NCBI GenBank assembly: GCA_902787575.1
Contig: CADAGX010000008.1
Location: forward strand, 25,189-89,188
DNA: 64,000 nucleotides
DNA from: an uncultured Bacteroidales bacterium
GTDB lineage: Bacteria; Bacteroidota; Bacteroidia; Bacteroidales; Bacteroidaceae
Direction of reading: 5' to 3'
The notes under the pieces are model-generated. The model saw only the letters and a list, made by a program, of their open reading frames with translations. It was not told the DNA's origin and ran no database searches. Each line of letters opens with the position of its first letter. Within the stretch, counting starts at the first letter, position 1. This document shows, piece by piece, positions 1-64,000 of this stretch. The translations under genes and the position numbers were made by a program.

Positions 1-705
1 CATGTCGGCGCGTTCCTCGGGTGCGAAGAGATGCTGATGTGCGAAGAATCGTCCGCTGCGTCCGTAGCCGCACTGTATCTCGTCGCAGATGAGCACCGTC
101 CCTGTCTCGGTGCAGAGCTGCCGCAGGCCGCGGTAGAAGTCGGCCGACACGAGTCGGATGCCGCCCACGCCCTGAATGCACTCGATGATGCAGGCCGCCA
201 CGTCGCCCTTCAGCAGTTCGGTGCGCCACGCCTCGAGGTCGTTCAGCGGCAGGAAGGTGACGTGTCCGCAGTCGTTCACCGGCGCCACTATCTTCTTGTT
301 GTCAGTAGCCTCCACTGCCAGACTTGTGCGTCCGTGGAAGGCCTTCTGCAGGCTGAGTATGCGGCTGCGTCCGGTGTGGAAGCTGGCCAGCTTCAGTGCG
401 TTCTCGTTGGCTTCCGCTCCGCTGTTGATGAGGAAGAGGCGATAGTCGGGATATCCGCAGGCCTCGCCCAGCCGCTGTGCCAACTGCTGCTGGAGGCGAT
501 TGATGACCGAGTTGCTGTAGAATCCCAGCTGCTGCATCTGTGCCGACAGCGCCTCGATGTAGTGCGGGTGGCAGTGTCCGATGCTGATGACGGCGTGCCC
601 GCCGTAGAGGTCGAGGTACTCCTGCCCGCGGTCGTCCCACACCTTGCAGCCCCTGCCGCGCACGATGTTCACGGGCAGAAGCGGATAGACATCATATAGT
701 TCCAT
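1..705 (-). CDS. argD: Acetylornithine aminotransferase (ArgD), 3' end outside the window
   Basis: PLP-dependent class III aminotransferase of the arginine pathway; it converts N-acetylglutamate semialdehyde to N-acetylornithine (in Bacteroidetes possibly the succinylated form). The 235 visible codons start at an ATG 15 nt after the argC stop. Visible family features are the N-terminal YDVYPLLPV block, the cofactor phosphate-binding segment NSGAEANENALK near residues 94-105, and DEIQCGYGRSG near residue 205. The catalytic lysine lies beyond the window edge. The gene is last in the visible part of the leftward arg cluster. Confidence 0.93.
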   Translation of the reverse strand, partial: MELYDVYPLLPVNIVRGRGCKVWDDRGQEYLDLYGGHAVISIGHCHPHYIEALSAQMQQLGFYSNSVINRLQQQLAQRLGEACGYPDYRLFLINSGAEANENALKLASFHTGRSRILSLQKAFHGRTSLAVEATDNKKIVAPVNDCGHVTFLPLNDLEAWRTELLKGDVAACIIECIQGVGGIRLVSADFYRGLRQLCTETGTVLICDEIQCGYGRSGRFFAHQHLFAPEERADM

Positions 706-720
706 ACGTTTCGTTTTCTT

Positions 721-2286
721 TTAAAATGCACTGGCCTTGAGCCGGAGTCCTTCGCGCTCGTCCAGCCCGCACATCAGGTTCATATTCTGCACAGCCTGCC
801 CCACAGCGCCCTTGAGCAGGTTGTCGATGCAGCACGTCACGAGCAGCTGGTCGCCGTGCCGCTCGGTGCTGACCAGTGCCTTGTTGGTGTTCACCACCTG
901 TTTCAGGTCGGGAGCCGCTGCCACATAGTGTGTGAAGGCGGCGTCGGCGTAGAAGTCGGCATATACGCGCGCTGCGTCCTCTGCCGAGACGTTGTCGGGG
1001 CAGGTGGCATAGGCCGTCACGAAGATGCCTCGCGTGAAGCAGCCTCGCTGCGGGACGAAGAGCACGCGGCCGTCGTATCCGGGCGAGAGTTCCTGCACCG
1101 TCTGGTTGATTTCGAGCAGGTGTTGATGCTCGAAAGCCTTATACACCGATATGTTGTCTTGCCGCCAGCTGTAGTGAGTGGTGGCCGTGGGTTTCTGTCC
1201 GGCTCCGGTGCTGCCCGTGATGCCGTTCACGTGAATGTCTCCGCCGAAGAGTCCGGCCTTCAGTGCCGGCAGCAGTGCCAGCTGTATGCAGGTGGCAAAG
1301 CAACCGGGGTTGGCCAGTCGCGTAGCGTGGCGTATCTCGTTGCGGTGCAGTTCGGGCAGGCCGTACACCCACTCGTCTGTCGAGCCGTCGGGTCGCCTCA
1401 CGCGGAAGTCCTGTGCCAGGTCTATCACCTTCACTCGCTGCGGGATGCTGTGCTCGCGCAGGAACTCCTCGCTCTTGCCGTGTCCGAAGCAGAAGAACAC
1501 CACATCCACCTCGTCGAAGGGCATCTGGTCGGTGAATCGCAGTTCCGTCTCGCCCACCAGTCCGCCGTGCACGTCGCAGACGCGGTTGCCCGCATTGCTG
1601 CCGCTGTTGGCAAACACTATCTCGGCCTGCGGATGATTCGTCAGCAGGCGAATGAGCTCGCCGCCCGTGTAGCCGGCGGCGCCAAGAATTCCAACCCTAA
1701 GAAGCCCCCTCCCCGGGCCCTCCCCGAGGGGAGGGAGTTGAAGCCCCAAAGCCCCCTCCTGGCCTCCACGAGGGGAGGGAGTTGAAGCCCCCTCCTGGCC
1801 TCCCCGAGGGGAGGAAGAATTAGCCCCGAGCCCTTGCTGAGGGGAGGGAGAATTAGAACCCTCCACGAACCCTCCCCGAGGGGAGGGAGTTGTTTGTTTA
1901 TCTGTCATTGTCTTTATATTTAATTCCTTTTGTATGCGATTCAGCACTTCGTCCAGTGCGCCAAAGACTTCTTTGTTGGTGAACCTCATCACGCGGAAGC
2001 CCATTCGCTGCAAGACGATGCTACGCATTTCGTCGTGCTCCACTTGTTCGGCTTCGCTGTGGTAACTGCCATCCACCTCTATGACGAGCGACTGCTCTAA
2101 GCAAACAAAGTCGGCTATGTAATCGCCTATGATGTGCTGCCGCTTAAACCTCAGTCCCCAGTCGTTCTGCCGCAGATGGTTCCACAAGAGCGACTCTGCC
2201 TCGGTGGGATGCTGCCTGTTCTCTCTGGCAAACGCCTTTAGCAGCCCATACCTGTCAGTCGAAGCCGTCCTGTAAGCGTAACTCAT
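721..2286 (-). CDS. argC: In-frame DUF559 endonuclease-like domain + repeat linker + N-acetyl-gamma-glutamyl-phosphate reductase (ArgC)
   Basis: One uninterrupted reading frame of 521 codons has three parts. Residues 1-123 form a DUF559 (Vsr-like, PD-(D/E)xK) domain with the core ADFVCLEQSLVIEVDG. Residues about 127-196 are a low-complexity linker translated from GC-rich palindromic repeats (several SPRGG units). From about residue 197 it is ArgC, with the NAD(P) motif GILGAAGYTGGEL and catalytic Cys in NPGCFATC; this part is about 325 aa, normal for ArgC. ArgC reduces N-acetylglutamyl phosphate in arginine synthesis. An internal in-frame ATG at 1908 could give ArgC with only a repeat-encoded leader. 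I see no ATG immediately before the ArgC core, so its native start seems to have been displaced by the insertion. Whether the cell makes a fusion, separate proteins or both cannot be read from sequence. The frame stays open upstream to 2685, but that part is argG read in another frame. Confidence 0.85.
   Translation of the reverse strand: MSYAYRTASTDRYGLLKAFARENRQHPTEAESLLWNHLRQNDWGLRFKRQHIIGDYIADFVCLEQSLVIEVDGSYHSEAEQVEHDEMRSIVLQRMGFRVMRFTNKEVFGALDEVLNRIQKELNIKTMTDKQTTPSPRGGFVEGSNSPSPQQGLGANSSSPRGGQEGASTPSPRGGQEGALGLQLPPLGEGPGRGLLRVGILGAAGYTGGELIRLLTNHPQAEIVFANSGSNAGNRVCDVHGGLVGETELRFTDQMPFDEVDVVFFCFGHGKSEEFLREHSIPQRVKVIDLAQDFRVRRPDGSTDEWVYGLPELHRNEIRHATRLANPGCFATCIQLALLPALKAGLFGGDIHVNGITGSTGAGQKPTATTHYSWRQDNISVYKAFEHQHLLEINQTVQELSPGYDGRVLFVPQRGCFTRGIFVTAYATCPDNVSAEDAARVYADFYADAAFTHYVAAAPDLKQVVNTNKALVSTERHGDQLLVTCCIDNLLKGAVGQAVQNMNLMCGLDEREGLRLKASAF
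1699..1890. repeat. GC-rich palindromic repeat cluster between DUF559 and ArgC
   Basis: At least four near-copies of a unit built around CCTCCCCGAGGGGAGGGAG, separated by GAAGCCCC or AGAATTAG-type spacers. The units are imperfect inverted repeats and are translated in frame as an SPRGG-rich linker. Matching units flank the other side of the DUF559 gene and recur elsewhere in the window. Confidence 0.85.
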
Positions 2287-2307
2287 CCCAGCTCTATTCT
2301 TCGTTTC

Positions 2308-2357
2308 ACCCCTCCCCTCTCTTCCCCCTCCCCTCGGGGAGGGACGGGAAGGGGGCT
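2308..2357. repeat. GC-rich palindromic repeat, upstream flank of the DUF559 cassette
   Basis: Contains CCCCTCCCCTCGGGGAGGG followed by ACGGGAAGGGGGC and ends next to the argG stop codon. With the cluster at 1699-1890 it brackets the DUF559 coding segment, as if repeats and gene had entered the operon together. Confidence 0.75.
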
Positions 2358-3569
2358 TTACTTCCTTTCCTCCGGATGTGCCAGATAGTACGCGCGCAGG
2401 GGCGTACTGGTGACCTTGATAAATCCTTTGGCGTCCTCGCTGCTCCAAGCCTTGGCCGTCTCGCCGTACTCGCCCAGCTTGTTCTTCACGAGGTCGTCGG
2501 GTGTGTCGCAACCCACCGTCTGGAACGAGTATGGGCGCAGCTCCAGTGTCACCGTGCCGTTGACGTGCCGCTGGCTGCTCTCGAGCATGGCTTCCATGTC
2601 GGGCATTACGGGCTCCAGATACTGGCTCTCGTGCAGGAACATGCCATACCAGTTGGCAATCTGGTCTTTCCAGTACTGCTGCCACTTGCTCAGCACGTAT
2701 TTCTCCAAGAAGCGGTGAGCGCCGATGATGAGCATGGGAGCAGCGGCCTCGAAGCCCACTCGCCCTTTGATGCCGATGATGGTGTCGCCCACATGGCAGT
2801 CGCGACCGATGGCATACGATGCACCGATGCGCTCCACCTCCTGAATGGCAGCTATCGGGTCGGTATATTCCACGCCGTTCACGCTGCAGATTTCACCTTT
2901 GCGGAAGCCGATGCTCAGCGTCTCGGAGCCCTGCTTCGTGGGATGCTTCAGGTAGGCACTCTCGGGCAGACCTTGGCGGCTGTCCAGAATCTCGCCGCCG
3001 CAGATGCTTGTGCCCCAGATGCCCACATTGTACGAGTACTTCAGGCGGGCAAAGTCGGCGTTGAAGCCGTGCTGGTTCAGGTAATCCACCTCCTCCTGCC
3101 GGCTCAGGTTGCGGTCGCGCGTCAGCGTGATAATCTCCACTCCGGGCGCCTTCACCAGAAACGTCATGTCGAAGCGTATCTGGTCGTTGCCTGCTCCGGT
3201 GCTGCCGTGAGCGATGGCGTCTGCCCCAATCTCGTTGGCATAGCGCGCAATGGCCAGCGCCTGGAAGATGCGTTCCGAGCTGACACTGATGGGATAGCAG
3301 TTGTTTCTGAGCACATTGCCGTAAATCATATAGCGCAGGCTCTTCTCGTAGTATTCGTGCGTCACGTCCAGCGTCACGTACTTCACAGCGCCCAGCCGGT
3401 AGGCGTTCTCCTCGTTCTGTCGCAACTGTTCGGCGCTGAATCCGCCCGTATTGGCGCATGCGGCATACACCTCGTATCCCATTTCGCGCGTCAGGTACAT
3501 CACATTGTAGCTCGTATCCAAGCCACCACTGAAGGCCACTACCACCTTCTTACGTTTTCCGTTTTCCAT
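2358..3569 (-). CDS. argG: Argininosuccinate synthase
   Basis: Ligates citrulline and aspartate using ATP to make argininosuccinate, the penultimate step of arginine synthesis. It is 403 aa, close to the family's usual 400. The ATP-binding N-type motif FSGGLDTS lies near residues 12-19, and STGAGNDQIRF follows in the synthetase domain. The ATG at 3569 is preferred to the GTG one codon upstream. The gene lies between the GNAT gene, 203 nt upstream across ACTATG repeats, and the DUF559/argC frame, which begins just past its stop beyond a GC-rich repeat. Confidence 0.95.
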   Translation of the reverse strand: MENGKRKKVVVAFSGGLDTSYNVMYLTREMGYEVYAACANTGGFSAEQLRQNEENAYRLGAVKYVTLDVTHEYYEKSLRYMIYGNVLRNNCYPISVSSERIFQALAIARYANEIGADAIAHGSTGAGNDQIRFDMTFLVKAPGVEIITLTRDRNLSRQEEVDYLNQHGFNADFARLKYSYNVGIWGTSICGGEILDSRQGLPESAYLKHPTKQGSETLSIGFRKGEICSVNGVEYTDPIAAIQEVERIGASYAIGRDCHVGDTIIGIKGRVGFEAAAPMLIIGAHRFLEKYVLSKWQQYWKDQIANWYGMFLHESQYLEPVMPDMEAMLESSQRHVNGTVTLELRPYSFQTVGCDTPDDLVKNKLGEYGETAKAWSSEDAKGFIKVTSTPLRAYYLAHPEERK

Positions 3570-3772
3570 CACAATATATATTTATTCGTTATTTCTCTTT
3601 TAGCGGTTAGCGGTCCTCTCACCTATAACCTATGAACTATGAACTATGAACTTTGGCATTTAGCCTTTAGCTTTTGGCCAATAGCCAACAGCGAACTATG
3701 AACTATGCACTATGAACTATGGACTATGCACTATGGACTATGCACTATGAACTATGGACTATGAACTATGAA
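3570..3772. repeat. ACTATG microsatellite in the argG-GNAT spacer
   Basis: The spacer holds more than a dozen 7-mer units of the type (A/G/C)ACTATG (AACTATG, GACTATG, CACTATG) in irregular order, with a stretch of TTTAGCC/TTTAGCTTTTGGCC repeats. The same units recur near 10.93, 61.8 and 63.3 kb. No gene is seen here. Next to argG the bases AATATATATTTATTCG resemble half of an arginine operator. Confidence 0.8.
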
Positions 3773-4372
3773 CTATGCACTATCTATCTCCCTAATCCTC
3801 TCTATCACCTCGTCGGGGATTTTGGCCGGCAGGTGTTCCTCGGGGTCGTAGAGCATGGCCGTGCAGATGCAGTACTTGCGTCCTGTGCGGTGCAGCACGT
3901 CCACGTTCACGCAGCCCTCGCATCCGCGCCAGAAAGCCTCGTCCTCCGTCAGGTCGGCAAACGTCACCGGCTTGTAGCCCAGTTGCGTGTTCATAAACAT
4001 CACAGCCGCTCCGCTCGTCAGCGAGAAGATTTTGGCGTGCGGCCAGCGAGTGCGCGCCAGCGAGAACGTCATGTCCTTGATGCGCTTTGCCAGTCCGCAG
4101 CCCCGATAGTCGGGATGCACTATCAGGCCCGACGTCGTCACGTATCGTTTCTGCTCCCACGTCTCTATGTAGCTGAAGCCCGCAAACCGCTCGCCGTCGA
4201 GGGCAATCACCGCCTTCGCCTCGCGAATCTTGGCCGCCAGATACTCGTGCGTCCGCTTGGCAATGCCCGTGCCGCGCACCTTTGCTGCATCCTCTATTGT
4301 TTTCAGTATCGTGTCCACGTACTTCTCGTGGCAGAGGTCGGCCACCATTACGTCTATGTTCTTTCCTTCCAT
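3773..4372 (-). CDS. GNAT-family N-acetyltransferase in the arginine cluster
   Basis: 199-aa GNAT protein. The acetyl-CoA pyrophosphate-binding loop is visible as VHPDYRGCGLAKRI near residues 85-98, preceded by the strand SGLI. The last third carries several cysteines (WRGCEGCVNV, GRKYCIC). It starts 18 nt after the argR stop and is followed by argG, so it is probably co-transcribed with the arginine genes. An acetyltransferase in this position could supply N-acetylglutamate or modify another pathway intermediate, but the acceptor is not evident from sequence. Confidence 0.85.
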   Translation of the reverse strand: MEGKNIDVMVADLCHEKYVDTILKTIEDAAKVRGTGIAKRTHEYLAAKIREAKAVIALDGERFAGFSYIETWEQKRYVTTSGLIVHPDYRGCGLAKRIKDMTFSLARTRWPHAKIFSLTSGAAVMFMNTQLGYKPVTFADLTEDEAFWRGCEGCVNVDVLHRTGRKYCICTAMLYDPEEHLPAKIPDEVIERIREIDSA

Positions 4373-4390
4373 ATCGTGTGTGTGTAAAGT

Positions 4391-4873
4391 CTATTTGATT
4401 TTTCCCCGCAACGGAGCCACTATTTCCTCTATGGCGCGTATGGCCTCGGCGCGCTCCACGTCCTCGCCGAGCGCCACGAAGATGGTGTCGTCGCCGGCCA
4501 CCGTACCGATGAACGGTGTGCGCTTGGCACAGTCGATGTCGTAGGCCACCATGCTGGCATGTCCGGGCGGCGTGTGCACCACCATCAGCTGCCCCGAGAA
4601 GCGCACGCCCCACTTCCCCAGGTCCATCTCCTCGCGTGTGGGCACGTGCACAAACTGCCCCTCGTGTGGCAGCGCATAGACCGGGTGTCCATTACGCGCG
4701 CGTACCTTACTTATACGTAGCTGCTTCAGGTCGCGGCTCAGCGTGGTCTGTGTGCAGGGGTATCCCGCCTTGTCCATTTCCACCAGCAGCTCCTCTTGAC
4801 TTTCGATGGCCTGACTGCTCACAATCATGCGAATCACCTGCAGGCGTGTCTTTTTGTCTTGCCTCGTTTGCAT
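4391..4873 (-). CDS. argR: Arginine repressor
   Basis: 160-aa ArgR/AhrC. The N-terminal winged helix (TTLSRDLKQLRISKVRA, residues 43-59) binds operator DNA. The C-terminal half contains GTVAGDDTIFVALGED, the arginine-binding oligomerisation segment. First gene of the leftward cluster. Two sequences resembling ARG boxes lie at and upstream of its start, which suggests autoregulation and control of the genes behind it. Confidence 0.95.
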   Translation of the reverse strand: MQTRQDKKTRLQVIRMIVSSQAIESQEELLVEMDKAGYPCTQTTLSRDLKQLRISKVRARNGHPVYALPHEGQFVHVPTREEMDLGKWGVRFSGQLMVVHTPPGHASMVAYDIDCAKRTPFIGTVAGDDTIFVALGEDVERAEAIRAIEEIVAPLRGKIK

Positions 4874-4882
4874 ATTTATTCC
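4869..4882. promoter_or_regulatory. Candidate ARG box overlapping the argR start
   Basis: TGCATATTTATTCC resembles the ArgR consensus TGAATwwwwATTCA with two deviations and overlaps the argR start codon. The assignment rests on similarity and position only. Confidence 0.45.
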
Positions 4883-4892
4883 TTTAGCGCTG

Positions 4893-4900
4893 CAAAGTTA
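4893..4900 (-). promoter_or_regulatory. Promoter -7 box of argR
   Basis: Read on the minus strand it is TAACTTTG, matching the Bacteroidetes -7 consensus TAnnTTTG, 20 nt upstream of the argR ATG. No clear TTTG -33 box at the ideal distance was seen. Confidence 0.55.
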
Positions 4901-4931
4901 ACAAATTTCCGCATAGCGGCCGCATAAAGGA

Positions 4932-4945
4932 TGCAGAAATATTCA
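4932..4945. promoter_or_regulatory. Second candidate ARG box upstream of argR
   Basis: TGCAGAAATATTCA matches 12 of 14 ARG-box positions and lies just upstream of the argR -7 box, a place where a hexameric repressor could bridge it to the site at the start codon. Confidence 0.45.
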
Positions 4946-5053
4946 CTCCGCCCCGCATTTTCTGCATACCATCCCACAAATTGGGAAAATATGCAACAAG
5001 AAAGCGACCCGTAGCCATGTAAATGCAAAGTGCTAATCTCGCTTCATGGGTAG

Positions 5054-5074
5054 GGTCTTTGCTTGTCAAAGACC
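5054..5074. repeat. Hairpin repeat with loop CTTGT, copy 1
   Basis: Perfect 8-bp stem GGTCTTTG / CAAAGACC around the loop CTTGT, preceded by GGGTA. Two relatives occur near 60.5 kb; one has stem GGAATTTG / CAAATTCC, so the stem has changed on both sides while the loop is kept. Confidence 0.7.
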
Positions 5075-5126
5075 GCGCGACATGGGGCGGCACATGACAA
5101 TCGCAAAGTAATCCGACGAATTCGGG

Positions 5127-6170
5127 TTAGCATAAGTTTACGAAACTTTCCAATCTTTGCTTGATTCCTTCAAAATCCGTATTCAAGTCCAAGGTACGAA
5201 TAAATAGAGAATATCCATCTCTATGATTTATTGTAGCATCATCAAAGTCATCATTCTTTGTCTTTGCATATAAAAGCATGCCATCCACATTATGATGATG
5301 TTCTCTATCATATTCATCAACGTAGGTACGAATCTGATAAAGGTTATTATTACGAATAGTTTCCTTGCCGTATTGCTGCTGCAATATCTTGGAGTAGTAT
5401 TTCGTATCAATTATGAGAATCCTTTCACCCACTGTCAGCAAGATATCCGTTTGCATAATAGGTAGAACAGAAGTGTCTGTTGACTCTTCTATTATATTCC
5501 AACCTATCTGGGCAGCACAAGGATTAAACTCCGGATGGTGCTTCTTATAATACGACAAGACAAACTTCTCAAACAATCTGCACAAATGATCATCCGAGAA
5601 TGACTGCATCTTGAAGTTTCCATTTTCTGTTGTCAGCAGCCACTCCCTCACAATAAAGTAACAGATATATAGCAACATCCTGTAGTTCTTGTTATTGCGG
5701 TCGAATCTGAGGCGATCCCAATGAATTGTACGAATATCTATGACACTCACATCTTGGAAGAATAACATCAGCTTCTTCAGTTTCACTTTTGTTTCTTTCT
5801 TTACCTCAGAATGCTTCAGTAAAATGTGAGTTGTAGCCACAAGAATCTGATTGTAGATATTATCTTCTGTCAGCACGTCAAAATCACAACTTATCTGTTG
5901 ATTATTTCGCATCCTGTTTCTTATGGTTTCACTCATATTTATCTTGCCTCTTACCGTCAGCAATGACTCGTTATGCGAAACATATCCCCGATAAAGTCCT
6001 TGTTTCAACTGGTAAGATATGCCTCGACCTAATATCTCAGCAAAGAGGTCATAGATATCATCAAACGCCTCGCCTTCTATTTCTGCATAGTTATTCTGCC
6101 TAAGTTCCTGAAACGCATAGGCAAGCATATAATAGATATTACGTATCAGTATGCCTCTATCTTCTGTCAT
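5127..6170 (-). CDS. mcrC: McrC-like nuclease subunit of a McrBC-type restriction system
   Basis: 347-aa McrC-family protein, the nuclease partner of the McrB motor in modification-dependent (type IV) restriction. A PD-(D/E)xK-type core is visible near residues 237-255 as MQTDILL ... RILIIDTKYYSK. The N-terminal half (RNIYYMLAYAFQELRQNNY, GRGISYQLKQGLYRGYV) is typical of the family. Its ATG overlaps the mcrB stop by 4 nt, so the two are translationally coupled. Codon use is AT-rich, in sharp contrast to the arg genes on one side and to the rest of the window, which indicates horizontal acquisition. Confidence 0.92.
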   Translation of the reverse strand: MTEDRGILIRNIYYMLAYAFQELRQNNYAEIEGEAFDDIYDLFAEILGRGISYQLKQGLYRGYVSHNESLLTVRGKINMSETIRNRMRNNQQISCDFDVLTEDNIYNQILVATTHILLKHSEVKKETKVKLKKLMLFFQDVSVIDIRTIHWDRLRFDRNNKNYRMLLYICYFIVREWLLTTENGNFKMQSFSDDHLCRLFEKFVLSYYKKHHPEFNPCAAQIGWNIIEESTDTSVLPIMQTDILLTVGERILIIDTKYYSKILQQQYGKETIRNNNLYQIRTYVDEYDREHHHNVDGMLLYAKTKNDDFDDATINHRDGYSLFIRTLDLNTDFEGIKQRLESFVNLC

Positions 6171-8635
6171 TTAATGGCATTTCTTAACTTTTGGGCTTCG
6201 CTATTAAAGCGCTCATCGTTGTCGAACCAATACTCCCTAAGCATAGGAATAATGTCATATTCTACAATGCTCACTAAATCATAATCGCTTTCTAAATCGC
6301 AAAGATAGCTATGACCTATACAGAATCCAGTTCCAAGAGAATCGTCGTCTGCTATCACCTTGTTCAACGCGATAAGCGCCTGAATCAACTTTTCAAGACG
6401 TATGTCACACAGATTTTTTATATAATCCTTGAATCCTGAATTCTCAAAAGCTGGCTTCATTTCATAGAAGCTAAAACGTCTGCGCAACGCGTAGTCTATC
6501 ATTGCAAGTGAACGGTCTGCCGTATTCATCATACCAATCAGATAGACATTTGAAGGAACGGCAAACCTTCTGTCGGCATAAGATAGTTGTATTGGAGTAT
6601 CTCGATAGTCTTTCTCTATCATCATCAACAGTTCACCAAATATCTTGCTCAAGTTACCACGATTTATCTCATCAATGATAAAGAAATACTCATGTTCCTT
6701 GTCAGTTTCTGCCTTTCTGCAGAATTGATAGAAGATACCTTCTTTCAGGTCAAAACCACCATTCTCGTTTGGCTTATATCCCAACACAAAATCCTCATAA
6801 CTATAATTCTGATGGAACTGAACAACCTCTATTCTGTCATCATCCTTTTCGCCCATTATGGCATAAGCCAATCTTTTTGCCGCAAAGGTCTTTCCAACAC
6901 CTGGAGCACCTTGCAGAATGAGATTCTTCTTGCAACTCAATAGAGACTTCAATGTTTGCAATTGACGCTCATCCACAAACACATCCTTCAAGAAGTCTCT
7001 GTCAATATAGACTTCATTATTCCCCACCTCTGTATCAGATTCAGGATTCTCTTTGCGGATAAGAAGCATTATTTCCTTGTACTCCTCTTGAGTAAGTTGA
7101 AAGAGACTGCCCTGACAACGATTCATTACAGGTTCTGATTTCTTGAGAATTGGATTATTAAAAATTTCAGAATAAGGAACTGGTGATAGCAGTTCTTCTG
7201 TCTTTCGTATATACAGAACCTCACCATCCGTTTCTGATACCACACGTCCGAGGGCAACAATTAGGAGTACAGGAGAGGATTCATAAGCTATCACTAAATC
7301 GCCAGGCTTAGCTTCCATAAAATGCTTGAAGATACGCCTTTTATGTCCATCCTCATTATATAGTGTGTAATCTACATCTTCACCTAAGTCCCAATCATGA
7401 GAAGGACTCCAAATTTTGGGACTACCAGTTAACCACCAATAATGAATACCTGACGAATCAACAGCAGATTCTTGTCCCTCTATCAGATTATTTAAACTTT
7501 CAACATACTCATTATACCTTGTGATATTGGTTAAGGTCTTCATGGCGTTCTTTTCTGTCGTTTCCCACTCTCCTACATGAATCCATCGAACCTTTCTTAC
7601 ATGCTTGTAATCATTTCGGCCCGCATCAAAAATATAGTCAGATGTTACCACACCTCTACCTACTATTTTTGTCAATCCCTTCTTGGCAAATACTATATCG
7701 CCTTCCTTCATTTCGCGAGAAAATTGCCACACAGCCAAAGAGTCATTCTTAGCACTGCCATCAGTTGGATAATACTTCTTTATCTCAGACCTAACATCCT
7801 CGCGAGTCCTATATTTCGACACATCGCCAAGTTTATCCCAGCCAATGCATATAATGCCTTCCTCTTGACATTCCAGCCACTTAGAAGCATTCTCACCGGG
7901 AGCATACATCCAGTAGTTTACAGAATCTTGTTTATGCAAATCTCCTTTACTTGCCTCATCATTTTGTTTATATGTCATCTGCGAGAATTCTGCATAATTA
8001 CGGCAGTCGATTTCTCCTGACTTCATTTTAGCATCAACTTGCTTCAATATATTCTCATACTCGTCATAACTAACGAATTTACCACCCTTGAATGACGCTA
8101 TTCCTAATGTCTCCAGTTTCTTACGATTGTTGCCGTCAAAAGCAAGAAATCTATCTGGACGAATCCAGAACAGGCCCATAGTAATATTATATTTAATTAG
8201 GAATTGGCCATTTAAAGCATTATATGCATCCTCAATATCTTTATCAAGAACCGCACACTCAAACAACTCCCAAAGTCTATCAATATCACTTTCTACCCTA
8301 TCTTCTTCAAAACCAATAAAATTTGACCTTTGGTTATTCATTTCTGGCACACCCGTAAAATCTTGTGGGACTGATGCAGAAATATCTAAGAAACTCTTGA
8401 ATTGCTTACAAAGTTCGAACTTTTTATTGTATGTAATTCCACGATTAATAATCGCCATTACCGTGAAAGGGTCTGTATCAGAAACACGTCTGCCGTCAGT
8501 ACCATCTTTGAAATGCTTGATAAGACTTCCATCAATGTTATCATATATCCAGTTTACCAGCGGAGTTCTGTTCTCTCTATACTTCAAGAGTTTCTTAGCA
8601 AACTCCATAAAAAAGGGGATCCAAGAGAATGTCAT
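6167..8635 (-). CDS. mcrB: McrB-like AAA+ GTPase with two EVE-type modified-base reader domains
   Basis: 822-aa McrB-family motor. The N-terminal ~235 residues are a domain I cannot name. Next come two EVE/PUA-like modules: one starts near residue 238 (VNYWMYAPGENASKW ... GDIVFAKK), the second near 395 (IHYWWLTGSPKIW ... GDLVIAYE). EVE domains in this family read modified cytosine or adenine. The McrB AAA+ domain has Walker A GAPGVGKT near 574-581, Walker B FFIIDEINRGN and the signature MMNTADRSLAMIDYALRRRF. It is expected to restrict modified foreign DNA together with McrC. A start at the downstream ATG (8608) is also possible. The gene is AT-rich and probably acquired by transfer. Confidence 0.92.
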   Translation of the reverse strand: MTFSWIPFFMEFAKKLLKYRENRTPLVNWIYDNIDGSLIKHFKDGTDGRRVSDTDPFTVMAIINRGITYNKKFELCKQFKSFLDISASVPQDFTGVPEMNNQRSNFIGFEEDRVESDIDRLWELFECAVLDKDIEDAYNALNGQFLIKYNITMGLFWIRPDRFLAFDGNNRKKLETLGIASFKGGKFVSYDEYENILKQVDAKMKSGEIDCRNYAEFSQMTYKQNDEASKGDLHKQDSVNYWMYAPGENASKWLECQEEGIICIGWDKLGDVSKYRTREDVRSEIKKYYPTDGSAKNDSLAVWQFSREMKEGDIVFAKKGLTKIVGRGVVTSDYIFDAGRNDYKHVRKVRWIHVGEWETTEKNAMKTLTNITRYNEYVESLNNLIEGQESAVDSSGIHYWWLTGSPKIWSPSHDWDLGEDVDYTLYNEDGHKRRIFKHFMEAKPGDLVIAYESSPVLLIVALGRVVSETDGEVLYIRKTEELLSPVPYSEIFNNPILKKSEPVMNRCQGSLFQLTQEEYKEIMLLIRKENPESDTEVGNNEVYIDRDFLKDVFVDERQLQTLKSLLSCKKNLILQGAPGVGKTFAAKRLAYAIMGEKDDDRIEVVQFHQNYSYEDFVLGYKPNENGGFDLKEGIFYQFCRKAETDKEHEYFFIIDEINRGNLSKIFGELLMMIEKDYRDTPIQLSYADRRFAVPSNVYLIGMMNTADRSLAMIDYALRRRFSFYEMKPAFENSGFKDYIKNLCDIRLEKLIQALIALNKVIADDDSLGTGFCIGHSYLCDLESDYDLVSIVEYDIIPMLREYWFDNDERFNSEAQKLRNAIK

Positions 8636-8708
8636 ATTATTTATTTGATTTTAAAGACTGACCTTAAAGAACACTACCCAACCTCTCGAAAAACTATGTT
8701 TCTGCCTA

Positions 8709-8716
8709 CAAATATA
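8709..8716 (-). promoter_or_regulatory. Candidate promoter -7 box for mcrBC
   Basis: TATATTTG on the minus strand fits TAnnTTTG and lies about 73 nt upstream of the mcrB start. This is a single motif with no confirmed -33 element. Confidence 0.4.
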
Positions 8717-8840
8717 CAAAAAAGCGCAATAACATCCTTGCTCTTTACAAAAAAACTTGCCTGTGCCATAAATGTCCGCAGGCATCGCGTTATTGAGAAG
8801 GAGACGATTTAAGGCTGTCGGTTTTTTCCTTCCCATAAAT

Positions 8841-9190
8841 TTTTCCTCGAAAAACCTACACACCTACACTAAACGCATTTAACAACAAGAAAAACAACGT
8901 ATTAACAGTGTGTAGGTTCGGGTGTAGGTTCGCTGTTTTAGTGTAGGTTTTCCGCCATAAAGCCTCACTTTTCCTCAACATTTAACACTTCTCGGGCCAC
9001 ATGCTTATAGTTTGTGGGGTGACGCGTCGCACTCGTTTTTCCACCTGTGAAATGTTAAAAACCATGCGTAGTGTAGGCAAAACCTACACCTTTTGGCCTA
9101 ACCTACACCGAAACCTACACCCATAAACGCACTGTATAACAGTGAGATAAGTGCCAAGAGTGTAGGTATGTAGGTTTTTTCGAGGAAAAA
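8841..9190. repeat. 350-bp element with inverted ends and ten GTGTAGG/CCTACAC heptamers
   Basis: The left end (8841-8869) and right end (9160-9190) are imperfect inverted copies: TTTTCCTCGAAAAACCTAC at the left matches the complement of the right with one indel, and the CACACCTACAC that follows matches with one mismatch. Inside, the heptamer GTGTAGG or its complement occurs ten times, in clusters of both orientations near 8856-8870, 8909-8946, 9070-9120 and 9160. Both outer ends carry a short TTTTTC/GAAAAA hairpin with loop GAG. No coding sequence is evident within it. The layout resembles an iteron array or a small non-autonomous element. Confidence 0.7.
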
Positions 9191-9193
9191 AAA

Positions 9194-9316
9194 TCAGGGG
9201 AGTATTATCCGCTGTTCATGTGTCCGAAGGTCGGTGATGGCTTGCTCGATACTCTTCTCCGGGTCTTGCATCTGTCGCACCTTCAGCGCTATGTTTGCTA
9301 TCTGCTCTCTTTGCAG
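9194..9316 (-). pseudogene. Possible C-terminal remnant of an unidentified protein
   Basis: Immediately outside the heptamer element the minus strand reads an open segment ending IEQAITDLRTHEQRIILP-stop. Its upstream part runs into repeat sequence and then a stop, with no plausible start codon. The ~38 residues look like a charged helical C-terminus, but I do not recognise a family. It may be the tail of a gene truncated by repeat insertion, or chance. Confidence 0.3.
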
Positions 9317-9720
9317 GGACTTACGCCCCTGCCTGTACCCTTTTGCCCCTTCGGGACATCCTCAAATTCCGAAACGCGAACACAACTTGCCATGCCATGT
9401 GTCATCCCGACGTCAGGAGGGATCTCATGCAATCGTGGTGGTGAGATTCTTCCTCCGCTTCGCTCCCTCAGAATGACAATGCTGGTGTGCCTCGTGGAGG
9501 GCGGAATTTGACAAGCCCCACCTTCGGGCTGCGCCCTCACCAATCGCTTGAGCGCATAACGCGCGATTGCCCTACAGTCGTTCGCCTTAGAATGACAAGG
9601 GTGGCGTGTCTTGTGCCATGCGGTCGAATGCTATGCACTTTGCATTTTGCACTTTGCATTTGGTGTGGCCTTGTGTTGGGATGTCTGGCTGAGTGGGGAA
9701 AAGAAAAATCCTAAGCGTCT
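9300..9720. repeat. Mosaic of intergenic repeats left of tRNA-Phe
   Basis: No gene is seen. The stretch holds a GCAGGGACTTACGCCCCTGC unit (9314-9333) that recurs at 10.37 (inverted) and 10.49 kb, a REP-like block with CTTCCTCCGCTTCGCTCCCT that recurs inverted near 10.27 kb, one copy of the two-hairpin family (9506-9578; GGGC/GCCC then CAATCGC/GCGATTG), and CACTTTGCATTTTGCACTTTG microsatellite units near 9640-9660. Confidence 0.75.
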
Positions 9721-9750
9721 GCGTGCGAGATACTTAGGAATCTTTGGCTG

Positions 9751-9823
9751 TGGTGTCACCAGGAATCGAACCGGGGACACAAGGATTTTCAGTCCTTTGC
9801 TCTACCAACTGAGCTATGACACC
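9751..9823 (-). tRNA. tRNA-Phe (GAA)
   Basis: 73-nt cloverleaf on the minus strand. The acceptor stem GGTGTCA pairs with TGACACC, the D arm has GCTCAGTTGGTAGAGC, the anticodon loop CTGAAAA carries GAA (codons UUC/UUU), and the T arm contains GGTTCGATTCC. The 3' CCA is not encoded. A TACCTTTG box lies 47 nt upstream. Confidence 0.97.
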
Positions 9824-9870
9824 AACAAAAAAGAAGTTCATTTTGCGCCTCCTTGTCGGATTTGCGGATG

Positions 9871-9878
9871 CAAAGGTA
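9871..9878 (-). promoter_or_regulatory. Promoter -7 box for tRNA-Phe
   Basis: TACCTTTG on the minus strand, matching TAnnTTTG, 47 nt upstream of the tRNA-Phe 5' end. Confidence 0.5.
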
Positions 9879-9962
9879 GGCACTTTTTTGCATTTGTGCA
9901 ACTTTTTCGCAATTATTTTTAATTTTTATGGCAGAAAACGATGCAATTCTCTAATTTATTCG

Positions 9963-9970
9963 TAACTTTG
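9963..9970 (+). promoter_or_regulatory. Promoter -7 box for tRNA-Pro
   Basis: TAACTTTG matches TAnnTTTG and lies 17 nt before the mature tRNA-Pro 5' end. Confidence 0.6.
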
Positions 9971-9987
9971 CAGCCGAAAACAGGAAT

Positions 9988-10060
9988 CGGAAAGTAGCGC
10001 AGTTGGTAGCGTACTACGTTCGGGACGTAGGGGTCGGGAGTTCGAGTCTCCTCTTTCCGA
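9988..10060 (+). tRNA. tRNA-Pro (CGG)
   Basis: 73-nt cloverleaf: acceptor CGGAAAG / CTTTCCG, D arm GCGCAGTTGGTAGCGT, anticodon stem CTACG/CGTAG with loop TTCGGGA giving anticodon CGG (codon CCG), and T arm GGGAGTTCGAGTCTCC. The CCA end is not encoded. It is oriented away from tRNA-Phe, 164 nt apart. Confidence 0.96.
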
Positions 10061-10963
10061 CTGGAAGAAGGAAGCTTCTCTCGTTAGAGAGGGGCTTGTT
10101 TTGTTGGGTGAGATTCCTCTTGTCGTCGGAATGACAATGGCATGGCAAGTCGTGTTCGCGTTTCGGAATTTGACAAGCCCCGCCTTCGGGCTGCGCCCTC
10201 ACCAATCGCTTGAACGCATAACGCGCGATTGCCCTACAGCGTGGTGCTATCGAAGCGAGTGTCATTCTGAGGGAGCGAAGCGGAGGAAGAATCCCACACA
10301 GATATGCGAATGAGATTCCTCCTGTCGTCGGAATGACAATGGTGGAGCGATTAGCCCCGAAGGGGTGTCAGAGCACAGGCAGGGGTGAAGCCCCTGCAAG
10401 AGGTTGCACCCGCATGGCAGCCCTGAATGGGCGGCAGAATGATTGCGCTCTGTCGCACCTTCGGCGCTTTGTCGGATGTACGAACCAGTAGCAGGGACTC
10501 TCGCCCCTGCCTGTATTCTCCTGCCCCTTCGGGGCGTTATCCCGTGGCACGCGGAATTTGACATGGATTTGGGTCGCTTCGCTCGAAATTTTATTTAAAA
10601 TTCGTATTTAAAATTTTGTTTATAATGGCTCGTGCTGGGATGAGATTCCTCCTTGCCATGCGGAATTTGACAAGCATTTCTCCGCCTTCGGGCAGAGCAC
10701 TGCCCTCACCAAGCCCTCAGACACGAAACGACATTTAGTCGTTTCTCTACGGTACGGTCTGGGCTTGCCCTACCCGTGATGCGACAATGCCGGGGGGTGT
10801 CTGGTGGTGGGTGTGCCCTACCCTTTCCCTTCTTCGGGCAGAGCACTGCCCTCACCTCTGCGGCGAACGAATTGACATCCAGTCAATTCTCTCAAAAGAG
10901 TCGCCGTTCGCCCTCTCCGAGGAGAGGGGCACAACTATGGACTATGCACTATGCACTTTTTTT
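10061..10963. repeat. Gene-free repeat field between tRNA-Pro and the secreted protein gene
   Basis: I find no gene in these ~900 bases. Repeats in order: two-hairpin family copy at 10163-10238; inverted REP-like block near 10260-10295; GCAGGGG-type palindromes at 10357-10405 and 10492-10545; an AT-rich patch near 10580-10620; two-hairpin copies at 10685-10775 and 10831-10910; a GC-rich CCGAGGAGAGGGG unit near 10917; then ACTATG units up to 10956, next to the stop codon of the following gene. Confidence 0.75.
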
Positions 10964-13174
10964 TTACTTCACCAGCACTTTTTTGCCGCGCATGATGTAG
11001 AGGCCGCGACGGGGCTGTGTGATGCGGCGGCCTGCGAGGTCGAACACTTCGTTCTTCTGGCCGTCGAGGCTGACGGAGGCGACGCTGGAGCCGGTGGCGG
11101 TGAAGCTGAGGGCGAAGAGCTGGCCTGCGTTCTTGTAGATGTAGCCGGGGATGCCGGTGACGGTGTAGGTCTTGCCTTCGTAGTCCTCGGGGGCGGCTAT
11201 GCCGGGTGTGCGGGTGCGCAGTTGCAGGGTGTGGCCCTCGGCGTCGGTGAGGTAGGTGTTGCCAAGGGTGTCGAGGCTGACGGTGACGCCCTGCAGCTCA
11301 ACGAGGTTGCAGAGGTTGCGGAGCTCTACGACGTCGCTGACGGTGCTCTGCACGGGCACGGGTGTCTGGCCTGTCTCGCTGACGAGGATGGTGGTGACGT
11401 CGGTGGAGTCGCACTTGGTGAACTCGGGTATGCCGTAGTAGTTCTTGAGGTGGCACTTGACTTCGCCGCCCAGCAGGTCGCCTGCCTTGCAGGTGAGGCC
11501 GAGCTGATAGAGCTCGACGGCTTTGTCGCCCTGACGGACGAAGATGGCATCGGCGTCGGCATAGATGACTTCGGCTGCGTTGAGCAGCAGGCGGGTGTTG
11601 CTCTTGGCGGTGGCGTTGGCAGTGGTCTTGCCTTCTACTGCAGCCACGGCCTCGGCGATGGTGATGTCGGTGAAGGTGACTACGATGGGCACGTCGTCGG
11701 GCTCGGTCTTACCGTTGATGGAATAGAGGTAGTTGCCTTGTGTGAACTCGTAGGTGCCGTTGTAGTTGACGAGCTGGCCGTAGACGATGACTTCGTCGCC
11801 TTCCTTGAGTGCTGCCTCGGAGGGGAACTTCTCGTTCTTGAGGTAGTTGCCACGATAGACGAGCAGTGAGTCGCCGGCGCTGGCTATGGTGTAGTTGGCG
11901 TTGCCGAAGCCGAGGTCGATGGAGGGCTGGCCGGCCACGGTGCCGCGGACGTAGACTTTGCAGTCGAGGCCTTCGCCGGCTGTGATGAGTGCGCGGGCCT
12001 GGCCTACGGTGTAGGCGGAGTCGGGCGTATTGGTGATGTCCTTACCGATGACGGCATTGTCGATGGTGATGGCGGTGGCTGCGATGTTGACGTAGCTGTT
12101 GTTGCTGCTGGTGTAGACGGCGATGCCATAGACGGTGACGGTGCTGCCGCTGGTGAGGCCTTTGGTGAGTTCCTCGGTGGGATAGATGATGGAGCCCTTG
12201 GCGGTGCTGCCCTCGACGGCTAAGTTGTAGTAGGCGCCGGAGATGCTGAGCACGCCGGTGACCTTGACGTACTGTACGACGGGCGAGGCGGCCCATGCGT
12301 CGAGGTCTATCTCTTCGGGCTCGGGCAGGGCGAAGGTCTCGGTGCCGGTCTTGGTGATGGTGGCTGTGGCCGTGAACTGGTTGAAGCCGCCGTAAGCGGA
12401 GACGGCGCCCTTGACGGTGCACTTGTCGCCAACGGCGAGGCCGCTGATGGACTGGTTGTAGTAGTAGATGTAGCCAGTGGCATCGGCAAAGACGGCGCCG
12501 CGGGTGTTCACTGCCACTACGGTGCCCTCGATGGTGCAGCTGGAGCCGGCCGAGAGCTTCTGTGCGGCCTCGATGGTGATGATGTCCTCGCCGGGCACAT
12601 CGCCGCCACCGCCGCCACCGCCGTCGTCGAGGCCTCCGTCTGTGGTGGTCAGCGAGGCGTCGTCTACGATGAGGTCGGAATAGAATTTCTGGTTCTTGCT
12701 GTCGGTCTTGGGGTTCATGGCCACGAGATTGATGGTGGCGGCTGCATCGAGCTTAAACTGGAAGGTGACTTGCACCCAAGTGGTGGCGATGTCGTTTGTG
12801 TAGTCGCCATAGACGTAGGTGCCCACCGTGCCGTCGGCCTTCAAGGGGACGTAGCCGATGCGGATGGAGCCCTTGGGGTCGTCCGACGGGCTCTTGACCC
12901 AGAGAGAGAAGGTGTAGGTGCCGGCCTTCAGCGCGAGTTCCTTGTAGGCAAGGCGCTTGTTGGAGGTGGCGTTCTTGACGACAACTGCGTACGAGCCTGC
13001 GTGGGCATCGGTGCTCTGCTCGAGGGTGGCGTTGCTGGCCGTGTTGGTGGACTTCCAATGGTCGGGCTGGCCGTCGGTCCACGACTCGAAGTTGCCGTTT
13101 GTCAAAAGTTCGGTCTGCGCCCAGCCGGCTACGGCCATAAGTGCGGCAAACAGAGTGAGTAAGATTTTCTTCAT
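10964..13174 (-). CDS. Secreted multidomain protein with carbohydrate-binding-like and OB-like modules
   Basis: 736 aa. A Sec signal peptide (MKKILLTLFAALMAVAGWA) precedes a beta-rich module (LLTNGNFESWTDGQPDHW ... FYSDLIVDDASL, residues ~22-175) resembling the CBM4/9-like domains of secreted enzymes. A Gly/Asp linker (~178-192) leads into repeated segments of the type CTIEGTVVAV / VYVRGTVAG / VIVYGQLVNYNGTYEF that look like OB-fold repeats common in Bacteroidetes surface proteins. The C-terminus (VFDLAGRRITQPRRGLYIMR, then a short basic tail) is the short tail found on many exported Prevotella proteins. No catalytic motif is recognised. It lies downstream of ruvA-cysQ on the same strand but has its own candidate promoter. 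Confidence 0.75.
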   Translation of the reverse strand: MKKILLTLFAALMAVAGWAQTELLTNGNFESWTDGQPDHWKSTNTASNATLEQSTDAHAGSYAVVVKNATSNKRLAYKELALKAGTYTFSLWVKSPSDDPKGSIRIGYVPLKADGTVGTYVYGDYTNDIATTWVQVTFQFKLDAAATINLVAMNPKTDSKNQKFYSDLIVDDASLTTTDGGLDDGGGGGGGDVPGEDIITIEAAQKLSAGSSCTIEGTVVAVNTRGAVFADATGYIYYYNQSISGLAVGDKCTVKGAVSAYGGFNQFTATATITKTGTETFALPEPEEIDLDAWAASPVVQYVKVTGVLSISGAYYNLAVEGSTAKGSIIYPTEELTKGLTSGSTVTVYGIAVYTSSNNSYVNIAATAITIDNAVIGKDITNTPDSAYTVGQARALITAGEGLDCKVYVRGTVAGQPSIDLGFGNANYTIASAGDSLLVYRGNYLKNEKFPSEAALKEGDEVIVYGQLVNYNGTYEFTQGNYLYSINGKTEPDDVPIVVTFTDITIAEAVAAVEGKTTANATAKSNTRLLLNAAEVIYADADAIFVRQGDKAVELYQLGLTCKAGDLLGGEVKCHLKNYYGIPEFTKCDSTDVTTILVSETGQTPVPVQSTVSDVVELRNLCNLVELQGVTVSLDTLGNTYLTDAEGHTLQLRTRTPGIAAPEDYEGKTYTVTGIPGYIYKNAGQLFALSFTATGSSVASVSLDGQKNEVFDLAGRRITQPRRGLYIMRGKKVLVK

Positions 13175-13264
13175 AAGCCTGTAAGTTTAAATTTGTTATT
13201 GAGTGTGTCTGTGTTCTTACGTTTCTGACGCACAGTGCGTGGCCACCGCATGCAGTAGCGGCCA

Positions 13265-13272
13265 CAAAGTTA
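13265..13272 (-). promoter_or_regulatory. Candidate promoter -7 box for the secreted multidomain protein
   Basis: TAACTTTG on the minus strand, about 90 nt upstream of the start at 13174 and just downstream of a hairpin that may end the cysQ transcript. Confidence 0.45.
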
Positions 13273-13277
13273 CAACT

Positions 13278-13299
13278 TTCTTTTGGACTTCCAAAAGAA
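13278..13299 (-). terminator. Hairpin after cysQ
   Basis: Perfect 9-bp stem TTCTTTTGG / CCAAAAGAA with a 4-nt loop between the cysQ stop and the next promoter. It lacks a clear U-tract, so terminator function is uncertain. Confidence 0.4.
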
Positions 13300-13352
13300 T
13301 AGGCGCCAAAGTTGGGGAGATGTTTTCGGGGGCTCGAAGAGAGGGGACGAGG

Positions 13353-14156
13353 TCAGCGGCTGCGCTCGACGAGGAACCAGGGGTTGTGGAGGTCGGCCTT
13401 GTTGTAGAGCAGCGGAAGCCCTGTCGAGGCGTCGGTGACGGCACAGCCAGCGGCACGGGCCACTGCATCGCCCGCAGCGGTGTCCCACTCCATGGTGGGC
13501 GCGAAACGCGGATAGACGTCTGCCCTACCCTCGGCCACGAGACAAATCTTGATGCTGGAGCCGCTGCTGACGAGCTGCACATCGGTGTGGCGGAGGCGCA
13601 TCTGGCTGACGAACTGCTCCGTCTCGGGCGACATGTGGCTGCGCGAGGCTACGACGACGAAGCCGCGGTGGGCATCGGCCGCCGGAAGCGGAAGGGCTGC
13701 GGCCTGTATGGACTCGACGGACGGGAACGGGCGCCGGCAGGGGACTTGGGCCTTGAAGGCCTTGCCGGAGGCGGCGAAGTAGAGGTGGCCCGAGGCGGGC
13801 ACATAGACGACGCCCAAGAGGGGCTGCCCTTGGCGCACGAGGGCGATGTTGACGGTGAACTCGCCGTTCTTCTTGATGAACTCTTTGGTGCCGTCGAGCG
13901 GGTCTACTATCCAGAGGGTGTCCCAGTGGCTGCGCTCGGAGAAGGGCAGGTGCTGGCCTTCCTCGCTGAGGACGGGCAGGCCGAGCGGCTCGAGGTGCTG
14001 CATGATGCGGCGGTGGGCGGCCTTGTCGGCCAGTGTGAGCGGGCTGTTGTCGGCCTTACGCTCGATGCCGAAGTCCTGCGAGGGGTCTTCGTAGATGTCC
14101 AGTATGTCGCGGCCGGCCTCGAGTGCGGCCAGCAGGGCTGTGTGCAGGTATTCCAT
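13353..14156 (-). CDS. cysQ: 3'(2'),5'-bisphosphate nucleotidase (CysQ)
   Basis: 267-aa member of the inositol-monophosphatase fold that removes the 3'-phosphate from PAP/PAPS, recycling the by-product of sulfate assimilation. Metal-binding motifs are SEEGQ (residues 64-68), DPLDGTKEF (85-93) and EWDTAAGDAV near 225, in the order and spacing of the family. It starts 18 nt after the ruvA stop and is probably co-transcribed with it. Confidence 0.92.
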   Translation of the reverse strand: MEYLHTALLAALEAGRDILDIYEDPSQDFGIERKADNSPLTLADKAAHRRIMQHLEPLGLPVLSEEGQHLPFSERSHWDTLWIVDPLDGTKEFIKKNGEFTVNIALVRQGQPLLGVVYVPASGHLYFAASGKAFKAQVPCRRPFPSVESIQAAALPLPAADAHRGFVVVASRSHMSPETEQFVSQMRLRHTDVQLVSSGSSIKICLVAEGRADVYPRFAPTMEWDTAAGDAVARAAGCAVTDASTGLPLLYNKADLHNPWFLVERSR

Positions 14157-14174
14157 AGTGTGTCAGAGGTTTTT

Positions 14175-14768
14175 TCAGAGCATCTTCAGCGCCAGCTTGA
14201 TGACACGCTCCACGGGCGCATCGGGCTCGTCGGTGAGTATCTTTGTGACTACCTTGTGTGTGGGAGCAGGGCTGAAGCCCAGCATGGTGAGGGCGCTGAC
14301 GGCCTCTTTCTGCACCTCGGTATTGACGGTGGGCGCAGGCGAGCCGGAGGAGACGGGTGTGACGTCGAGCGAACCTATCTTGTCGTGCAGGTCTACGATG
14401 ATGCGCTGGGCGGCCTTGGGACCGATGCCCTTGACCTGACGGAGCATCTTGTCGTTGCCGTCGCTGATGATGCCGCACAGCTCGGCAGGCGTCATGGCCG
14501 AGAGTACCATGCGCGCCATGGCTGCTCCGACGCCGCTCACACTGGTAAGCAGCAGGAAGAGCTCGCGCTCTGTGCGAGTGCCGAAGCCCCAGAGCTGATA
14601 GGCGTCCTCGCGGATGCTCTCGGTAATCCACAGCTTGACGTCCTGCTTGCCCTGCAGGGCGGCGTAGGTGTTGAGCGAGATGTTGACTCCGTAACCCACT
14701 CCGTGACACTCCACTACGGCCAGAGCGGGCGTCAGCTCGGTGAGTGTTCCCTTGAGATATTCTATCAT
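14175..14768 (-). CDS. ruvA: Holliday junction branch migration protein RuvA
   Basis: 197 aa. The N-terminal OB domain ([20 protein letters not shown]) and two helix-hairpin-helix motifs ([14 protein letters not shown] and [16 protein letters not shown]) bind junction DNA, and the C-terminal domain III ([15 protein letters not shown]) contacts RuvB. RuvB is not in this window. The ATG at 14768 gives the family's normal N-terminus; upstream in-frame codons are rejected. In Bacteroidetes ruvA usually neighbours sprA; here an ABC exporter lies between them. Confidence 0.95.
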
Positions 14769-14810
14769 AAGTCTTACGTTTTTTGGCTGATTTACGAACT
14801 TTTCTACGCG

Positions 14811-14818
14811 CAAAGTTA
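14811..14818 (-). promoter_or_regulatory. Promoter -7 box for ruvA-cysQ
   Basis: TAACTTTG on the minus strand in the 110-nt spacer between the ABC exporter stop and ruvA. Confidence 0.55.
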
Positions 14819-14878
14819 CGAAGTTTTCCGCACATTACGCACGGCAGCGGGCAGTTTCTTCCGAAAAACGGGCGAGAC

Positions 14879-16717
14879 TCACTGCATGGTGTGGGCTATC
14901 TTGTCGGCATTCATGCTGCGGGCACTGGCATCGAAAATCTGCTTGTAGAGCCCGCCCTGACGATACACTTCGTCGGGTGTGCCGCTCTGCACGACACGGC
15001 CCTCCTGCAGGACGTAGATGAGGTCGGCATCGATAATCTGGCCGATGTTGTGCGAGATGATGACCACGGTGCGGCCGGCCTTGATGGCGTCGATGCTGCT
15101 CTTTATCTGCTCGGTGGCAATGGCATCGAGGCTGGCCGTGGGTTCGTCGAGGAAGATGACGGGCGGATTCTTTACGAACATGCGGGCAATGGCCACTCGC
15201 TGCTGCTGGCCGCCACTGAGTTGCAGGGCCGGCGTGTCGAAGCCGTGCGGCAGGGCCATCACCTGGTCGTAGAGGCTGGCCTGACGGGCTGCGTGGAGGA
15301 TGTCCTCGTGCGTGGCAGTGGGATTGCCGTAGCGGATGTTCTCCTCGATGGAGCCGTCGAAGATGTGGTTCTTCTGCAGCACGAGGCCAACGTGCTCGCG
15401 CAGGCAGCGCGTGTCCCAGCGGTCGAGCTCCACGCCGTCGAGCGTGACGCTGCCCGAGTCGGGCCGATAGAACTTGTCGAGCAGGCTCACGATGGTGGTC
15501 TTGCCGGCTCCGCTCAGCCCCACGAGCGCCGTTATCTTGCCAGCCGGAATGCGTAGCGTGACGTCGTGAAGCGCCTGATTACCATTGGGATACGTGAAGT
15601 TGACACCCTGCATGCAGAACTCGCCCCGCACCTCGGCGGCACGATGCTCGCCGGTGGCCTCCACCTCGCCGTCGGCATGCAGGATGGAGAAGAAGCCCTC
15701 GGCGTAGATGAGCGCATCGTTGAGGTCGTCGTAGATGCGGTGGAGCTGCCGAATCGGGGCGCTGACATTGGCAAAGAGCATGACATGGTACATTATCTTG
15801 CCGATGCTCATGCCCGGGTAGTCGATGAGCACCAGATAGGCCGTAAGGATGATGATGAGCACGGTGCCTATCTGCTCGAGGAAGCTCTTCAGGCCGTTGA
15901 AGAAATAGCTCTGGCGGCGCGTGGCGAGCTGGCGGTCGGTCATCTGCGTCTGCACGTCGGCCTGACGGTCGGCCTCTATCGGCTCGCGGTTGAAGGACTT
16001 GATGACGGCGATGCTCTCGATGATGTTGAGTATCCCCTGACTGACGGCCTGATGGCTCTGGAAGATGCTGCGGCGGCCTCCCTTCATGCGGCGCGCCTGT
16101 ATGTTGGTGACCCAGAAGTAGATGGGCACGATGCAGAGTGCCACCAGTCCCACATACACATTGGCCGCAAACATCAGACAGAGGGCCAAGATGGCACTGG
16201 TGAAGAGCGGCAGAATCTCGATGAAGAAACCGTTCACCGTGTTGCTCAGGCTCATGATGCCGCGGTCGATGCGCGACTGCAGGCGGCCGGTCTCGTTGCC
16301 CTCGGCCGAGAAGAAATCCATGCGGAAGGACAGAATGCGCTCCACCACACGCAGCGAGAGGTCGCGGCTCACGAGGATGCGCATACGCTCGCCGAAATAG
16401 CGCTGGAAGAACGTGACGAGCAAGGACACCACTTCCTTGCCAAGCAGGATGGAACTTATAATCAGCAGGATGCGAGTGGCACGGCTCCACGCGAAGGTGG
16501 GCTCGTGGAGGAGCGCATTGATGGCGTCCACGGCGCGGTCGAGCACGACTGCGTTCACCTGCGCCATGAGCGAGCCCACGAGCGTAAGCGACAGCGTGAC
16601 GGCGATGAGCCACCGATAGGGCAGCACAAAGGGGAGGATGTTGCGCAACAGGCGCAGGAGCGTCATCTTCTCGGTGGGAGCAGAGGCGACGGGTGTGGAA
16701 TCTTGCGTGGCGGACAT
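14879..16717 (-). CDS. ABC exporter, fused permease and ATPase
   Basis: 612-aa half-transporter of the ABCB/MsbA type. The N-terminal ~330 residues contain hydrophobic segments of an ABC transmembrane domain (for example LLIISSILLGKEVVSLLV and IGTVLIIILTAYLVLI). The C-terminal ATPase has Walker A GLSGAGKTT near 400, signature LSGGQQQRVAIARMF near 503 and Walker B VIFLDEPTASLD near 525. The substrate (lipid, peptide or drug) cannot be told from sequence. It starts 22 nt after the sprA stop, suggesting co-transcription with sprA. Confidence 0.9.
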   Translation of the reverse strand: MSATQDSTPVASAPTEKMTLLRLLRNILPFVLPYRWLIAVTLSLTLVGSLMAQVNAVVLDRAVDAINALLHEPTFAWSRATRILLIISSILLGKEVVSLLVTFFQRYFGERMRILVSRDLSLRVVERILSFRMDFFSAEGNETGRLQSRIDRGIMSLSNTVNGFFIEILPLFTSAILALCLMFAANVYVGLVALCIVPIYFWVTNIQARRMKGGRRSIFQSHQAVSQGILNIIESIAVIKSFNREPIEADRQADVQTQMTDRQLATRRQSYFFNGLKSFLEQIGTVLIIILTAYLVLIDYPGMSIGKIMYHVMLFANVSAPIRQLHRIYDDLNDALIYAEGFFSILHADGEVEATGEHRAAEVRGEFCMQGVNFTYPNGNQALHDVTLRIPAGKITALVGLSGAGKTTIVSLLDKFYRPDSGSVTLDGVELDRWDTRCLREHVGLVLQKNHIFDGSIEENIRYGNPTATHEDILHAARQASLYDQVMALPHGFDTPALQLSGGQQQRVAIARMFVKNPPVIFLDEPTASLDAIATEQIKSSIDAIKAGRTVVIISHNIGQIIDADLIYVLQEGRVVQSGTPDEVYRQGGLYKQIFDASARSMNADKIAHTMQ

Positions 16718-16739
16718 AGGCTGTGGCCTTAGGAATGGT

Positions 16740-19700
16740 TTATCTCGTCAGCGAGAACTTCATGCTCAGACCGAAGTCCTGCGTGATGGTCGGGTAGCTG
16801 GTGCTGGAGAGGAGCGGCTGCGAGCGCTGGCGGTCGTAGTAGAGGCTGAGCGTAACCATGCGGCTCATGGTGTAGTCGATTTGGGCGCTCGTCTTGATGG
16901 CCATATTGCCGCTGGTGGCTTCGCACAGGCTGGTCTGCAGGTCGCGCTTGATGGCATCCTGATTGCGCAGGCTGAAGTCGAAGCGCAGGTTCAGGTCGTG
17001 TGCAAAGTTGCTGCGGCCGCTGTTCTTCTGCTGGTTGGCGTCGGTCGCGCGCTGGCGGTCGTCGGTCGTCTTCTTGGCCTTACTCTTGCTGTTCTTGGCC
17101 ATGCGCGAGCTGGCTCTCGACATGCCGAAGAGGCTGCCCAGGCGGAAGTCGTTGATTTTGTATCCCAGACCCAGCACGATGTCCTTGCTGCCCGTCTCGT
17201 TGAGCTGGGCGCTGGTCATGCTGAGGTTGAGCACGCGTGTGGTCTTGTACTCCATCTTCAGCGTCATGTTGTTGTTGAACGTCATATTCAGGCCGAGCAG
17301 CGGCGAGAAACTCTCGTTGATGGAGACGGTGCCGACGTCGTACATCGAGGTTGGCACGTAGTTGCCCGTGGTGGTATTGAGCGCATAACCCATGCTGCCG
17401 CCGCTGCCCATTGCCTCCACCCACGAGCTGAACGAATTGTAAGCTCCGACGGCATAGACGCTCTTGTAGGCGTGCGTCAGCGTCACGCTCTTGAAGTGGT
17501 CGCGCACCCACGGCAGGTTGCTCAGCCCCTTGTACGTCATGCTCCAGTTGGGCAGCATCTTGGTGATGGCCGGGAAGATGTCGAGCGAGCGCGTGCTGGC
17601 GTTGCCGCCCGTGTATGCTGCCAGGAAGGCCGGCACCATCACGTCGGCGCTGTAGCGGTCTACGGTTCCGTTCTCGGGGTTGAACGCTCCGCTCATGCCG
17701 GTGCCCTCGGGATAGCGAGTGCCCATGTAACGGCGCTCCACACGCTGCTGGAAGATGCCCAGATAATCTTGGAAGCGTGTGAAAGTGGAACTGTGGTAGC
17801 CGTTGTTCACATTGCCACGCTTGGCAAAGGTGCTCTTGAGGCTTATGGTGGTGATGTTGAACGAGCCGCTCTGCGTGGTGGGATTTCCCAGATACATGTA
17901 CTGAATGCTCTTGTTGCGGTTGTCCGTCCGGCTCATGTTGATGTCTATCTTCAGGTCGGTAAACGGCTCCACCGACACCTTCACCTGCAGGTCTTTCGTG
18001 GTGGCAGAGGCTGCCGGAGTGGCCACGCTGTCGGCACAGAGCAGCCAGTTGCGTCCCTTGGCCGTCTCGATGTAAGAATCGTCCGTCAGACCGAAACCGA
18101 AGCCGACGCCCGGACTCAGCAGACCTGCCTGACGGCTCTGGCCAAGCATGTCGCCCACATCGGGCAGGAAGCCGGGCAGCGAGAGATTGTAGGTGGTACG
18201 GTAGCTGACAGACACGTTGCGCACCATCATCAGGAAGCGGGCCGCGGACTGCAGCAGGGTGTAGCCCTTCATCTCCTCGCGCTTGGGCAGTGCCACCACG
18301 TTGAGTCGCACCTTGGTGGTGTCCTCAGGCGCGCGCGTAATCCTTATACTATTCTCGTCCACCTTCTTGAACTTGATTTTGTACGGGTGGCCGGTGCTGT
18401 CGAGGGCTGTGACGCGGATGCGGTTGCTCTTCTGGTCGTGCTTTATCACGAGCACCGAGTCGGGATAGAGTGTTATCTCCTCGGCGAAGCCCTTGTTCTT
18501 CTTCTCGTTCACCTTTTGCTGGCTACGGCCCTGCACGTTCGACTGGCGCGACTGCACCTGAGCCTTCCGGCGAGCAATGATGGAGTCGGGCGACTCGCCG
18601 GTCTTTGCTGCTTCCTCCTCGGCCTTCTGACGCTCGGATTTCTCAAATTCGCGCTGCCGCTTCTTGGCATCGTCCTCGCGCTGCTTCTCTACTTTCTTCT
18701 TGTTGGCAGCGTTCTTGGCACTCGAAGCCGAGAATCGCTTGTTCGTCTCCTGCAGGAACTTGCTGTGATTGTAGAGTTTCTCCAAGTCGATGCGGCCGTT
18801 CAGGTTGATGTTTCGCTGGCTGTTGATGGTATTACCCAGCGTGCCGCCACCCTCGAGCCTTGCACCGCGCCGCCAGTTGTAAGTGCCGTTGTAGGAGCCG
18901 TCGGCGCTGAGCCAGTCGAGCACCGGAATCTTGTCGAGCGGCACCTTGTAGCTGGCCTGCACGTTCTGATTGTAGTCGAGCGGACGGCCAAAGCTGCGAA
19001 GGCTCATCTTCACCGAGTCTTTCCACGCTTCGTAGAGGTCGGGATAGAGGTCTTTGTTCACCTGCATGTAAGGCTCCACCACTTCGGCTCGCGTGCCGCT
19101 CTGGAACGTGAAGTGCAACGCCTTGAAAATGTCCCATCGCAACTGGAAATTGCGGTTCCAAAGGAAATTCTGGCTGAAGCTCACAGGCAGTGCCGTGGGC
19201 GTCTCGATGTTGTCGAGGTCGCGCTCCTGGAGTTCGTAGTAAGTGCGGTTCAGTTCGGTGCTGAACGTGATGCTCTGCGGTGCGTACGAGAGGTTCTGTG
19301 CCTTCAGCAGGTCGAGCCACTTGCTCTTGGACTTCATCTTCTTGAATGGCTCCCATGCCTTCCAGTTCGGGCTCCACGCATAGTTCATGCCGCCACGCCA
19401 GTTCTTCTCGTGTTCGTAGACCGTTGTCTCGCCTTCCGAGCTGTTGCTGCTGTGGCTGTAATTGAACGTAAAGTTGCCCGGGTCGTATGGCATGGGGTGC
19501 TTCAGGCTAACGACGTTCACCTTGATGCCGCTGAAGGAGAGATTCTTGCTCACCTCGGTATGCGTGGTAAGCGATTTCAGCGAGTCTTTCTCATGCTTCG
19601 TGCTGAGCGCGTCCAGTGCATCGCTGAGCTGCATGTCGCTGTCGAACGGATTGTACTTCGGCTTCACCGTTTCCTTGCTGTAGCTGTAGTAGAGCGGAAC

Positions 19701-22700
19701 GTTCACCTTTGCTTTCTCGGGCAGCAGGCGTCCGAGCTCCACGTTCGTAGTGATTGCGTAGTTGAGGTTGTTCTCGTCGCGCCGAGCCATCACGCTCTGC
19801 TCGATGCCGCCAAAGCCGGCTGTCTCGAGATGTCCCACCACGTTTACCGAACCGATGTCCGAGAGCTGCAGGTTCATGTTGCCCTGTGCAGCCCAGCCGC
19901 CCTCGTTGGTAAACTCCTGCAGGCGCAGTTCGTTCACCCACACTTCCACACTCTTCACCGTACGACCGTTGTTGCGCACACCCACCATGATGGTCTTCAC
20001 CTCGCCCAGCGACGGATTTCCCATAATGGAGATGCGGTTGCTCGGGTGCTTGTCGTCGTAGTCCGAGAAGAGCTTGTTCATGCTCGTCAGGCCGAGGCTG
20101 CTCTGCGTGTTGCGTGCCTTCTTCAGACTGGTGAGCAGGTCGAAGTCGAAGTCCATCATATTCTCTTGCGGCCAGACGGCGCGGCAACCCGACGGGCTGT
20201 ACGTGTCGTAAACGCCTTCCGGCGTGAGTTTCAGCGGCACTTCGTACTCGTAGAAATTGCTCTTGTAGTCCGAGCCCAAACGCAGGAACACGCTTGTCTC
20301 GCCGTCCTGCAGGTCGGTGATGTTCTCGGCCAACGCATTGGCGTGGATAAACATCTGTATGTGCTTGTACTTGCGCATGTCGTACGAGCAGTTCTTATAG
20401 ACGGCACGTGCATCGCCGGGGCTCAGATTCTTCACGGTCATGGCCAGTGCCTGTTCGTTGCTCTCCACAAGCTGCGTCTGCGACGGGTCCGTAACACGAC
20501 TGATGCCTGGAGGCAGCACGTAGTTGACGGGCTGCTTCTCGTTGTTCTCCTCTATGTTTACGGTGCTCACTTCCAGTGTGCCGCTCACCGAAGGCGCCTC
20601 GCCGGTGTATAGTGCCTGCTCGTAGGCTTGCCAGTCGCTGTGCACGAGGTCGAGGGTAGCAAGGCGGAGAATCACTTCCTCTTGGAAGCCCGTCAGGAAC
20701 AGACGCATGAAGCGGATACTCGTGAAGTCGGAGATGCTACCTTGCTTCGAGTCGTAGGCATCCAGTGGCACGCGGAAGAGATACCAAGTGCACTCCTCCG
20801 TGTTGCCGTTGCGAAGCTTCACGCTGGCCACACGCTTGTCGGCAATGTGATTGCGGCCGACCACCATATCCTCGGGCCGTATGCTGATGTGATACTGGTA
20901 GTACTTTTCGTATTCGTTGAGCGTGTAGTCCTGATTGAGGTCCTCCACATCCGGCGTGCTCTTCCATGCCGTCTCGTAGTTCTCGGGATTCGTGTCGCTG
21001 TCTGCGCTGTTGCCCTGCGGCATGTTCACGCGCTTGTATCGGTCGAGGATGCTCTTGCGCGCTGCGTCGAAGTCCGTACCCCGGTAGTAATGGTAGTTGT
21101 CGTTTGCGGGGTCGGCCTGCAGGCTGTCGAACACCTGTGCGTTCACCTTTCCCTGCATTTGCTGCAGATACTGCGCATAGGTGTTGAACTGGCGCTCCTC
21201 GTCGTCGTTCAAGCCATTGAGGCCGACATCCTGTCGCGCGCGCGCGCCTTTTTCATTATTAAATGCGTACGTGACGCTGGTGGTGTTCGGCACTCGGCCC
21301 CACAGCCCGTCGGTCCAATATTGGCTGTTGCCGTCTACGGGCATTCCGCTCTCGAAGTATTTCTTTCCGTCCTTCAGGATATCCTCGCTCACCTCGCCCA
21401 GATTGATGTAGAAGTCGCCACCGTGATTGCCGGGTTTGTCTTTCTTGTAGATAAACGGGTCCATCATCCAGAACTCGATGTACGCGATGTTCTGTGCCTC
21501 GAAGTCCGTGTTGTCCATCTTGCGCATCATACCGCCCCAGCGAGTCTGCGGGTTGGCCAGTCGTCCGTCCTGCCCGACGTCGGTCGTCAGGTTGTAGGCA
21601 CCACGTTCGGTGGGATAATAAGCGATGTTCAGCACATTGAGGCTGCTGGCGCTGTTGTAGCTATTCTGCGCCTTGTGGGGATAAAGTTCGCGTTCGTAAA
21701 CCTCACGCACGTAGTGGTTCGAGAGCTGCTCCATGTCGCTCTTGATATGGCTGGGTGTGAGCGTGCTGCTGCGGCGCGTGAAGATGGGATCGACGTAGTA
21801 CCACGCGAGCAATGCGCGGTTCTGGCCGTAGCGTAGGTCGTTAGAGAGCGAGCTTTCGGGGAACATGGAGGGTGTACTCGACATGCTCCAGTACGTGGGC
21901 TGCGAGAGGCTCGTCTTCATGCTGCTGCTCTCGAAATCGTCGAGATACGAGGCGCTGCCCTGAATCTTCTTGTTCTGCCCTGCAATGAGCTGTGCCACCT
22001 CTCCGTTGAAGGTCAGCAAGCTGGGTCGCGTGGCCTGGATGAGCGGCAACTTGTCTATCATATCCGTGAGCCATTGGCTCTCGTGCTTCCAGCTGATGTG
22101 TCCGCCCCAGAGTGTATTCTTCAGCGGCTCGCTGCCCATGTTCACTTTCGTCGTCAGCGGCTGCTCGTTGAGGAACATCATGGTGCCGCCCACGGTAAGG
22201 TTCTTGTTGAGTTCGTAGTCGAGGTTCACGCCCATCATCGTCTTGCGCTGCATAGCGTACGTGTCGTTGCTCTCCACGCTGGCGCTGATGTTTGTGCCGG
22301 CGTCTATGAGGCTCTGATTGATGATGTTTACGCGTCCCATGCTGTAGTCCACCGTGTAGTCGGTGTTCTCGGTCAGCGTCATACCACCGGCAGTAACGAT
22401 GACGGAGCCGGGCGCCACGTTCGTCACTCCGAGGTCTATCTCGGCATTGTTCGTGCCCTTGTAGTGTCCGGTGATAAGGAACTTGTCGTGCTCGGCAATC
22501 TCCTCTGCCACCGTCTTGGTGCTGTCGTAGAGTTCGTCGAAACAATACTTGTCGGCCACAGCGTCATTGCCAATCCACTTACGCAGATGGCTGCCGAAAG
22601 GTTCTGCCACGGGGAAGATGATACGTCCCTTCTGTATCGTGAAGCCTTCCACGAAGTCGAACTGGCCGTTGGAGTTTGCATTGTTGTTTGCGTCGAGTCG

Positions 22701-24593
22701 GTCCAGATTCATGGCCTTCAGCAGCGTGGTATTCTTGAGCGATTCCTCGGGCAGGTAGGTCAGATATACGCCTGTGCTGTCGCTCAGGTATTTTATATCG
22801 AGTCGGAATTTCTCTTTCTGCACGGAGTTCGCTCCCAAGTTGTAGATGTTTTTCATCATTAGGCGCCACGTAGGCAGACTGGGACTACCCGTCGTTCCCT
22901 TCAGCAGCTTCACGAAGAGAGCCTGCGTGTTGCTGCTAAGGTCGCTGGCAAACTCGCCCACCTGATAAGTCTGCCCGCCGTAGGTATATTCGTAGGCGAC
23001 AGCCAGCACGTCGTCCGTCTGCAGCGTGCTGTTGAGGCTCACATATCCCAGTGCGCTGTTCAGCGTGTACTCGCTGCTCGTCAGTTTGCGGGCCGACTGC
23101 AGCTTCTCGTAGTCCACCGAGCCTTCCAGACCGGCCTCGCCATCCAGTATATTTGTGGCCTGACTGATGTCGCGTGCGCCGGCATACTGACTCACCATTG
23201 CGTCGTACTCGCTGTTGCTGCGGTTGCTCGGCACGGAGACGCCCGTCGGCGTCCAGTTGCTATTGGAGATAAAGGAGGTTTCGCCCAAGTCGGCCAAGGC
23301 AATGATGTTGCGGTTGCTCTCGCTGTTGCTTGTCTTGTTTGTTACCCAGATTTCCACGCGCTTCACGTTGATTCCGCTGGCGATAGTCGGCAACGTGCGC
23401 ATGCTCTTGTCGAATTGCTCGCGGAAGAAATGCGAGAGGAAGAAGTGGCGGTTGGCCTCGTAGTTCGTGCTGCTGAACTCAAAAGCGTTCGTCTGGCTGC
23501 CTCCCTTGCTGCTGGCAGTGGCCGTGGCACTCTTCTTTTGGCTCAGCACGGTCTGCAGTTTCAGTTTTCCGAACTGCACATCTGTGCGCAATCCGAAGAG
23601 GCTGCTTACGCCCGGCACCAGGCTAACGTTGCTGGGGAACGACACATTGCCGGCCTCGATGAGTTTCACGATTTCGTCCTCCTTGCCGTCGTACTTCAGC
23701 TTCAGGTTCTGCTGGTCGAAGTCGAACGTGGCCTCTGTGTTGTAATTCAGATTCAGGTCCACCTTGTCGCCCACTTTACCGTTCATCGACAGGTTGATTT
23801 TCTCGTCGAAGTCGAAGCCAAACGTTTTCCGACGGCTTGCAGCCAGAGCAGGGTTGTTCACTTTCTTCATGTTGGCGCCCATCTTCAGCTCGGCGCTACC
23901 CTGCGTTTTCAGCTGCACACCGCCGGGACCGAAGATTTTCTCAGCCGGTCCGAGGTCGAACTTCATGTCCGTGAAGTCAAACTTGCTCTTGCCCGAGTTC
24001 TCGAACGCCTCACGATTCTTCTGTCGGTAGTATCGCTGCATCGACTGCCGAAGGCTCCACTGGCTATACTCCTCGGGCGTCATCAGCAACGGAGCGTCGA
24101 GATAACCGGTGGCTGTGCCCAGCGTCATGCCAGCCTGTCCGGGAATGCCGGTTCCCACGCTGGCTGCGCTGCTCTGCTGGCTGCCCGATGTGGTGGACGA
24201 CTTGCGCTGGAAGTTGGGCGTTGCCGTCTGCGTGGTAGGTTTCGGTGCCTGACTGACCGTGCCGCCCTTGCCTGTAGTCTGACCGCCCTGTGCGCCCAGC
24301 GTAGTGCCCACGGTGTAGGTATTGTCCTTCTCGTCGTAGGTAACAGTTGTCTGCAAGTTGTCGGGGTCGCGAAGGTCGGCAGTGCGCTCCTTCAGGTCCT
24401 TCTTGTCCTGCACTCCGGTGCGACGCACGCTGTAGCGCGCGTGCTTCTGCCGCGTGGTATCTGCGGGAGCCTCCGCCACACCGCGACCGAAAGACACAGC
24501 ATTGCCCGTCGTCAGCATTTCTATGCAGAAGACAGACAGCAGGATGAGTATGATTCTACGCGCGCTCACGGAAATAATAACGCATACGCGCAT
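16740..24593 (-). CDS. sprA: SprA, outer-membrane translocon protein of the type IX secretion system
   Basis: About 2617 aa from the ATG at 24593, which is followed by a signal-like hydrophobic stretch (RRIILILLSVFCIEMLTTG); 62 upstream codons of the longer frame are probably not translated. SprA (Sov in Porphyromonas) forms the very large outer-membrane barrel through which T9SS cargo leaves the cell. Visible features are family size, a beta-strand-rich sequence, the N-terminal TPEEYSQWSLRQSMQRYYR block, and a basic/acidic coiled segment near residues 1975-2015 (NKKKVEKQREDDAKKRQ). It implies that the organism secretes proteins by T9SS. Palindromic GACGCGTGG-type repeats lie just upstream. 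Confidence 0.93.
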   Translation of the reverse strand: MRVCVIISVSARRIILILLSVFCIEMLTTGNAVSFGRGVAEAPADTTRQKHARYSVRRTGVQDKKDLKERTADLRDPDNLQTTVTYDEKDNTYTVGTTLGAQGGQTTGKGGTVSQAPKPTTQTATPNFQRKSSTTSGSQQSSAASVGTGIPGQAGMTLGTATGYLDAPLLMTPEEYSQWSLRQSMQRYYRQKNREAFENSGKSKFDFTDMKFDLGPAEKIFGPGGVQLKTQGSAELKMGANMKKVNNPALAASRRKTFGFDFDEKINLSMNGKVGDKVDLNLNYNTEATFDFDQQNLKLKYDGKEDEIVKLIEAGNVSFPSNVSLVPGVSSLFGLRTDVQFGKLKLQTVLSQKKSATATASSKGGSQTNAFEFSSTNYEANRHFFLSHFFREQFDKSMRTLPTIASGINVKRVEIWVTNKTSNSESNRNIIALADLGETSFISNSNWTPTGVSVPSNRSNSEYDAMVSQYAGARDISQATNILDGEAGLEGSVDYEKLQSARKLTSSEYTLNSALGYVSLNSTLQTDDVLAVAYEYTYGGQTYQVGEFASDLSSNTQALFVKLLKGTTGSPSLPTWRLMMKNIYNLGANSVQKEKFRLDIKYLSDSTGVYLTYLPEESLKNTTLLKAMNLDRLDANNNANSNGQFDFVEGFTIQKGRIIFPVAEPFGSHLRKWIGNDAVADKYCFDELYDSTKTVAEEIAEHDKFLITGHYKGTNNAEIDLGVTNVAPGSVIVTAGGMTLTENTDYTVDYSMGRVNIINQSLIDAGTNISASVESNDTYAMQRKTMMGVNLDYELNKNLTVGGTMMFLNEQPLTTKVNMGSEPLKNTLWGGHISWKHESQWLTDMIDKLPLIQATRPSLLTFNGEVAQLIAGQNKKIQGSASYLDDFESSSMKTSLSQPTYWSMSSTPSMFPESSLSNDLRYGQNRALLAWYYVDPIFTRRSSTLTPSHIKSDMEQLSNHYVREVYERELYPHKAQNSYNSASSLNVLNIAYYPTERGAYNLTTDVGQDGRLANPQTRWGGMMRKMDNTDFEAQNIAYIEFWMMDPFIYKKDKPGNHGGDFYINLGEVSEDILKDGKKYFESGMPVDGNSQYWTDGLWGRVPNTTSVTYAFNNEKGARARQDVGLNGLNDDEERQFNTYAQYLQQMQGKVNAQVFDSLQADPANDNYHYYRGTDFDAARKSILDRYKRVNMPQGNSADSDTNPENYETAWKSTPDVEDLNQDYTLNEYEKYYQYHISIRPEDMVVGRNHIADKRVASVKLRNGNTEECTWYLFRVPLDAYDSKQGSISDFTSIRFMRLFLTGFQEEVILRLATLDLVHSDWQAYEQALYTGEAPSVSGTLEVSTVNIEENNEKQPVNYVLPPGISRVTDPSQTQLVESNEQALAMTVKNLSPGDARAVYKNCSYDMRKYKHIQMFIHANALAENITDLQDGETSVFLRLGSDYKSNFYEYEVPLKLTPEGVYDTYSPSGCRAVWPQENMMDFDFDLLTSLKKARNTQSSLGLTSMNKLFSDYDDKHPSNRISIMGNPSLGEVKTIMVGVRNNGRTVKSVEVWVNELRLQEFTNEGGWAAQGNMNLQLSDIGSVNVVGHLETAGFGGIEQSVMARRDENNLNYAITTNVELGRLLPEKAKVNVPLYYSYSKETVKPKYNPFDSDMQLSDALDALSTKHEKDSLKSLTTHTEVSKNLSFSGIKVNVVSLKHPMPYDPGNFTFNYSHSSNSSEGETTVYEHEKNWRGGMNYAWSPNWKAWEPFKKMKSKSKWLDLLKAQNLSYAPQSITFSTELNRTYYELQERDLDNIETPTALPVSFSQNFLWNRNFQLRWDIFKALHFTFQSGTRAEVVEPYMQVNKDLYPDLYEAWKDSVKMSLRSFGRPLDYNQNVQASYKVPLDKIPVLDWLSADGSYNGTYNWRRGARLEGGGTLGNTINSQRNINLNGRIDLEKLYNHSKFLQETNKRFSASSAKNAANKKKVEKQREDDAKKRQREFEKSERQKAEEEAAKTGESPDSIIARRKAQVQSRQSNVQGRSQQKVNEKKNKGFAEEITLYPDSVLVIKHDQKSNRIRVTALDSTGHPYKIKFKKVDENSIRITRAPEDTTKVRLNVVALPKREEMKGYTLLQSAARFLMMVRNVSVSYRTTYNLSLPGFLPDVGDMLGQSRQAGLLSPGVGFGFGLTDDSYIETAKGRNWLLCADSVATPAASATTKDLQVKVSVEPFTDLKIDINMSRTDNRNKSIQYMYLGNPTTQSGSFNITTISLKSTFAKRGNVNNGYHSSTFTRFQDYLGIFQQRVERRYMGTRYPEGTGMSGAFNPENGTVDRYSADVMVPAFLAAYTGGNASTRSLDIFPAITKMLPNWSMTYKGLSNLPWVRDHFKSVTLTHAYKSVYAVGAYNSFSSWVEAMGSGGSMGYALNTTTGNYVPTSMYDVGTVSINESFSPLLGLNMTFNNNMTLKMEYKTTRVLNLSMTSAQLNETGSKDIVLGLGYKINDFRLGSLFGMSRASSRMAKNSKSKAKKTTDDRQRATDANQQKNSGRSNFAHDLNLRFDFSLRNQDAIKRDLQTSLCEATSGNMAIKTSAQIDYTMSRMVTLSLYYDRQRSQPLLSSTSYPTITQDFGLSMKFSLTR

Positions 24594-24606
24594 GGATTTA
24601 TTATTT

Positions 24607-24671
24607 CCACACGTCATTTTTTCGCACGCGACGTGTCGCAATTCAGCACGCGACGCGTGGCGCGTGAATAA
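24607..24671. repeat. ACGCGACGCGT-type palindromes upstream of sprA
   Basis: Contains CACGCGACGTGTCGCAATTC followed by GCACGCGACGCGTGG and GCGCGTG. Related palindromes occur at 32.2, 41.7 and 63.9 kb. Confidence 0.65.
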
Positions 24672-24730
24672 TTGCCACACGTATTTGCACAGCCAATGCA
24701 AAAATGCCAAAAAGAGTAGGCGGCACTCGG

Positions 24731-24787
24731 GAAAAGGAAGAAAAAAAAGATTTTTCTTCGCTTTTCCGCTCATTTGCACTACCTTTG
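24731..24787 (+). promoter_or_regulatory. yicC promoter with A/T-rich upstream hairpin
   Basis: TACCTTTG at 24780-24787 is a TAnnTTTG -7 box, 18 nt before the yicC ATG. Upstream, GGAAAAGGAAGAAAA pairs imperfectly with TTTTTCTTCGCTTTTCC, a hairpin of the kind also found in the duplicated thiamine and kbl promoters. Confidence 0.6.
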
Positions 24788-24805
24788 TGGAAAAATTCGC
24801 ACGAT

Positions 24806-25681
24806 ATGATATTATCCATGACGGGATACGGCAAAGCCTCGGCCGAGTTCCAAGGAAAGAAAATCACAGCAGAGGCAAAATCTCTCAACAGCAAGGCGCT
24901 GGATTTGAGCACTCGCATCGCTCCGCTCTACCGCGAAAAGGAACTGGAGTTGCGTGCCATGATAGCGCAGACGCTCGAGCGCGGAAAAGTGGACTTCAGT
25001 TTGTGGATTGAGCAAGAAGACACGGCTGGTGCCACACAACTCAACGGGCCGCTCATTGAATCCTATCGCCGTCAGATACGCCACATCTGCGACGTATACA
25101 GCATTCCGCAACCCGCTGACTGGTGGGCCACACTGCTGCGCATGCCGGATGTGACGGCGCGACCGGAGAGCCAAGAACTGAGCGACGAGGAATGGGCCGT
25201 AGTAAAGCAACTGACGGAGGATGTCATAGGCCAACTGATGGAGTTCCGCCGTCAGGAGGGAGCTGCGTTGGAGAAGAAATTCAGCGAGAAACTAGACAAC
25301 ATCGAGTCTCTGCTGCAGAGCATAGAGCCGTACGAGAAGGAACGAACGGCCCGAATCCGCCAGCGCATAATCGATAGCCTACAGACGATTCCTGAAGTGG
25401 AAACCGACCGCAACCGCCTGGAGCAGGAGATGATTTACTACATCGAGAAACTCGACATCAGCGAAGAGAAACAGCGTCTGGCGAATCATCTGCGATACTT
25501 CCGCGAGACGATGGCCACGGGCCACGGGCAGGGCAAGAAGCTGGGATTCATCGCACAGGAAATGGGACGTGAGATAAACACCACGGGCAGCAAAAGCAAC
25601 CAGGCTGAGATGCAGAACATCGTCGTTCGCATGAAGGACGAACTGGAACAGATAAAGGAACAAGTGCTAAACGTAATGTGA
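24806..25681 (+). CDS. yicC: YicC-family endoribonuclease
   Basis: 291 aa with the canonical start MILSMTGYGKA and the C-terminal signature GKKLGFIAQEMGREINTTGSKSN of the YicC/YloC family, now regarded as endoribonucleases. In many bacteria it precedes gmk, as here, where the gmk start follows its stop by a single base. It leads a rightward run of yicC-gmk-nadD-ispF. Confidence 0.93.
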   Translation: MILSMTGYGKASAEFQGKKITAEAKSLNSKALDLSTRIAPLYREKELELRAMIAQTLERGKVDFSLWIEQEDTAGATQLNGPLIESYRRQIRHICDVYSIPQPADWWATLLRMPDVTARPESQELSDEEWAVVKQLTEDVIGQLMEFRRQEGAALEKKFSEKLDNIESLLQSIEPYEKERTARIRQRIIDSLQTIPEVETDRNRLEQEMIYYIEKLDISEEKQRLANHLRYFRETMATGHGQGKKLGFIAQEMGREINTTGSKSNQAEMQNIVVRMKDELEQIKEQVLNVM

Positions 25682-25682
25682 C

Positions 25683-26261
25683 ATGCCAACAGGATTACTC
25701 ATTGTTTCCGCTCCGAGCGGGAGCGGAAAAAGCACCATCGTGCAGTGGCTCATGCGCGAACACCCTGAACTGCGGCTGGCCTTCAGCATCAGCGCCACAA
25801 GCCGCCCACCGCGAGGCACCGAGCAACACGGAGTGGAGTATTTCTTTCTCTCGCCCGAGGAATTCCGGCAGAAGATTCAGGAGGACGCCTTCCTCGAATA
25901 CGAAGAGGTGTACGAGGACCGTTTCTACGGCACGCTGAAGGAGCAGGTGGAACGACAGCTGGCAGCCGGGCAAAGCGTGGTCTTCGACGTGGATGTGAAG
26001 GGTGGCCTCCGCATTAAGGAGTTTTACGGAGAGCGCGCCATGAGCCTTTTCATACAGCCGCCCTCGGTGGAGGAACTGCGCCGCCGCTTGGAAGGACGCG
26101 GCACGGACTCGCCGGAACAGATAGAGGAGCGGCTGGCCAAGGCGGAATACGAGATGTCGTTTGCGCCACGCTTCGACCACATCGTGGTGAACGACAATCT
26201 GGACGATGCAAAAGCCGAAACCCTGCGACTCGTAAGCAACTTTCTGAAGCAAACACCTTGA
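25683..26261 (+). CDS. gmk: Guanylate kinase
   Basis: 192 aa; phosphorylates GMP to GDP. P-loop APSGSGKST at residues 10-18, then the GMP-binding region SISATSRPPRGTEQHGVEYFF. Normal family length. Its stop codon TGA overlaps the TTG start of nadD. Confidence 0.96.
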   Translation: MPTGLLIVSAPSGSGKSTIVQWLMREHPELRLAFSISATSRPPRGTEQHGVEYFFLSPEEFRQKIQEDAFLEYEEVYEDRFYGTLKEQVERQLAAGQSVVFDVDVKGGLRIKEFYGERAMSLFIQPPSVEELRRRLEGRGTDSPEQIEERLAKAEYEMSFAPRFDHIVVNDNLDDAKAETLRLVSNFLKQTP

Positions 26262-26875
26262 AGCGAAGGAAAATCATAACAGGCATCTACGGAGGCAGCT
26301 TCAACCCCATCCATCTGGGACACGTCCGCCTGGGAGAGACATTGGTCAGAGACGGGCTGATGGACGAGTTGTGGCTGCTTGTCTCGCCCCAGAATCCGTT
26401 TAAGGCGGACCAAGATTTACTGGCCGACGATGAGCGCCTGCGTCTGGCACGGCTGGCCGTAAGCGGACACCCGAAGTTGCAAGTCTGCGACGCGGAATTC
26501 CGAATGCCGCGCCCCTCGTATATGGTTTTCACGCTCGAGACTCTGCGCCGCCAGCACCCCGAACGCGAATTTGTGCTCGTCATCGGCGCGGACAACTGGG
26601 AACGTTTTCCGCAGTGGCACAAGAGCGACGAGATTCTTCGCCACCACCGCCTCGTCATTCTGCCGCGGCCGGGCTACGCGCTCGACGGGCTGCCCGACGG
26701 CATCACCGTGGCACGCACACCGCTGCTCGACATCAGCAGCACTCAGATACGCCAAAACATAGCCCGAGGCGGCTACCGAGGAAAAGGCCTCCCGCGCGCC
26801 GTGTGGCACGAAATCCGCAAAATGGGTTACTACGCCAGCCGCGCCAAAAACGAAACAGCAAACACAAGAAATTAG
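26258..26875 (+). CDS. nadD: Nicotinate-nucleotide adenylyltransferase
   Basis: 205 aa; adenylates nicotinate mononucleotide in NAD synthesis. GGSFNPIHLGH (residues 12-22) is the nucleotidyltransferase HxGH region and ISSTQIRQNI is the C-terminal ATP-binding motif. No ATG lies between the gmk stop and the first conserved motif, so the start must be the TTG at 26258, which overlaps the gmk stop in the arrangement TTGA. This implies weak, coupled translation. Confidence 0.92.
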   Translation: MKRRKIITGIYGGSFNPIHLGHVRLGETLVRDGLMDELWLLVSPQNPFKADQDLLADDERLRLARLAVSGHPKLQVCDAEFRMPRPSYMVFTLETLRRQHPEREFVLVIGADNWERFPQWHKSDEILRHHRLVILPRPGYALDGLPDGITVARTPLLDISSTQIRQNIARGGYRGKGLPRAVWHEIRKMGYYASRAKNETANTRN

Positions 26876-26877
26876 CT

Positions 26878-27372
26878 ATGGCAAACGAAATGACAAAGAT
26901 TCGCGTAGGAATGGGATACGACGTACACCGACTGGTGGAGGGACGCCCGCTGTGGCTGGGTGGCATACGGCTGGAACATAGCATGGGCCTGCTCGGACAC
27001 AGCGACGCCGACGTGCTGATACACGCCATCTGCGACGCCCTGCTCGGCGCAGCCAACATGCGAGACATCGGATACCACTTCCCAGACACGGCCGAGGAAT
27101 TCCGTGGCATCGACAGCAAGGTGCTGCTGCGCAAGACCATCGACCTCATCGCCACAAAAGGATTTCGGGTAGGCAACATTGATGCCACGGTATGCGCCGA
27201 ACGCCCGAAACTGAAGCCACACATCCCCGAGATGCAGGCCTGCCTGGCCGAGGTGATGGGCATCGACCCCGACTGCGTCAGCATAAAAGCCACCACCACA
27301 GAGCGACTGGGATTCACCGGACGAGAGGAAGGCATCAGTGCCTACGCCACCGTACTGATTTGCGGCGAGTAG
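26878..27372 (+). CDS. ispF: 2-C-methyl-D-erythritol 2,4-cyclodiphosphate synthase
   Basis: 164 aa; forms MEcPP in the non-mevalonate isoprenoid pathway. Metal ligands are Asp15 and His17 in GYDVHRL and His49 in HSDADVLIHAI; the C-terminal TTTERLGFTGREEG is typical. It begins 2 nt after the nadD stop. Confidence 0.96.
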   Translation: MANEMTKIRVGMGYDVHRLVEGRPLWLGGIRLEHSMGLLGHSDADVLIHAICDALLGAANMRDIGYHFPDTAEEFRGIDSKVLLRKTIDLIATKGFRVGNIDATVCAERPKLKPHIPEMQACLAEVMGIDPDCVSIKATTTERLGFTGREEGISAYATVLICGE

Positions 27373-27447
27373 GATTTCTGACGATGGCGGCACATCATAC
27401 AGTTTCGACACGCGACATTCACTTTTACAACACCTAAAAAATAAATT

Positions 27448-28284
27448 ATGAACTGCAAGAAAATTATTCTGACGCTTTGTTTGGGACTCTTCGCCCTGAC
27501 GGGCTTTGCACAGCCCCACATACTTTCACACAGAGGATTCTACACGAACCCGAAAGTGGACGAGAATTCCATCGATGCTCTGCGCGAGGCACAGCGCCTG
27601 CACCACGACATGGGACTCGAGGCCTGTGAGTTCGACGTACACATGACGGCCGACGGCGAACTGGTGGTACGTCACGACAACAAAATCGAAGGCCGCCTCA
27701 CGTGCCAAGGCAGCAAGCTGGCCGAGATTAAAGCCTACACGCTGCCGCACGGAAGCAAGATTCCGACGCTACGCGAGTGGTTTCAGCAGGCCAAAAGAAC
27801 ACCGAAATTCAAGTTGGCACTGGAACTGAAATCCCACCCTACACCGGCCAAGGAGACAGAGGTAGTGGAGAAGGTTGTGGCACTGGCCCGCGAGATGAAC
27901 ATGATGGACCAGCTTTGTTTCCTCTCTTTCAGCCTGCACGCCTGCAAGGAGTTTGTGCGACTGGCACCCGGCAGCTACGTAATTCTGAACTCGTCGAACA
28001 TGAATGAGCCCGTCACACCGGCAAAAGCCAAGGAGCTGGGATTCGCCGCCATCTCATACCACCTCTCGGTCTTCATGAACCACGTGAAGTGGATAGACGA
28101 GGCAAATCAGCTGGGACTGGACACATACCTGTGGATGTGCGAAGATCCGTACCTGATTGACTGGGCCACGGCCTACGGCGTAACGTGGATTACCACAGAC
28201 TATGCCGACCGGATGCTACCCTACGCGCAGCAACTGGCCAAAGACCGCAAGCGCCTGAAGAAGTTGCGCAAGAGCCGCTTCTAA
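27448..28284 (+). CDS. Exported glycerophosphodiester phosphodiesterase family protein
   Basis: 278 aa with a signal peptide (IILTLCLGLFALTGFA, cleavage before QPHI). The GDPD catalytic motif SHRGFY (His28) is followed by the metal-binding ACEFDVHMTADGELVVRHD. It probably hydrolyses deacylated phospholipid head groups in the periplasm. The following HAD lipoprotein gene begins 35 nt downstream, so both may act in the envelope. Confidence 0.88.
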   Translation: MNCKKIILTLCLGLFALTGFAQPHILSHRGFYTNPKVDENSIDALREAQRLHHDMGLEACEFDVHMTADGELVVRHDNKIEGRLTCQGSKLAEIKAYTLPHGSKIPTLREWFQQAKRTPKFKLALELKSHPTPAKETEVVEKVVALAREMNMMDQLCFLSFSLHACKEFVRLAPGSYVILNSSNMNEPVTPAKAKELGFAAISYHLSVFMNHVKWIDEANQLGLDTYLWMCEDPYLIDWATAYGVTWITTDYADRMLPYAQQLAKDRKRLKKLRKSRF

Positions 28285-28319
28285 GAAAAACGAGAAAAAC
28301 ACCTAACGAAAGCAGAAAA

Positions 28320-29243
28320 ATGAATATGGCAAACAAGAAAACGACGTGGCGCCTCCTTGGAGGCATGCTATTCTGTGCGGCAATGCTGGGCGTCAGCGCC
28401 TGTGGACAGAAAACTGTACAGGGGGAAAATACGCCGACCGACAGTACCGAACTGCGCGAAGCATGGGCCGCAGGTGCTACACGCATAGAACCTCAGGACG
28501 TGGAGCAGCGAGGAGCAGAAATCAGGGCACAGAAGCAACTTATCTGCTTCGACCTCGACGGCACGCTGACGCAGCACAAGACGCCGCTTACGGAGGCAAA
28601 CCGCGCAGTGCTCGACTCGCTGGCCGTCCGATACCAGCTGGTGATGTGTGGCGGCGGCAGTTGCGAACGAATCTTCAGGCAGATGAACGGCTACCCCATC
28701 GACATTCTGGGCAACTACAGCATGCAGGAGAGCCGCGTAGAGGACGGAAAGCTCGTAATCATACGTCAGGAAACGGTTCACCCCGACTCGGCCGACGTAC
28801 TCCGCAAGTGCCGCTATCTGCGCGAGAAGTACGGCTACACGGGCTTCAAGGGAGAATCTGTGGAATTCCACCCGTCGGGAATGATGACATTCGCGCTACT
28901 GGGCACACAGGCTTCGGCAGAGAGCAAACTCTACTTCGACCCCGACAAGAGCAAGCGCAGAGCCATGTTCCGCGAGGTGTGCGAACTATTTCCGCAGTAC
29001 GCCGTATTCATCGGTGGCACGTCTTCGTTTGACTTTGCCGAGAAGCAATTCAACAAATACTCGGCCGTGATGCGATACGCGCAGGAGCACGGGTTCACGA
29101 AAGAGCAGGTACTCTTTGTGGGCGACGACTTTGGCGACGGCGGCAACGACAGCCACATCCGGTTGGGCGGCATGGATTACATACAGATAACCGACTACGA
29201 GAAACTGCCCGAGCGGCTCAGTTTCCTGTTTTCCGAGAAATAA
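28320..29243 (+). CDS. HAD-family (IIB, phosphomannomutase-like) phosphatase, lipoprotein
   Basis: 307 aa. The N-terminus MNMANKKTTWRLLGG leads to the lipobox VSAC (Cys28), so it is predicted to be a lipoprotein. The HAD nucleophile motif CFDLDGTLT is at residues 76-84 and the acidic motif VGDDFGDGGND near 272-282; between them the sequence resembles the cap of eukaryotic-type phosphomannomutases/HAD-IIB enzymes. An exported HAD of this subtype is unusual, and its substrate is unknown. The ATG at 28320 is chosen because it places the lipobox correctly. Confidence 0.8.
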   Translation: MNMANKKTTWRLLGGMLFCAAMLGVSACGQKTVQGENTPTDSTELREAWAAGATRIEPQDVEQRGAEIRAQKQLICFDLDGTLTQHKTPLTEANRAVLDSLAVRYQLVMCGGGSCERIFRQMNGYPIDILGNYSMQESRVEDGKLVIIRQETVHPDSADVLRKCRYLREKYGYTGFKGESVEFHPSGMMTFALLGTQASAESKLYFDPDKSKRRAMFREVCELFPQYAVFIGGTSSFDFAEKQFNKYSAVMRYAQEHGFTKEQVLFVGDDFGDGGNDSHIRLGGMDYIQITDYEKLPERLSFLFSEK

Positions 29244-29256
29244 AATGCGATTATGA

Positions 29257-29286
29257 CGAGGGCGGCTGCAAAAGTCAGCCCTCGAA
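29257..29286. terminator. Hairpin between convergent HAD and lpxH genes
   Basis: CGAGG...GCTG pairs with CAGC...CCTCG around CAAAAGT, with a small bulge. It overlaps the lpxH stop and may terminate both convergent transcripts. Confidence 0.4.
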
Positions 29287-30027
29287 ATTTTCCATGCGCA
29301 TCGTCTCGCCGTCGAAAACGGCGTACGTCCACTGCGTTATCCAGTCGCCAAGAATCATAAGGCGTGTGGAATGCGAGAGCATCAAGTCGAGTTCTATGTG
29401 GCGGTGCCCGAAGATAAAGTAATTTATATCGGGATGCTGCTGCAAGTACGCTTTGGCGTAGCGCACCAGATGTTCACGATTCTCGCCCAGATACGGCGGA
29501 TCTCCGCCCTCGCGGCCGTGCTTCAGTCGGCTGCGCTTTGCCCACGCCAGTCCGAAGTCGACGCCCCATCGCGGATGGAGGCTGGAGAAAAGCGTCTGAC
29601 ACACGCTACTGTGGAAGATTGCACGCAGCAGCCGGAATGTCCGGCTCGGGTCGCCCATTCCGTCGCCGTGCGCAATATAGAAACGCTTGCCAAATAAATC
29701 GGTACACAGCGGCTCGCGATGCAGGATAACGCCACACTCTGTCTGCAGATAGTCGCCACACCAGATGTCGTGGTTGCCCGTAAAAAAGTGGACTTCCACA
29801 CCGCGGTCCGTGAGCTCGCTCACCTTGCCCAGAAAACGTGTGAAACCGCGCGGCACCACCATCTTGTACTCGTACCAGAAGTCGAACATGTCGCCCAGCA
29901 TGTAAACGGCCGCAGCCCGCTCCTTGATGGAATCGAGAAAACGCACGAGCCGCTGCTCCTGCTGGCGATTATTGGGGACGCCGCGCGAGCCAAGATGGGC
30001 ATCGGTGATGAAATATATCTCCTTCAT
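29275..30027 (-). CDS. lpxH: UDP-2,3-diacylglucosamine diphosphatase
   Basis: 250-aa calcineurin-like phosphoesterase that makes lipid X in lipid A synthesis. Metal-binding motifs in order: DAH (9-11), GDMFDFWYE near 44, GNHDIW near 81, HGDGMGD and FGHRH near the C-terminal third. The ATG at 30027 fits the family N-terminus MKEIYFITDAHLG. It precedes no obvious partner on its strand. Confidence 0.93.
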   Translation of the reverse strand: MKEIYFITDAHLGSRGVPNNRQQEQRLVRFLDSIKERAAAVYMLGDMFDFWYEYKMVVPRGFTRFLGKVSELTDRGVEVHFFTGNHDIWCGDYLQTECGVILHREPLCTDLFGKRFYIAHGDGMGDPSRTFRLLRAIFHSSVCQTLFSSLHPRWGVDFGLAWAKRSRLKHGREGGDPPYLGENREHLVRYAKAYLQQHPDINYFIFGHRHIELDLMLSHSTRLMILGDWITQWTYAVFDGETMRMENFEG

Positions 30028-30068
30028 ACGTATTCTATTATTGGTGACTGGCAAGACTACGGCTGCGA

Positions 30069-30383
30069 CTAATCAAATCCCAGTTCGACGCGTGCCTCCT
30101 CGCTCATCATTTCTTTTGTCCACTCGGGTTCGAAGACCAGATTCACGTCCACCTTCTGCAAGCCTTGTATTGTCTCGAGTTTCTGCCGGACATCCTCCAT
30201 GATGAAATCGGCCGCCGGACAGTTGGGAGCCGTCAGCGTCATGTCGACAGACAGTTCGGTCAGTTCGTCGTTCAACTCGATGCGGTAGATAAGCCCGAGG
30301 TCGTAGATATTAACCGGAATTTCGGGGTCGTAAACCGTGCGCAGCACCTCGATAATCCTTTCTTCCAACTCTATCTTTTCCAT
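30069..30383 (-). CDS. MIP18 (DUF59) family iron-sulfur assembly protein
   Basis: 104 aa. DPEIPVNIYDLGLIY (19-33) and TAPNCPAAD with the reactive Cys55 are the signatures of the SufT/PaaD/MIP18 family involved in Fe-S cluster maturation. Similar proteins usually stand near suf genes or alone, as here. It starts 11 nt downstream of the radC stop. Confidence 0.9.
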   Translation of the reverse strand: MEKIELEERIIEVLRTVYDPEIPVNIYDLGLIYRIELNDELTELSVDMTLTAPNCPAADFIMEDVRQKLETIQGLQKVDVNLVFEPEWTKEMMSEEARVELGFD

Positions 30384-30394
30384 TTTCCTTCTCT

Positions 30395-31072
30395 CTAAAT
30401 TGCTCCCTCATCGGAGAAACTATAAAAGCCGCGGTCAGAGACTATGACATGGTCGAGCAGGCGTATGCCCATGACCTTGCAGGCACTGGTCAGCGCGGCC
30501 GTCAGCTGTCTGTCCTGCGTGCTGGGACGGAGATTTCCGCTGGGATGATTGTGACACAGCGCCAGCACGGGAGCGCCCTTCAGCAACGCACGCTGCAAAA
30601 TGAGCCTGACATCGACGGCTGAGCCTGCGATACCGCCACGGCTAAGCATCGAAGTCTCCAGTAGCGAGAGGTCCTGTTTGAGAAGCATCAGGTGGCACTC
30701 CTCATACGGCAGGTCCTGCAGGATGGGACGGAAGTAAGCAGCTACGTCGGTGCTCCTCAGAATGTGTACTTTCTCCTCCTGCGGCTCGCTTTCTCGGCGG
30801 CGACCCAGTTCGCAGGCAGCCATCAGCGTGACGGCCTTGGCTGGCCCCATTCCCTTGTAGGCCGTCAAGTCTTCGAGTTTCAGGCGTCCGAGTCGTTTGA
30901 GCCGGCCGTCGCAGTCGGCCAAGATGCGGCGCATCAGCTCAACGGCCGACTCGCCACTGCTGCCGCTCCCAATGAGAATGGCCAGCAACTCGGCATCTGT
31001 CAGCGCAGCGGCGCCTCGCGCTATGAGTTTCTCACGTGGCCTGTCTTGTTCGGCCCACTCGTTGATATTCAC
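30395..31072 (-). CDS. radC: RadC-family JAMM/MPN+ protein
   Basis: 225 aa. The N-terminal DRPREKLIARGAAALTDAELL and helix-hairpin-helix region precede an MPN+ domain with LCHNHPSGNLRPSTQD (HxHP...D metal site). RadC's link to DNA repair is historical; its biochemical role is unsettled. It lies between a glycosyltransferase and the MIP18 gene on the same strand. Confidence 0.93.
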   Translation of the reverse strand: MNINEWAEQDRPREKLIARGAAALTDAELLAILIGSGSSGESAVELMRRILADCDGRLKRLGRLKLEDLTAYKGMGPAKAVTLMAACELGRRRESEPQEEKVHILRSTDVAAYFRPILQDLPYEECHLMLLKQDLSLLETSMLSRGGIAGSAVDVRLILQRALLKGAPVLALCHNHPSGNLRPSTQDRQLTAALTSACKVMGIRLLDHVIVSDRGFYSFSDEGAI

Positions 31073-31093
31073 TTCCCCTCTGCTGTCTCTGGT

Positions 31094-32179
31094 TTACTTA
31101 TAGAATGTCTGGCGGAAGGCCTGCAGTTCCTCGTTGCGGCCGCAGACGCAGCGCAGCCACCACGCTTTGAGGAATCCCATGCCGTAGCCCATCAGTTGGA
31201 TGAAGGCAGCCGGCACGCTCAGTGCCGCCACTCGCAGGCTGCGGTTCTGCCGCCACGAGTCACAGAATATCAGCAGGCTGTAGAGCAGCAACGGCAAGAG
31301 TGCAAGCACCATCAAGGCTGCACCGCCGAAGACGCCTAGCAGGCCCATGTTGCAACCTGTCGTGCTGAACGCGGCGACGAGTCCCAGCACGGCCACTACG
31401 AGCCCCAGCACGAAAATCAGCAGCAGCGTCAGCACTCCCAGCGTAAAGACGGCCGGAAGCAAGTGCACCAGCTTGAGGCTGCCAGGGTGGCGCTTCATCA
31501 GGTTGATGCGGGCAATGCCGCTGTTGAAGACCTGACGGAAAAACTTACGCCAGTCGGTACGCCGTTTGTGCCACACCCACGCCTCGGGAAACAAGCGACA
31601 CGAAGCGCCGCTCTCGAAAATGCGGATGCTGAGGTCGATATCCTCGCCAAAGCGCATGGCAGAGAAGCCGCCAAGTCGACGATAGAGGTCAGCGCGCAGT
31701 CCCATGTTGAAGGAACGCGGGTAGAATTTGTCGAGCTTCTTGCGTCCGCCACGAATGCCGCCCGTGGTGAAGAAACTGGTCATCGAATAATTGATGGCCT
31801 TCTGCACCGGCGTAAACGATTCGTGGGCACGGTCCGGACCGCCAAAGGCATCGCAGGGCTGCGCCCGCAGTTCGTCGTCCACAGCCTGCAGGTAGCCCTC
31901 GGGTAGCACGCAGTCGCTGTCGAGCACTATCAGGTATTCGCCCTGACTGCGCTCGGCACCGTAGTTGCGCGTCTGGCCGGGCCCGCTGTTCGGCTTCGTG
32001 TAATATTTTACCGCGAGGCGGTCGGCATAGCGCTCCACCACACTGCGGCAGGGCACCGACGAGCCGTCTTCCACCACCACTACCTCAAAATCCTGCAGCG
32101 TTTGGCCGCAGAGACTCCCAAGCAGTTCGTCCACCTCGTCGGGACGGTTGAAGACCGGAATTATCAGGCTGTACTTCAT
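31094..32179 (-). CDS. Membrane-anchored family 2 glycosyltransferase
   Basis: 361 aa. The GT-A domain begins YSLIIPVFNRPDEVDELLGS, with the DxD-type site VLDSDC near 105 and GEDIDLSIRIF near 195. Three or so C-terminal hydrophobic helices (residues ~240-330) anchor it in the inner membrane. It is probably involved in envelope polysaccharide or lipid glycosylation; donor and acceptor are unknown. The ATG at 32179 is chosen because upstream codons run into palindromic repeats. Confidence 0.88.
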   Translation of the reverse strand: MKYSLIIPVFNRPDEVDELLGSLCGQTLQDFEVVVVEDGSSVPCRSVVERYADRLAVKYYTKPNSGPGQTRNYGAERSQGEYLIVLDSDCVLPEGYLQAVDDELRAQPCDAFGGPDRAHESFTPVQKAINYSMTSFFTTGGIRGGRKKLDKFYPRSFNMGLRADLYRRLGGFSAMRFGEDIDLSIRIFESGASCRLFPEAWVWHKRRTDWRKFFRQVFNSGIARINLMKRHPGSLKLVHLLPAVFTLGVLTLLLIFVLGLVVAVLGLVAAFSTTGCNMGLLGVFGGAALMVLALLPLLLYSLLIFCDSWRQNRSLRVAALSVPAAFIQLMGYGMGFLKAWWLRCVCGRNEELQAFRQTFYK

Positions 32180-32278
32180 TGCTGTGTCGCGTGTCGCGTG
32201 CTTCGGAAGCACACGTCGCAAAACGAATTGCGACGCGTGGCATTCCAAAAAACTACGCGCAGTTTCTATTCCGCCGGC
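32180..32278. repeat. GTCGCGT palindromes between the glycosyltransferase and the M16 protease
   Basis: CACACGTCGCAA (32212-32223) and TTGCGACGCGTG (from 32229) form an 11-of-12 bp hairpin, with further TGTCGCG units before them. The sequence resembles the repeats upstream of sprA, inside pnuT and near 63.9 kb. Confidence 0.65.
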
Positions 32279-35200
32279 TTAATATCCGAACACTTCCTCG
32301 AGCGAAACGCGACGGATGGGAGCAATCTGCTCGAGTGCCTTCATGTCGAGTTCCTTCTCGTCACCCAAGATGATGTAGCGTCCCACCTTGCCGGCCATCT
32401 GTGCCTTCTCGAAGTCGGTGATGTCCTGAAGCGTCACGTTCTGCAAATCCTCGAATATCTTCTTGTTCGGGTCGAAGTCGTATCCCTTGCGCTCGGCGGC
32501 CAGATAAGCATTGATGACACCGAACTTGGTGGTACGCTGGCTTGCCATCTGCTTTGTGACAGCATCTTTGGCGATGTCGAACGCCTTATCGCTCTGCGGC
32601 ATATTGTCCACAATCTCGCGGAAATGGCGCACGCAGTCCATCATCTTGTCGTTCTGTGTGATAATATGCGTGAAGTAGCTCTCCGTCTCACCCTTCTTGC
32701 TGGGCAGATTATAGTTGGCAAAAGCATTGTAAGCCAAGCCGCGTGCCTCGCGCATCTCCTGGAATACGATTCCGTTCATGCCGCCGCCGAAATACTCGTT
32801 GAAGAGCGTCACGGTGGCTGCCTCGTCGAGGTTGGTGGCACGGCCCTCGTTGTAGAACATACGCATGTAGATGTTCTTTGCGTCGTACGGCGCAATCAGC
32901 ACTTCAGGCTCGGCCGTCAGTTGCGCCACGTAAGGTTCGCCCTCGGGAACGGGCAGGAACTTCTCGGGCACGGCATGCACCTTCTCCACCACCTCGGCCA
33001 GTGCCTTCTCCGACAGCGGGCCGTAGTAGCAAACGCGGTGCTCGTAGCTGGAAAGATTCTTCAGCAGGTCGAGCAGTTCCTGCGGTTTGGTTTCGCGCAG
33101 CTGAGCTTCGCTCATTACGTCGCGAGCAGCGTTGCGTGCACCGTACATGCCGTACTGGAACAGCGTGCTGAAGCACTGGCGCTGGTCCTGCTTGTTGTCC
33201 TGACGGTTCTTGAGTATCAGTGCCACGCCCTGTGCGTAAGCCTCTTCGTCGGCCTTCGCATCGGTGAGCAAGCTCTCGAGCAGCGTCAACGCAGCCTCCA
33301 TATTCTCGCCCAGACCCGTGAGAACGATATCCATATGGTCGGAACCGACGGATATATAGTACGAGCAGGCCAGTTTGTAGAACTCCTGCTTCACTTCGGC
33401 AGCCGACATTTTCGATGTGCCGATGTATTCGAGATACTGCGAAGCCACGTCGTAGCGGTTGTCATCCTCGTTGCCGAATTCGTAGCGGAAGGCCAGCGTG
33501 AAGAGGTCGTTCTCCATATTCTGCTTATAGATGACGGGCAGACGGTCTGCAATGGAGAAATGCGAAAGGTCCTTTTGGAAATCGAGGAACTGCGGCTGAA
33601 TGGGCTCCACCTCGGTCTCCTGAACGGCTTTCACAAAGTCGCTCACCTGGTCGCGGTTCGTAGGAATCGGCGTGATGGCCGGTTTGTCTATCTTCTTCTG
33701 TGTCTCATCCACGCCCTGACGCTTGTAAACGGTCACGTAGCCGTCGGTAAAGAAGCGGTTGGCAAAGGCTACGAGTTCGTCCTTCGTGATGGTGGAGAGG
33801 CGGTCGAGCGACTTCACCTGCTGCTCCCACTCGATGCCGTTGATGAAGGCGTCGAGCATCTTGCTGACACGAGCGCGGTTGTTGTCCAGCGCACGCAGTT
33901 CAGAGAGTTTGTAGTTATTAATGGTAGATACGAGCAGATCCTCCGAGAAATCTCCCTTCTTCAGTTTCTCTATCTCGCCCAGCATCAGGTCTTTCACCTC
34001 CTCGAGTGTCTGTCCTTCCTTAGGCACGCCGAAGAGCAGGAAGAGTCCGTAGTCTTGCATACCTTCCACTTCGCTTCCGGCCTGCATCACCTTCATTTGC
34101 TGGTTCAAGTCGAGGTCGAAGAGGCCGGCCTTTCCGTTCGTTAACACGGCATCCACCAGCGTCAGCGTGTCGAGCTGCAGCGAAGAAGCCTTCTCAGAGC
34201 GCCAGCCCATCCACACATTCTCAGCCTCGAGGCCTACAACCGTAGTATCCACAGGAGCTGCGATGGGTTCCAATGCGGGGAACTCGGGCTGCGACACGTC
34301 GTCGCCCGGCTGCCACTCGCCGAAATACTTCTTGATGATAGCCAGCGTCTGCTCGGGGTCGAAGTCTCCGGCCATACAGATAGCGACGTTGTTGGGCACG
34401 TACCACTTGCGGAAATAATTCTTGATGTTTGTAATCGAAGGATTCTTCAGGTGTTCCTGCGTTCCGATAGTTGTCTGTGTACCATACGGATGCTCGGGGA
34501 AGAGTTTTGCCAGCATGGCGTAATACTGCTTGCGGCTGTCGCTTGTCAGACCGATGTTGTATTCCTCGTACACAGCTTCCAACTCGGTGTGGAAGCCGCG
34601 GATTACCATATTCTGGAAGCGGTCGGCCTGAATCTTGGCCCAGTTCTCCACTTCGTTGGACGGGATATCCTCGGTGTAGCACGTCACATCGTTGCTCGTG
34701 AAGGCGTTTGTTCCCTCGGCACCGATGGCAGCCATCAGCTTGTCGTACTCGTTTGGAATGAAATACTGCGCGGCTACCTGCGAGACGCTGTCAATCTCGT
34801 GGTACTTCTGGCGGCGCACCTCGGGATCGACAATTGTGCGATACTCCTCGTAGCGCGATTCTATCTCATCGAGCAGCGGCTGTTCGGCCTCCGGGTTGTT
34901 GGTGCCGAACTGCTTCGTGCCTTTGAACATCAAGTGCTCCAGATAATGTGCCAAACCAGTCGTCTCGGCCGGGTCGTTCTTCGAGCCTGTGCGCACGGCA
35001 ATGTAAGTCTGGATGCGCGGCTTCTCACGGTTTACCGAGAGGTACACCTTCAATCCGTTATCAAGCGTGTAGATGCGAGTCTGCATCGGGTCGCCTTTCA
35101 CAACCTCATATGCGCTTTTTCCCTTCTGGGCCACGAAATAGGCCACGGCGGCTGCCGCAATGACGCAAAGCAATACCGCAAAGATTTTCTTTGTCTTCAT
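32279..35200 (-). CDS. M16-family zinc metallopeptidase (pitrilysin-like), exported
   Basis: 973 aa. The N-terminal hydrophobic segment (IFAVLLCVIAAAAVAYFVA, residues 6-24) should place it in the periplasm or membrane. The inverted zinc motif HYLEH (85-89) with a downstream glutamate in ELEAVYEEYN marks the active N-terminal M16 half; a second M16 domain lacking the motif follows, as in two-domain pitrilysins. Probably a peptide-degrading protease. The frame continues upstream into glyS antisense, which is rejected; the ATG at 35200 lies downstream of a matching promoter box. Confidence 0.9.
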   Translation of the reverse strand: MKTKKIFAVLLCVIAAAAVAYFVAQKGKSAYEVVKGDPMQTRIYTLDNGLKVYLSVNREKPRIQTYIAVRTGSKNDPAETTGLAHYLEHLMFKGTKQFGTNNPEAEQPLLDEIESRYEEYRTIVDPEVRRQKYHEIDSVSQVAAQYFIPNEYDKLMAAIGAEGTNAFTSNDVTCYTEDIPSNEVENWAKIQADRFQNMVIRGFHTELEAVYEEYNIGLTSDSRKQYYAMLAKLFPEHPYGTQTTIGTQEHLKNPSITNIKNYFRKWYVPNNVAICMAGDFDPEQTLAIIKKYFGEWQPGDDVSQPEFPALEPIAAPVDTTVVGLEAENVWMGWRSEKASSLQLDTLTLVDAVLTNGKAGLFDLDLNQQMKVMQAGSEVEGMQDYGLFLLFGVPKEGQTLEEVKDLMLGEIEKLKKGDFSEDLLVSTINNYKLSELRALDNNRARVSKMLDAFINGIEWEQQVKSLDRLSTITKDELVAFANRFFTDGYVTVYKRQGVDETQKKIDKPAITPIPTNRDQVSDFVKAVQETEVEPIQPQFLDFQKDLSHFSIADRLPVIYKQNMENDLFTLAFRYEFGNEDDNRYDVASQYLEYIGTSKMSAAEVKQEFYKLACSYYISVGSDHMDIVLTGLGENMEAALTLLESLLTDAKADEEAYAQGVALILKNRQDNKQDQRQCFSTLFQYGMYGARNAARDVMSEAQLRETKPQELLDLLKNLSSYEHRVCYYGPLSEKALAEVVEKVHAVPEKFLPVPEGEPYVAQLTAEPEVLIAPYDAKNIYMRMFYNEGRATNLDEAATVTLFNEYFGGGMNGIVFQEMREARGLAYNAFANYNLPSKKGETESYFTHIITQNDKMMDCVRHFREIVDNMPQSDKAFDIAKDAVTKQMASQRTTKFGVINAYLAAERKGYDFDPNKKIFEDLQNVTLQDITDFEKAQMAGKVGRYIILGDEKELDMKALEQIAPIRRVSLEEVFGY

Positions 35201-35232
35201 AATAATAAATGTATTTACATCAATTTCTCGCG

Positions 35233-35240
35233 CAAAGGTA
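35233..35240 (-). promoter_or_regulatory. Promoter -7 box for the M16 protease
   Basis: TACCTTTG on the minus strand, 32 nt upstream of the ATG at 35200; divergent from the glyS promoter. Confidence 0.6.
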
Positions 35241-35263
35241 GCACTTTTCTCCCGAAAATGTCG

Positions 35264-35271
35264 TACCTTTG
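35264..35271 (+). promoter_or_regulatory. Promoter -7 box for glyS
   Basis: TACCTTTG 40 nt upstream of the glyS ATG, matching TAnnTTTG. Confidence 0.6.
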
Positions 35272-35311
35272 CCCCAGAAAATAACAAAACACATATAATA
35301 CACACAAAAGC

Positions 35312-36856
35312 ATGGCACAACAAGAAGATGTTTTCAAGAAAATCGTGTCGCACTGCAAGGAGTACGGCTTTGTCTTCCCCTCGAGCGACATATACGACGG
35401 TCTGGGCGCCGTCTACGACTACGGACAGAATGGCGTAGAACTGAAGAACAACATCAAACAATACTGGTGGCAGTCGATGGTGCTGCTGCATCAGAATATC
35501 GTGGGCATCGACGCAGCCATCTTCATGCACCCCACCACGTGGAAGGCCAGCGGACACGTGGATGCCTTCAACGATCCTCTCATCGACAACCGCGATTCCA
35601 AGAAACGTTATCGCGCCGACGTGCTCATCGAGGACCAGTTGGCCAAGTACGACGAGAAGATAGAGAAAGAAGTAGAGAAAGCTCGCAAGCGTTTCGGCGA
35701 CTCGTTCGACGAGCAGCAATACCGTTCTACCAGCGCACGCGTATTGGAGCATCAGGCCAAACGCGACGCACTGCACGAACGCTTCGCCAAAGCCATGAAC
35801 GACAATAACCTCGACGAACTGCGCCAGATTATCCTCGACGAGGAAATCGTATGCCCCATCAGCGGAACGCGCAACTGGACCGAGGTGCGTCAGTTCAACC
35901 TGATGTTCAAGACCGAAGTGGGAAGCACCGCCGACGGCGCATCGACCATCTATCTGCGTCCTGAGACGGCTCAGGGCATCTTTGTGAACTATCTGAACGT
36001 GCAGAAGACGGGCCGTATGAAACTGCCCTTCGGCATCGCACAGATTGGCAAGGCCTTCCGCAACGAGATTGTGGCACGCCAGTTCATCTTCCGTATGCGC
36101 GAGTTCGAGCAGATGGAAATGCAGTTCTTTGTGAAACCCGGCACCGAGCTCGAATGGTTTGAGAGCTGGAAAAAGACGCGCATGGCATGGCATCAGGCTT
36201 TGGGCTTCGGCGCAGAGAACTATCGCTTCCACGACCACGACAAGTTGGCGCACTATGCTAATGCGGCCACCGACATCGAATTCCACATGCCCTTCGGTTT
36301 CAAGGAAGTGGAAGGCATCCATTCGCGTACGAACTTCGACCTCTCGCAGCACGCCAAGTACAGCGGCAAGAAGATTGAATACTTCGACCCCGAGACGAAC
36401 GAGAGCTACACGCCCTACGTCATCGAAACGTCGATTGGCGTGGACCGCATGTTCCTCTCCGTCATGTGTCACAGCTTCGAAGAAGAGCAACTGCCCGGCG
36501 GCGAAACGCGCACCGTGCTGCATTTGCCCGCCGCACTGGCTCCCGTCAAGCTGGCAGTCTTCCCACTGACCAAGAAAGACGGGCTGCCCGAGAAGGCACA
36601 GCAGATTGTGGACGACCTGCGTTTCCACTTCAACTGCAAGTACGAGGAGAAGGATCAGATAGGCAAGCGCTACCGCCGCATGGACGCCATTGGCTGTCCT
36701 TACTGCGTCACTGTCGATCCGCAAACGCTGGAAGACGACACCGTCACCCTGCGCGACCGCGACACCATGCAGCAACGCCGCGTGGCCATCGCCGACCTGC
36801 GCTCCATCATCGAAGATCAGGTGAGCATCACATCGCTGCTCAAGAAGCTGCTGTAA
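35312..36856 (+). CDS. glyS: Glycine--tRNA ligase (homodimeric, class II)
   Basis: 514 aa; charges tRNA-Gly. The sequence follows the alpha2 GlyRS family: FPSSDIYDGLGAVYDYG near the N-terminus, the class II motif 2 region FRNEI.ARQFIFRMREFEQMEMQ, and motif 3 ETSIGVDRMFLS. The C-terminal anticodon-binding domain (APVKLAVFPL ... RRMDAIGCPYCVTVD) is complete. The gene is followed 10 nt later by an FKBP lipoprotein gene. Symbol use varies (glyQS or glyS). Confidence 0.95.
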   Translation: MAQQEDVFKKIVSHCKEYGFVFPSSDIYDGLGAVYDYGQNGVELKNNIKQYWWQSMVLLHQNIVGIDAAIFMHPTTWKASGHVDAFNDPLIDNRDSKKRYRADVLIEDQLAKYDEKIEKEVEKARKRFGDSFDEQQYRSTSARVLEHQAKRDALHERFAKAMNDNNLDELRQIILDEEIVCPISGTRNWTEVRQFNLMFKTEVGSTADGASTIYLRPETAQGIFVNYLNVQKTGRMKLPFGIAQIGKAFRNEIVARQFIFRMREFEQMEMQFFVKPGTELEWFESWKKTRMAWHQALGFGAENYRFHDHDKLAHYANAATDIEFHMPFGFKEVEGIHSRTNFDLSQHAKYSGKKIEYFDPETNESYTPYVIETSIGVDRMFLSVMCHSFEEEQLPGGETRTVLHLPAALAPVKLAVFPLTKKDGLPEKAQQIVDDLRFHFNCKYEEKDQIGKRYRRMDAIGCPYCVTVDPQTLEDDTVTLRDRDTMQQRRVAIADLRSIIEDQVSITSLLKKLL

Positions 36857-36866
36857 TTTTCGAGCT

Positions 36867-37562
36867 ATGAGGTTTCAGGTTTCAGGTTTCAGGTTTGCGC
36901 CGCTGCGCTTGATGTTTGCCATCGGTCTGCTGGCCCTCGTCTCCTGCTCAGAGAAGAACGACGAGTGGGATCCCTACTACGACTGGGCTGGCCGCAACGC
37001 CCGGTGGTTTGAGCAGGTGGCCGACAGTGCCCGCACTGCCATAGCTGCAGCAAAAGCCACTTACGGCGAGGCGTGGGAAGAGCACTGCGAGTGGCGCATG
37101 TACAAGACGCTGCTCAAGACGCAGGACACGCCCGGTGCACTCACCGACAGCATCTGCGTGCACATCCTGCCCCGGGCGCCCAAAGAAGAGGCCGACACCG
37201 TGAGCCCAGCACTGACAGACAAAGTGAGGCTCCACTTCCGCGGCTGGACGATGAAGACCGAATACGAAACAGCAACAGGCAGTCGCGAAGCATCGATGGC
37301 CGTCTTCACGCAGACGTACTACGGGCCGTTCAATCCGCAGACTGCGATGCCGCAACTCATGGAGGTGAAAAGCACCATCGAAGGCTACGCCACCGCCTTG
37401 CAATACATGGTACGCGGCGACGATTGGCTCGTTTACATCCCGCAGCAGTTGGCATACAAGGAGAAAGACTCCGAAGCCATCCCGGCATACAGCACACTGC
37501 TCTTCCGGCTCAATCTGGTTGCCATCTACCGCGCCGGTACCACGGTGCCCGACTGGAAATAA
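36867..37562 (+). CDS. FKBP-type peptidyl-prolyl isomerase-like lipoprotein
   Basis: 231 aa. Hydrophobic N-terminus and lipobox LVSC. The last ~110 residues follow an FKBP domain (VRLHFRGW ... IEGYATALQYMVRGDDWLVYIPQQLAYKEKD ... IPAYSTLLFRLNLV), although several active-site aromatics cannot be confirmed by eye. The first codons come from a GGTTTCA triple repeat, so the true start may be the Met at codon 16 (36912). Downstream of glyS, probably co-transcribed. Expected role: folding assistance at the envelope. Confidence 0.82.
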   Translation: MRFQVSGFRFAPLRLMFAIGLLALVSCSEKNDEWDPYYDWAGRNARWFEQVADSARTAIAAAKATYGEAWEEHCEWRMYKTLLKTQDTPGALTDSICVHILPRAPKEEADTVSPALTDKVRLHFRGWTMKTEYETATGSREASMAVFTQTYYGPFNPQTAMPQLMEVKSTIEGYATALQYMVRGDDWLVYIPQQLAYKEKDSEAIPAYSTLLFRLNLVAIYRAGTTVPDWK

Positions 37563-37567
37563 AAAGC

Positions 37568-37605
37568 ATTAAGCCCTCTGTTCCGCGCAAAACAGAGGGC
37601 TTAAT
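37568..37605. terminator. Bidirectional terminator between FKBP and asd genes
   Basis: Perfect 15-bp stem ATTAAGCCCTCTGTT / AACAGAGGGCTTAAT with an 8-nt loop, between convergent genes. Because the stem ends in A/T pairs it can serve either strand. Confidence 0.75.
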
Positions 37606-37646
37606 GTATGCGTTTGGCGGCAGAAAGGAGCAGCCACAAGCAAACG

Positions 37647-38648
37647 TTATTCGTTCTTAATCAGCCACTCGGCAATCTGCACGGCATTCAGCGCCGCACC
37701 CTTCTTAATCTGGTCGCCCACGAGCCAGAAAGTCAGGCCGTTCGGGTTGGCCAAATCCTTGCGTATGCGCCCCACATACACATCGTCCTTGCCAGCAAGG
37801 AAAAGTGGCATGGGATAAACTTTGTTGGCAGGGTCGTCCATCAGCTGCACGCCTTCGCCTTGGCGAATGGCTTCGGCAAATGCCTCGGGTGCCACGGGTT
37901 GCTCCGTTTCCACCCAGATGGCCTCACTGTGACTGCGTAGGCTGGGCACACGCACGCACATGGCTGAGCATGCGGCGTCGGTGTGCATAATCTTACGTGT
38001 CTCGTTGAACATTTTCATTTCCTCCTTCGTGTAGCCGTTGTCGGTGAAGGAGTCGATTTGCGGTATCACGTTGTATGCCAACTGATAAGCGAACTTCTCC
38101 ACAGTGGCGGGCTTGCCGTCGAGCACCTCGCGGTACTGCTGCTCAAGTTCGGCCATGGCGGCAGCACCGGCGCCGCTGGCTGCCTGATAAGATGCCACGT
38201 GTATGCGGCGTATGTGGCTCAGCCGCTCGAGGCACTGCAGCACAACCACCATCATGATGGTCGTGCAGTTGGGATTCGCAATGATGCCGCGCGGACGGCA
38301 CAGCGCATCGGCAGCGTTGCACTCGGGCACTACCAGAGGCACATCCTCGTCCATGCGGAAGGCTGAGCTGTTGTCTATCATCACTGCGCCGTGACGCGTG
38401 ATGGTCTCAGCAAACTCCTTGCTCGTGCCACCGCCGGCACTCACAAAGGCATAGTCCACACCGCGGAAGTCGTCGTTGTGTTGCAGCAGTTTCACCTCCA
38501 CTTCCTTCCCACGGAACATATACTTTCGGCCGGCACTCCGCTGGCTGCCGAAGAGCAGCAGTTCGTCTACCGGAAAATTACGCTCGTCCAACACGTGCAG
38601 GAGTTCCTGCCCCACGGCGCCACTGGCGCCAACAATAGCCACTTTCAT
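37647..38648 (-). CDS. asd: Aspartate-semialdehyde dehydrogenase
   Basis: 333 aa; reduces aspartyl phosphate to the semialdehyde feeding lysine/DAP, threonine and methionine synthesis. NADP motif [12 protein letters not shown] (6-17), catalytic Cys128 in NPNCTT, and substrate-binding region near [13 protein letters not shown]. Single gene with its own upstream -7 box. Confidence 0.95.
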
Positions 38649-38694
38649 CGTATACCTATTTTATATATAAGTTATCCTTTTTGGAAACTTGCTG

Positions 38695-38702
38695 CAAAGG
38701 TA
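38695..38702 (-). promoter_or_regulatory. Promoter -7 box for asd
   Basis: TACCTTTG on the minus strand, 46 nt upstream of the asd ATG. Confidence 0.55.
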
Positions 38703-38715
38703 AGGCAAAACGTCG

Positions 38716-38940
38716 GAACGCGAAAGAAAAACCGCTTTTCTTTTGCATTTCTCGCGTTTATTCGTGCTTTGGCCTTTGTTCGAAGGTACTTTCGCTCGAC
38801 AGAAACAAAAAAAACAGCTGTTTCTTTGCTTCTGTCCTCACTTATTCGAACTTTGACCTGCGGTCGAAGGTACTTTCGCTCGACAGAAACAAAAAAAACA
38901 GCCGTTTCTTTGCTTCTGTCCTCACTTATTCGTACCTTTG
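38716..38940 (+). promoter_or_regulatory. Tandemly duplicated promoter array before the TPP riboswitch
   Basis: Two 84-bp direct repeats (38761-38844 and 38845-38928) follow a third, degenerate unit starting near 38716. Each full unit contains a long hairpin (GACAGAA...CAAA pairing with TTTG...TTCTGTC around AAACAGCTGTTT; one copy has AAACAGCCGTTT) and ends in an ATTCG-X box. The last box is TACCTTTG at 38933-38940, a good -7 element, with a TTTG about 20 nt upstream in the hairpin's 3' arm. The two earlier boxes (TGCTTTGG and AACTTTGA contexts) are weaker. No gene is seen here. Confidence 0.75.
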
Positions 38941-38949
38941 CAGCCGTTA

Positions 38950-39024
38950 TCGGGGGTGCCTCGTCGGTTGGTGGGGCTGAGAACATACCCTAATGATCTG
39001 AACCGGGTAGTGCCGGCGTAGAGA
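38950..39024 (+). ncRNA. TPP riboswitch (THI element)
   Basis: Contains the conserved thiamine pyrophosphate aptamer blocks in order: GGGGTGCC, GGGGCTGAGA, ATACCC, TGATCTGAACCGGGTA, TGCCGGCGTAGAGA. It lies directly upstream of a TonB-dependent receptor and a PnuT-like permease and should switch off their expression when TPP is abundant. The aptamer ends only a few bases before the first possible start codon, consistent with translational control. Confidence 0.95.
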
Positions 39025-39026
39025 GT

Positions 39027-41477
39027 ATGAACAATTTAAACAACAAAAACATGATGAGAAGATTCTGCATGGCAGCTGCACTTGTGGCAAGTGTGGCAGT
39101 GAACGCATTGGGACAGACAACAGGCAACAGACAAAAGACTACGGGCTACGGACAAACACGAATCATAGAACACAAGATTTACACGACAGACAGTCTGGCC
39201 TACGAGCAGCGGCTCACGGAACTGCTGGTGAAGGGCGTGCAAGCGCCAAAGGATGCTCCGTTTGCGGTGAGCAACATCAGTTTCGGCCAACTGCAGCAGT
39301 TCGCCCACAGCGGGCAGGAGTTGCCATTTCTGCTGGCCCGCACCCCGGGTGTGATGGCCTGGAGCGACAACGGCATCGGCACGGGAACCACTTACATGCG
39401 TATCCGTGGAGCCGGCGACAGTCGCATCAACATTACGCTGGACGGCGTGGCGCTGAACTCGCCCGAGGACCAGTGTGTCTTCTGGGCCAACATGAATTCG
39501 TACGCGAGCATGCTGGGCGGCATACAGATACAACGCGGAGTGGGCACATCGACTAACGGCGACGGCGCGTTCGGCGGAACGGTGGCCATGAAGATGCGCG
39601 CCTCGTCGCTGGTGCCGATGCTGGAACTGACGAGCAGCTACGGCTCGTACAACACGTACCACGCCGGCGGCAACTTCGGCACGGGTCTGCTGGCCGAGCA
39701 CTGGACGCTGGACGGCGCCTTCCACCACACAGGCACCGACGGCTACGTACACGGCACGGCGGGCAACTCGGGCAGCTACTTTGCCAACTTGGCTTACCAA
39801 CGTGGCGACGGAACGCTGCGCATAAACCTGAAGAACATCGGCAACTACGAGAAAACGGGCCAAGCGTGGAACGGCGTCGTGGCCGGCAACAATGACTACA
39901 GCATGAACGCCTACGACGGCATACGCACGTACGCCGACATGTATCGCGTCGGGCTGGGACGCTTCAACAACCTCTACGAGTCGTTCGAGCCCGACTGGGC
40001 CGGCAGTTGGACCATCGGACGCTATCAGATGGCCGACGGCTCGCTCTGGCGACGGACTACAGACAACTTCTGGCAAAACCGCACGCTGCTGAGTATGGCC
40101 TACCGCATAAGCCCGCACTGGAGCATGTCGGGGACGCTACACTACACACACGGCTACGGATACTACGAGGAGTTCCGCCCGCAGAACAAGCTGAAGAAGT
40201 TCGGCCTCTCGAACCTGACGCTCACCGACGGCTCGACGCTGAAGAAGGACGACTTCGTCCGCCGCAAGGGACTGACACAGAACACATACGGCATGATGTG
40301 GCATGCCAACTACACGAGCCGGCGTTGGGACATCGTGGGAGGTGCCTCGTTCCAGAACTTCGAAGCCGACCACTGGGGCTATCTGACGTATGCGGCCAAC
40401 GCCGAACTGGCAGCGCAACTGCTGGCTAACGGCCGCTATCAGTACTACGACTCGGGCGCCGACAAGTGCGACCAGAATGTCTTCGCCAAGGCGCTGCTGC
40501 ACATGACGTCGCACTGGGACGCCTTCGCCGACCTGCAGTATCGCCACGTCAGCTTCCAGACGGGCGGCATAAACGACAAGTTCTACGAGAGCGGAAGCAC
40601 ATATTACAACCAGCCGCTCGACATCTTCAAGCGCTACGACTTCCTGAATCCGAAGGTGGGACTCAACTACCACTGCGGCAATCACCGAGCCTACGCCTCG
40701 TACGCTATGAGCCACCGCGAGCCGGAACGTAACAACTTCACAGACAACGGGTCCTACCCCGCCCCGCGAGCCGAGGAACTGCACGATGTGGAGATGGGAT
40801 ACGAGTTCGCGGGACGCATCTGGCACGTAGGGCTGAACCTCTTCTCCATGCTCTATCAAAACCAGTTCGTGCAGACGGGACTGAAAAGCGACATCGGCGA
40901 GAACCTTACCACGAACGTGAAGAAGAGCTACCGCATGGGAGGCGAACTGACGGCAGGCGTCAGCCTCACGAAATGGCTCTCGCTGGAGGCCAACGCTACA
41001 TTGAGCCGCAACGGTATCACAGACTTCGACGAAATCGTGGAGACGTACGACGCTTCGTGGAACGAGTTGGCACCCACCACCGTACACTACTCGAAGTCCA
41101 CGCTGGCCTTCTCGCCTACCATGCTGCTGAACGGCTTCGCCGATTTCCACTTCAAGGGATTCGAAGCCACGTGGCACACGGGCCACGTGAGCCGCCAGTA
41201 CCTCGACAACACCGAGAACCGCGACCGCTCGCTGCCCGCCTACACGCGCACCGACGTGCAACTGAGCTACGACTGGAACGTGGGCGCACGCGGACTGAAG
41301 CACGCCATCTTCGGCCTTCAGCTCGGCAATATCTTCAATCGCCACTACGCCTCGGGCGGCTGGGTCTACAGCAGCATCGTCGGCCCCACCTATCCCGAGT
41401 CTGCCCGCTACTACCAGATAGGCTACATCCCGATGGCCGGATTCACAGCAATGGGCAACATAACGCTCAAGTTCTGA
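39027..41477 (+). CDS. TonB-dependent outer-membrane receptor, predicted for thiamine
   Basis: 816 aa. Signal peptide (FCMAAALVASVAVNALG), plug domain near residues 60-185 (PFLLARTPGVMAWSDN, YMRIRGAGDSRINITLDG, GGIQIQRGVGTS), then a beta-barrel ending in the aromatic residue Phe (MGNITLKF). Its position directly behind a TPP riboswitch and in front of a PnuT-like gene argues for uptake of thiamine or a precursor across the outer membrane. The ATG at 39027 almost touches the aptamer; 39051 or 39054 (MMRRFCM) would give a more normal signal peptide. Confidence 0.88.
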   Translation: MNNLNNKNMMRRFCMAAALVASVAVNALGQTTGNRQKTTGYGQTRIIEHKIYTTDSLAYEQRLTELLVKGVQAPKDAPFAVSNISFGQLQQFAHSGQELPFLLARTPGVMAWSDNGIGTGTTYMRIRGAGDSRINITLDGVALNSPEDQCVFWANMNSYASMLGGIQIQRGVGTSTNGDGAFGGTVAMKMRASSLVPMLELTSSYGSYNTYHAGGNFGTGLLAEHWTLDGAFHHTGTDGYVHGTAGNSGSYFANLAYQRGDGTLRINLKNIGNYEKTGQAWNGVVAGNNDYSMNAYDGIRTYADMYRVGLGRFNNLYESFEPDWAGSWTIGRYQMADGSLWRRTTDNFWQNRTLLSMAYRISPHWSMSGTLHYTHGYGYYEEFRPQNKLKKFGLSNLTLTDGSTLKKDDFVRRKGLTQNTYGMMWHANYTSRRWDIVGGASFQNFEADHWGYLTYAANAELAAQLLANGRYQYYDSGADKCDQNVFAKALLHMTSHWDAFADLQYRHVSFQTGGINDKFYESGSTYYNQPLDIFKRYDFLNPKVGLNYHCGNHRAYASYAMSHREPERNNFTDNGSYPAPRAEELHDVEMGYEFAGRIWHVGLNLFSMLYQNQFVQTGLKSDIGENLTTNVKKSYRMGGELTAGVSLTKWLSLEANATLSRNGITDFDEIVETYDASWNELAPTTVHYSKSTLAFSPTMLLNGFADFHFKGFEATWHTGHVSRQYLDNTENRDRSLPAYTRTDVQLSYDWNVGARGLKHAIFGLQLGNIFNRHYASGGWVYSSIVGPTYPESARYYQIGYIPMAGFTAMGNITLKF

Positions 41478-41480
41478 CCG

Positions 41481-42098
41481 ATGACCGCCGACCGCCTCAT
41501 CGAGATTGCGGGCCTGCTCGTCGGGCTGCTCTACCTCTACTGGGAATACCACGCCGACTGGCGCATGTGGATTGCCAGCGTGGTGATGCCCGTCATCTCG
41601 CTCTTCGTCTATTGGCGTGCCGGCCTCTACGCCGACTTCGGCATCGACATCTACTACCTCCTCATTGCCGTTTACGGATACTACACGTGGCGGCGTAAAA
41701 CGCGACGCGTCGCAACGCTTCACGCGACACGTCGCAATGACGACAGCGACGCGTCGCATTTGCCCATCTCACGCACACCTCTGCGGCTGTGGCCCGTGCT
41801 GGCTGTCTGCTTCGGCGTCATCTATCTGGGCATAGCCTACGTGCTGCTGCATTTCACAGACAGCACCGTGCCCTGGTGGGACGCGCTGAACACCTCGCTC
41901 AGCATCGTGGCCATGTGGATGCTGGCCAGAAAATGGGTGGAGCAGTGGCTGGTGTGGCTGGTGGTCGATGCTGTCAGCACGGCGCTCTACATATATAAAG
42001 GCATCCCCTTCTACGCTGTGCTATACGCCCTCTACACCGTCATCGCCTGGTTCGGCTACCTCCGCTGGCTGCGCGAGATGCGAAACGCGTCGGCATAG
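41481..42098 (+). CDS. pnuT: PnuC-family transporter, predicted thiamine permease (PnuT)
   Basis: 205 aa with about six or seven hydrophobic helices and the family pattern LYLYWEYHADWRMWIASVVM and WWDALNTSLSIVAMWMLARKWVEQW. It starts 3 nt after the receptor stop and shares the TPP riboswitch, which points to thiamine rather than nicotinamide riboside. A hydrophilic stretch of about 22 residues (KTRRVATLHATRRNDDSDAS) in the middle is encoded by a GACGCGTCGC repeat; it probably lies in a loop. No thiamine pyrophosphokinase gene follows. Confidence 0.88.
   Translation: MTADRLIEIAGLLVGLLYLYWEYHADWRMWIASVVMPVISLFVYWRAGLYADFGIDIYYLLIAVYGYYTWRRKTRRVATLHATRRNDDSDASHLPISRTPLRLWPVLAVCFGVIYLGIAYVLLHFTDSTVPWWDALNTSLSIVAMWMLARKWVEQWLVWLVVDAVSTALYIYKGIPFYAVLYALYTVIAWFGYLRWLREMRNASA
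41698..41763. repeat. GACGCGTCGC palindromes inside pnuT
   Basis: Three units (CGCGACGCGTCGCAAC, CGCGACACGTCGCAATG, GCGACGCGTCGCATT) in 66 bp. They match the dispersed palindromes near sprA, the glycosyltransferase and the HU-like gene. The insertion preserves the pnuT frame. Confidence 0.75.
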
Positions 42099-42103
42099 AA
42101 AAC

Positions 42104-42139
42104 AAGAAAGGTAACGCAGTGTTTTGCGTTACCTTTCTT
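42104..42139. terminator. Bidirectional terminator between pnuT and mnmA
   Basis: Perfect 15-bp stem AAGAAAGGTAACGCA / TGCGTTACCTTTCTT with a 6-nt loop and A/T-rich ends. It overlaps the last codons of mnmA on the other strand. Confidence 0.8.
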
Positions 42140-43199
42140 TATAAATACTGATTTCACCGCTGCCGTAGCAGATGCGGGCGTCGGCATCGTAGATGCAACC
42201 GAACTGGCCGGGTGCGATGCCCTGTATAGGTTGCTCGCTGTGGATGTGATATCCCTCTTCGTCGAGCGTCAGCGTGCCTGACATGAAGTGGTCCACGTGG
42301 CGCACCTTGAACTGAATGGGCTCCGCCACGGGTTGTTGCCATGGGTTGGCAGTGATGAAATGCATGTCGGCCAGCCGGAAATCGTGGCCGTACTGCAACT
42401 GAGTGTCCCAGCCGCGGGCCACGAAGATGATGTTCTTCTTGACATTCTTCTTAACCACGAACCACGGTCCGCCGCCCAAGCCGAGGCCTTTGCGCTGCCC
42501 GATGGTGTGGAACCAGTAACCGCGGTGAGAGCCGATGACCCGGCCCGTCTCGATGTCGATAACCTTGCCCTCGCGTTCGCCCATGAAGCGTCGCACGAAG
42601 TCGTTGTAGTTTATCTTTCCCAAGAAACAGATGCCCTGGCTGTCCTTGCGGCGTGCGCTGGGCAGCGAGGCGTCGAGTGCTATCTGTCGCACCTCGGCCT
42701 TCATCAGTCCGCCGAGCGGGAAGAGTGTATGCCGCAACTGCTCGTAGCTGAGTTGCGCAAGGAAGTCGGTCTGGTCCTTCAGTGGGTCGCGTGCAGTGCC
42801 GAGCCACATCAGGCCGTTCTGCTCCACGTTGGTAGCATAGTGGCCCGTGGCCACATAGTCGTACGAGTGTCCTATGCGTTCTTCGAAGGCACCGAACTTG
42901 ATGAGCCGGTTGCACATGACGTCGGGATTGGGCGTCAGGCCGCGCTCGATGCGCTCGATGGCATAGCCCACCACCTGCTCCCAGTATTCCTTTTGCAGGT
43001 CTGTGACTTCGAGGCGAAGCCCGTATTTCCGCGCAGTGGCCTGTGACAGCTCGATGTCCTCCTCAGCCGAGCACGACGAGTCCTCGCCGTCCATGCCAAT
43101 GCGAATGTAGTGGAGGTCGGGCTTGTAGCCTTGCTCGCACAGGAGGTGTGTCACCACGGCGCTGTCGACACCGCCGGAAATCAAAACGGCTATGTTCAT
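42129..43199 (-). CDS. mnmA: tRNA-specific 2-thiouridylase
   Basis: 356 aa; thiolates U34 of Glu, Gln and Lys tRNAs. ATP pyrophosphatase motif SGGVDS (8-13), catalytic cysteines in [12 protein letters not shown] and GICFLGK, and the C-terminal PUA-like region ([20 protein letters not shown]). The ATG at 43199 is the family start; 14 codons of the longer frame upstream overlap the previous gene and are rejected. Single-base spacing to the NigD-like gene's stop suggests co-transcription. Confidence 0.95.
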
Positions 43200-43200
43200 C

Positions 43201-43854
43201 TTAGTTGCTGGGCGGGAAGTGCCACGTTTCGGTGCCACCAAAAGTACGAATGCTCAGGGTTATGGTGTCTTCGGGCTGCCGATTGGGTATGCTGTCGAGC
43301 AGGATGCTGGCGTAGGCCGTCTCGCTGTACGACGTTGGGTCGGCATTCTGGTTGTGATAGAGGCTTAGGAAGATGTGCTTCGTGCGAACACTGTCGGTGC
43401 AATAGCCCCAATACTGGCGGCCGCCTTGTGTACGCGGCTGCAGCTGCATGTTAATGTATCGGTCTGTGCTCCATACGCTGAGCACTGCAGTCGGGTCGCG
43501 GCGCGGTGTAGCTGTGGAGTCGCGCAGCACATAGGCTGCCTGCAGCTGATAGAGCGTGGCACGTTCGCCATTGGCCACATAACCGCACACGCCGCGGTAG
43601 ATACGACTGGCAGCGTAGCCCGTCAGCGTGTTGCTGATGAGGAACTTCTTCTGGCTGTCGGTCACAAACTGATAAAGCGTGCCCTTGTCGTTCGAGTATA
43701 TGTCGGAGAACTCGCTGACGATGCTGGGATAGGTTTCCTTGATGTCGTCGTCGCTGCACGAGTGCAACGTCAGGACGAGGAGGGAGAAGGCGAAAAGGAA
43801 AACGACACGGCCGCTTCTCCGCATTGCTGCACTTGGGATTATTCTTTTCATCAT
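43201..43854 (-). CDS. NigD-like lipoprotein
   Basis: 217 aa. Signal peptide with lipobox LHSC, then a [10 protein letters not shown] segment. The body (residues ~40-215) follows the two-domain layout of NigD-like proteins of Bacteroidales ([35 protein letters not shown]). NigD proteins are lipoproteins of unknown function, first noted near a bacteriocin locus. No bacteriocin gene is seen here; its neighbours are mnmA and an acyltransferase. Confidence 0.75.
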
Positions 43855-43912
43855 GGCTCTTTTTTACTTTTTGCATGCCGCATTTCCTGCCGTAGCCGAG
43901 CGGCGTGAGCAG

Positions 43913-45121
43913 TCACACTTTGGCGCCGGTTTTCATTTTGTTGATGACTGGATTAGCGTACATCGTAAGGATGCGCTCGCGCAGGAATGCCTTGTCCGGG
44001 TCGGCCATCCGCACTTTCTTCAGCTGACGGCGAACGTAGGTGTCGAAGATGCGTTTCTCGCGCTTCGAGTAGAAGGCGCGCCACTGCTGTGTGCCGTTCA
44101 GTTCGTCGAGTGCAATATAGTTGCCAGGATAGAGGCGGTAGCCGGCGTGAATCTCCATATCGATGCGGTGTGCAATGGCAGAGAAAATCTCTGTCTTTGG
44201 CAGGTCTTTCAGCTCGTCGAGCCACTCATTTATGCAAGCCGCAGCATGATAGTGCACACGCCCCTTGAAGCCCAGGATGCCCGTTTTCATGTTGTCGAGG
44301 TCGTCGTGCTGACTCTTCTTGAAGCTGGGATTGTCGCGCTTCTGCTGAAACTCCTGCGCCTTCAGGTAGTCGCACGGGTCGTACTCGTAGCTGATGGTAA
44401 GCGGCACGATGTGCAATTGCCGCAGGCTCTCGATGACATCGCCCTCGCCGCCCATGGCCAGCATCTTCAGCACGCTCTCCTGTGTGCGGTCGTCGCTGTC
44501 CTTGGCGCGTCCCTCGCGCTGTGCTATCCAGATGTTCTCTTTCTTCTGGTTGATGGCGAAATGCATGTAGCGGCTCACCAGCTGGCTACTCTGCAACAGC
44601 TCGCGCGGGCTGAGACCACGTTTCACGGTGAAGGCTTTGTTGAGCCGCACCAGTCGTTTAATCCACGGATAAATGAGCAGGTTGTCGCCGATGGCAATCT
44701 CGCACGTGGTGGGGAACTTGGCCTCGAGCAGTTTCTTGGACAGGATGGCGCTGTCGAGAACAATGTCGCGGTGGTTGCTCATAAAGGTGTAGCGCTCTTC
44801 GCCGGCCTGAATGCAGTCGTGGTCGAAGGTGACGCCGCGGGTGTATTTGCTGATGACGTAGTTCACCGCAGGCTTCATGAAACGCTTCTGGAACTTCAGC
44901 GTCGTGTCCACGCGTACCAGCGCCATGCGGAAAATCCAGTTCCTGACACGCCGTGGCAGCCAGGGTATCATGCGGTTCATCAACTTGTTGAACTGCTTGT
45001 CGGCGAGCAGGCGCTTAGTGACGGGCTTCACCTCGCTGTCGTTGTACGGGCGGATGGCGTCGAACTCGTGCTCCAGCTCTTCCAATTCTGTTTTAGGAAT
45101 CATTTCGTTCTCCATAATCAT
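43913..45121 (-). CDS. Glycerol-phosphate acyltransferase-like protein (PlsC fold)
   Basis: 402 aa. The acyltransferase motif NHRDIVLD (116-123, HxxxxD) and the second block IAQREGRAKDSDDRTQESVLKM mark the PlsC/PlsB superfamily. It is longer than PlsC, with charged N- and C-terminal extensions; such proteins in Bacteroidales are usually annotated as 1-acyl-glycerol-3-phosphate or other acyltransferases. It lies 42 nt downstream of ddl on the same strand. Confidence 0.85.
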   Translation of the reverse strand: MIMENEMIPKTELEELEHEFDAIRPYNDSEVKPVTKRLLADKQFNKLMNRMIPWLPRRVRNWIFRMALVRVDTTLKFQKRFMKPAVNYVISKYTRGVTFDHDCIQAGEERYTFMSNHRDIVLDSAILSKKLLEAKFPTTCEIAIGDNLLIYPWIKRLVRLNKAFTVKRGLSPRELLQSSQLVSRYMHFAINQKKENIWIAQREGRAKDSDDRTQESVLKMLAMGGEGDVIESLRQLHIVPLTISYEYDPCDYLKAQEFQQKRDNPSFKKSQHDDLDNMKTGILGFKGRVHYHAAACINEWLDELKDLPKTEIFSAIAHRIDMEIHAGYRLYPGNYIALDELNGTQQWRAFYSKREKRIFDTYVRRQLKKVRMADPDKAFLRERILTMYANPVINKMKTGAKV

Positions 45122-45163
45122 TGTGTATTTGTGGAGTTACAATGCATGTGTGCGTAAGGTCGC

Positions 45164-46153
45164 TTAGCTGTCGGCCAGCGTGTCCTCTATAATCTCGGTC
45201 AGCACCTCGCGGATGTCCAGCCCGGCGGCCCTTACCTGCTGCGGGATGAAACTGGTGGCCGTCATGCCCGGCGTGGTGTTTATCTCCAGCATGTTTATCT
45301 TGTCGCCTTCGGTTATGATGTAGTCGATGCGGATAATGCCGTGGCAGCCCAGAATATCGTAGAGCGTGGACGTGAGCGTCTGAATACGCTGCGTCAGCTT
45401 GTCGCTGATGCGGGCCGGCGTGATTTCCTGCACCTGACCATTGTACTTGGCATCGTAGTCGAAGAACTCGTTGGCCGTCACCACCTCCGTAACGGGGAAC
45501 ACCACGCTGTTCTGCCGCGTCTTGTAGCAGCCGCACGTCACCTCGGTGCCCTGCATGAAGGCCTCCACCATCACGTCCTCGCCCTCGGCCAGTGCCACAT
45601 TAATGGCGGGACGCAGAGCCTCGGACGTCTTCACCTTGGTGGTGCCAAAGCTGCTGCCGCCGCTGGCAGGCTTCACGAAGCAAGGCAGGCCGATGCGCGA
45701 GATGATGTCCTCGTCGCTCACCTCCTGGCTGTGCTTCTGCTTGATGAGCAGGCTGTCGGCCACCGAGACGCCAAGTGCCCGCACGTAGTTGTTGAGCACA
45801 AACTTGTCGTACGTCATGGCCTCGACGAGCAGGTTGCACGTGCTGTAAGGCATCCCGATGAGGTCGAGATAACCCTGCAGGATACCGTTCTCGCCCGGTG
45901 CGCCGTGAATGGTGATGTAGCAGAAGTCGGGCTTCACGCGCTTTGCGCCGTCCGAGAAACTAAAATCGTTGCGGTCCACCAAACTACGGCTGCCGTCTGC
46001 AAGGATGGCCTCCCAATGGCGGGCATGAATCTCCACCTTATATATATTATAGCGCGCGGGGTCGAGGAAGGACGCTATGCCTTCTGCGCTGCGCATACTG
46101 ACATCGTGCTCGGAGCTGTCTCCGCCACATACGATGGCTACTGTTTTCTTCAT
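45164..46153 (-). CDS. ddl: D-alanine--D-alanine ligase
   Basis: 329 aa; ATP-grasp enzyme joining two D-Ala for peptidoglycan. N-terminal VCGGDSSEHDVS, ATP-binding glycine loop KPASGGSSFGTTKV, and C-terminal metal site EINTTPGMT. The rluD-ddl-acyltransferase order is typical of Bacteroidales, but here a BspA-like gene lies between rluD and ddl. Confidence 0.95.
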   Translation of the reverse strand: MKKTVAIVCGGDSSEHDVSMRSAEGIASFLDPARYNIYKVEIHARHWEAILADGSRSLVDRNDFSFSDGAKRVKPDFCYITIHGAPGENGILQGYLDLIGMPYSTCNLLVEAMTYDKFVLNNYVRALGVSVADSLLIKQKHSQEVSDEDIISRIGLPCFVKPASGGSSFGTTKVKTSEALRPAINVALAEGEDVMVEAFMQGTEVTCGCYKTRQNSVVFPVTEVVTANEFFDYDAKYNGQVQEITPARISDKLTQRIQTLTSTLYDILGCHGIIRIDYIITEGDKINMLEINTTPGMTATSFIPQQVRAAGLDIREVLTEIIEDTLADS

Positions 46154-46216
46154 CTCACAAAAAATATCAATTCAGTTAAGTTTCACAAATATACTCCTGC
46201 AGCACAGAGCCTTTTT

Positions 46217-48808
46217 TCATCTCACCAAGACCTTGCGCGTGACGCCGTCCTTCGTGCGCAGGATGTGTATGCCACGCTTCGACTCGGCAGTCTTACGCCC
46301 TTGCAAGTCGTAGAAGGTAGTTTCTGCCTTATCCCCTGCCGCCTGCACTTCCTCCACGCCGTCTATCTCGCCCGGCTTAATCGCCACGATTGTTCTGAAG
46401 TAGTTCCATGGCGAAGCAGCCTTGTATGCCTCTACAGAGCCAGCCGGCACATGCAGTGTATCATTTCCGACTTCCCAATCCAAAAATGTACGTTCGTCCG
46501 TACTGGGCACCTCTTCCGCCAGGCAATACACATTCTTCAGGGCATAACACTGGTAGATGACTTGCGTTCCGATGCTCTTTACGCCGCTTCCGATGACGAC
46601 GGAGGTCAGATTTCTACAATCAAAGAAGACATCGCTGCCGATGCTTGTCACGCTGTTGGGAAAAACGATGGAAGTCAAAGCACTGCAGCCGGAGAAGGCA
46701 TCGTTGCCAATGCTCGTTACGCCATCGGGAATTACAATAGAGGTCAAAGCACTGCAGCTAGAGAAGACCCCGTTGCCAATGCTCGTCACACCGTCGCCTA
46801 GGGTAATGGTGCTCAGTTTCTTGCAAGACGAGAAGGCATAATTACCGATGTTCGTCGGGCCACCACCAATAATGGTGATGGAGGTCAGGCCACTGCAGTA
46901 AGAAAAAGCGAGTTCACCGATACTCGTCACACTGGAAGGAATGGTGACAGAGGTTAGGCCAGGGCACTCATAAAATTTACGATTCGCGATGCTCGTCACG
47001 CCGTCGGGGATGACAAGGTCCGTCACTTCCTTTCCACCGGCATAAAGACGGTGGGTTAATTCTAAGGGATCTGCGTCCCAATTTCCGAACTGTATTCCAA
47101 AATAGTGCTCAACGCTGGCAAAATCTACTTTCTCCAACCCTCTGCAGGCCCAAAAAGTTCCACCGGCGATGCTTGTCACGCTCGCAGGAATAGAGACGGA
47201 GGTCAGGGCACTGCAACCTCCGAAGGTTTCTTCTTCGATGCTCGTCACGCCGTCTGGGATGTTAATGGAAGTCAGGCTATTGCAACCTGCAAAAGCGAAC
47301 TCGCCGATACTCTTCACATTCTTGCCAATGCTGACTGAGGTCAGGCTGGTACAACCATGGAAAGCACTCACACCGATACTCGTCACGCCGTCTGGGATGC
47401 TAATGGAAGTCAAGCCTGTACAATCCTCGAAGGCATAATCGCCGATACTCTTCACGCCGTTCCCTATAGTGACAGAGGTCAGTTTACTGCAATGTGTGAA
47501 TTCTTCATCTGCAATGCTCGTCACACCGTTGCCAATTACGAGAGAAGTCAGATTCTCTAAGTTATTTAATCTTAAATTATCAAGACTCTTCAGCCCGTCG
47601 CCTATAACGACAGAAGTCAGAGAACTGCAATTCATTAAATAATGCAAGCCAATACTCGTCACACTGTTGGGAATATAGAGAGAGGTGAGGCTACTGCAGG
47701 CATCAAAAGCATTTTTGCCAATGCTCGTCACGCCCTCGGCGATTGTGACAGAGGTGAGGCCACTGCAGCCAGCGAAAGCTTCTTCGCCAATGCTCTTCAC
47801 ACTCGCGGGGATGGTGACAGAGGTGAGACCACTGCAATTTAAGAAGGCATAGTTAGGAATGTTCGTCACACCATCGGGAATGACCAAATCGGTCATTTCC
47901 TTCCCATCAACAAAAAGATGGTGCGCATAGGATAATGGATTTGCGTCAGTATCCGCAAATTTTATAGTGAGGTAGTGTTCCACGCTGGCAAATTCTGCTT
48001 TTGTTAATCCAGTGCACTCTTCAAAAGCTTTTTCGCCAATGCTCGTCACGCCCTCGGGAATGGTGATGGATGTCAGCCTGTCGCAACACCAAAAGGCCAT
48101 AGCGGGTATGGAATTAATGTTCTCGCTCAATGTAACGGAAGGGATTTCATAGCATGATTGGAATACATTGCGCCCGATGGAGGTTACGCTGTTGGGCATA
48201 TTGATGGCGCAACTTAATTCACGGCAGTCAGCAAAAGCATGTTCTTCGATAGATGTCACGCCATCGGGTATGTTTATCGACGTTATTTTACAACCTACGA
48301 AAGCATACTTGCCGATGTACGTCACGCCTTTGGGCAGATGGATGGAGCCACTTAAACTTGTGCAGGCAAAAAAGGTGTAGTCGCTGATGCTCGTCACGCC
48401 ATCGGGAATATTGACGGAGGCTAGGCTATAGCACTCATAGAAGGCCGCGAAGCCGATGTACGTCACGCCCTCGGGGAGCATAATGGAGGTTATACCGCTC
48501 TCACGGAAGGCCTCATTGTAGATTGCTGTCACACTTTCGGGGATGGTGACGGCAGTGAGGCCGCGGCACTGATAGAAGGCGGCGTAGCCGATGCTCGTTA
48601 CGCTGTAAGTTTTTCCATTATAGGTTACCGTACTGGGGATGTTTACCTCGCCTGAGTAGCTGTTGGCTTTGTTGTTGTGGGTCACAGTTGCTTTGTCTCC
48701 CGAGAAGTCGTAGTAGATGCCGTCAATTAGGACGGCGGCAGTGGCACCCATGTTCGCAAGACAGCAGAGGCACAATAGGAAATACCGGATTTTCATTATC
48801 GTATTCAT
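46217..48808 (-). CDS. BspA-type leucine-rich-repeat surface protein
   Basis: 863 aa with a signal peptide (IRYFLLCLCCLANMGATAA). Most of the protein is about 26 TpLRR/BspA repeats of ~23 residues, pattern CSALTSVxIPxxVTSIGxxAF, in two blocks separated by copies of a distinct LTKAEFASVEHYLTIKF / LEKVDFASVEHYFGIQF unit with DLVIPDGVTxIxN. The C-terminus DLQGRKTAESKRGIHILRT plus a basic tail resembles exported-protein tails in Prevotella. It probably mediates adhesion at the cell surface. The repeats make it a candidate for length variation by recombination. It starts 42 nt after the rluD stop. Confidence 0.88.
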   Translation of the reverse strand: MNTIMKIRYFLLCLCCLANMGATAAVLIDGIYYDFSGDKATVTHNNKANSYSGEVNIPSTVTYNGKTYSVTSIGYAAFYQCRGLTAVTIPESVTAIYNEAFRESGITSIMLPEGVTYIGFAAFYECYSLASVNIPDGVTSISDYTFFACTSLSGSIHLPKGVTYIGKYAFVGCKITSINIPDGVTSIEEHAFADCRELSCAINMPNSVTSIGRNVFQSCYEIPSVTLSENINSIPAMAFWCCDRLTSITIPEGVTSIGEKAFEECTGLTKAEFASVEHYLTIKFADTDANPLSYAHHLFVDGKEMTDLVIPDGVTNIPNYAFLNCSGLTSVTIPASVKSIGEEAFAGCSGLTSVTIAEGVTSIGKNAFDACSSLTSLYIPNSVTSIGLHYLMNCSSLTSVVIGDGLKSLDNLRLNNLENLTSLVIGNGVTSIADEEFTHCSKLTSVTIGNGVKSIGDYAFEDCTGLTSISIPDGVTSIGVSAFHGCTSLTSVSIGKNVKSIGEFAFAGCNSLTSINIPDGVTSIEEETFGGCSALTSVSIPASVTSIAGGTFWACRGLEKVDFASVEHYFGIQFGNWDADPLELTHRLYAGGKEVTDLVIPDGVTSIANRKFYECPGLTSVTIPSSVTSIGELAFSYCSGLTSITIIGGGPTNIGNYAFSSCKKLSTITLGDGVTSIGNGVFSSCSALTSIVIPDGVTSIGNDAFSGCSALTSIVFPNSVTSIGSDVFFDCRNLTSVVIGSGVKSIGTQVIYQCYALKNVYCLAEEVPSTDERTFLDWEVGNDTLHVPAGSVEAYKAASPWNYFRTIVAIKPGEIDGVEEVQAAGDKAETTFYDLQGRKTAESKRGIHILRTKDGVTRKVLVR

Positions 48809-48850
48809 TAAGAGGTTCTTGGTGTTACTATCAAATTGCTTTTTAACTGT

Positions 48851-49930
48851 TTATTCATGCGTAGTGACAAATCTGCGTCTCCACTTCTCAAGCAGGGCGC
48901 TCATGTCGTCGGGCAGAGGGCTGTTGAAGAAGAGTTCCTCGCCCGTCTGGGGATGCACGAAGCCGAGCGTGCGCGCATGCAACGCCTGCCGCGGACAGAG
49001 GGCGAAGCAGTTGTGTATGAAAGCGCGGTACGAGGCTGTCGTGTCGCCGCGGAGTATCTGGTCGCCGCCGTAGCGCTCATCGTTGAAGAGCGTATGCCCG
49101 ATATGCTTCATGTGCACGCGTATCTGGTGCGTGCGGCCGGTTTCGAGTTGACATTCCACGTGTGTGACGTGTCCGAAGCGCTCCACCACGCGGTAGTGTG
49201 TGACGGCGGGCTTGCCCACTTCGCTGTCGGGCGAAAAAACGGCCATCTGCAGGCGGTCCTTGGGGTTGCGGCCGATGTTGCCTTCGATGCGTCCTTCGTC
49301 TTCGGCAAAGTTTCCCCATACAAGCGCATCGTACTGCCGCCGCGTACTTTTCACAAAGAACTGGTGGCAGAGGTGTGTCTTGGCTTCGGGTGTCTTGGCC
49401 ACCACCAGCAGTCCGCTGGTGTCCTTGTCGATGCGATGCACGAGGCCCACGGTGGGGTCGTTGGGGTCGAAGTCGGGGTTGCCGCGCAGATGCCACGCCA
49501 GTGCGTTCACCAGCGTGCCGCTGTAGTTGCCGCATCCCGGATGCACCACCAAGCCCGCCGGCTTGTTGATGACGAGCAGCGCATCGTCTTCGTACACCAC
49601 ATCGAGCGGAATCTCCTCGGGCACAATCTCCCAGTCGCGCTTCGGATGGTCGAGCACCAGCGTCACCACCTCCAGCGGCTTCACCTTATAGTTGCTCTTC
49701 ACCGGCCGGCCGTCCACGCGGATGCAGCCTGCTTCGGCCGCCTTCTGTATGCGGTTGCGGCTGGTGTCGCCCATGTGGTCCATGAGGAACTTGTCGATGC
49801 GCATGGGGCTCTGGCCCTTGTCGGCCACGATGCGCCAGTGCTCGTGTTCCTCGGACAACTCGGACGCTAACTCGATGTCGTCCTCCGGCAGTTCGTCCAG
49901 CAAGTCTATGTCCTCAGGCAGGCTATTCAT
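48851..49930 (-). CDS. rluD: RluD-like 23S rRNA pseudouridine synthase
   Basis: 359 aa. An acidic N-terminal tail (residues 1-30), then an S4 domain (MRIDKFLMDHMGDTSRNRIQKAAEAGCIRV), then the RluA-family catalytic domain with HRIDKDTSGLLVVAKT (catalytic Asp) and TGRTHQIRVHM. It modifies uridines in 23S rRNA helix 69. Its ATG overlaps the end of the PASTA gene by 8 nt, indicating translational coupling. Confidence 0.93.
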   Translation of the reverse strand: MNSLPEDIDLLDELPEDDIELASELSEEHEHWRIVADKGQSPMRIDKFLMDHMGDTSRNRIQKAAEAGCIRVDGRPVKSNYKVKPLEVVTLVLDHPKRDWEIVPEEIPLDVVYEDDALLVINKPAGLVVHPGCGNYSGTLVNALAWHLRGNPDFDPNDPTVGLVHRIDKDTSGLLVVAKTPEAKTHLCHQFFVKSTRRQYDALVWGNFAEDEGRIEGNIGRNPKDRLQMAVFSPDSEVGKPAVTHYRVVERFGHVTHVECQLETGRTHQIRVHMKHIGHTLFNDERYGGDQILRGDTTASYRAFIHNCFALCPRQALHARTLGFVHPQTGEELFFNSPLPDDMSALLEKWRRRFVTTHE

Positions 49931-50519
49931 CCGTGGCCAGTTCCGTTTCGTTCGGCATCTCGTCCTCGTCCTCGCTGCTGTTGTTGCCCACCACCAGCAC
50001 CACAGGGTCATCGATGGGCACGCGGTCGCCTGCGCGCAACGTTCGCCCGCGGCTCTTGACGGCCATCACCCAGCCTTTCTCGCCGGGCGCGTATTCAATG
50101 GGACCGAGTTTGAAGCCCATCGAACGCAGACGTTCCTCGGCCTCTTGCTGCGAACTGTTGTCGGCAATGTCGGGCAGCGCTATGGTGGGCGTCTGGCCCG
50201 AGTTCACCGTGAGGTAAATCTCGCGGCCGGCCTTCACGAAGCGGCCGCTGGCAGGAATCTGCTCAAGCACGGTGCCGGCAGGCAGTCGGCGATTGTAGCC
50301 ACTGTCGGCCACCACCGCAGTAAGGCTGGCGTGTGCCAGTGCATATTCGGCATCGCTCAGCATCATGCCCTTCACGTTGGGCACCTCGAGCCGTTCGCCG
50401 TGATGCGTAAAACGGTCCATCCAATACCATGCACCGATAGCCGCCGCCAGCACCAGCACCAGCATGGCCACCAAATTCCAGAAGATGACGGAGTGGAACA
50501 AACGCTTTCTTAGACTCAT
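49923..50519 (-). CDS. PASTA-domain membrane protein
   Basis: 198 aa. One transmembrane helix (residues ~12-33, SVIFWNLVAMLVLVLAAAIGA) followed by two or three PASTA modules (LEVPNVKGMMLSDAEYALAHASL; IALPDIADNSSQQEAEERLRSMGF) and an acidic tail. PASTA domains bind peptidoglycan fragments or beta-lactams in Gram-positives; in Bacteroidetes the small PASTA protein encoded next to rluD has no assigned role. Its coupling to rluD is a conserved arrangement. Confidence 0.88.
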   Translation of the reverse strand: MSLRKRLFHSVIFWNLVAMLVLVLAAAIGAWYWMDRFTHHGERLEVPNVKGMMLSDAEYALAHASLTAVVADSGYNRRLPAGTVLEQIPASGRFVKAGREIYLTVNSGQTPTIALPDIADNSSQQEAEERLRSMGFKLGPIEYAPGEKGWVMAVKSRGRTLRAGDRVPIDDPVVLVVGNNSSEDEDEMPNETELATDE

Positions 50520-50589
50520 AATGTTTCTTTGGTTAGAGGTTAATGCTTAGAGGTTAGAGAACCCTTCTTCCCCGAGTCCTAATCTCTAA

Positions 50590-50639
50590 TCCTCTGCTCT
50601 CCCTCTCCACGGAGAGGGACGGGGTGAGGCTTCTGCCGA
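50590..50639. repeat. GC-rich CCCTCTCC/GGAGAGGG repeat and TTAGAG units
   Basis: CCCTCTCCACGGAGAGGGAC followed by GGGGTGAGGC, a relative of the repeats around the DUF559 gene, preceded by GGTTAGAGGTTAATGCTTAG-type units. Confidence 0.6.
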
Positions 50640-50647
50640 CAAAGGTA
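50640..50647 (-). promoter_or_regulatory. Promoter -7 box for PASTA-rluD
   Basis: TACCTTTG on the minus strand between rpmH and the PASTA gene. Confidence 0.5.
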
Positions 50648-50713
50648 CAATAAAAAATAGAAAAGAAGTAAAGTTTCCTCTACTTCTTTCCTATTTTCGC
50701 TTAAATCGTCTGC

Positions 50714-50869
50714 TTATTTGCCGTGATTCTCGTCAGAGACGGTCAGTTTCTTACGTCCTTTAGCGCGGCGCGAAGCCAAAACGCGGCGGCCATTCTTGGT
50801 GGCCATTCTCTCGCGGAAACCGTGCTTGTTCTTACGGCGACGGTTGTGGGGTTGGAATGTTCTTTTCAT
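50714..50869 (-). CDS. rpmH: 50S ribosomal protein L34
   Basis: 51-aa basic protein beginning [20 protein letters not shown], the L34 signature, with [20 protein letters not shown] following. It is slightly longer than many L34 proteins because of the C-terminal [10 protein letters not shown]. It is divergent from efp and has its own upstream -7 box. Confidence 0.97.
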
Positions 50870-50913
50870 ATCTTATTCTGCTTTTTATGTGTTGATTCCA
50901 CTGATTCGGGGTG

Positions 50914-50921
50914 CAAAAATA
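50914..50921 (-). promoter_or_regulatory. Promoter -7 box for rpmH
   Basis: TATTTTTG on the minus strand, 44 nt upstream of the rpmH ATG, fitting TAnnTTTG. Confidence 0.45.
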
Positions 50922-50995
50922 GGCACTTTTTTCGAAATAAACAAACTTTGCGTGAAATTTCTTAGCCTAAAGCGTCGTATTGTTAGGGATTTTGC

Positions 50996-51003
50996 TTACC
51001 TTT
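50996..51003 (+). promoter_or_regulatory. Promoter -7 box for efp
   Basis: TACCTTTG 43 nt upstream of the efp ATG. It lies inside 15 upstream codons of the longer open frame, which supports the later start. Confidence 0.6.
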
Positions 51004-51046
51004 GCACGAAGAAACGCAATATTTACTTTTAACATTACGTATTTTT

Positions 51047-51610
51047 ATGATTAATTCGCAAGACATCAAGAAGGGCACCTGCATCCGCATGGACGGCAAG
51101 CTCTACTTTTGCATCGACTTCCTTCACCGCAAACCGGGTAAGGGTAACACCATTATGAACGTCACCCTGAAGGACGTAGTGAACGGAGGCGTGCTCGAGC
51201 GCCGCTTCAACATCGGCGAGAAGCTGGAGGACGTACGCGTGGAGCGTCGCTCGTACCAGTATCTCTACAAGGATGGCGAGGACCTTGTGTTTATGAACAA
51301 CGAGACGTTCGAGCAAGTGACCATCGCTCCTGATCAGGTGAACGGAGTTAAGTTTATGAAGGAGAGCCAGAACGTGGAAGTGGTGGTAGACGCCAGCACC
51401 GAGACTGTGCTCTACGTAGACGTGCCCGCCAAGGTACATCTGCAGGTGGTGTGGACCGAGCCTGGACTGAAGGGCGACACCGCCACCAACACGCTGAAGC
51501 CTGCCAAGGTGGAGACCGGTGCCGAGATTCGCGTGCCCCTCTTCATCGAAGAAGGCGAAATCGTGGAAGTGGACACCCGCGACGGTTCTTACCTCGGCCG
51601 CGTGAAGTAA
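51047..51610 (+). CDS. efp: Elongation factor P
   Basis: 187 aa; relieves ribosome stalling at polyproline. MINSQDIKKGTCIRMDG begins the KOW-like domain; Lys32 in KPGKGN is the tip residue that is modified in some bacteria. The OB domains follow (LYVDVPAKVHLQVVWTEPG; VPLFIEEGEIVEVDTRDGSY). The ATG at 51047 is chosen because the longer frame includes the promoter box. Confidence 0.96.
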   Translation: MINSQDIKKGTCIRMDGKLYFCIDFLHRKPGKGNTIMNVTLKDVVNGGVLERRFNIGEKLEDVRVERRSYQYLYKDGEDLVFMNNETFEQVTIAPDQVNGVKFMKESQNVEVVVDASTETVLYVDVPAKVHLQVVWTEPGLKGDTATNTLKPAKVETGAEIRVPLFIEEGEIVEVDTRDGSYLGRVK

Positions 51611-51633
51611 GTCTACGACTTTCAGACAACCGA

Positions 51634-51676
51634 GAGGCCGTGCTCCGCATTTGGGGCACGGCCTCTTGTTTCTTTT
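51634..51676 (+). terminator. Intrinsic terminator after efp
   Basis: 10-bp stem GAGGCCGTGC / GCACGGCCTC with a 12-nt loop, followed by TTGTTTCTTTT, 24 nt after the efp stop. Confidence 0.85.
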
Positions 51677-51933
51677 GCATGGGAGAGCGGCGGCGAAGAA
51701 GTCGTGTCGAAAAAGCAGGCCGTCCTTTCCTCTTTTTCTTTTATATTATATTTTCTTTTTCTTATAATTGTATTATTGTATATATTGTATATGTGGCAGC
51801 TTTTCCGGCAGCAAAGCCGGCAGTAAAGCCGGCTCATCGCAGGAACGTAAACAATTGATTTACGCGACGTAAGCCGGCAGCGAAACCGGCAGCAAAACCG
51901 GCTACAACCACATGCCAGCTTGGGGGATCGATG

Positions 51934-52890
51934 CTACGGGCAGAGGCGGGGATGCAGTTTCTCAATCATGTCGGCCGTCATACGCGGCAGGTCGTACTCG
52001 TGCTGCCAGCCCCACTCGGTGCGGGCACAGGAGTCGTCCATGATGTCGGGCCACGATTCAGCAATGGCCTGCTTGAGCGGGTCTACGCGGTATTCCATCT
52101 GGAACTGCGGCAGGAGTTTCTGTATCTCAGCACAAATCATCTCGGGGCTGAAGCTCATGGCTGCCACGTTGAAACCGTTGTGATGAACGAGGCGGTCGGA
52201 CGGAGCTTCCATCAGTTCGATGGCTGCGCGCAAGGCATCGGGCATGTACATCATGTCCATGCGGGTACCTTCCTTTATGGGGCAGATGAATTTCTCGCCA
52301 CGAACGGCCGAATAGAAAATATCCACTGCATAGTCTGTGGTGCCGCCGCCCGGAGGTGTGACGTAGGAAATGATGCCAGGGAAGCGCACCGAACGCGTAT
52401 CGACACCGTACTTATGATGAAACCAGTCGGAAAGCAGCTCGGTGGTCACCTTCGAGACACCGTAGATGGTGCGCGGTCGCTGTATGGTGTCCTGCGGAGT
52501 GTGGTCGTGCGGCGTCTCGAGGCCAAACGAGCCAATGGAGCTTGGCGTGAAGACGGCACAGCCTCGCTCGTGGGCCACCTCCAGGATGTTCCACAACCCA
52601 TCGATTCCTACGCGCCATGCCAGCCGCGGCTTGGACTCAGCCACCACCGAGAGCAGGGCCGCCAAGTTGTAGATGGTGTCGATGTGATACTTTTCCACCA
52701 CCGCGTCTATCATCCGACCGTCTGTCACGTCGGCCACGGCCGAAGGACCGCTCTCGGCCAGTTCTCCCTGCGGCTCGCAGCCCACAATGTAGCCTGCCAC
52801 CACATGACTGCCGCCAAGGCGCTGGCGCAATGCCATTGTCAGCTCGGAACCAATTTGTCCCGTGGAGCCGACAACCAACACATTTTTCAT
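51934..52890 (-). CDS. tdh: NAD-dependent epimerase-like L-threonine 3-dehydrogenase
   Basis: 318-aa extended short-chain dehydrogenase. Rossmann motif GSTGQIGSEL (8-17) and catalytic YGVSK. The short form of threonine dehydrogenase in Bacteroidetes belongs to this epimerase-like group; PSSIGSFGLETPHDHTPQ is typical. It oxidises threonine to 2-amino-3-ketobutyrate. The partner kbl is divergent, 297 nt away, which supports the assignment. Between efp and tdh is an AT-rich stretch and GCCGGCA...AAGCCGGCAGTAAAGCCGGC repeat units near 51795-51905. Confidence 0.88.
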   Translation of the reverse strand: MKNVLVVGSTGQIGSELTMALRQRLGGSHVVAGYIVGCEPQGELAESGPSAVADVTDGRMIDAVVEKYHIDTIYNLAALLSVVAESKPRLAWRVGIDGLWNILEVAHERGCAVFTPSSIGSFGLETPHDHTPQDTIQRPRTIYGVSKVTTELLSDWFHHKYGVDTRSVRFPGIISYVTPPGGGTTDYAVDIFYSAVRGEKFICPIKEGTRMDMMYMPDALRAAIELMEAPSDRLVHHNGFNVAAMSFSPEMICAEIQKLLPQFQMEYRVDPLKQAIAESWPDIMDDSCARTEWGWQHEYDLPRMTADMIEKLHPRLCP

Positions 52891-52922
52891 CGTTTGATAC
52901 AGTTTTTAAGTTTTCTAGTTGG

Positions 52923-52930
52923 CAAAATTA
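52923..52930 (-). promoter_or_regulatory. Candidate promoter -7 box for tdh
   Basis: TAATTTTG on the minus strand, 32 nt upstream of the tdh ATG. Confidence 0.45.
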
Positions 52931-52970
52931 CAGAATTATTTTTGATAAATCGTGCAGCGCATTCGTTTTT

Positions 52971-53156
52971 TTCGTAACTTTGGCATGATGAGCCGAAATT
53001 ACTGCGTCTCGGCGTAAAAAGAAAAATTGCTTTTTTCTTTGTTCTGCACTCGACTTTTCGTAACTTTGGCATGATGAGCCGAAATTACTGCGTCTCGGCA
53101 TAAAAAGAAAAATTGCTTTTTTCTTTGTTCTGCACTCGACTTTTCGTAACTTTGCC
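52971..53156 (+). promoter_or_regulatory. Tandemly duplicated promoter before kbl
   Basis: Two direct 86-bp repeats (period from 52971 to 53057 to 53143), differing at one base visible to me (GGCGTAAAAA / GGCATAAAAA), plus a partial third. Each ends in TTTTCGTAACTTTG, so three TAACTTTG -7 boxes lie in a row. In the repeated unit a TTTG stands 19 nt upstream of the box, the spacing of the Bacteroidetes -33 element. The hairpin AAAGAAAA / TTTTTTCTTT lies just before it. Confidence 0.8.
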
Positions 53157-53187
53157 CAAACAAATACGAACTAACACAACAAACATC

Positions 53188-54378
53188 ATGTACGGGAAAA
53201 TGAAAGAGCACCTCAGCCAGACGTTGGCTGAGATTCACGAGGCCGGGCTTTACAAAGAAGAGCGCCTCATCGAGAGCCCGCAGCGGGCAGCTATTCAGGT
53301 GGCAGGAAAGGAAGTGCTGAACTTCTGCGCCAACAACTATCTGGGCCTCTCGGACCATCCGCGGCTCATCGAGGCCTCCAAGCGAATGATGGACCGCCGC
53401 GGCTTCGGCATGTCGAGTGTGCGTTTCATCTGCGGCACGCAGGACATCCACAAGGAACTGGAGGCCGCCATCTCAGACTACTTCAAGACCGAGGACACGA
53501 TACTCTACGCAGCATGCTTCGATGCAAACGGCGGCGTATTCGAACCGCTTTTCACCGAGGAGGATGCCATCATCAGCGACGCGCTGAACCACGCCTCCAT
53601 CATTGATGGTGTGCGCCTCTGCAAGGCCAAACGCTATCGCTACGCCAATGCCGACATGCAGGAACTGGAGAAGTGTCTGCAGGAAGCACAGGAGCAGCGT
53701 TTCCGCATCATCGTGACGGACGGAGTTTTCTCGATGGACGGCAACGTAGCGCCCGTGGACAAGATCTGCGACCTGGCCGAGAAGTACGACGCGCTGGTAA
53801 TGGTGGACGAGAGCCACTCGGCCGGCGTGGTGGGCAAGACGGGCCACGGCGTAAGCGAGTTTTTCCAGACTTACGGCCGCGTAGACATCTACACCGGCAC
53901 GCTGGGCAAGAGCTTCGGCGGCGCACTGGGCGGCTTCACCACCGGACGTAAGGAAATCATCGACCTTCTGCGCCAGCGTTCGCGCCCCTATCTGTTCTCC
54001 AACTCACTGGCTCCGGCCATCATCGGCGCCTCGCTCGAGGTCTTCCGCATGCTGAAGGAGAGCGATGAGATACACGACCGCCTGGTGGAAAACGTAGAAT
54101 ACTTCCGCGCCAAAATGATGGCCGCAGGCTTCGACATCAAGCCCACGCAGAGCGCCATCTGCGCCGTGATGCTCTACGACGCCAAGCTCTCGCAGGTCTA
54201 TGCCGCCAAGTTGCAGGAGGAAGGCATCTACGTCACCGGCTTCTACTACCCCGTAGTACCGAAAGGACAGGCCCGCATCCGCGTGCAAATCTCGGCCGGC
54301 CACAACCGCCAGCAACTCGACCGCTGCATCGAGGCCTTCATCAAGGTGGGCCGCGAGTTGGGTGTACTGAAAGATTAA
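53188..54378 (+). CDS. kbl: Glycine C-acetyltransferase (2-amino-3-ketobutyrate CoA ligase)
   Basis: 396-aa PLP-dependent alpha-oxoamine synthase; splits 2-amino-3-ketobutyrate with CoA to glycine and acetyl-CoA, the second step of threonine breakdown. NNYLGLSDHPRL, SVRFICGTQDIHKELE, DESHSAGVVG and the PLP-lysine region GTLGKSFGGALGG are present. The ATG at 53188 gives the family start MYGKMKEHL. The longer frame upstream is promoter repeat. Confidence 0.94.
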   Translation: MYGKMKEHLSQTLAEIHEAGLYKEERLIESPQRAAIQVAGKEVLNFCANNYLGLSDHPRLIEASKRMMDRRGFGMSSVRFICGTQDIHKELEAAISDYFKTEDTILYAACFDANGGVFEPLFTEEDAIISDALNHASIIDGVRLCKAKRYRYANADMQELEKCLQEAQEQRFRIIVTDGVFSMDGNVAPVDKICDLAEKYDALVMVDESHSAGVVGKTGHGVSEFFQTYGRVDIYTGTLGKSFGGALGGFTTGRKEIIDLLRQRSRPYLFSNSLAPAIIGASLEVFRMLKESDEIHDRLVENVEYFRAKMMAAGFDIKPTQSAICAVMLYDAKLSQVYAAKLQEEGIYVTGFYYPVVPKGQARIRVQISAGHNRQQLDRCIEAFIKVGRELGVLKD

Positions 54379-54545
54379 GGATTAGAGATTAGGGCAAGCC
54401 CAGACCTCTGAGAAACGACTCGATGTCGCTTCGTGTCTGAAGGCTTGGTGAGGCCAGTACCCTGGCCGAAGAAGGAATTAGATATTAGGGAGCGTGAATC
54501 ATCATTCCGCTTCCTAATCTTTATATTTCAGCCACAGCGAAAATA
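54379..54545. repeat. Two-hairpin repeat copy after kbl
   Basis: The minus strand of 54392-54472 matches the copy at 10685-10775. First stem GGCCAG/CTGGCC (54452-54467) replaces GGGCAG/CTGCCC, and the second stem GAAGCGAC/GTCGTTTC keeps an A..A loop (ATCGA). It is flanked by ATTAGAGATTAG units. Confidence 0.75.
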
Positions 54546-54953
54546 CTATGACAATTCATCCATGATGTCATCTAGCCCCACAACTTCTATCTGTGGGAAA
54601 CTGATTGTACGCAGCACATCATAGTGACGGTCCTCGGTTACAATGTATTTGGCATTGGATGCAACGGCGCAATCCACAAATTTATTATCTTCTGGGTCAA
54701 CCGTTATCAGGTTGAACTTATAATACGGCGTAACGAACAAAGTATGCGGATTATTTGTTATCACATCAATCGCCAAAGAGGCGAAAAGCGGAGATGTATT
54801 GCGTTCCAATATTTCCACATACTCGTCCAATATCTCCGTTGTTACACACAACATATTTCTGCCGTCGAGAAACGACAGCCACAATTTATGGTATCTGCTT
54901 CTACGCGAGATGCACTGAATGAGGCTGTTTGTGTCAAGAACAAGCCGTGACAT
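54546..54953 (-). CDS. PIN-domain toxin-like ribonuclease
   Basis: 135 aa. PIN-fold acidic residues are visible in VLDTNSLIQ near the N-terminus, in EILDEYVEIL, and in PEDNKFVDCAVASNAKYIVTEDRHY. The family is annotated as a putative toxin-antitoxin PIN component (COG1569-like). The gene is AT-rich relative to its neighbours and starts 4 nt after the upstream partner, as in TA modules. Confidence 0.85.
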   Translation of the reverse strand: MSRLVLDTNSLIQCISRRSRYHKLWLSFLDGRNMLCVTTEILDEYVEILERNTSPLFASLAIDVITNNPHTLFVTPYYKFNLITVDPEDNKFVDCAVASNAKYIVTEDRHYDVLRTISFPQIEVVGLDDIMDELS

Positions 54954-54957
54954 ACTA

Positions 54958-55176
54958 TTATTTCTGTGCGTGAAGGTCGGTATGACGAATCTCGTCCAAT
55001 CGTTCCTGATTGAGTACGCCTTCTTCCCAAAGGCGGTCGGCCTCGGCGTCTAATCGCTTCTGGAAATGCTCGGTCAGCACCTCCTGAACCTCACGTGCAT
55101 ATGCCTCGCTGCTGTTGAACGAGAATATCTTCAGCAGATGTGCTTGAGTGGGATTTAGCGTTGCTGCGGTTCTCAT
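54958..55176 (-). CDS. Putative antitoxin partner of the PIN protein
   Basis: 72 aa, rich in charged residues, predicted helical (EAYAREVQEVLTEHFQKRLDAEADRLWEEG). The N-terminus MRTAATLNPTQAHLLKIFSF fits small antitoxins found beside COG1569 PIN proteins. No ribbon-helix-helix or AbrB motif is obvious. It is first in the pair, with a TATATTTG box upstream. Confidence 0.75.
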   Translation of the reverse strand: MRTAATLNPTQAHLLKIFSFNSSEAYAREVQEVLTEHFQKRLDAEADRLWEEGVLNQERLDEIRHTDLHAQK

Positions 55177-55203
55177 AATTCTTTTTACTCACGTTTCACG
55201 GGG

Positions 55204-55211
55204 CAAATATA
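55204..55211 (-). promoter_or_regulatory. Promoter -7 box for the PIN module
   Basis: TATATTTG on the minus strand, 27 nt upstream of the antitoxin-like start. Confidence 0.5.
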
Positions 55212-55255
55212 GCGAATTTCTTCGGATACGTGATGCTTTTCTCGTTTTTTTTTGC

Positions 55256-55263
55256 TACCTTTG
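55256..55263 (+). promoter_or_regulatory. Promoter -7 box for parC
   Basis: TACCTTTG 20 nt upstream of the parC ATG, after a T-rich run. Confidence 0.6.
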
Positions 55264-55283
55264 GGGGCGAAAAGTAAACAAAG

Positions 55284-58004
55284 ATGACTGACAACGTAAC
55301 GCAGATAGAAGGCATCACGCACCATCTGAACCAGATGTATCAGAACTGGTTTCTCGACTATGCCTCGTACGTAATACTCGAACGTGCCGTGCCGCACATT
55401 GGCGACGGCTTTAAGCCCGTGCAGCGCCGCATCATGCACTCGATGAAGCGCATGGACGACGGACGATACAACAAGGTGGCCAACATCGTAGGCCACACCA
55501 TGCAGTTCCATCCGCATGGCGATGCTTCCATCAAGGACGCACTCGTGCAACTGGGACAGAAGGACCTGCTGGTGGACTGCCAGGGCAACTGGGGCAACAT
55601 ACTTACGGGTGATGACGCTGCAGCCGGCCGATACATAGAGGCACGCCTCTCGAAGTTCGCACTCGACGTGGTCTTCAACCCGAAGACGACGGAATGGAAG
55701 CTCTCATACGACGGACGCAACAAGGAGCCCATCGCGCTGCCTGTGAAGTTCCCGCTGCTGCTGGCACAGGGTGCCGAAGGCATTGCCGTGGGACTCAGCT
55801 GTAAGATTCTGCCACACAACCTGAACGAGATTTGCGACGCAGCCATCAGCTATCTGCATGGCGAGGAGTTCCACCTCTACCCCGACTTCCCCACGGGCGG
55901 CAGCATCGACGTCTCGAAGTACAATGACGGGCAGCGTGGCGGTGTCGTGCGCGTGCGTGCTAAAATAGAGAAGCGCGACAACAAGACGTTGGCCATCACC
56001 GAGATTCCGTACGGCAAGACCACGGGCACGGCCAGCAAGCCCAGCACCTTCATAGACAGCATACTGAAAGCGGCCGAGAAGGGAAAGATAAAGGTGCGCA
56101 AGGTGGAAGACATGACGGCTGCCAACGTGGAGATACTGATTCACCTGATGCCGGGTGCCTCGAGCGACAAGACCATCGACGCGCTCTATGCCTGCACCGA
56201 CTGCGAAGTTTCCATCTCGCCCAACTGCTGCGTCATAGACGAGCGCAAACCGTGCTTCCTCACTGTGAGCGAGGTTCTGAAACGCAACACGGACACCACG
56301 CTCGAGCTGCTGCGCAAGGAGCGTCTCATCCGCAAGGGCGAGCTGTTGGAGAGCCTGCATTTCGCCTCACTGGAGCGTATTTTCATCGAGGAACGCATCT
56401 ACAAGGACCGCCAGTTCGAGAACGCCAAGTCGATGGACGCTGCCTGCGAATGGATCGACGAACGACTGACTCCGTGGTACCCGAAGATGGTGCGCGAAGT
56501 GACGAAAGACGACATCCTGCGACTGATGGAGATTAAGATGGCGCGCATCCTGAAGTTCAACAAGGACAAAGCCGACGAACTGATTGCACGCATCAAGGAG
56601 GAACTGGCACAGATAGACCGCGAACTGAACAACATGGTGGAGGTGACGGCCGACTGGTTCCGCTTCATCAAGGAGAAATACGGCAAGGATCACCCGCGCC
56701 TGACGGAGATAAAGAGTTTCGACACCATCACCGCAGCCAAGGTGGTGGAAGCCAACGAGAAGCTGTACATCAACCGCGAGGAGGGATTCATCGGCACCAG
56801 CCTGAAGAAGGACGAGTACGTCTGCAACTGTTCAGACATAGACGATGTGATTCTCTTCTACAAGGACGGCACCTACAAGGTGGTGCGCATCGCAGACAAG
56901 CTGTTCATTGGCGAGACGGCGCGCTCTAAGGAGGAGAAGAAGAAAGCCGAAGTGATACACATCGCAGTCTTCAAGAAGAACGATTCGCGCACCATCTACA
57001 ACGTAGCCTATCGCGACGGCCGCACTGGCACCACGTACTACAAGCGCTTCAACGTGACGAGCATCACGCGCGACCGCGAGTACGATGTCACACAAGGCAA
57101 GCCCGGCAGCCGAGTGCTCTACTTCACAGCCAACCCGAATGGCGAGGCCGAGGTGATAAAGGTCACGCTCAAGCCCAACCCCAAGCTGAAGAAGGTCTTC
57201 TTCGACCGCGACTTCAGCGAACTGGCCATCAAGGGCCGCCAGAGCATGGGCAACGTGCTCACCAAGCTCGACGTGGCACGCATCGCCCTGAAGTCGCATG
57301 GCGGCAGCACGCTGGGCGGTCGCAAAGTGTGGTTCGACAGCGACGTCAAGCGCCTCAACTACGACGCACAGGGCACCTATTTGGGCGAGTTCAACAATGG
57401 CGACCAGATTCTGGTCATCCTCTCGGGCGGCGAGTTCTACGTCACCAACTTCGACACCAACAACCACTTCGAAGACAACATGCTGCGCATCGAGAAGTAC
57501 GATGCCAACAAGATTTGGACGGCAGCACTCTTCGATGCCGAGCAGAGCGGGTATCTCTACTTGAAGCGCTTCCCGCTCGAGGCCACCACACGCCACCAGA
57601 ACTTCCTGGGCGAGAATCCCGACAACCGGCTGGCAGTGCTGACCGATGTAGCCTATCCGCGCATCCTCGTGACGATGGGCGGCACCGACGACTTCCGCGA
57701 GCCCATAGAGGTGGATGCCGAATCGTTTATCGGAGTCAAGAGCTTCAAGGCACGCGGCAAGCGCGTCACCACGCTCACCGTGGCCAGTGTGGAAGAACTG
57801 GAGCCTCTGCGCTGGCCCGAACCGGCGGCCGAAGAGGAGGAAACTGCCGAGGAGCCCGACCAGCCCGATGCAGACGAAGAGCTGCCGCAGTCGCTGCCCG
57901 ACACCGAAAGCGACGACACCGAAGACGAGCCCGAGACCGAAGACGAGAAGAGCCAGCAGGACGTAGCCGACGAGCTGAACGGCCAGCTCCATCTGTTTGA
58001 TTAA
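55284..58004 (+). CDS. parC: DNA topoisomerase IV subunit A
   Basis: 906 aa. Type IIA topoisomerase A subunit: KPVQRRIMHSM, the quinolone-region motif HPHGDASIKDAL (76-87), and catalytic Tyr117 in AAGRYIEARLS. The C-terminal half forms the pinwheel domain, ending in an acidic Glu/Asp/Pro tail (residues ~848-895). It is longer than Escherichia coli ParC (752 aa), mostly because of the C-terminal region. parE is not in the window. The tail end overlaps nothing; the next gene's ATG follows its stop by 4 nt. Confidence 0.93.
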   Translation: MTDNVTQIEGITHHLNQMYQNWFLDYASYVILERAVPHIGDGFKPVQRRIMHSMKRMDDGRYNKVANIVGHTMQFHPHGDASIKDALVQLGQKDLLVDCQGNWGNILTGDDAAAGRYIEARLSKFALDVVFNPKTTEWKLSYDGRNKEPIALPVKFPLLLAQGAEGIAVGLSCKILPHNLNEICDAAISYLHGEEFHLYPDFPTGGSIDVSKYNDGQRGGVVRVRAKIEKRDNKTLAITEIPYGKTTGTASKPSTFIDSILKAAEKGKIKVRKVEDMTAANVEILIHLMPGASSDKTIDALYACTDCEVSISPNCCVIDERKPCFLTVSEVLKRNTDTTLELLRKERLIRKGELLESLHFASLERIFIEERIYKDRQFENAKSMDAACEWIDERLTPWYPKMVREVTKDDILRLMEIKMARILKFNKDKADELIARIKEELAQIDRELNNMVEVTADWFRFIKEKYGKDHPRLTEIKSFDTITAAKVVEANEKLYINREEGFIGTSLKKDEYVCNCSDIDDVILFYKDGTYKVVRIADKLFIGETARSKEEKKKAEVIHIAVFKKNDSRTIYNVAYRDGRTGTTYYKRFNVTSITRDREYDVTQGKPGSRVLYFTANPNGEAEVIKVTLKPNPKLKKVFFDRDFSELAIKGRQSMGNVLTKLDVARIALKSHGGSTLGGRKVWFDSDVKRLNYDAQGTYLGEFNNGDQILVILSGGEFYVTNFDTNNHFEDNMLRIEKYDANKIWTAALFDAEQSGYLYLKRFPLEATTRHQNFLGENPDNRLAVLTDVAYPRILVTMGGTDDFREPIEVDAESFIGVKSFKARGKRVTTLTVASVEELEPLRWPEPAAEEEETAEEPDQPDADEELPQSLPDTESDDTEDEPETEDEKSQQDVADELNGQLHLFD

Positions 58005-58008
58005 ACCA

Positions 58009-58839
58009 ATGGCAAGGGTGAAAGCGCTGAGTCTCATAAAGTTTCCAAGCCGCCTCTGGGCCGTCCTTTGCGGTCTGTGGTGCGCCCTGTCCGTCTGCGC
58101 CCAAGGCGGTCCGACGGACGAGACGTGGCTGGTGGGCATCGGCCGCCTGCGCCAGCAGGACACCTACCTCTCTCCGCTCCACTACCGCGGTCCGCAGCTC
58201 ACCTTCGTTCGCGAGACGTTCCATCCCACTCGCCGCTGCCAGCAGCGCATCGTCTTCCAGAGCTATCTGCAGGGCGCCTTCTCCTACACCGAAAACAAGC
58301 CGGGCACGGCCAACGAGTGGGGCGGCCGACTGGGCTACAATGCCGGATGGCACTACCAGTGGACACCGCTCTCCGGTCTCCGTCTGATGGCTGGCGCACT
58401 GGTGGGCACCCGCCTCGGCATTGTCTATAACGACCAAGGCGGCAACAACCCTGCACAGGGGCGCGCCGCCATAGATGTCTCGGCCTCCGTCTTGGCGTCT
58501 TACCACTTCCGCCTCGGCCGCAAGACGCTCGGTGTGCGCTATCAGGCCCTCCTGCCGCTGGCCGGCTGCATGTTCTCGCCCCAGTACGGGCAGAGCTACT
58601 ACGAACTCTCGGAGGGCAACCGCGACCACAACATCGTCTTCACGCAGCCCTTCAACGCGCCTAGCCTGTGGCAACTGCTCAGCATTGACATTCCGTTCCG
58701 CCGCTACACCCTGCGCACAGGCTACCTGAGCGACATTCGCCAGAGCCATGTCAATGGCATCAAGTCGCACGACATCAGCCGCTCCTTCATGCTCGGCTTC
58801 GTCAAGCGTTTCAGCATCGTTTCACCAAAATTGGATTAG
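58009..58839 (+). CDS. Exported beta-rich protein of the DUF3316 type
   Basis: 276 aa. A long N-terminus (ALSLIKFPSRLWAVLCGLWCALSVCA) serves as signal peptide. The body looks like a small outer-membrane or periplasmic beta-barrel: alternating aromatic/hydrophobic strands (GYNAGWHYQWTPLSGLRLMAG, YRGPQLTFVRETF) and a C-terminal strand FMLGFVKRFSI. It matches the protein I know as DUF3316 that follows parC in Bacteroides; function unknown. The ATG at 58009 is preferred to the TTG at 57997, which lies inside parC. Confidence 0.7.
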   Translation: MARVKALSLIKFPSRLWAVLCGLWCALSVCAQGGPTDETWLVGIGRLRQQDTYLSPLHYRGPQLTFVRETFHPTRRCQQRIVFQSYLQGAFSYTENKPGTANEWGGRLGYNAGWHYQWTPLSGLRLMAGALVGTRLGIVYNDQGGNNPAQGRAAIDVSASVLASYHFRLGRKTLGVRYQALLPLAGCMFSPQYGQSYYELSEGNRDHNIVFTQPFNAPSLWQLLSIDIPFRRYTLRTGYLSDIRQSHVNGIKSHDISRSFMLGFVKRFSIVSPKLD

Positions 58840-58981
58840 AGATTAGAGTCTCCCCTCCCTCGGTCAATCGTGCGCTATGTGTTCAAGCGATTGGTGAGGG
58901 CATAGCCCGAAGATGTTCCGGGTTGGGGGTGAGACTACTATTTACGCCCCTCTCCTCGGAGAGGGGTTGGGGGTGAGGCTG
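58840..58981. repeat. Repeat field between DUF3316 and preA
   Basis: GATTAGAGATTAGAG units, an inverted two-hairpin copy (58862-58920; stem CAATCG/CGATTG and GGGC/GCCC), then a GC-rich CCCCTCTCCTCGGAGAGGGG palindrome with GTTGGGGGTGAGGC ending near the preA stop. Confidence 0.7.
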
Positions 58982-60457
58982 CTATTTCTTCCCTATTCGT
59001 TTTGTGGTACCTATGGCACCGGTCGGGCAGACGAGGCGGCAGAGGTGGCAGCCCACACACTTCGTGCCTACGATGCGCGGTTGGCGCTTCTCGGTGTCGA
59101 AGGCGATGGCCTGATGTCCGCCATCCATACACGAGGTGTAGCAGCGTCCGCAGCCTATGCAGCGCTCGCGGTCAATCTTCGGATAGACAATCGTATCGCG
59201 GTCCAAGTCGGTGGGAGTCACAAAGTTGGGTACCTCCTCGCCCACCAGCGCATCGAGCTTCGTCAAGCCGCGCTCCGCCAGATAGTTCCGTAGTCCCAGC
59301 ACCAGATCGTCTATGATTCGATAGCCATACTGCATCACAGCGGTGCACACCTGCACGCTGCGGCAGCCCAGCTGTATGAACTCCAGTGCATCGCGCCACG
59401 TCTCTATGCCGCCTATGCCGCTCAGTTCTATGGGTTTGCCGTGCGCACCGTTCATCATCGGCACCTGAGCCATCTCCAGTATGTAGCGCAGAGCGATGGG
59501 TTTCACGGCTCGGCCCGACAGTCCCGACACCGCCTTCCGTCCCGACACTGCGGCCCGGTCGCCCATTGTCACGCTCTTTATCGTATTGATGGCCGAGATG
59601 GCATCCGCATCAGCAAAGTAGGCCGCAATGGCCGGCTGACTGATGTGCGTGATGTTGGGAGTCATCTTTGGGATGACCGGGATGCTCACGCTCCGCTTCA
59701 CGTAAGCCGTCAGGAAGAGCACCTGCTCCGCATTCTGTCCCACGTCACTGCCCATTCCGGCCAGTCGCATCTGCGGGCACGAGAAGTTCAGTTCCACTGC
59801 GTCCACCCGGGCCTCTTCGGCCATCTTGGCCAAGTCTATCCACTGCTCCTCGGTCTGCCCCATGATGCTGGCCACCACCACCTTCGAGGGATAGTCCCTC
59901 TTCAGTCGGTGCAGGATGTCGAAGTCCATCTCCACCGGATTCTCGCTCAGCTGCTCCATGTTGCGGAACGCAAAGAAGTCGCTCTTCCCTCCGTCCTGCA
60001 CCGCATCAAAGCGTGGCGACACCTCGCGGATGTCCTGCAGGCAGATGGTCTTGTAGAAGACGCCTGCCCAGCCCGCCTCAAAGGCGCGCGCCACCATCTC
60101 GTAGTTCGTGCAGATGGCCGACGAAGCCAGGAAGAAAGGATTCTCGCAGCGGATGCCGCAGAAGTCGATGGCCAGCGACACAGGCTCCGCAGTCGCCCCC
60201 TCGCCGCATTCGACCGACAGGCAGCGACGCAGTTCGCGGATGCGGATGGGTCGGTCGTAGTGGATGCAAGCCCGTTCGGCCGCCTCCAGTTCTTCGTCCG
60301 TACACGAGGCCAGCCACTGTCCGGCCAACTTCTCGTTGTCAAACCGTATGGCACGTATGGCACGTGCCGGATCGCCATTCTTACACACCTTGCTGCATGG
60401 CGCGTCAGCGCACAAGAGGCAGCGCATAGCTTCTTCGTGTAGTTTCATAGTTTTCAT
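58982..60457 (-). CDS. preA: PreA-like dihydropyrimidine dehydrogenase subunit
   Basis: 491 aa. The central TIM-barrel domain (SLAIDFCGIRCENPFFLASSAICTN; ELNFSCPQM; INTIKSVTMGD) is the dihydroorotate-dehydrogenase-like half of dihydropyrimidine dehydrogenase. The C-terminus has two 4Fe-4S motifs, CIGCGRCYTSC and CVGCHLCRLVCP. The N-terminus carries a short CLLCADAPCSKVC segment normally found on PreT. No preT is adjacent, so its electron donor is unknown; reductive uracil/thymine breakdown is likely. Start at 60457 or 60448 (MKLHEEAM). Confidence 0.88.
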   Translation of the reverse strand: MKTMKLHEEAMRCLLCADAPCSKVCKNGDPARAIRAIRFDNEKLAGQWLASCTDEELEAAERACIHYDRPIRIRELRRCLSVECGEGATAEPVSLAIDFCGIRCENPFFLASSAICTNYEMVARAFEAGWAGVFYKTICLQDIREVSPRFDAVQDGGKSDFFAFRNMEQLSENPVEMDFDILHRLKRDYPSKVVVASIMGQTEEQWIDLAKMAEEARVDAVELNFSCPQMRLAGMGSDVGQNAEQVLFLTAYVKRSVSIPVIPKMTPNITHISQPAIAAYFADADAISAINTIKSVTMGDRAAVSGRKAVSGLSGRAVKPIALRYILEMAQVPMMNGAHGKPIELSGIGGIETWRDALEFIQLGCRSVQVCTAVMQYGYRIIDDLVLGLRNYLAERGLTKLDALVGEEVPNFVTPTDLDRDTIVYPKIDRERCIGCGRCYTSCMDGGHQAIAFDTEKRQPRIVGTKCVGCHLCRLVCPTGAIGTTKRIGKK

Positions 60458-60483
60458 ATAATAACCCCCTCCACCACGGGTAG

Positions 60484-60546
60484 GGAATTTGCTTGTCAAA
60501 TTCCGCTGCCACGCTTGTCATTATCGGTCTTTGACAAGCAAAGACC
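60484..60546. repeat. Two hairpins with loop CTTGT/ACAAG, inverted to one another
   Basis: The first hairpin (60484-60504) has stem GGAATTTG / CAAATTCC and loop CTTGT. The second (60526-60546) has stem GGTCTTTG / CAAAGACC and the complementary loop ACAAG, so it lies in reverse orientation. Both adjoin GTAGGG / CCCTAC. They match the hairpin at 5054-5074. Confidence 0.75.
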
Positions 60547-60630
60547 CTACAGCGCGAAGCGTCACGAGCTGTTGTTGCCGCAAAAATACAAAAAAGAAAC
60601 TGAAATGAAAGAAGAAAACGAAAAAATACG

Positions 60631-60638
60631 TAACTTTG
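60631..60638 (+). promoter_or_regulatory. Promoter -7 box for the S41 peptidase
   Basis: TAACTTTG 25 nt upstream of the ATG at 60664, preceded by an A-rich tract. Confidence 0.6.
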
Positions 60639-60663
60639 CCACCACAGAAACCACCGAAACCAC

Positions 60664-61674
60664 ATGAAGCCACGCCTCATACCCCTCCTCTTCGCCCTCT
60701 GCATGGCCAGCGTCTCGTGCGTCCAAGAAGACGAGCACCCCGACACACCCGAGGGCAACCTGCAGGCACTCTGGGAAATCATCGATCAGCACTACTGCTT
60801 CCTCGACTACAAGTCACAGTCCATCGGACTCGACTGGAGCCGCGTGGGAGCCCAGTACCGCAGCCGCCTCAATCCCCAGATGAGCAGCCCGCAGCTCTTC
60901 GAAGTCCTCACCGAGATGCTCTCGCACCTGCAGGACGGACACGTCAACCTCTTCAGCAGCATCGACATGGGCCGCAACTGGTCGTGGAAAGATGACCATC
61001 CCGCCCAACTCGACCGCGAGCTGCGCGACCGCTACCTCGGCACCGCCTATCGCATAGCCGGTGGCATCAAATACCGCATCCTGCCCGACAACATAGCCTA
61101 TGCCGTCTACGAGAGCTTCACAGACGGCATTGGCGAAGGCAATCTCGACGACATGCTCTTCTACCTCCGCCTCTGCGACGGCCTCATACTCGACCTCCGA
61201 GGCAACGGAGGCGGCACCCTCACCTACGCCCAGCGGCTCGCCCAGCGCTTCACCAACCAGAAGCGCCTCGTCGGCTACATCAGCCACAAGACCGGCCCCG
61301 GCCACTCCGACTTCAGCCGCCCCGAAGCCCAGTACATAGAGCCCAGCCACGGCGTCCGCTGGCAGAAGCCCGTAGTCGTCCTCACCAACCGCCAGTGCTA
61401 CAGCGCCACCAACACCTTTGTGCGCGACATGCAGGTCATGCCACTCGTCACCACCCTTGGCGACCAGACAGGCGGCGGCTCCGGCCTCCCCTTCAACAGC
61501 GAGCTGCCCAACGGCTGGGGCGTCCGCTTCAGCGCCTGCCCCATGTTCGACGCCCAGATGCGCCAGATAGAGTTCGGCATCGCGCCCGACATCCCCGTCG
61601 CCCTCGACTCAGCCGACGTAGCCCACGGCCACGACACCCTCATCGAAGCCGCAAGGAAAGAACTAAAGAAGTAA
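60664..61674 (+). CDS. S41-family peptidase lipoprotein
   Basis: 336 aa. Signal peptide and lipobox VSC. C-terminal-processing-protease fold: GLILDLRGNGGGTLTYAQ, then the active-site region LTNRQCYSATNTFVRDM, where the Ser in CYSATN is the likely nucleophile, and LGDQTGGGSGLPF. A PDZ domain is not obvious. The substrate is unknown. It is followed by GC-rich and ACTATG repeats. Confidence 0.87.
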   Translation: MKPRLIPLLFALCMASVSCVQEDEHPDTPEGNLQALWEIIDQHYCFLDYKSQSIGLDWSRVGAQYRSRLNPQMSSPQLFEVLTEMLSHLQDGHVNLFSSIDMGRNWSWKDDHPAQLDRELRDRYLGTAYRIAGGIKYRILPDNIAYAVYESFTDGIGEGNLDDMLFYLRLCDGLILDLRGNGGGTLTYAQRLAQRFTNQKRLVGYISHKTGPGHSDFSRPEAQYIEPSHGVRWQKPVVVLTNRQCYSATNTFVRDMQVMPLVTTLGDQTGGGSGLPFNSELPNGWGVRFSACPMFDAQMRQIEFGIAPDIPVALDSADVAHGHDTLIEAARKELKK

Positions 61675-61906
61675 GCCTCACCCCCAACCCCTCTCCGAGG
61701 AGAGGGGCGTAGCCTCACCCCGGTTAGAGAACTTTAGCTATTAGCTATTAGCTATTTGCTATTTGCCAAAAGCCAAAGGCCAAAAGCCAAAGGCCAAAAG
61801 CCAAAGTAAACTATGAACTATGAACTATGCACTATGAACTATGAACAGCTCCCTCCCCTCGGGGAGGTCAGGTGGGGGCTTGAACTATGCACTATGAACT
61901 AATAAA
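61675..61906. repeat. Repeat field between the S41 peptidase and the metallo-beta-lactamase-fold gene
   Basis: In order: a GC-rich CCTCTCCGAGGAGAGG palindrome (61687-61715), TTAGCTATTAGCTATT units, AAAAGCCAAAGGCC units, ACTATG units, a CTCCCCTCGGGGAGG palindrome near 61855, and ACTATG again up to the start of the next gene. No gene is seen. Confidence 0.8.
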
Positions 61907-63205
61907 ATGAACCGCAGACTATTTCTTCGCACATCCGCCCTTGCAGGCGCGGCCTGCCTGGCCGACTGGCAGACAGCCTATGCACGAGGCACCAAAGACC
62001 CACTCGTGGGCCTTCCTTGGCCCGGATGGAAACCCGGCCAGATGCAGATACATTTCATCTATACAGGCGTAGCCGAGTCCGCCTTCTACATCCTGCCCGA
62101 CGGCACCACCCTGCTGCTCGACTGCGGCGACCACAACGCCATCGGACGCGGTCGTCTGGCCGTACCCGTCCTGCCCTCGCCCGAGCGCCATTCCGGCGAG
62201 TGGATAGCCCGCTACGTCCAGCGCGTCAATCCCCATGGCAGCGATGTCGACTACATGATGCTCTCCCACTACCACAACGACCACGGCGGCAGCGCCACCT
62301 TCCATGCCGGCCTCATGGACTGCGACGGCCAGCAGCTCGCCCTCAGCGGCTTCGCACAGGCAGCCCAGACCCTCAATTTCCACACCGCCTTCGACCGCTG
62401 CTGGCCCTATTACACCGACCCCATACCCCTGCTCGACCACAAGAGCGCCGACAACGTAGACCACATGCGCCGTTTCTACGCCTACATGCACGAGCACCGC
62501 GGCCTCCAGATTCAGAAGTTCCGTGTCGGCGCCACCAATCAGGTAGCCCTCCTCCACACCCCCGAGCGCTATCCCCAGTTCTCCATCCGCAACATCTGCG
62601 GCAACGGACGCATCGCCACGCCCGACGGCCGCATCATCGACCTCTACGAGCAGCGCAAGCGCGAGAACCCCGAGGTCCTCAACGAGAACGGCATGAGCCT
62701 CGGCATGCTCATCTCCTACGGTCCCTTCCGTTTCTACACGGCCGGCGACTTCTCCGACACCATCCGGCTCTCCGACGGCACCAAGACCGCCATCGAAGAC
62801 CGCTTGGCCGACGTCCTTGGTCCCGTCAATGTCGCCAAGGTCAACCACCACGGCCACTACTCCATGCCAGCGCGTCTGGTCAGTGCCCTTCAGGCGCAGG
62901 TCTATGTCTCGTGTGTGTGGGACCAGCTCCACAACGTCTCACCCGTCATGGAGCGTCTCTCCGACCGCAGTCTCTATCCCGGTCCTCGCATCCTCTGCCC
63001 CGGCATCATGCCCGCCGAGCGTCGTGCCGAGGATGCCGGCCAGCCGTGGCTCAATGATGTAGAACGAGCCTCCTTCGAGGGCGGCCACGTAGTGCTCTGC
63101 GTAGAGCGCGGCGGCAAGCGCTACTCCGTCAGCTACCTCACCGCAGCCGACGAGAGCATGACCGTGCGCAGCGTCATGCACTTCCGCAGCGACCGGAAAG
63201 AGTAA
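61907..63205 (+). CDS. Exported metallo-beta-lactamase-fold hydrolase
   Basis: 432 aa. Tat-like N-terminus MNRRLFLRTSALAGAACLA. Metal-binding HxHxDH is HYHNDH (121-126), preceded by LLLDCGDHN and followed by HHGHYS near 308. Similar ComEC-C-terminal-like proteins act on nucleotides or other phosphoesters, but the substrate here is unknown. It carries a long insert between the metal motifs (LDHKSADNVDHMRRFYAYMHEH). Upstream spacer is repeats, with no clear -7 box. Confidence 0.82.
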   Translation: MNRRLFLRTSALAGAACLADWQTAYARGTKDPLVGLPWPGWKPGQMQIHFIYTGVAESAFYILPDGTTLLLDCGDHNAIGRGRLAVPVLPSPERHSGEWIARYVQRVNPHGSDVDYMMLSHYHNDHGGSATFHAGLMDCDGQQLALSGFAQAAQTLNFHTAFDRCWPYYTDPIPLLDHKSADNVDHMRRFYAYMHEHRGLQIQKFRVGATNQVALLHTPERYPQFSIRNICGNGRIATPDGRIIDLYEQRKRENPEVLNENGMSLGMLISYGPFRFYTAGDFSDTIRLSDGTKTAIEDRLADVLGPVNVAKVNHHGHYSMPARLVSALQAQVYVSCVWDQLHNVSPVMERLSDRSLYPGPRILCPGIMPAERRAEDAGQPWLNDVERASFEGGHVVLCVERGGKRYSVSYLTAADESMTVRSVMHFRSDRKE

Positions 63206-63329
63206 GGACAGTCCCCTACCCCTGAAGGGGCTTTTGGATTAAGGAATAGGCCTGCTTCAACTATGAACTATGCACTATGGACTATGGACTATGAACTATG
63301 CACTATGAACTATGCACTATGCACTCTCA
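63206..63329. repeat. ACTATG microsatellite next to the HU-like gene
   Basis: CCCCTACCCCTGAAGGGG hairpin-like unit, then about eight (A/G/C)ACTATG units running to the stop codon of the HU-like gene. Confidence 0.75.
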
Positions 63330-63833
63330 TCAGTCTCCCAGATGCTGGCCGTCGTCGTCTCCGTCGTCCGAGAGCGTCTCCTGCGAGCGTGCAGCGGTCA
63401 CGGCGTCTGCCTGAGCGGCACGGCTGGGTACGCACTCGAACTCTGCGTCTGCGCGCAGGGCGCGCAGGTTCATCAACACCTTGCCCGGGTTGAACTTCAC
63501 GTTCAGCTCCTTGATGTTGTCGGCCGTGCATTCGGCAGCGGTGTCCGAGCCCGTGGTCTTGGCCGAGAGGCGCAGTGTGCCCAGCTCGCCGAGCTTCACC
63601 ACCTTGCCCTCGAGCAGCATCTCGCGTGCGCAGTCTACGAGCGAGACGATGACTGCGGTGATGTCTCCGCGCGTGAACTTAGAGCCGTGGGCTGCGATGT
63701 GAGCGGCCAGTTCAGATTCTGTCAAAGTTTCTGTGCGCTGCAGCACAGGGTAAGCCTTCGTGCTCTTGACGTTAATTTTCTTCGTGCCGGGCTTGTCGGA
63801 ACGAATGGCAATGCTGTAAGGAATCTGTCCCAT
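63330..63833 (-). CDS. HU-like histone-family DNA-binding protein
   Basis: 167 aa. The middle (residues ~35-125) follows the HU-family fold of the long Bacteroidetes type (LTESELAAHIAAHGSKFTRGDITAVIVSLVDCAREMLLEGKVVKLGELGTLRLSAKT), with VKFNPGKVLMNLRALR as the C-terminal part of the fold and a polar tail ending in DDGDDDGQHLGD. It is predicted to bind DNA non-specifically or to mobile-element DNA. Its promoter box lies among palindromic repeats. Confidence 0.85.
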   Translation of the reverse strand: MGQIPYSIAIRSDKPGTKKINVKSTKAYPVLQRTETLTESELAAHIAAHGSKFTRGDITAVIVSLVDCAREMLLEGKVVKLGELGTLRLSAKTTGSDTAAECTADNIKELNVKFNPGKVLMNLRALRADAEFECVPSRAAQADAVTAARSQETLSDDGDDDGQHLGD

Positions 63834-63894
63834 AATCAGTTGTTTTTTAGTTGGTTAGTACTCTGTTTTCACACTCGTGTCTGAGAGGCCAAAA

Positions 63895-63958
63895 TGCCAA
63901 GCGTCGCAGGCGCCCACGCGACGCGTCGCATTCATCTCTGCGACACGTGGCAAAGTTA
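63895..63958 (-). promoter_or_regulatory. Promoter of the HU-like gene with GACGCGTCGC palindromes
   Basis: TAACTTTG on the minus strand (63951-63958) is a -7 box. The adjacent palindromes CGCGACGCGTCGCATTC and GCGACACGTGG match the family near sprA, the glycosyltransferase and pnuT. Confidence 0.6.
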
Positions 63959-64000
63959 CGACATTGAGTATGCGGTTTTCGAATTTTAGCGTATCTTTAT

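Follow-up and report, generated by a model that had tools for sequence, protein, structure and literature searches.

A dispersed family of small two-hairpin elements, conserved as a fold, in an uncultured Bacteroidales bacterium and its relatives

Introduction

GTAG REPs and REPINs, which occur with RAYT (TnpAREP) genes, are described in PMC3733652 and PMC6006769 as short, intergenic, palindromic, multicopy repeats that lie near gene 3′ ends and cluster with other repeats, and the repeat family analyzed here shares all of these traits. According to PMC6006769, RAYT genes of subclass 2.6 in Bacteroidetes carry the motif YIHQNP and are flanked by atypical structures. CGTC REPs, which occur in Bacteroidetes among others, lack a dedicated transposase and are single hairpins of 8 to 9 bp with a stem that almost always starts with A-T and a tail that is mostly CCA (PMC3733652).

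We analyzed six copies of a two-hairpin repeat in a window of 64,000 nt, the whole stretch of DNA under study, from an uncultured Bacteroidales bacterium (contig CADAGX010000008.1 of assembly GCA_902787575.1). Unlike GTAG REPs, the element combines two hairpins with an inner stem, a bulge, and an apparent tandem G·A mismatch, has no GTAG tag of its own, and was absent at all RAYT and Y1 genes examined. A possible likeness to the CGTC REPs, for which no transposase is known either, is that most copies carry, on the other strand, CGTC at the edge of the unit directly before hairpin 1 (the tail reads GACG in 73 of 91 distinct rows and GAAG in 10, window copies included). In contrast to those REPs, however, hairpin 1 has about 6 pairs with a G-C first pair (86 of the 90 rows with letters there), a second, compound hairpin follows, the stems differ, and the window copies read CTTC. 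Like MITEs, the element is small, noncoding, dispersed, and intergenic, but it differs from them in that no terminal inverted repeats were seen on the unit, whose ends (CAAG.. or CGAC.. versus ..CGAAG or ..CGACG) are not complementary by reading, and in that its conservation lies at the level of the fold. The element does not appear to fall within any of the known REP families tested and seems to represent an undescribed family of small mobile elements in gut-type bacteria. We consider it probable, on balance, that all six window copies are members of one family of nonautonomous, dispersing DNA elements, small in size, that are conserved as a fold and act as a folded single strand.

Results

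A sequence-only reading of the window had claimed six copies sharing one order of blocks, and all six were found by covariance-model matches (model R1 or R2) at converted coordinates (Table 1). The order given (CTTCGG, hairpin 1, CTCACC, hairpin 2) holds when read on the complement of the folding strand, and the stem letters quoted were correct, with both hairpins varying by paired substitutions. In contrast, the GCCCTAC that had been taken for the right end of the element is instead the GTAG end of the REP belonging to the genome's RAYT gene and is seen where the element is nested in that REP.

Table 1. Copies of the element in the window and an enclosing repeat
Feature	Position	Strand	Basis and context
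Type-1 element, short hairpin 2 CAATCGC/GCGATTG	9522..9569	-	Model R1 match G000:C8:34710-34757:-; inside RAYT-type GTAG REP
Interrupted GTAG REP enclosing the type-1 element at 9522..9569	9503..9575	-	Pattern positions; REP defined at RAYT gene
Type-1 element	10184..10231	-	R1 match; inside GTAG REP 10165-10237
Type-2 element	10686..10767	-	R2 match G000:C8:35874-35955:-; inside GTAG REP 10662-10773
Type-2-like element, different stems GAATTGAC/GTCAATTC	10832..10910	-	R2 match G000:C8:36020-36098:-
Type-2 element, hairpin 1 GGCCAG/CTGGCC	54391..54471	+	R2 match G000:C8:79579-79659:+
Type-1 element in CTCCC...GGGGGTGAG palindrome context	58865..58912	+	R1 match G000:C8:84053-84100:+

Within the REP that encloses the first copy, the foot GGAATTTGACA (read on the + strand) starts at 9503 and GCCCTAC ends at 9575. 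The third copy has a long hairpin 2 with the inner stem GAAACGAC/GTCGTTTC and the loop TAAAT on the folding strand, and the fourth lies downstream of an ORF on its own strand (10964-13174, -). The fifth copy begins 13 nt past an aminotransferase ORF (53113-54378, +) and has a similar ATTAGG-type sequence of 18 to 19 nt on both sides (score 12 in a direct-repeat search, versus 8 for the best of 50 shuffles); the sixth begins 26 nt past a DUF3316 ORF (57997-58839, +).

The strict motif, CTTCGGGC-N3..20-CCCTCACC, occurred 24 times in the genome that contains the window (2.65 Mb in 34 contigs; 87% complete) and not once for the reversed control, which excludes chance. A looser form gave 38 matches versus 3 for its control, several of the 38 lying in coding sequence and looking like chance matches. 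Model R1, built from nine type-1 sequences, matched 26 places in this genome, and R2, built from four type-2 sequences, matched 7. Sorting of 37 motif rows from the fetched loci of this genome yielded 25 of type 1 (one copy represented twice), 5 of type 2, and 7 that were truncated or chance matches in coding sequence; the genome contains about 29 full copies in two subfamilies.

Twelve of these copies (10 of type 1 and 2 of type 2) are enclosed on both sides by the GTAG REP, standing between its left end, GGAATTTGACAAG, and its right end. A piece of this REP, CTTGTCAAATTCC, occurs 56 times in the genome versus none for the control. Copies without the GTAG REP context run on into another G+C-rich palindrome: 11 are enclosed on both sides by a palindrome of the CCCTCC..GGAGGG type (12 rows, with one copy appearing twice), and two (L008 and L025) are hybrids of both flanking contexts. 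This nesting in different palindromes indicates that the element is a unit of its own. Accordingly, the element has neither a GTAG nor a GTGG foot tag of its own; GTAG is found just where a copy is nested in the REP of the RAYT gene, and flanks in relatives differ.

On the folding strand, the full form consists, from 5′ to 3′, of the outer stem strand S1; a 5′ bulge, often TTTAGA; the inner stem S2, which has about 8 bp and ends in a loop of 5 nt, mostly T[AG]AAT; the returning strand S1′; the linker G[G/T]GAG; hairpin 1, with about 6 bp; and the tail CGA[C/A]G. In type 1, the form is shortened and hairpin 2 is simple, and elements range from about 48 to 90 nt. Loop, linker, and tail are nearly fixed while the stems vary. 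We also observed at least two hairpin modules of the CAAYG..CRTTG type standing serially before a like linker in three genus relatives (L146, L128, and L139); hairpin 2 is thus a module that can occur repeatedly or be exchanged for another.

The earlier reading proposed that selection acts on a fold and named covariation across genome-wide copies as the means of checking it. The 109 R2 matches, fetched as 100 loci with two places represented twice (L163 and L233 being one place), left 91 distinct rows, in which 94.3% of pair cells pair and double changes occur at 17 of 19 pairs. Double-change cells numbered 417, versus 116.1 in shuffled alignments (0 of 500 shuffles reached the observed count) and at most 63 for slid structures; alignment to the model favors the structure, and related copies are counted many times, so that cells are not independent events. 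The 37 type-1 matches (32 distinct rows) had 98.4% of cells paired and 12 double-change cells, versus 1.6 shuffled. A script that required just a pairing 5-nt loop and the linker and tail motif returned 107 rows with a like anatomy. This strong covariation, with paired changes far above shuffles in copies from many species, supports selection on a fold.

An additional closing pair joins linker position 3 with tail position 4, with 73 G-C, 10 U-A, 1 A-U, and 2 G·U combinations, 4 unpaired rows, and 1 gap. The linker and tail thereby lengthen hairpin 1 by an apparent tandem G·A mismatch with this covarying pair on its outer side. Judged by its letters, the GA and GA between this pair and hairpin 1 would match the layout of tandem sheared G·A pairs. 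G·U cells outnumbered A·C cells (53 versus 19), which identifies the strand described here as the folding strand.

Outside its own genome, the strict motif was found in only 1 of 119 relatives. R1 matched 16 of 101 genus genomes, with several of the weakest matches looking like chance matches in genes, and R2 matched 69 of 139 genus genomes, with 0 to 21 matches per genome. Model R3, built from 109 matches and run on 393 order genomes at an E value of 1e-4 with 12 candidates per genome scored, was positive in 4: the genome studied here and G280, G452, and G516, which all belong to a single distant genus. With that number of candidates scored, matches numbered at least 12 in G280, at least 12 in G452, and at least 9 in G516. 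The copies of the distant genus have in common the loop TAAAT, mostly GTG, the linker GGGGAG or close to it, hairpin 1 of the CACAGTGCTCTGTG type, and CGACG, and they differ in having A+T-rich outer stems and an extra hairpin within the bulge. Two consensus patterns for phage carriage gave no matches in viral contigs. Three viral motif matches, and 28 of 29 in genomes, lack hairpin 2 and look like chance, and we set phage carriage aside on these searches.

Identical cores of 75 to 82 nt, from copies of 14 genomes, were found at 12 pairs of different places with both flanks readable. For 10 of these pairs, the likeness ends within 0 to 29 nt to the left and to the right, and only 20 to 46 positions of the 100-nt flanks are identical; the left flank is alike in L214 and L215, and the right flank is alike in L157 and L223. 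Identical units in unlike flanks demonstrate that the unit disperses, and the element is mobile in this sense of dispersed identical units. Long direct repeats flank three copies (43 nt at L265, 33 nt at L251, and 19 nt at L170), but these lie outside the element and have another geometry.

We then weighed gene context against a different reading, in which the strand would fold and function as part of a transcript, for example, as a 3′-UTR structure that protects or terminates mRNA, with spread being secondary. Covariation, the nearly fixed loops, the tandem G·A, and the G·U bias all fit RNA, as do the six copies that overlap gene ends in sense and the two species pairs with copies at a matching gene end (see below). 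The sequence-only reading had noticed placement between genes and near gene ends in both orientations in the window; across 107 copies, placement is mostly near gene 3′ ends, on either strand, which speaks against this reading. Relative to the upstream gene, the folding strand has the sense orientation in 53 copies and the antisense orientation in 38; relative to the downstream gene, the corresponding numbers are 27 and 66. These counts rest on a crude longest-ORF caller, by which 26 of the 107 copies fell inside an ORF. Also against a functional RNA are the wide range of matches per genome between species and the results with Rfam, which had no match above the gathering score at the window copies, 20 loci of relatives, or 10 loci of the second genus, nor anything credible on the element at loose E values across window positions 9200 to 11100. 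A known RNA family was set aside on this lack of matches, and a functional RNA of another kind we hold to be possible but unlikely. We found no description of such a repeat in the literature on Bacteroidetes, Prevotella, and Bacteroidales repeats, mainly in freely accessible papers.

An atypical REP moved by a RAYT (TnpAREP), for example, one of the Bacteroidetes subclass 2.6 with its atypical structures (PMC6006769), was suggested by the nesting of the element in GTAG REPs. The genome has a single detected Y1_Tnp/RAYT-like gene (L001:1411-2016:-, with the motifs NHLH and YILNNP), and the element often lies inside the REP of that gene. This gene, however, is surrounded by six inverted GTAGGGAATTTGCTTGTCAAATTCC REPs in both orientations (L001:800-2150), and the element is not among its flanks. 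Elsewhere in the genome, this REP has the stem variants TCTTTG/CAAAGA and CATTTG/CAAATG.

The other Y1 loci examined were likewise empty. R1, R2, and R3 gave no element matches in 30 Y1_Tnp loci, and R3 gave none in 24 loci, RAYT-type ones included, made up of four earlier loci and 20 stretches around weaker hits, two of which were the genes of L316 and L317 again. No element was present at the genus loci with the 2.6-like YIHQNP motif (L408, which is the L316 gene; L409, which is the L317 gene; L411; L413; and L427). At L413 and L427 (1897-2440), YIHQNP RAYT-like genes stand beside perfect hairpins of their own that are different, e.g., CAGGCGAATTTCGAAATTCGCCTG, and these are candidate REP-like structures of RAYT subclass 2.6.

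Among genus genomes, presence of the element was independent of presence of Y1_Tnp (30/39/32/38; P = 0.86), and 11 of the 16 genomes with at least 7 copies had no Y1_Tnp match at an E value of 0.001. No transposase was detected in the 25 commonest families of neighboring proteins (102 of 193 neighbors scanned, with a second set of 57). The element thus did not prove to be a REP with a dedicated transposase, an outcome that the earlier reading had named as refuting it, as the sole detected RAYT has a different REP and the Y1 loci examined are without the element. Because Y1 presence is also nonpredictive, we dropped a RAYT origin on the strength of these loci and regard it as improbable.

Passive palindromes, spread by replication slippage, template switching, or gene conversion in the absence of both an enzyme and selection on a fold, might account for the direct repeats and the tandem or truncated second copies after several elements (L152, L153, L162, L168, L236, L237, and L319) and for the hybrid flanking contexts, but we judge them very improbable since a nearly fixed loop, linker, and tail with changing stems across many species, and paired changes in such excess over shuffles, are unexpected without selection.

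Six copies overlap a gene end in sense orientation (L152, L153, L162, L168, L236, and L237). In each, a near-repeat of the overlapping arm, 21 to 31 nt long, starts 7 to 14 nt past the tail, and in L152, L168, and L237 it continues into a truncated second element. The genes, by Pfam, are ilvD (L162 and L168), an ion-channel gene with a zinc ribbon (L153), a helicase gene (L152), and a DUF5606/DUF6852 gene (L236 and L237, the former by orthology). S1′ pairs with the last codons of all four, and in ilvD, the ion-channel gene, and the DUF5606/DUF6852 gene, orthologs that lack the element retain all or some of the codons with which S1′ pairs.

In ilvD, the 5′ outer arm is made up of codons for Gly-Val-Arg, which other species also have, although four of them have Ile in place of Val, and the element was present in none of 29 other fetched ilvD loci (from 120 genomes with a match). 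For the DUF5606/DUF6852 gene, 28 of 30 fetched loci were without the element, and all 25 readable tails of these keep Asn-Ile or Asn-Val at that place. The Cys-Pro-His-Cys-Gly tail of the ion-channel gene recurs in relatives, and scanning of 17 of 30 fetched loci gave one other match, off the gene end (L385).

Between L236 and L237, the element is identical at 58 of 59 positions and the preceding gene stretch at 253 of 300, with scarcely any alignment of the DNA downstream; this identity fits either retained function or recent spread. Between L162 and L168, the element (44 of 56) is no better conserved than the gene (218 of 289).

In a test of the host stem that scored the longest helix anywhere with G·U allowed, P values for the six copies were 0.0175, 0.16, 0.009, 0.55, 0.24, and 0.27, mostly not significant. 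An anchored test, with a Watson-Crick helix beside the linker, was chosen after that outcome; in it, five of the six copies scored 7 with their own gene versus 2 to 5 (mean, 3.0) across genes, the exception being L162 with a score of 3. Against shuffles, the anchored test gave P values of 0.004 to 0.036 for the five copies and 0.80 for L162. A host-derived outer stem, in which S1′ pairs with host codons beside the linker, is a lead from these results.

Discussion

The covarying fold, the distribution across a genus, the identical units in unlike surroundings, and the nesting in different palindromes are observations; for the mode of spread of the dispersing, folded single-stranded element that we favor, we infer the following. 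The unit would spread when its folding strand is single stranded and folded, and an enzyme acting in trans would recognize its shape together with the fixed loops and linkers. By analogy, this mode might resemble that of IS200/IS605 and REP systems; the local RAYT does not fit. Insertion may occur into G-rich palindromes and near gene 3′ ends, which would explain why the copies are intergenic.

With this element, the few bacterial interspersed palindromes gain a family of repeats that is defined by its structure and occurs in half of a genus. About 100 copies with nearly fixed recognition features were retrieved, and such numbers and fixed features, combined with no known mover, make the spread of REPs without a dedicated transposase directly testable through a protein that would bind this fold.

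The copies at gene ends raise the possibility of target capture by base pairing, in which the element would complete its outer stem with host sequence at the insertion site, S1′ being either a copy of the adjacent upstream target or a sequence selected because it pairs with that target. We put this forward tentatively, as a rather unlikely idea; if it is true, the covarying stems would partly record the history of insertion and not slow compensatory mutation.

Other features of the window accompany the element. Another dispersed repeat, with TGTCATTCTGAGGGAGCGAAGCGGAGGAAGAATCTCA and TGTCATTCCGACGACAGGAGGAATCTCA, lies at 9400-9480, at 10255-10345, and elsewhere, and by reading it resembles the CGTC REPs of PMC3733652. 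Repeats of CCCCTTCGGGGC are also present; several families of repeats form a mosaic at 9300-10960, inside which lie genes for tRNA-Phe (9750-9823, -) and tRNA-Pro (9988-10061, +). McrBC-type restriction genes at 5127-8635 (one for an McrBC component, the other for an AAA protein weakly similar to EVE) adjoin this mosaic. Finally, a TPP riboswitch at 38942-39042 stands just before a mechanical ORF (39027-41477, +) and overlaps its start.
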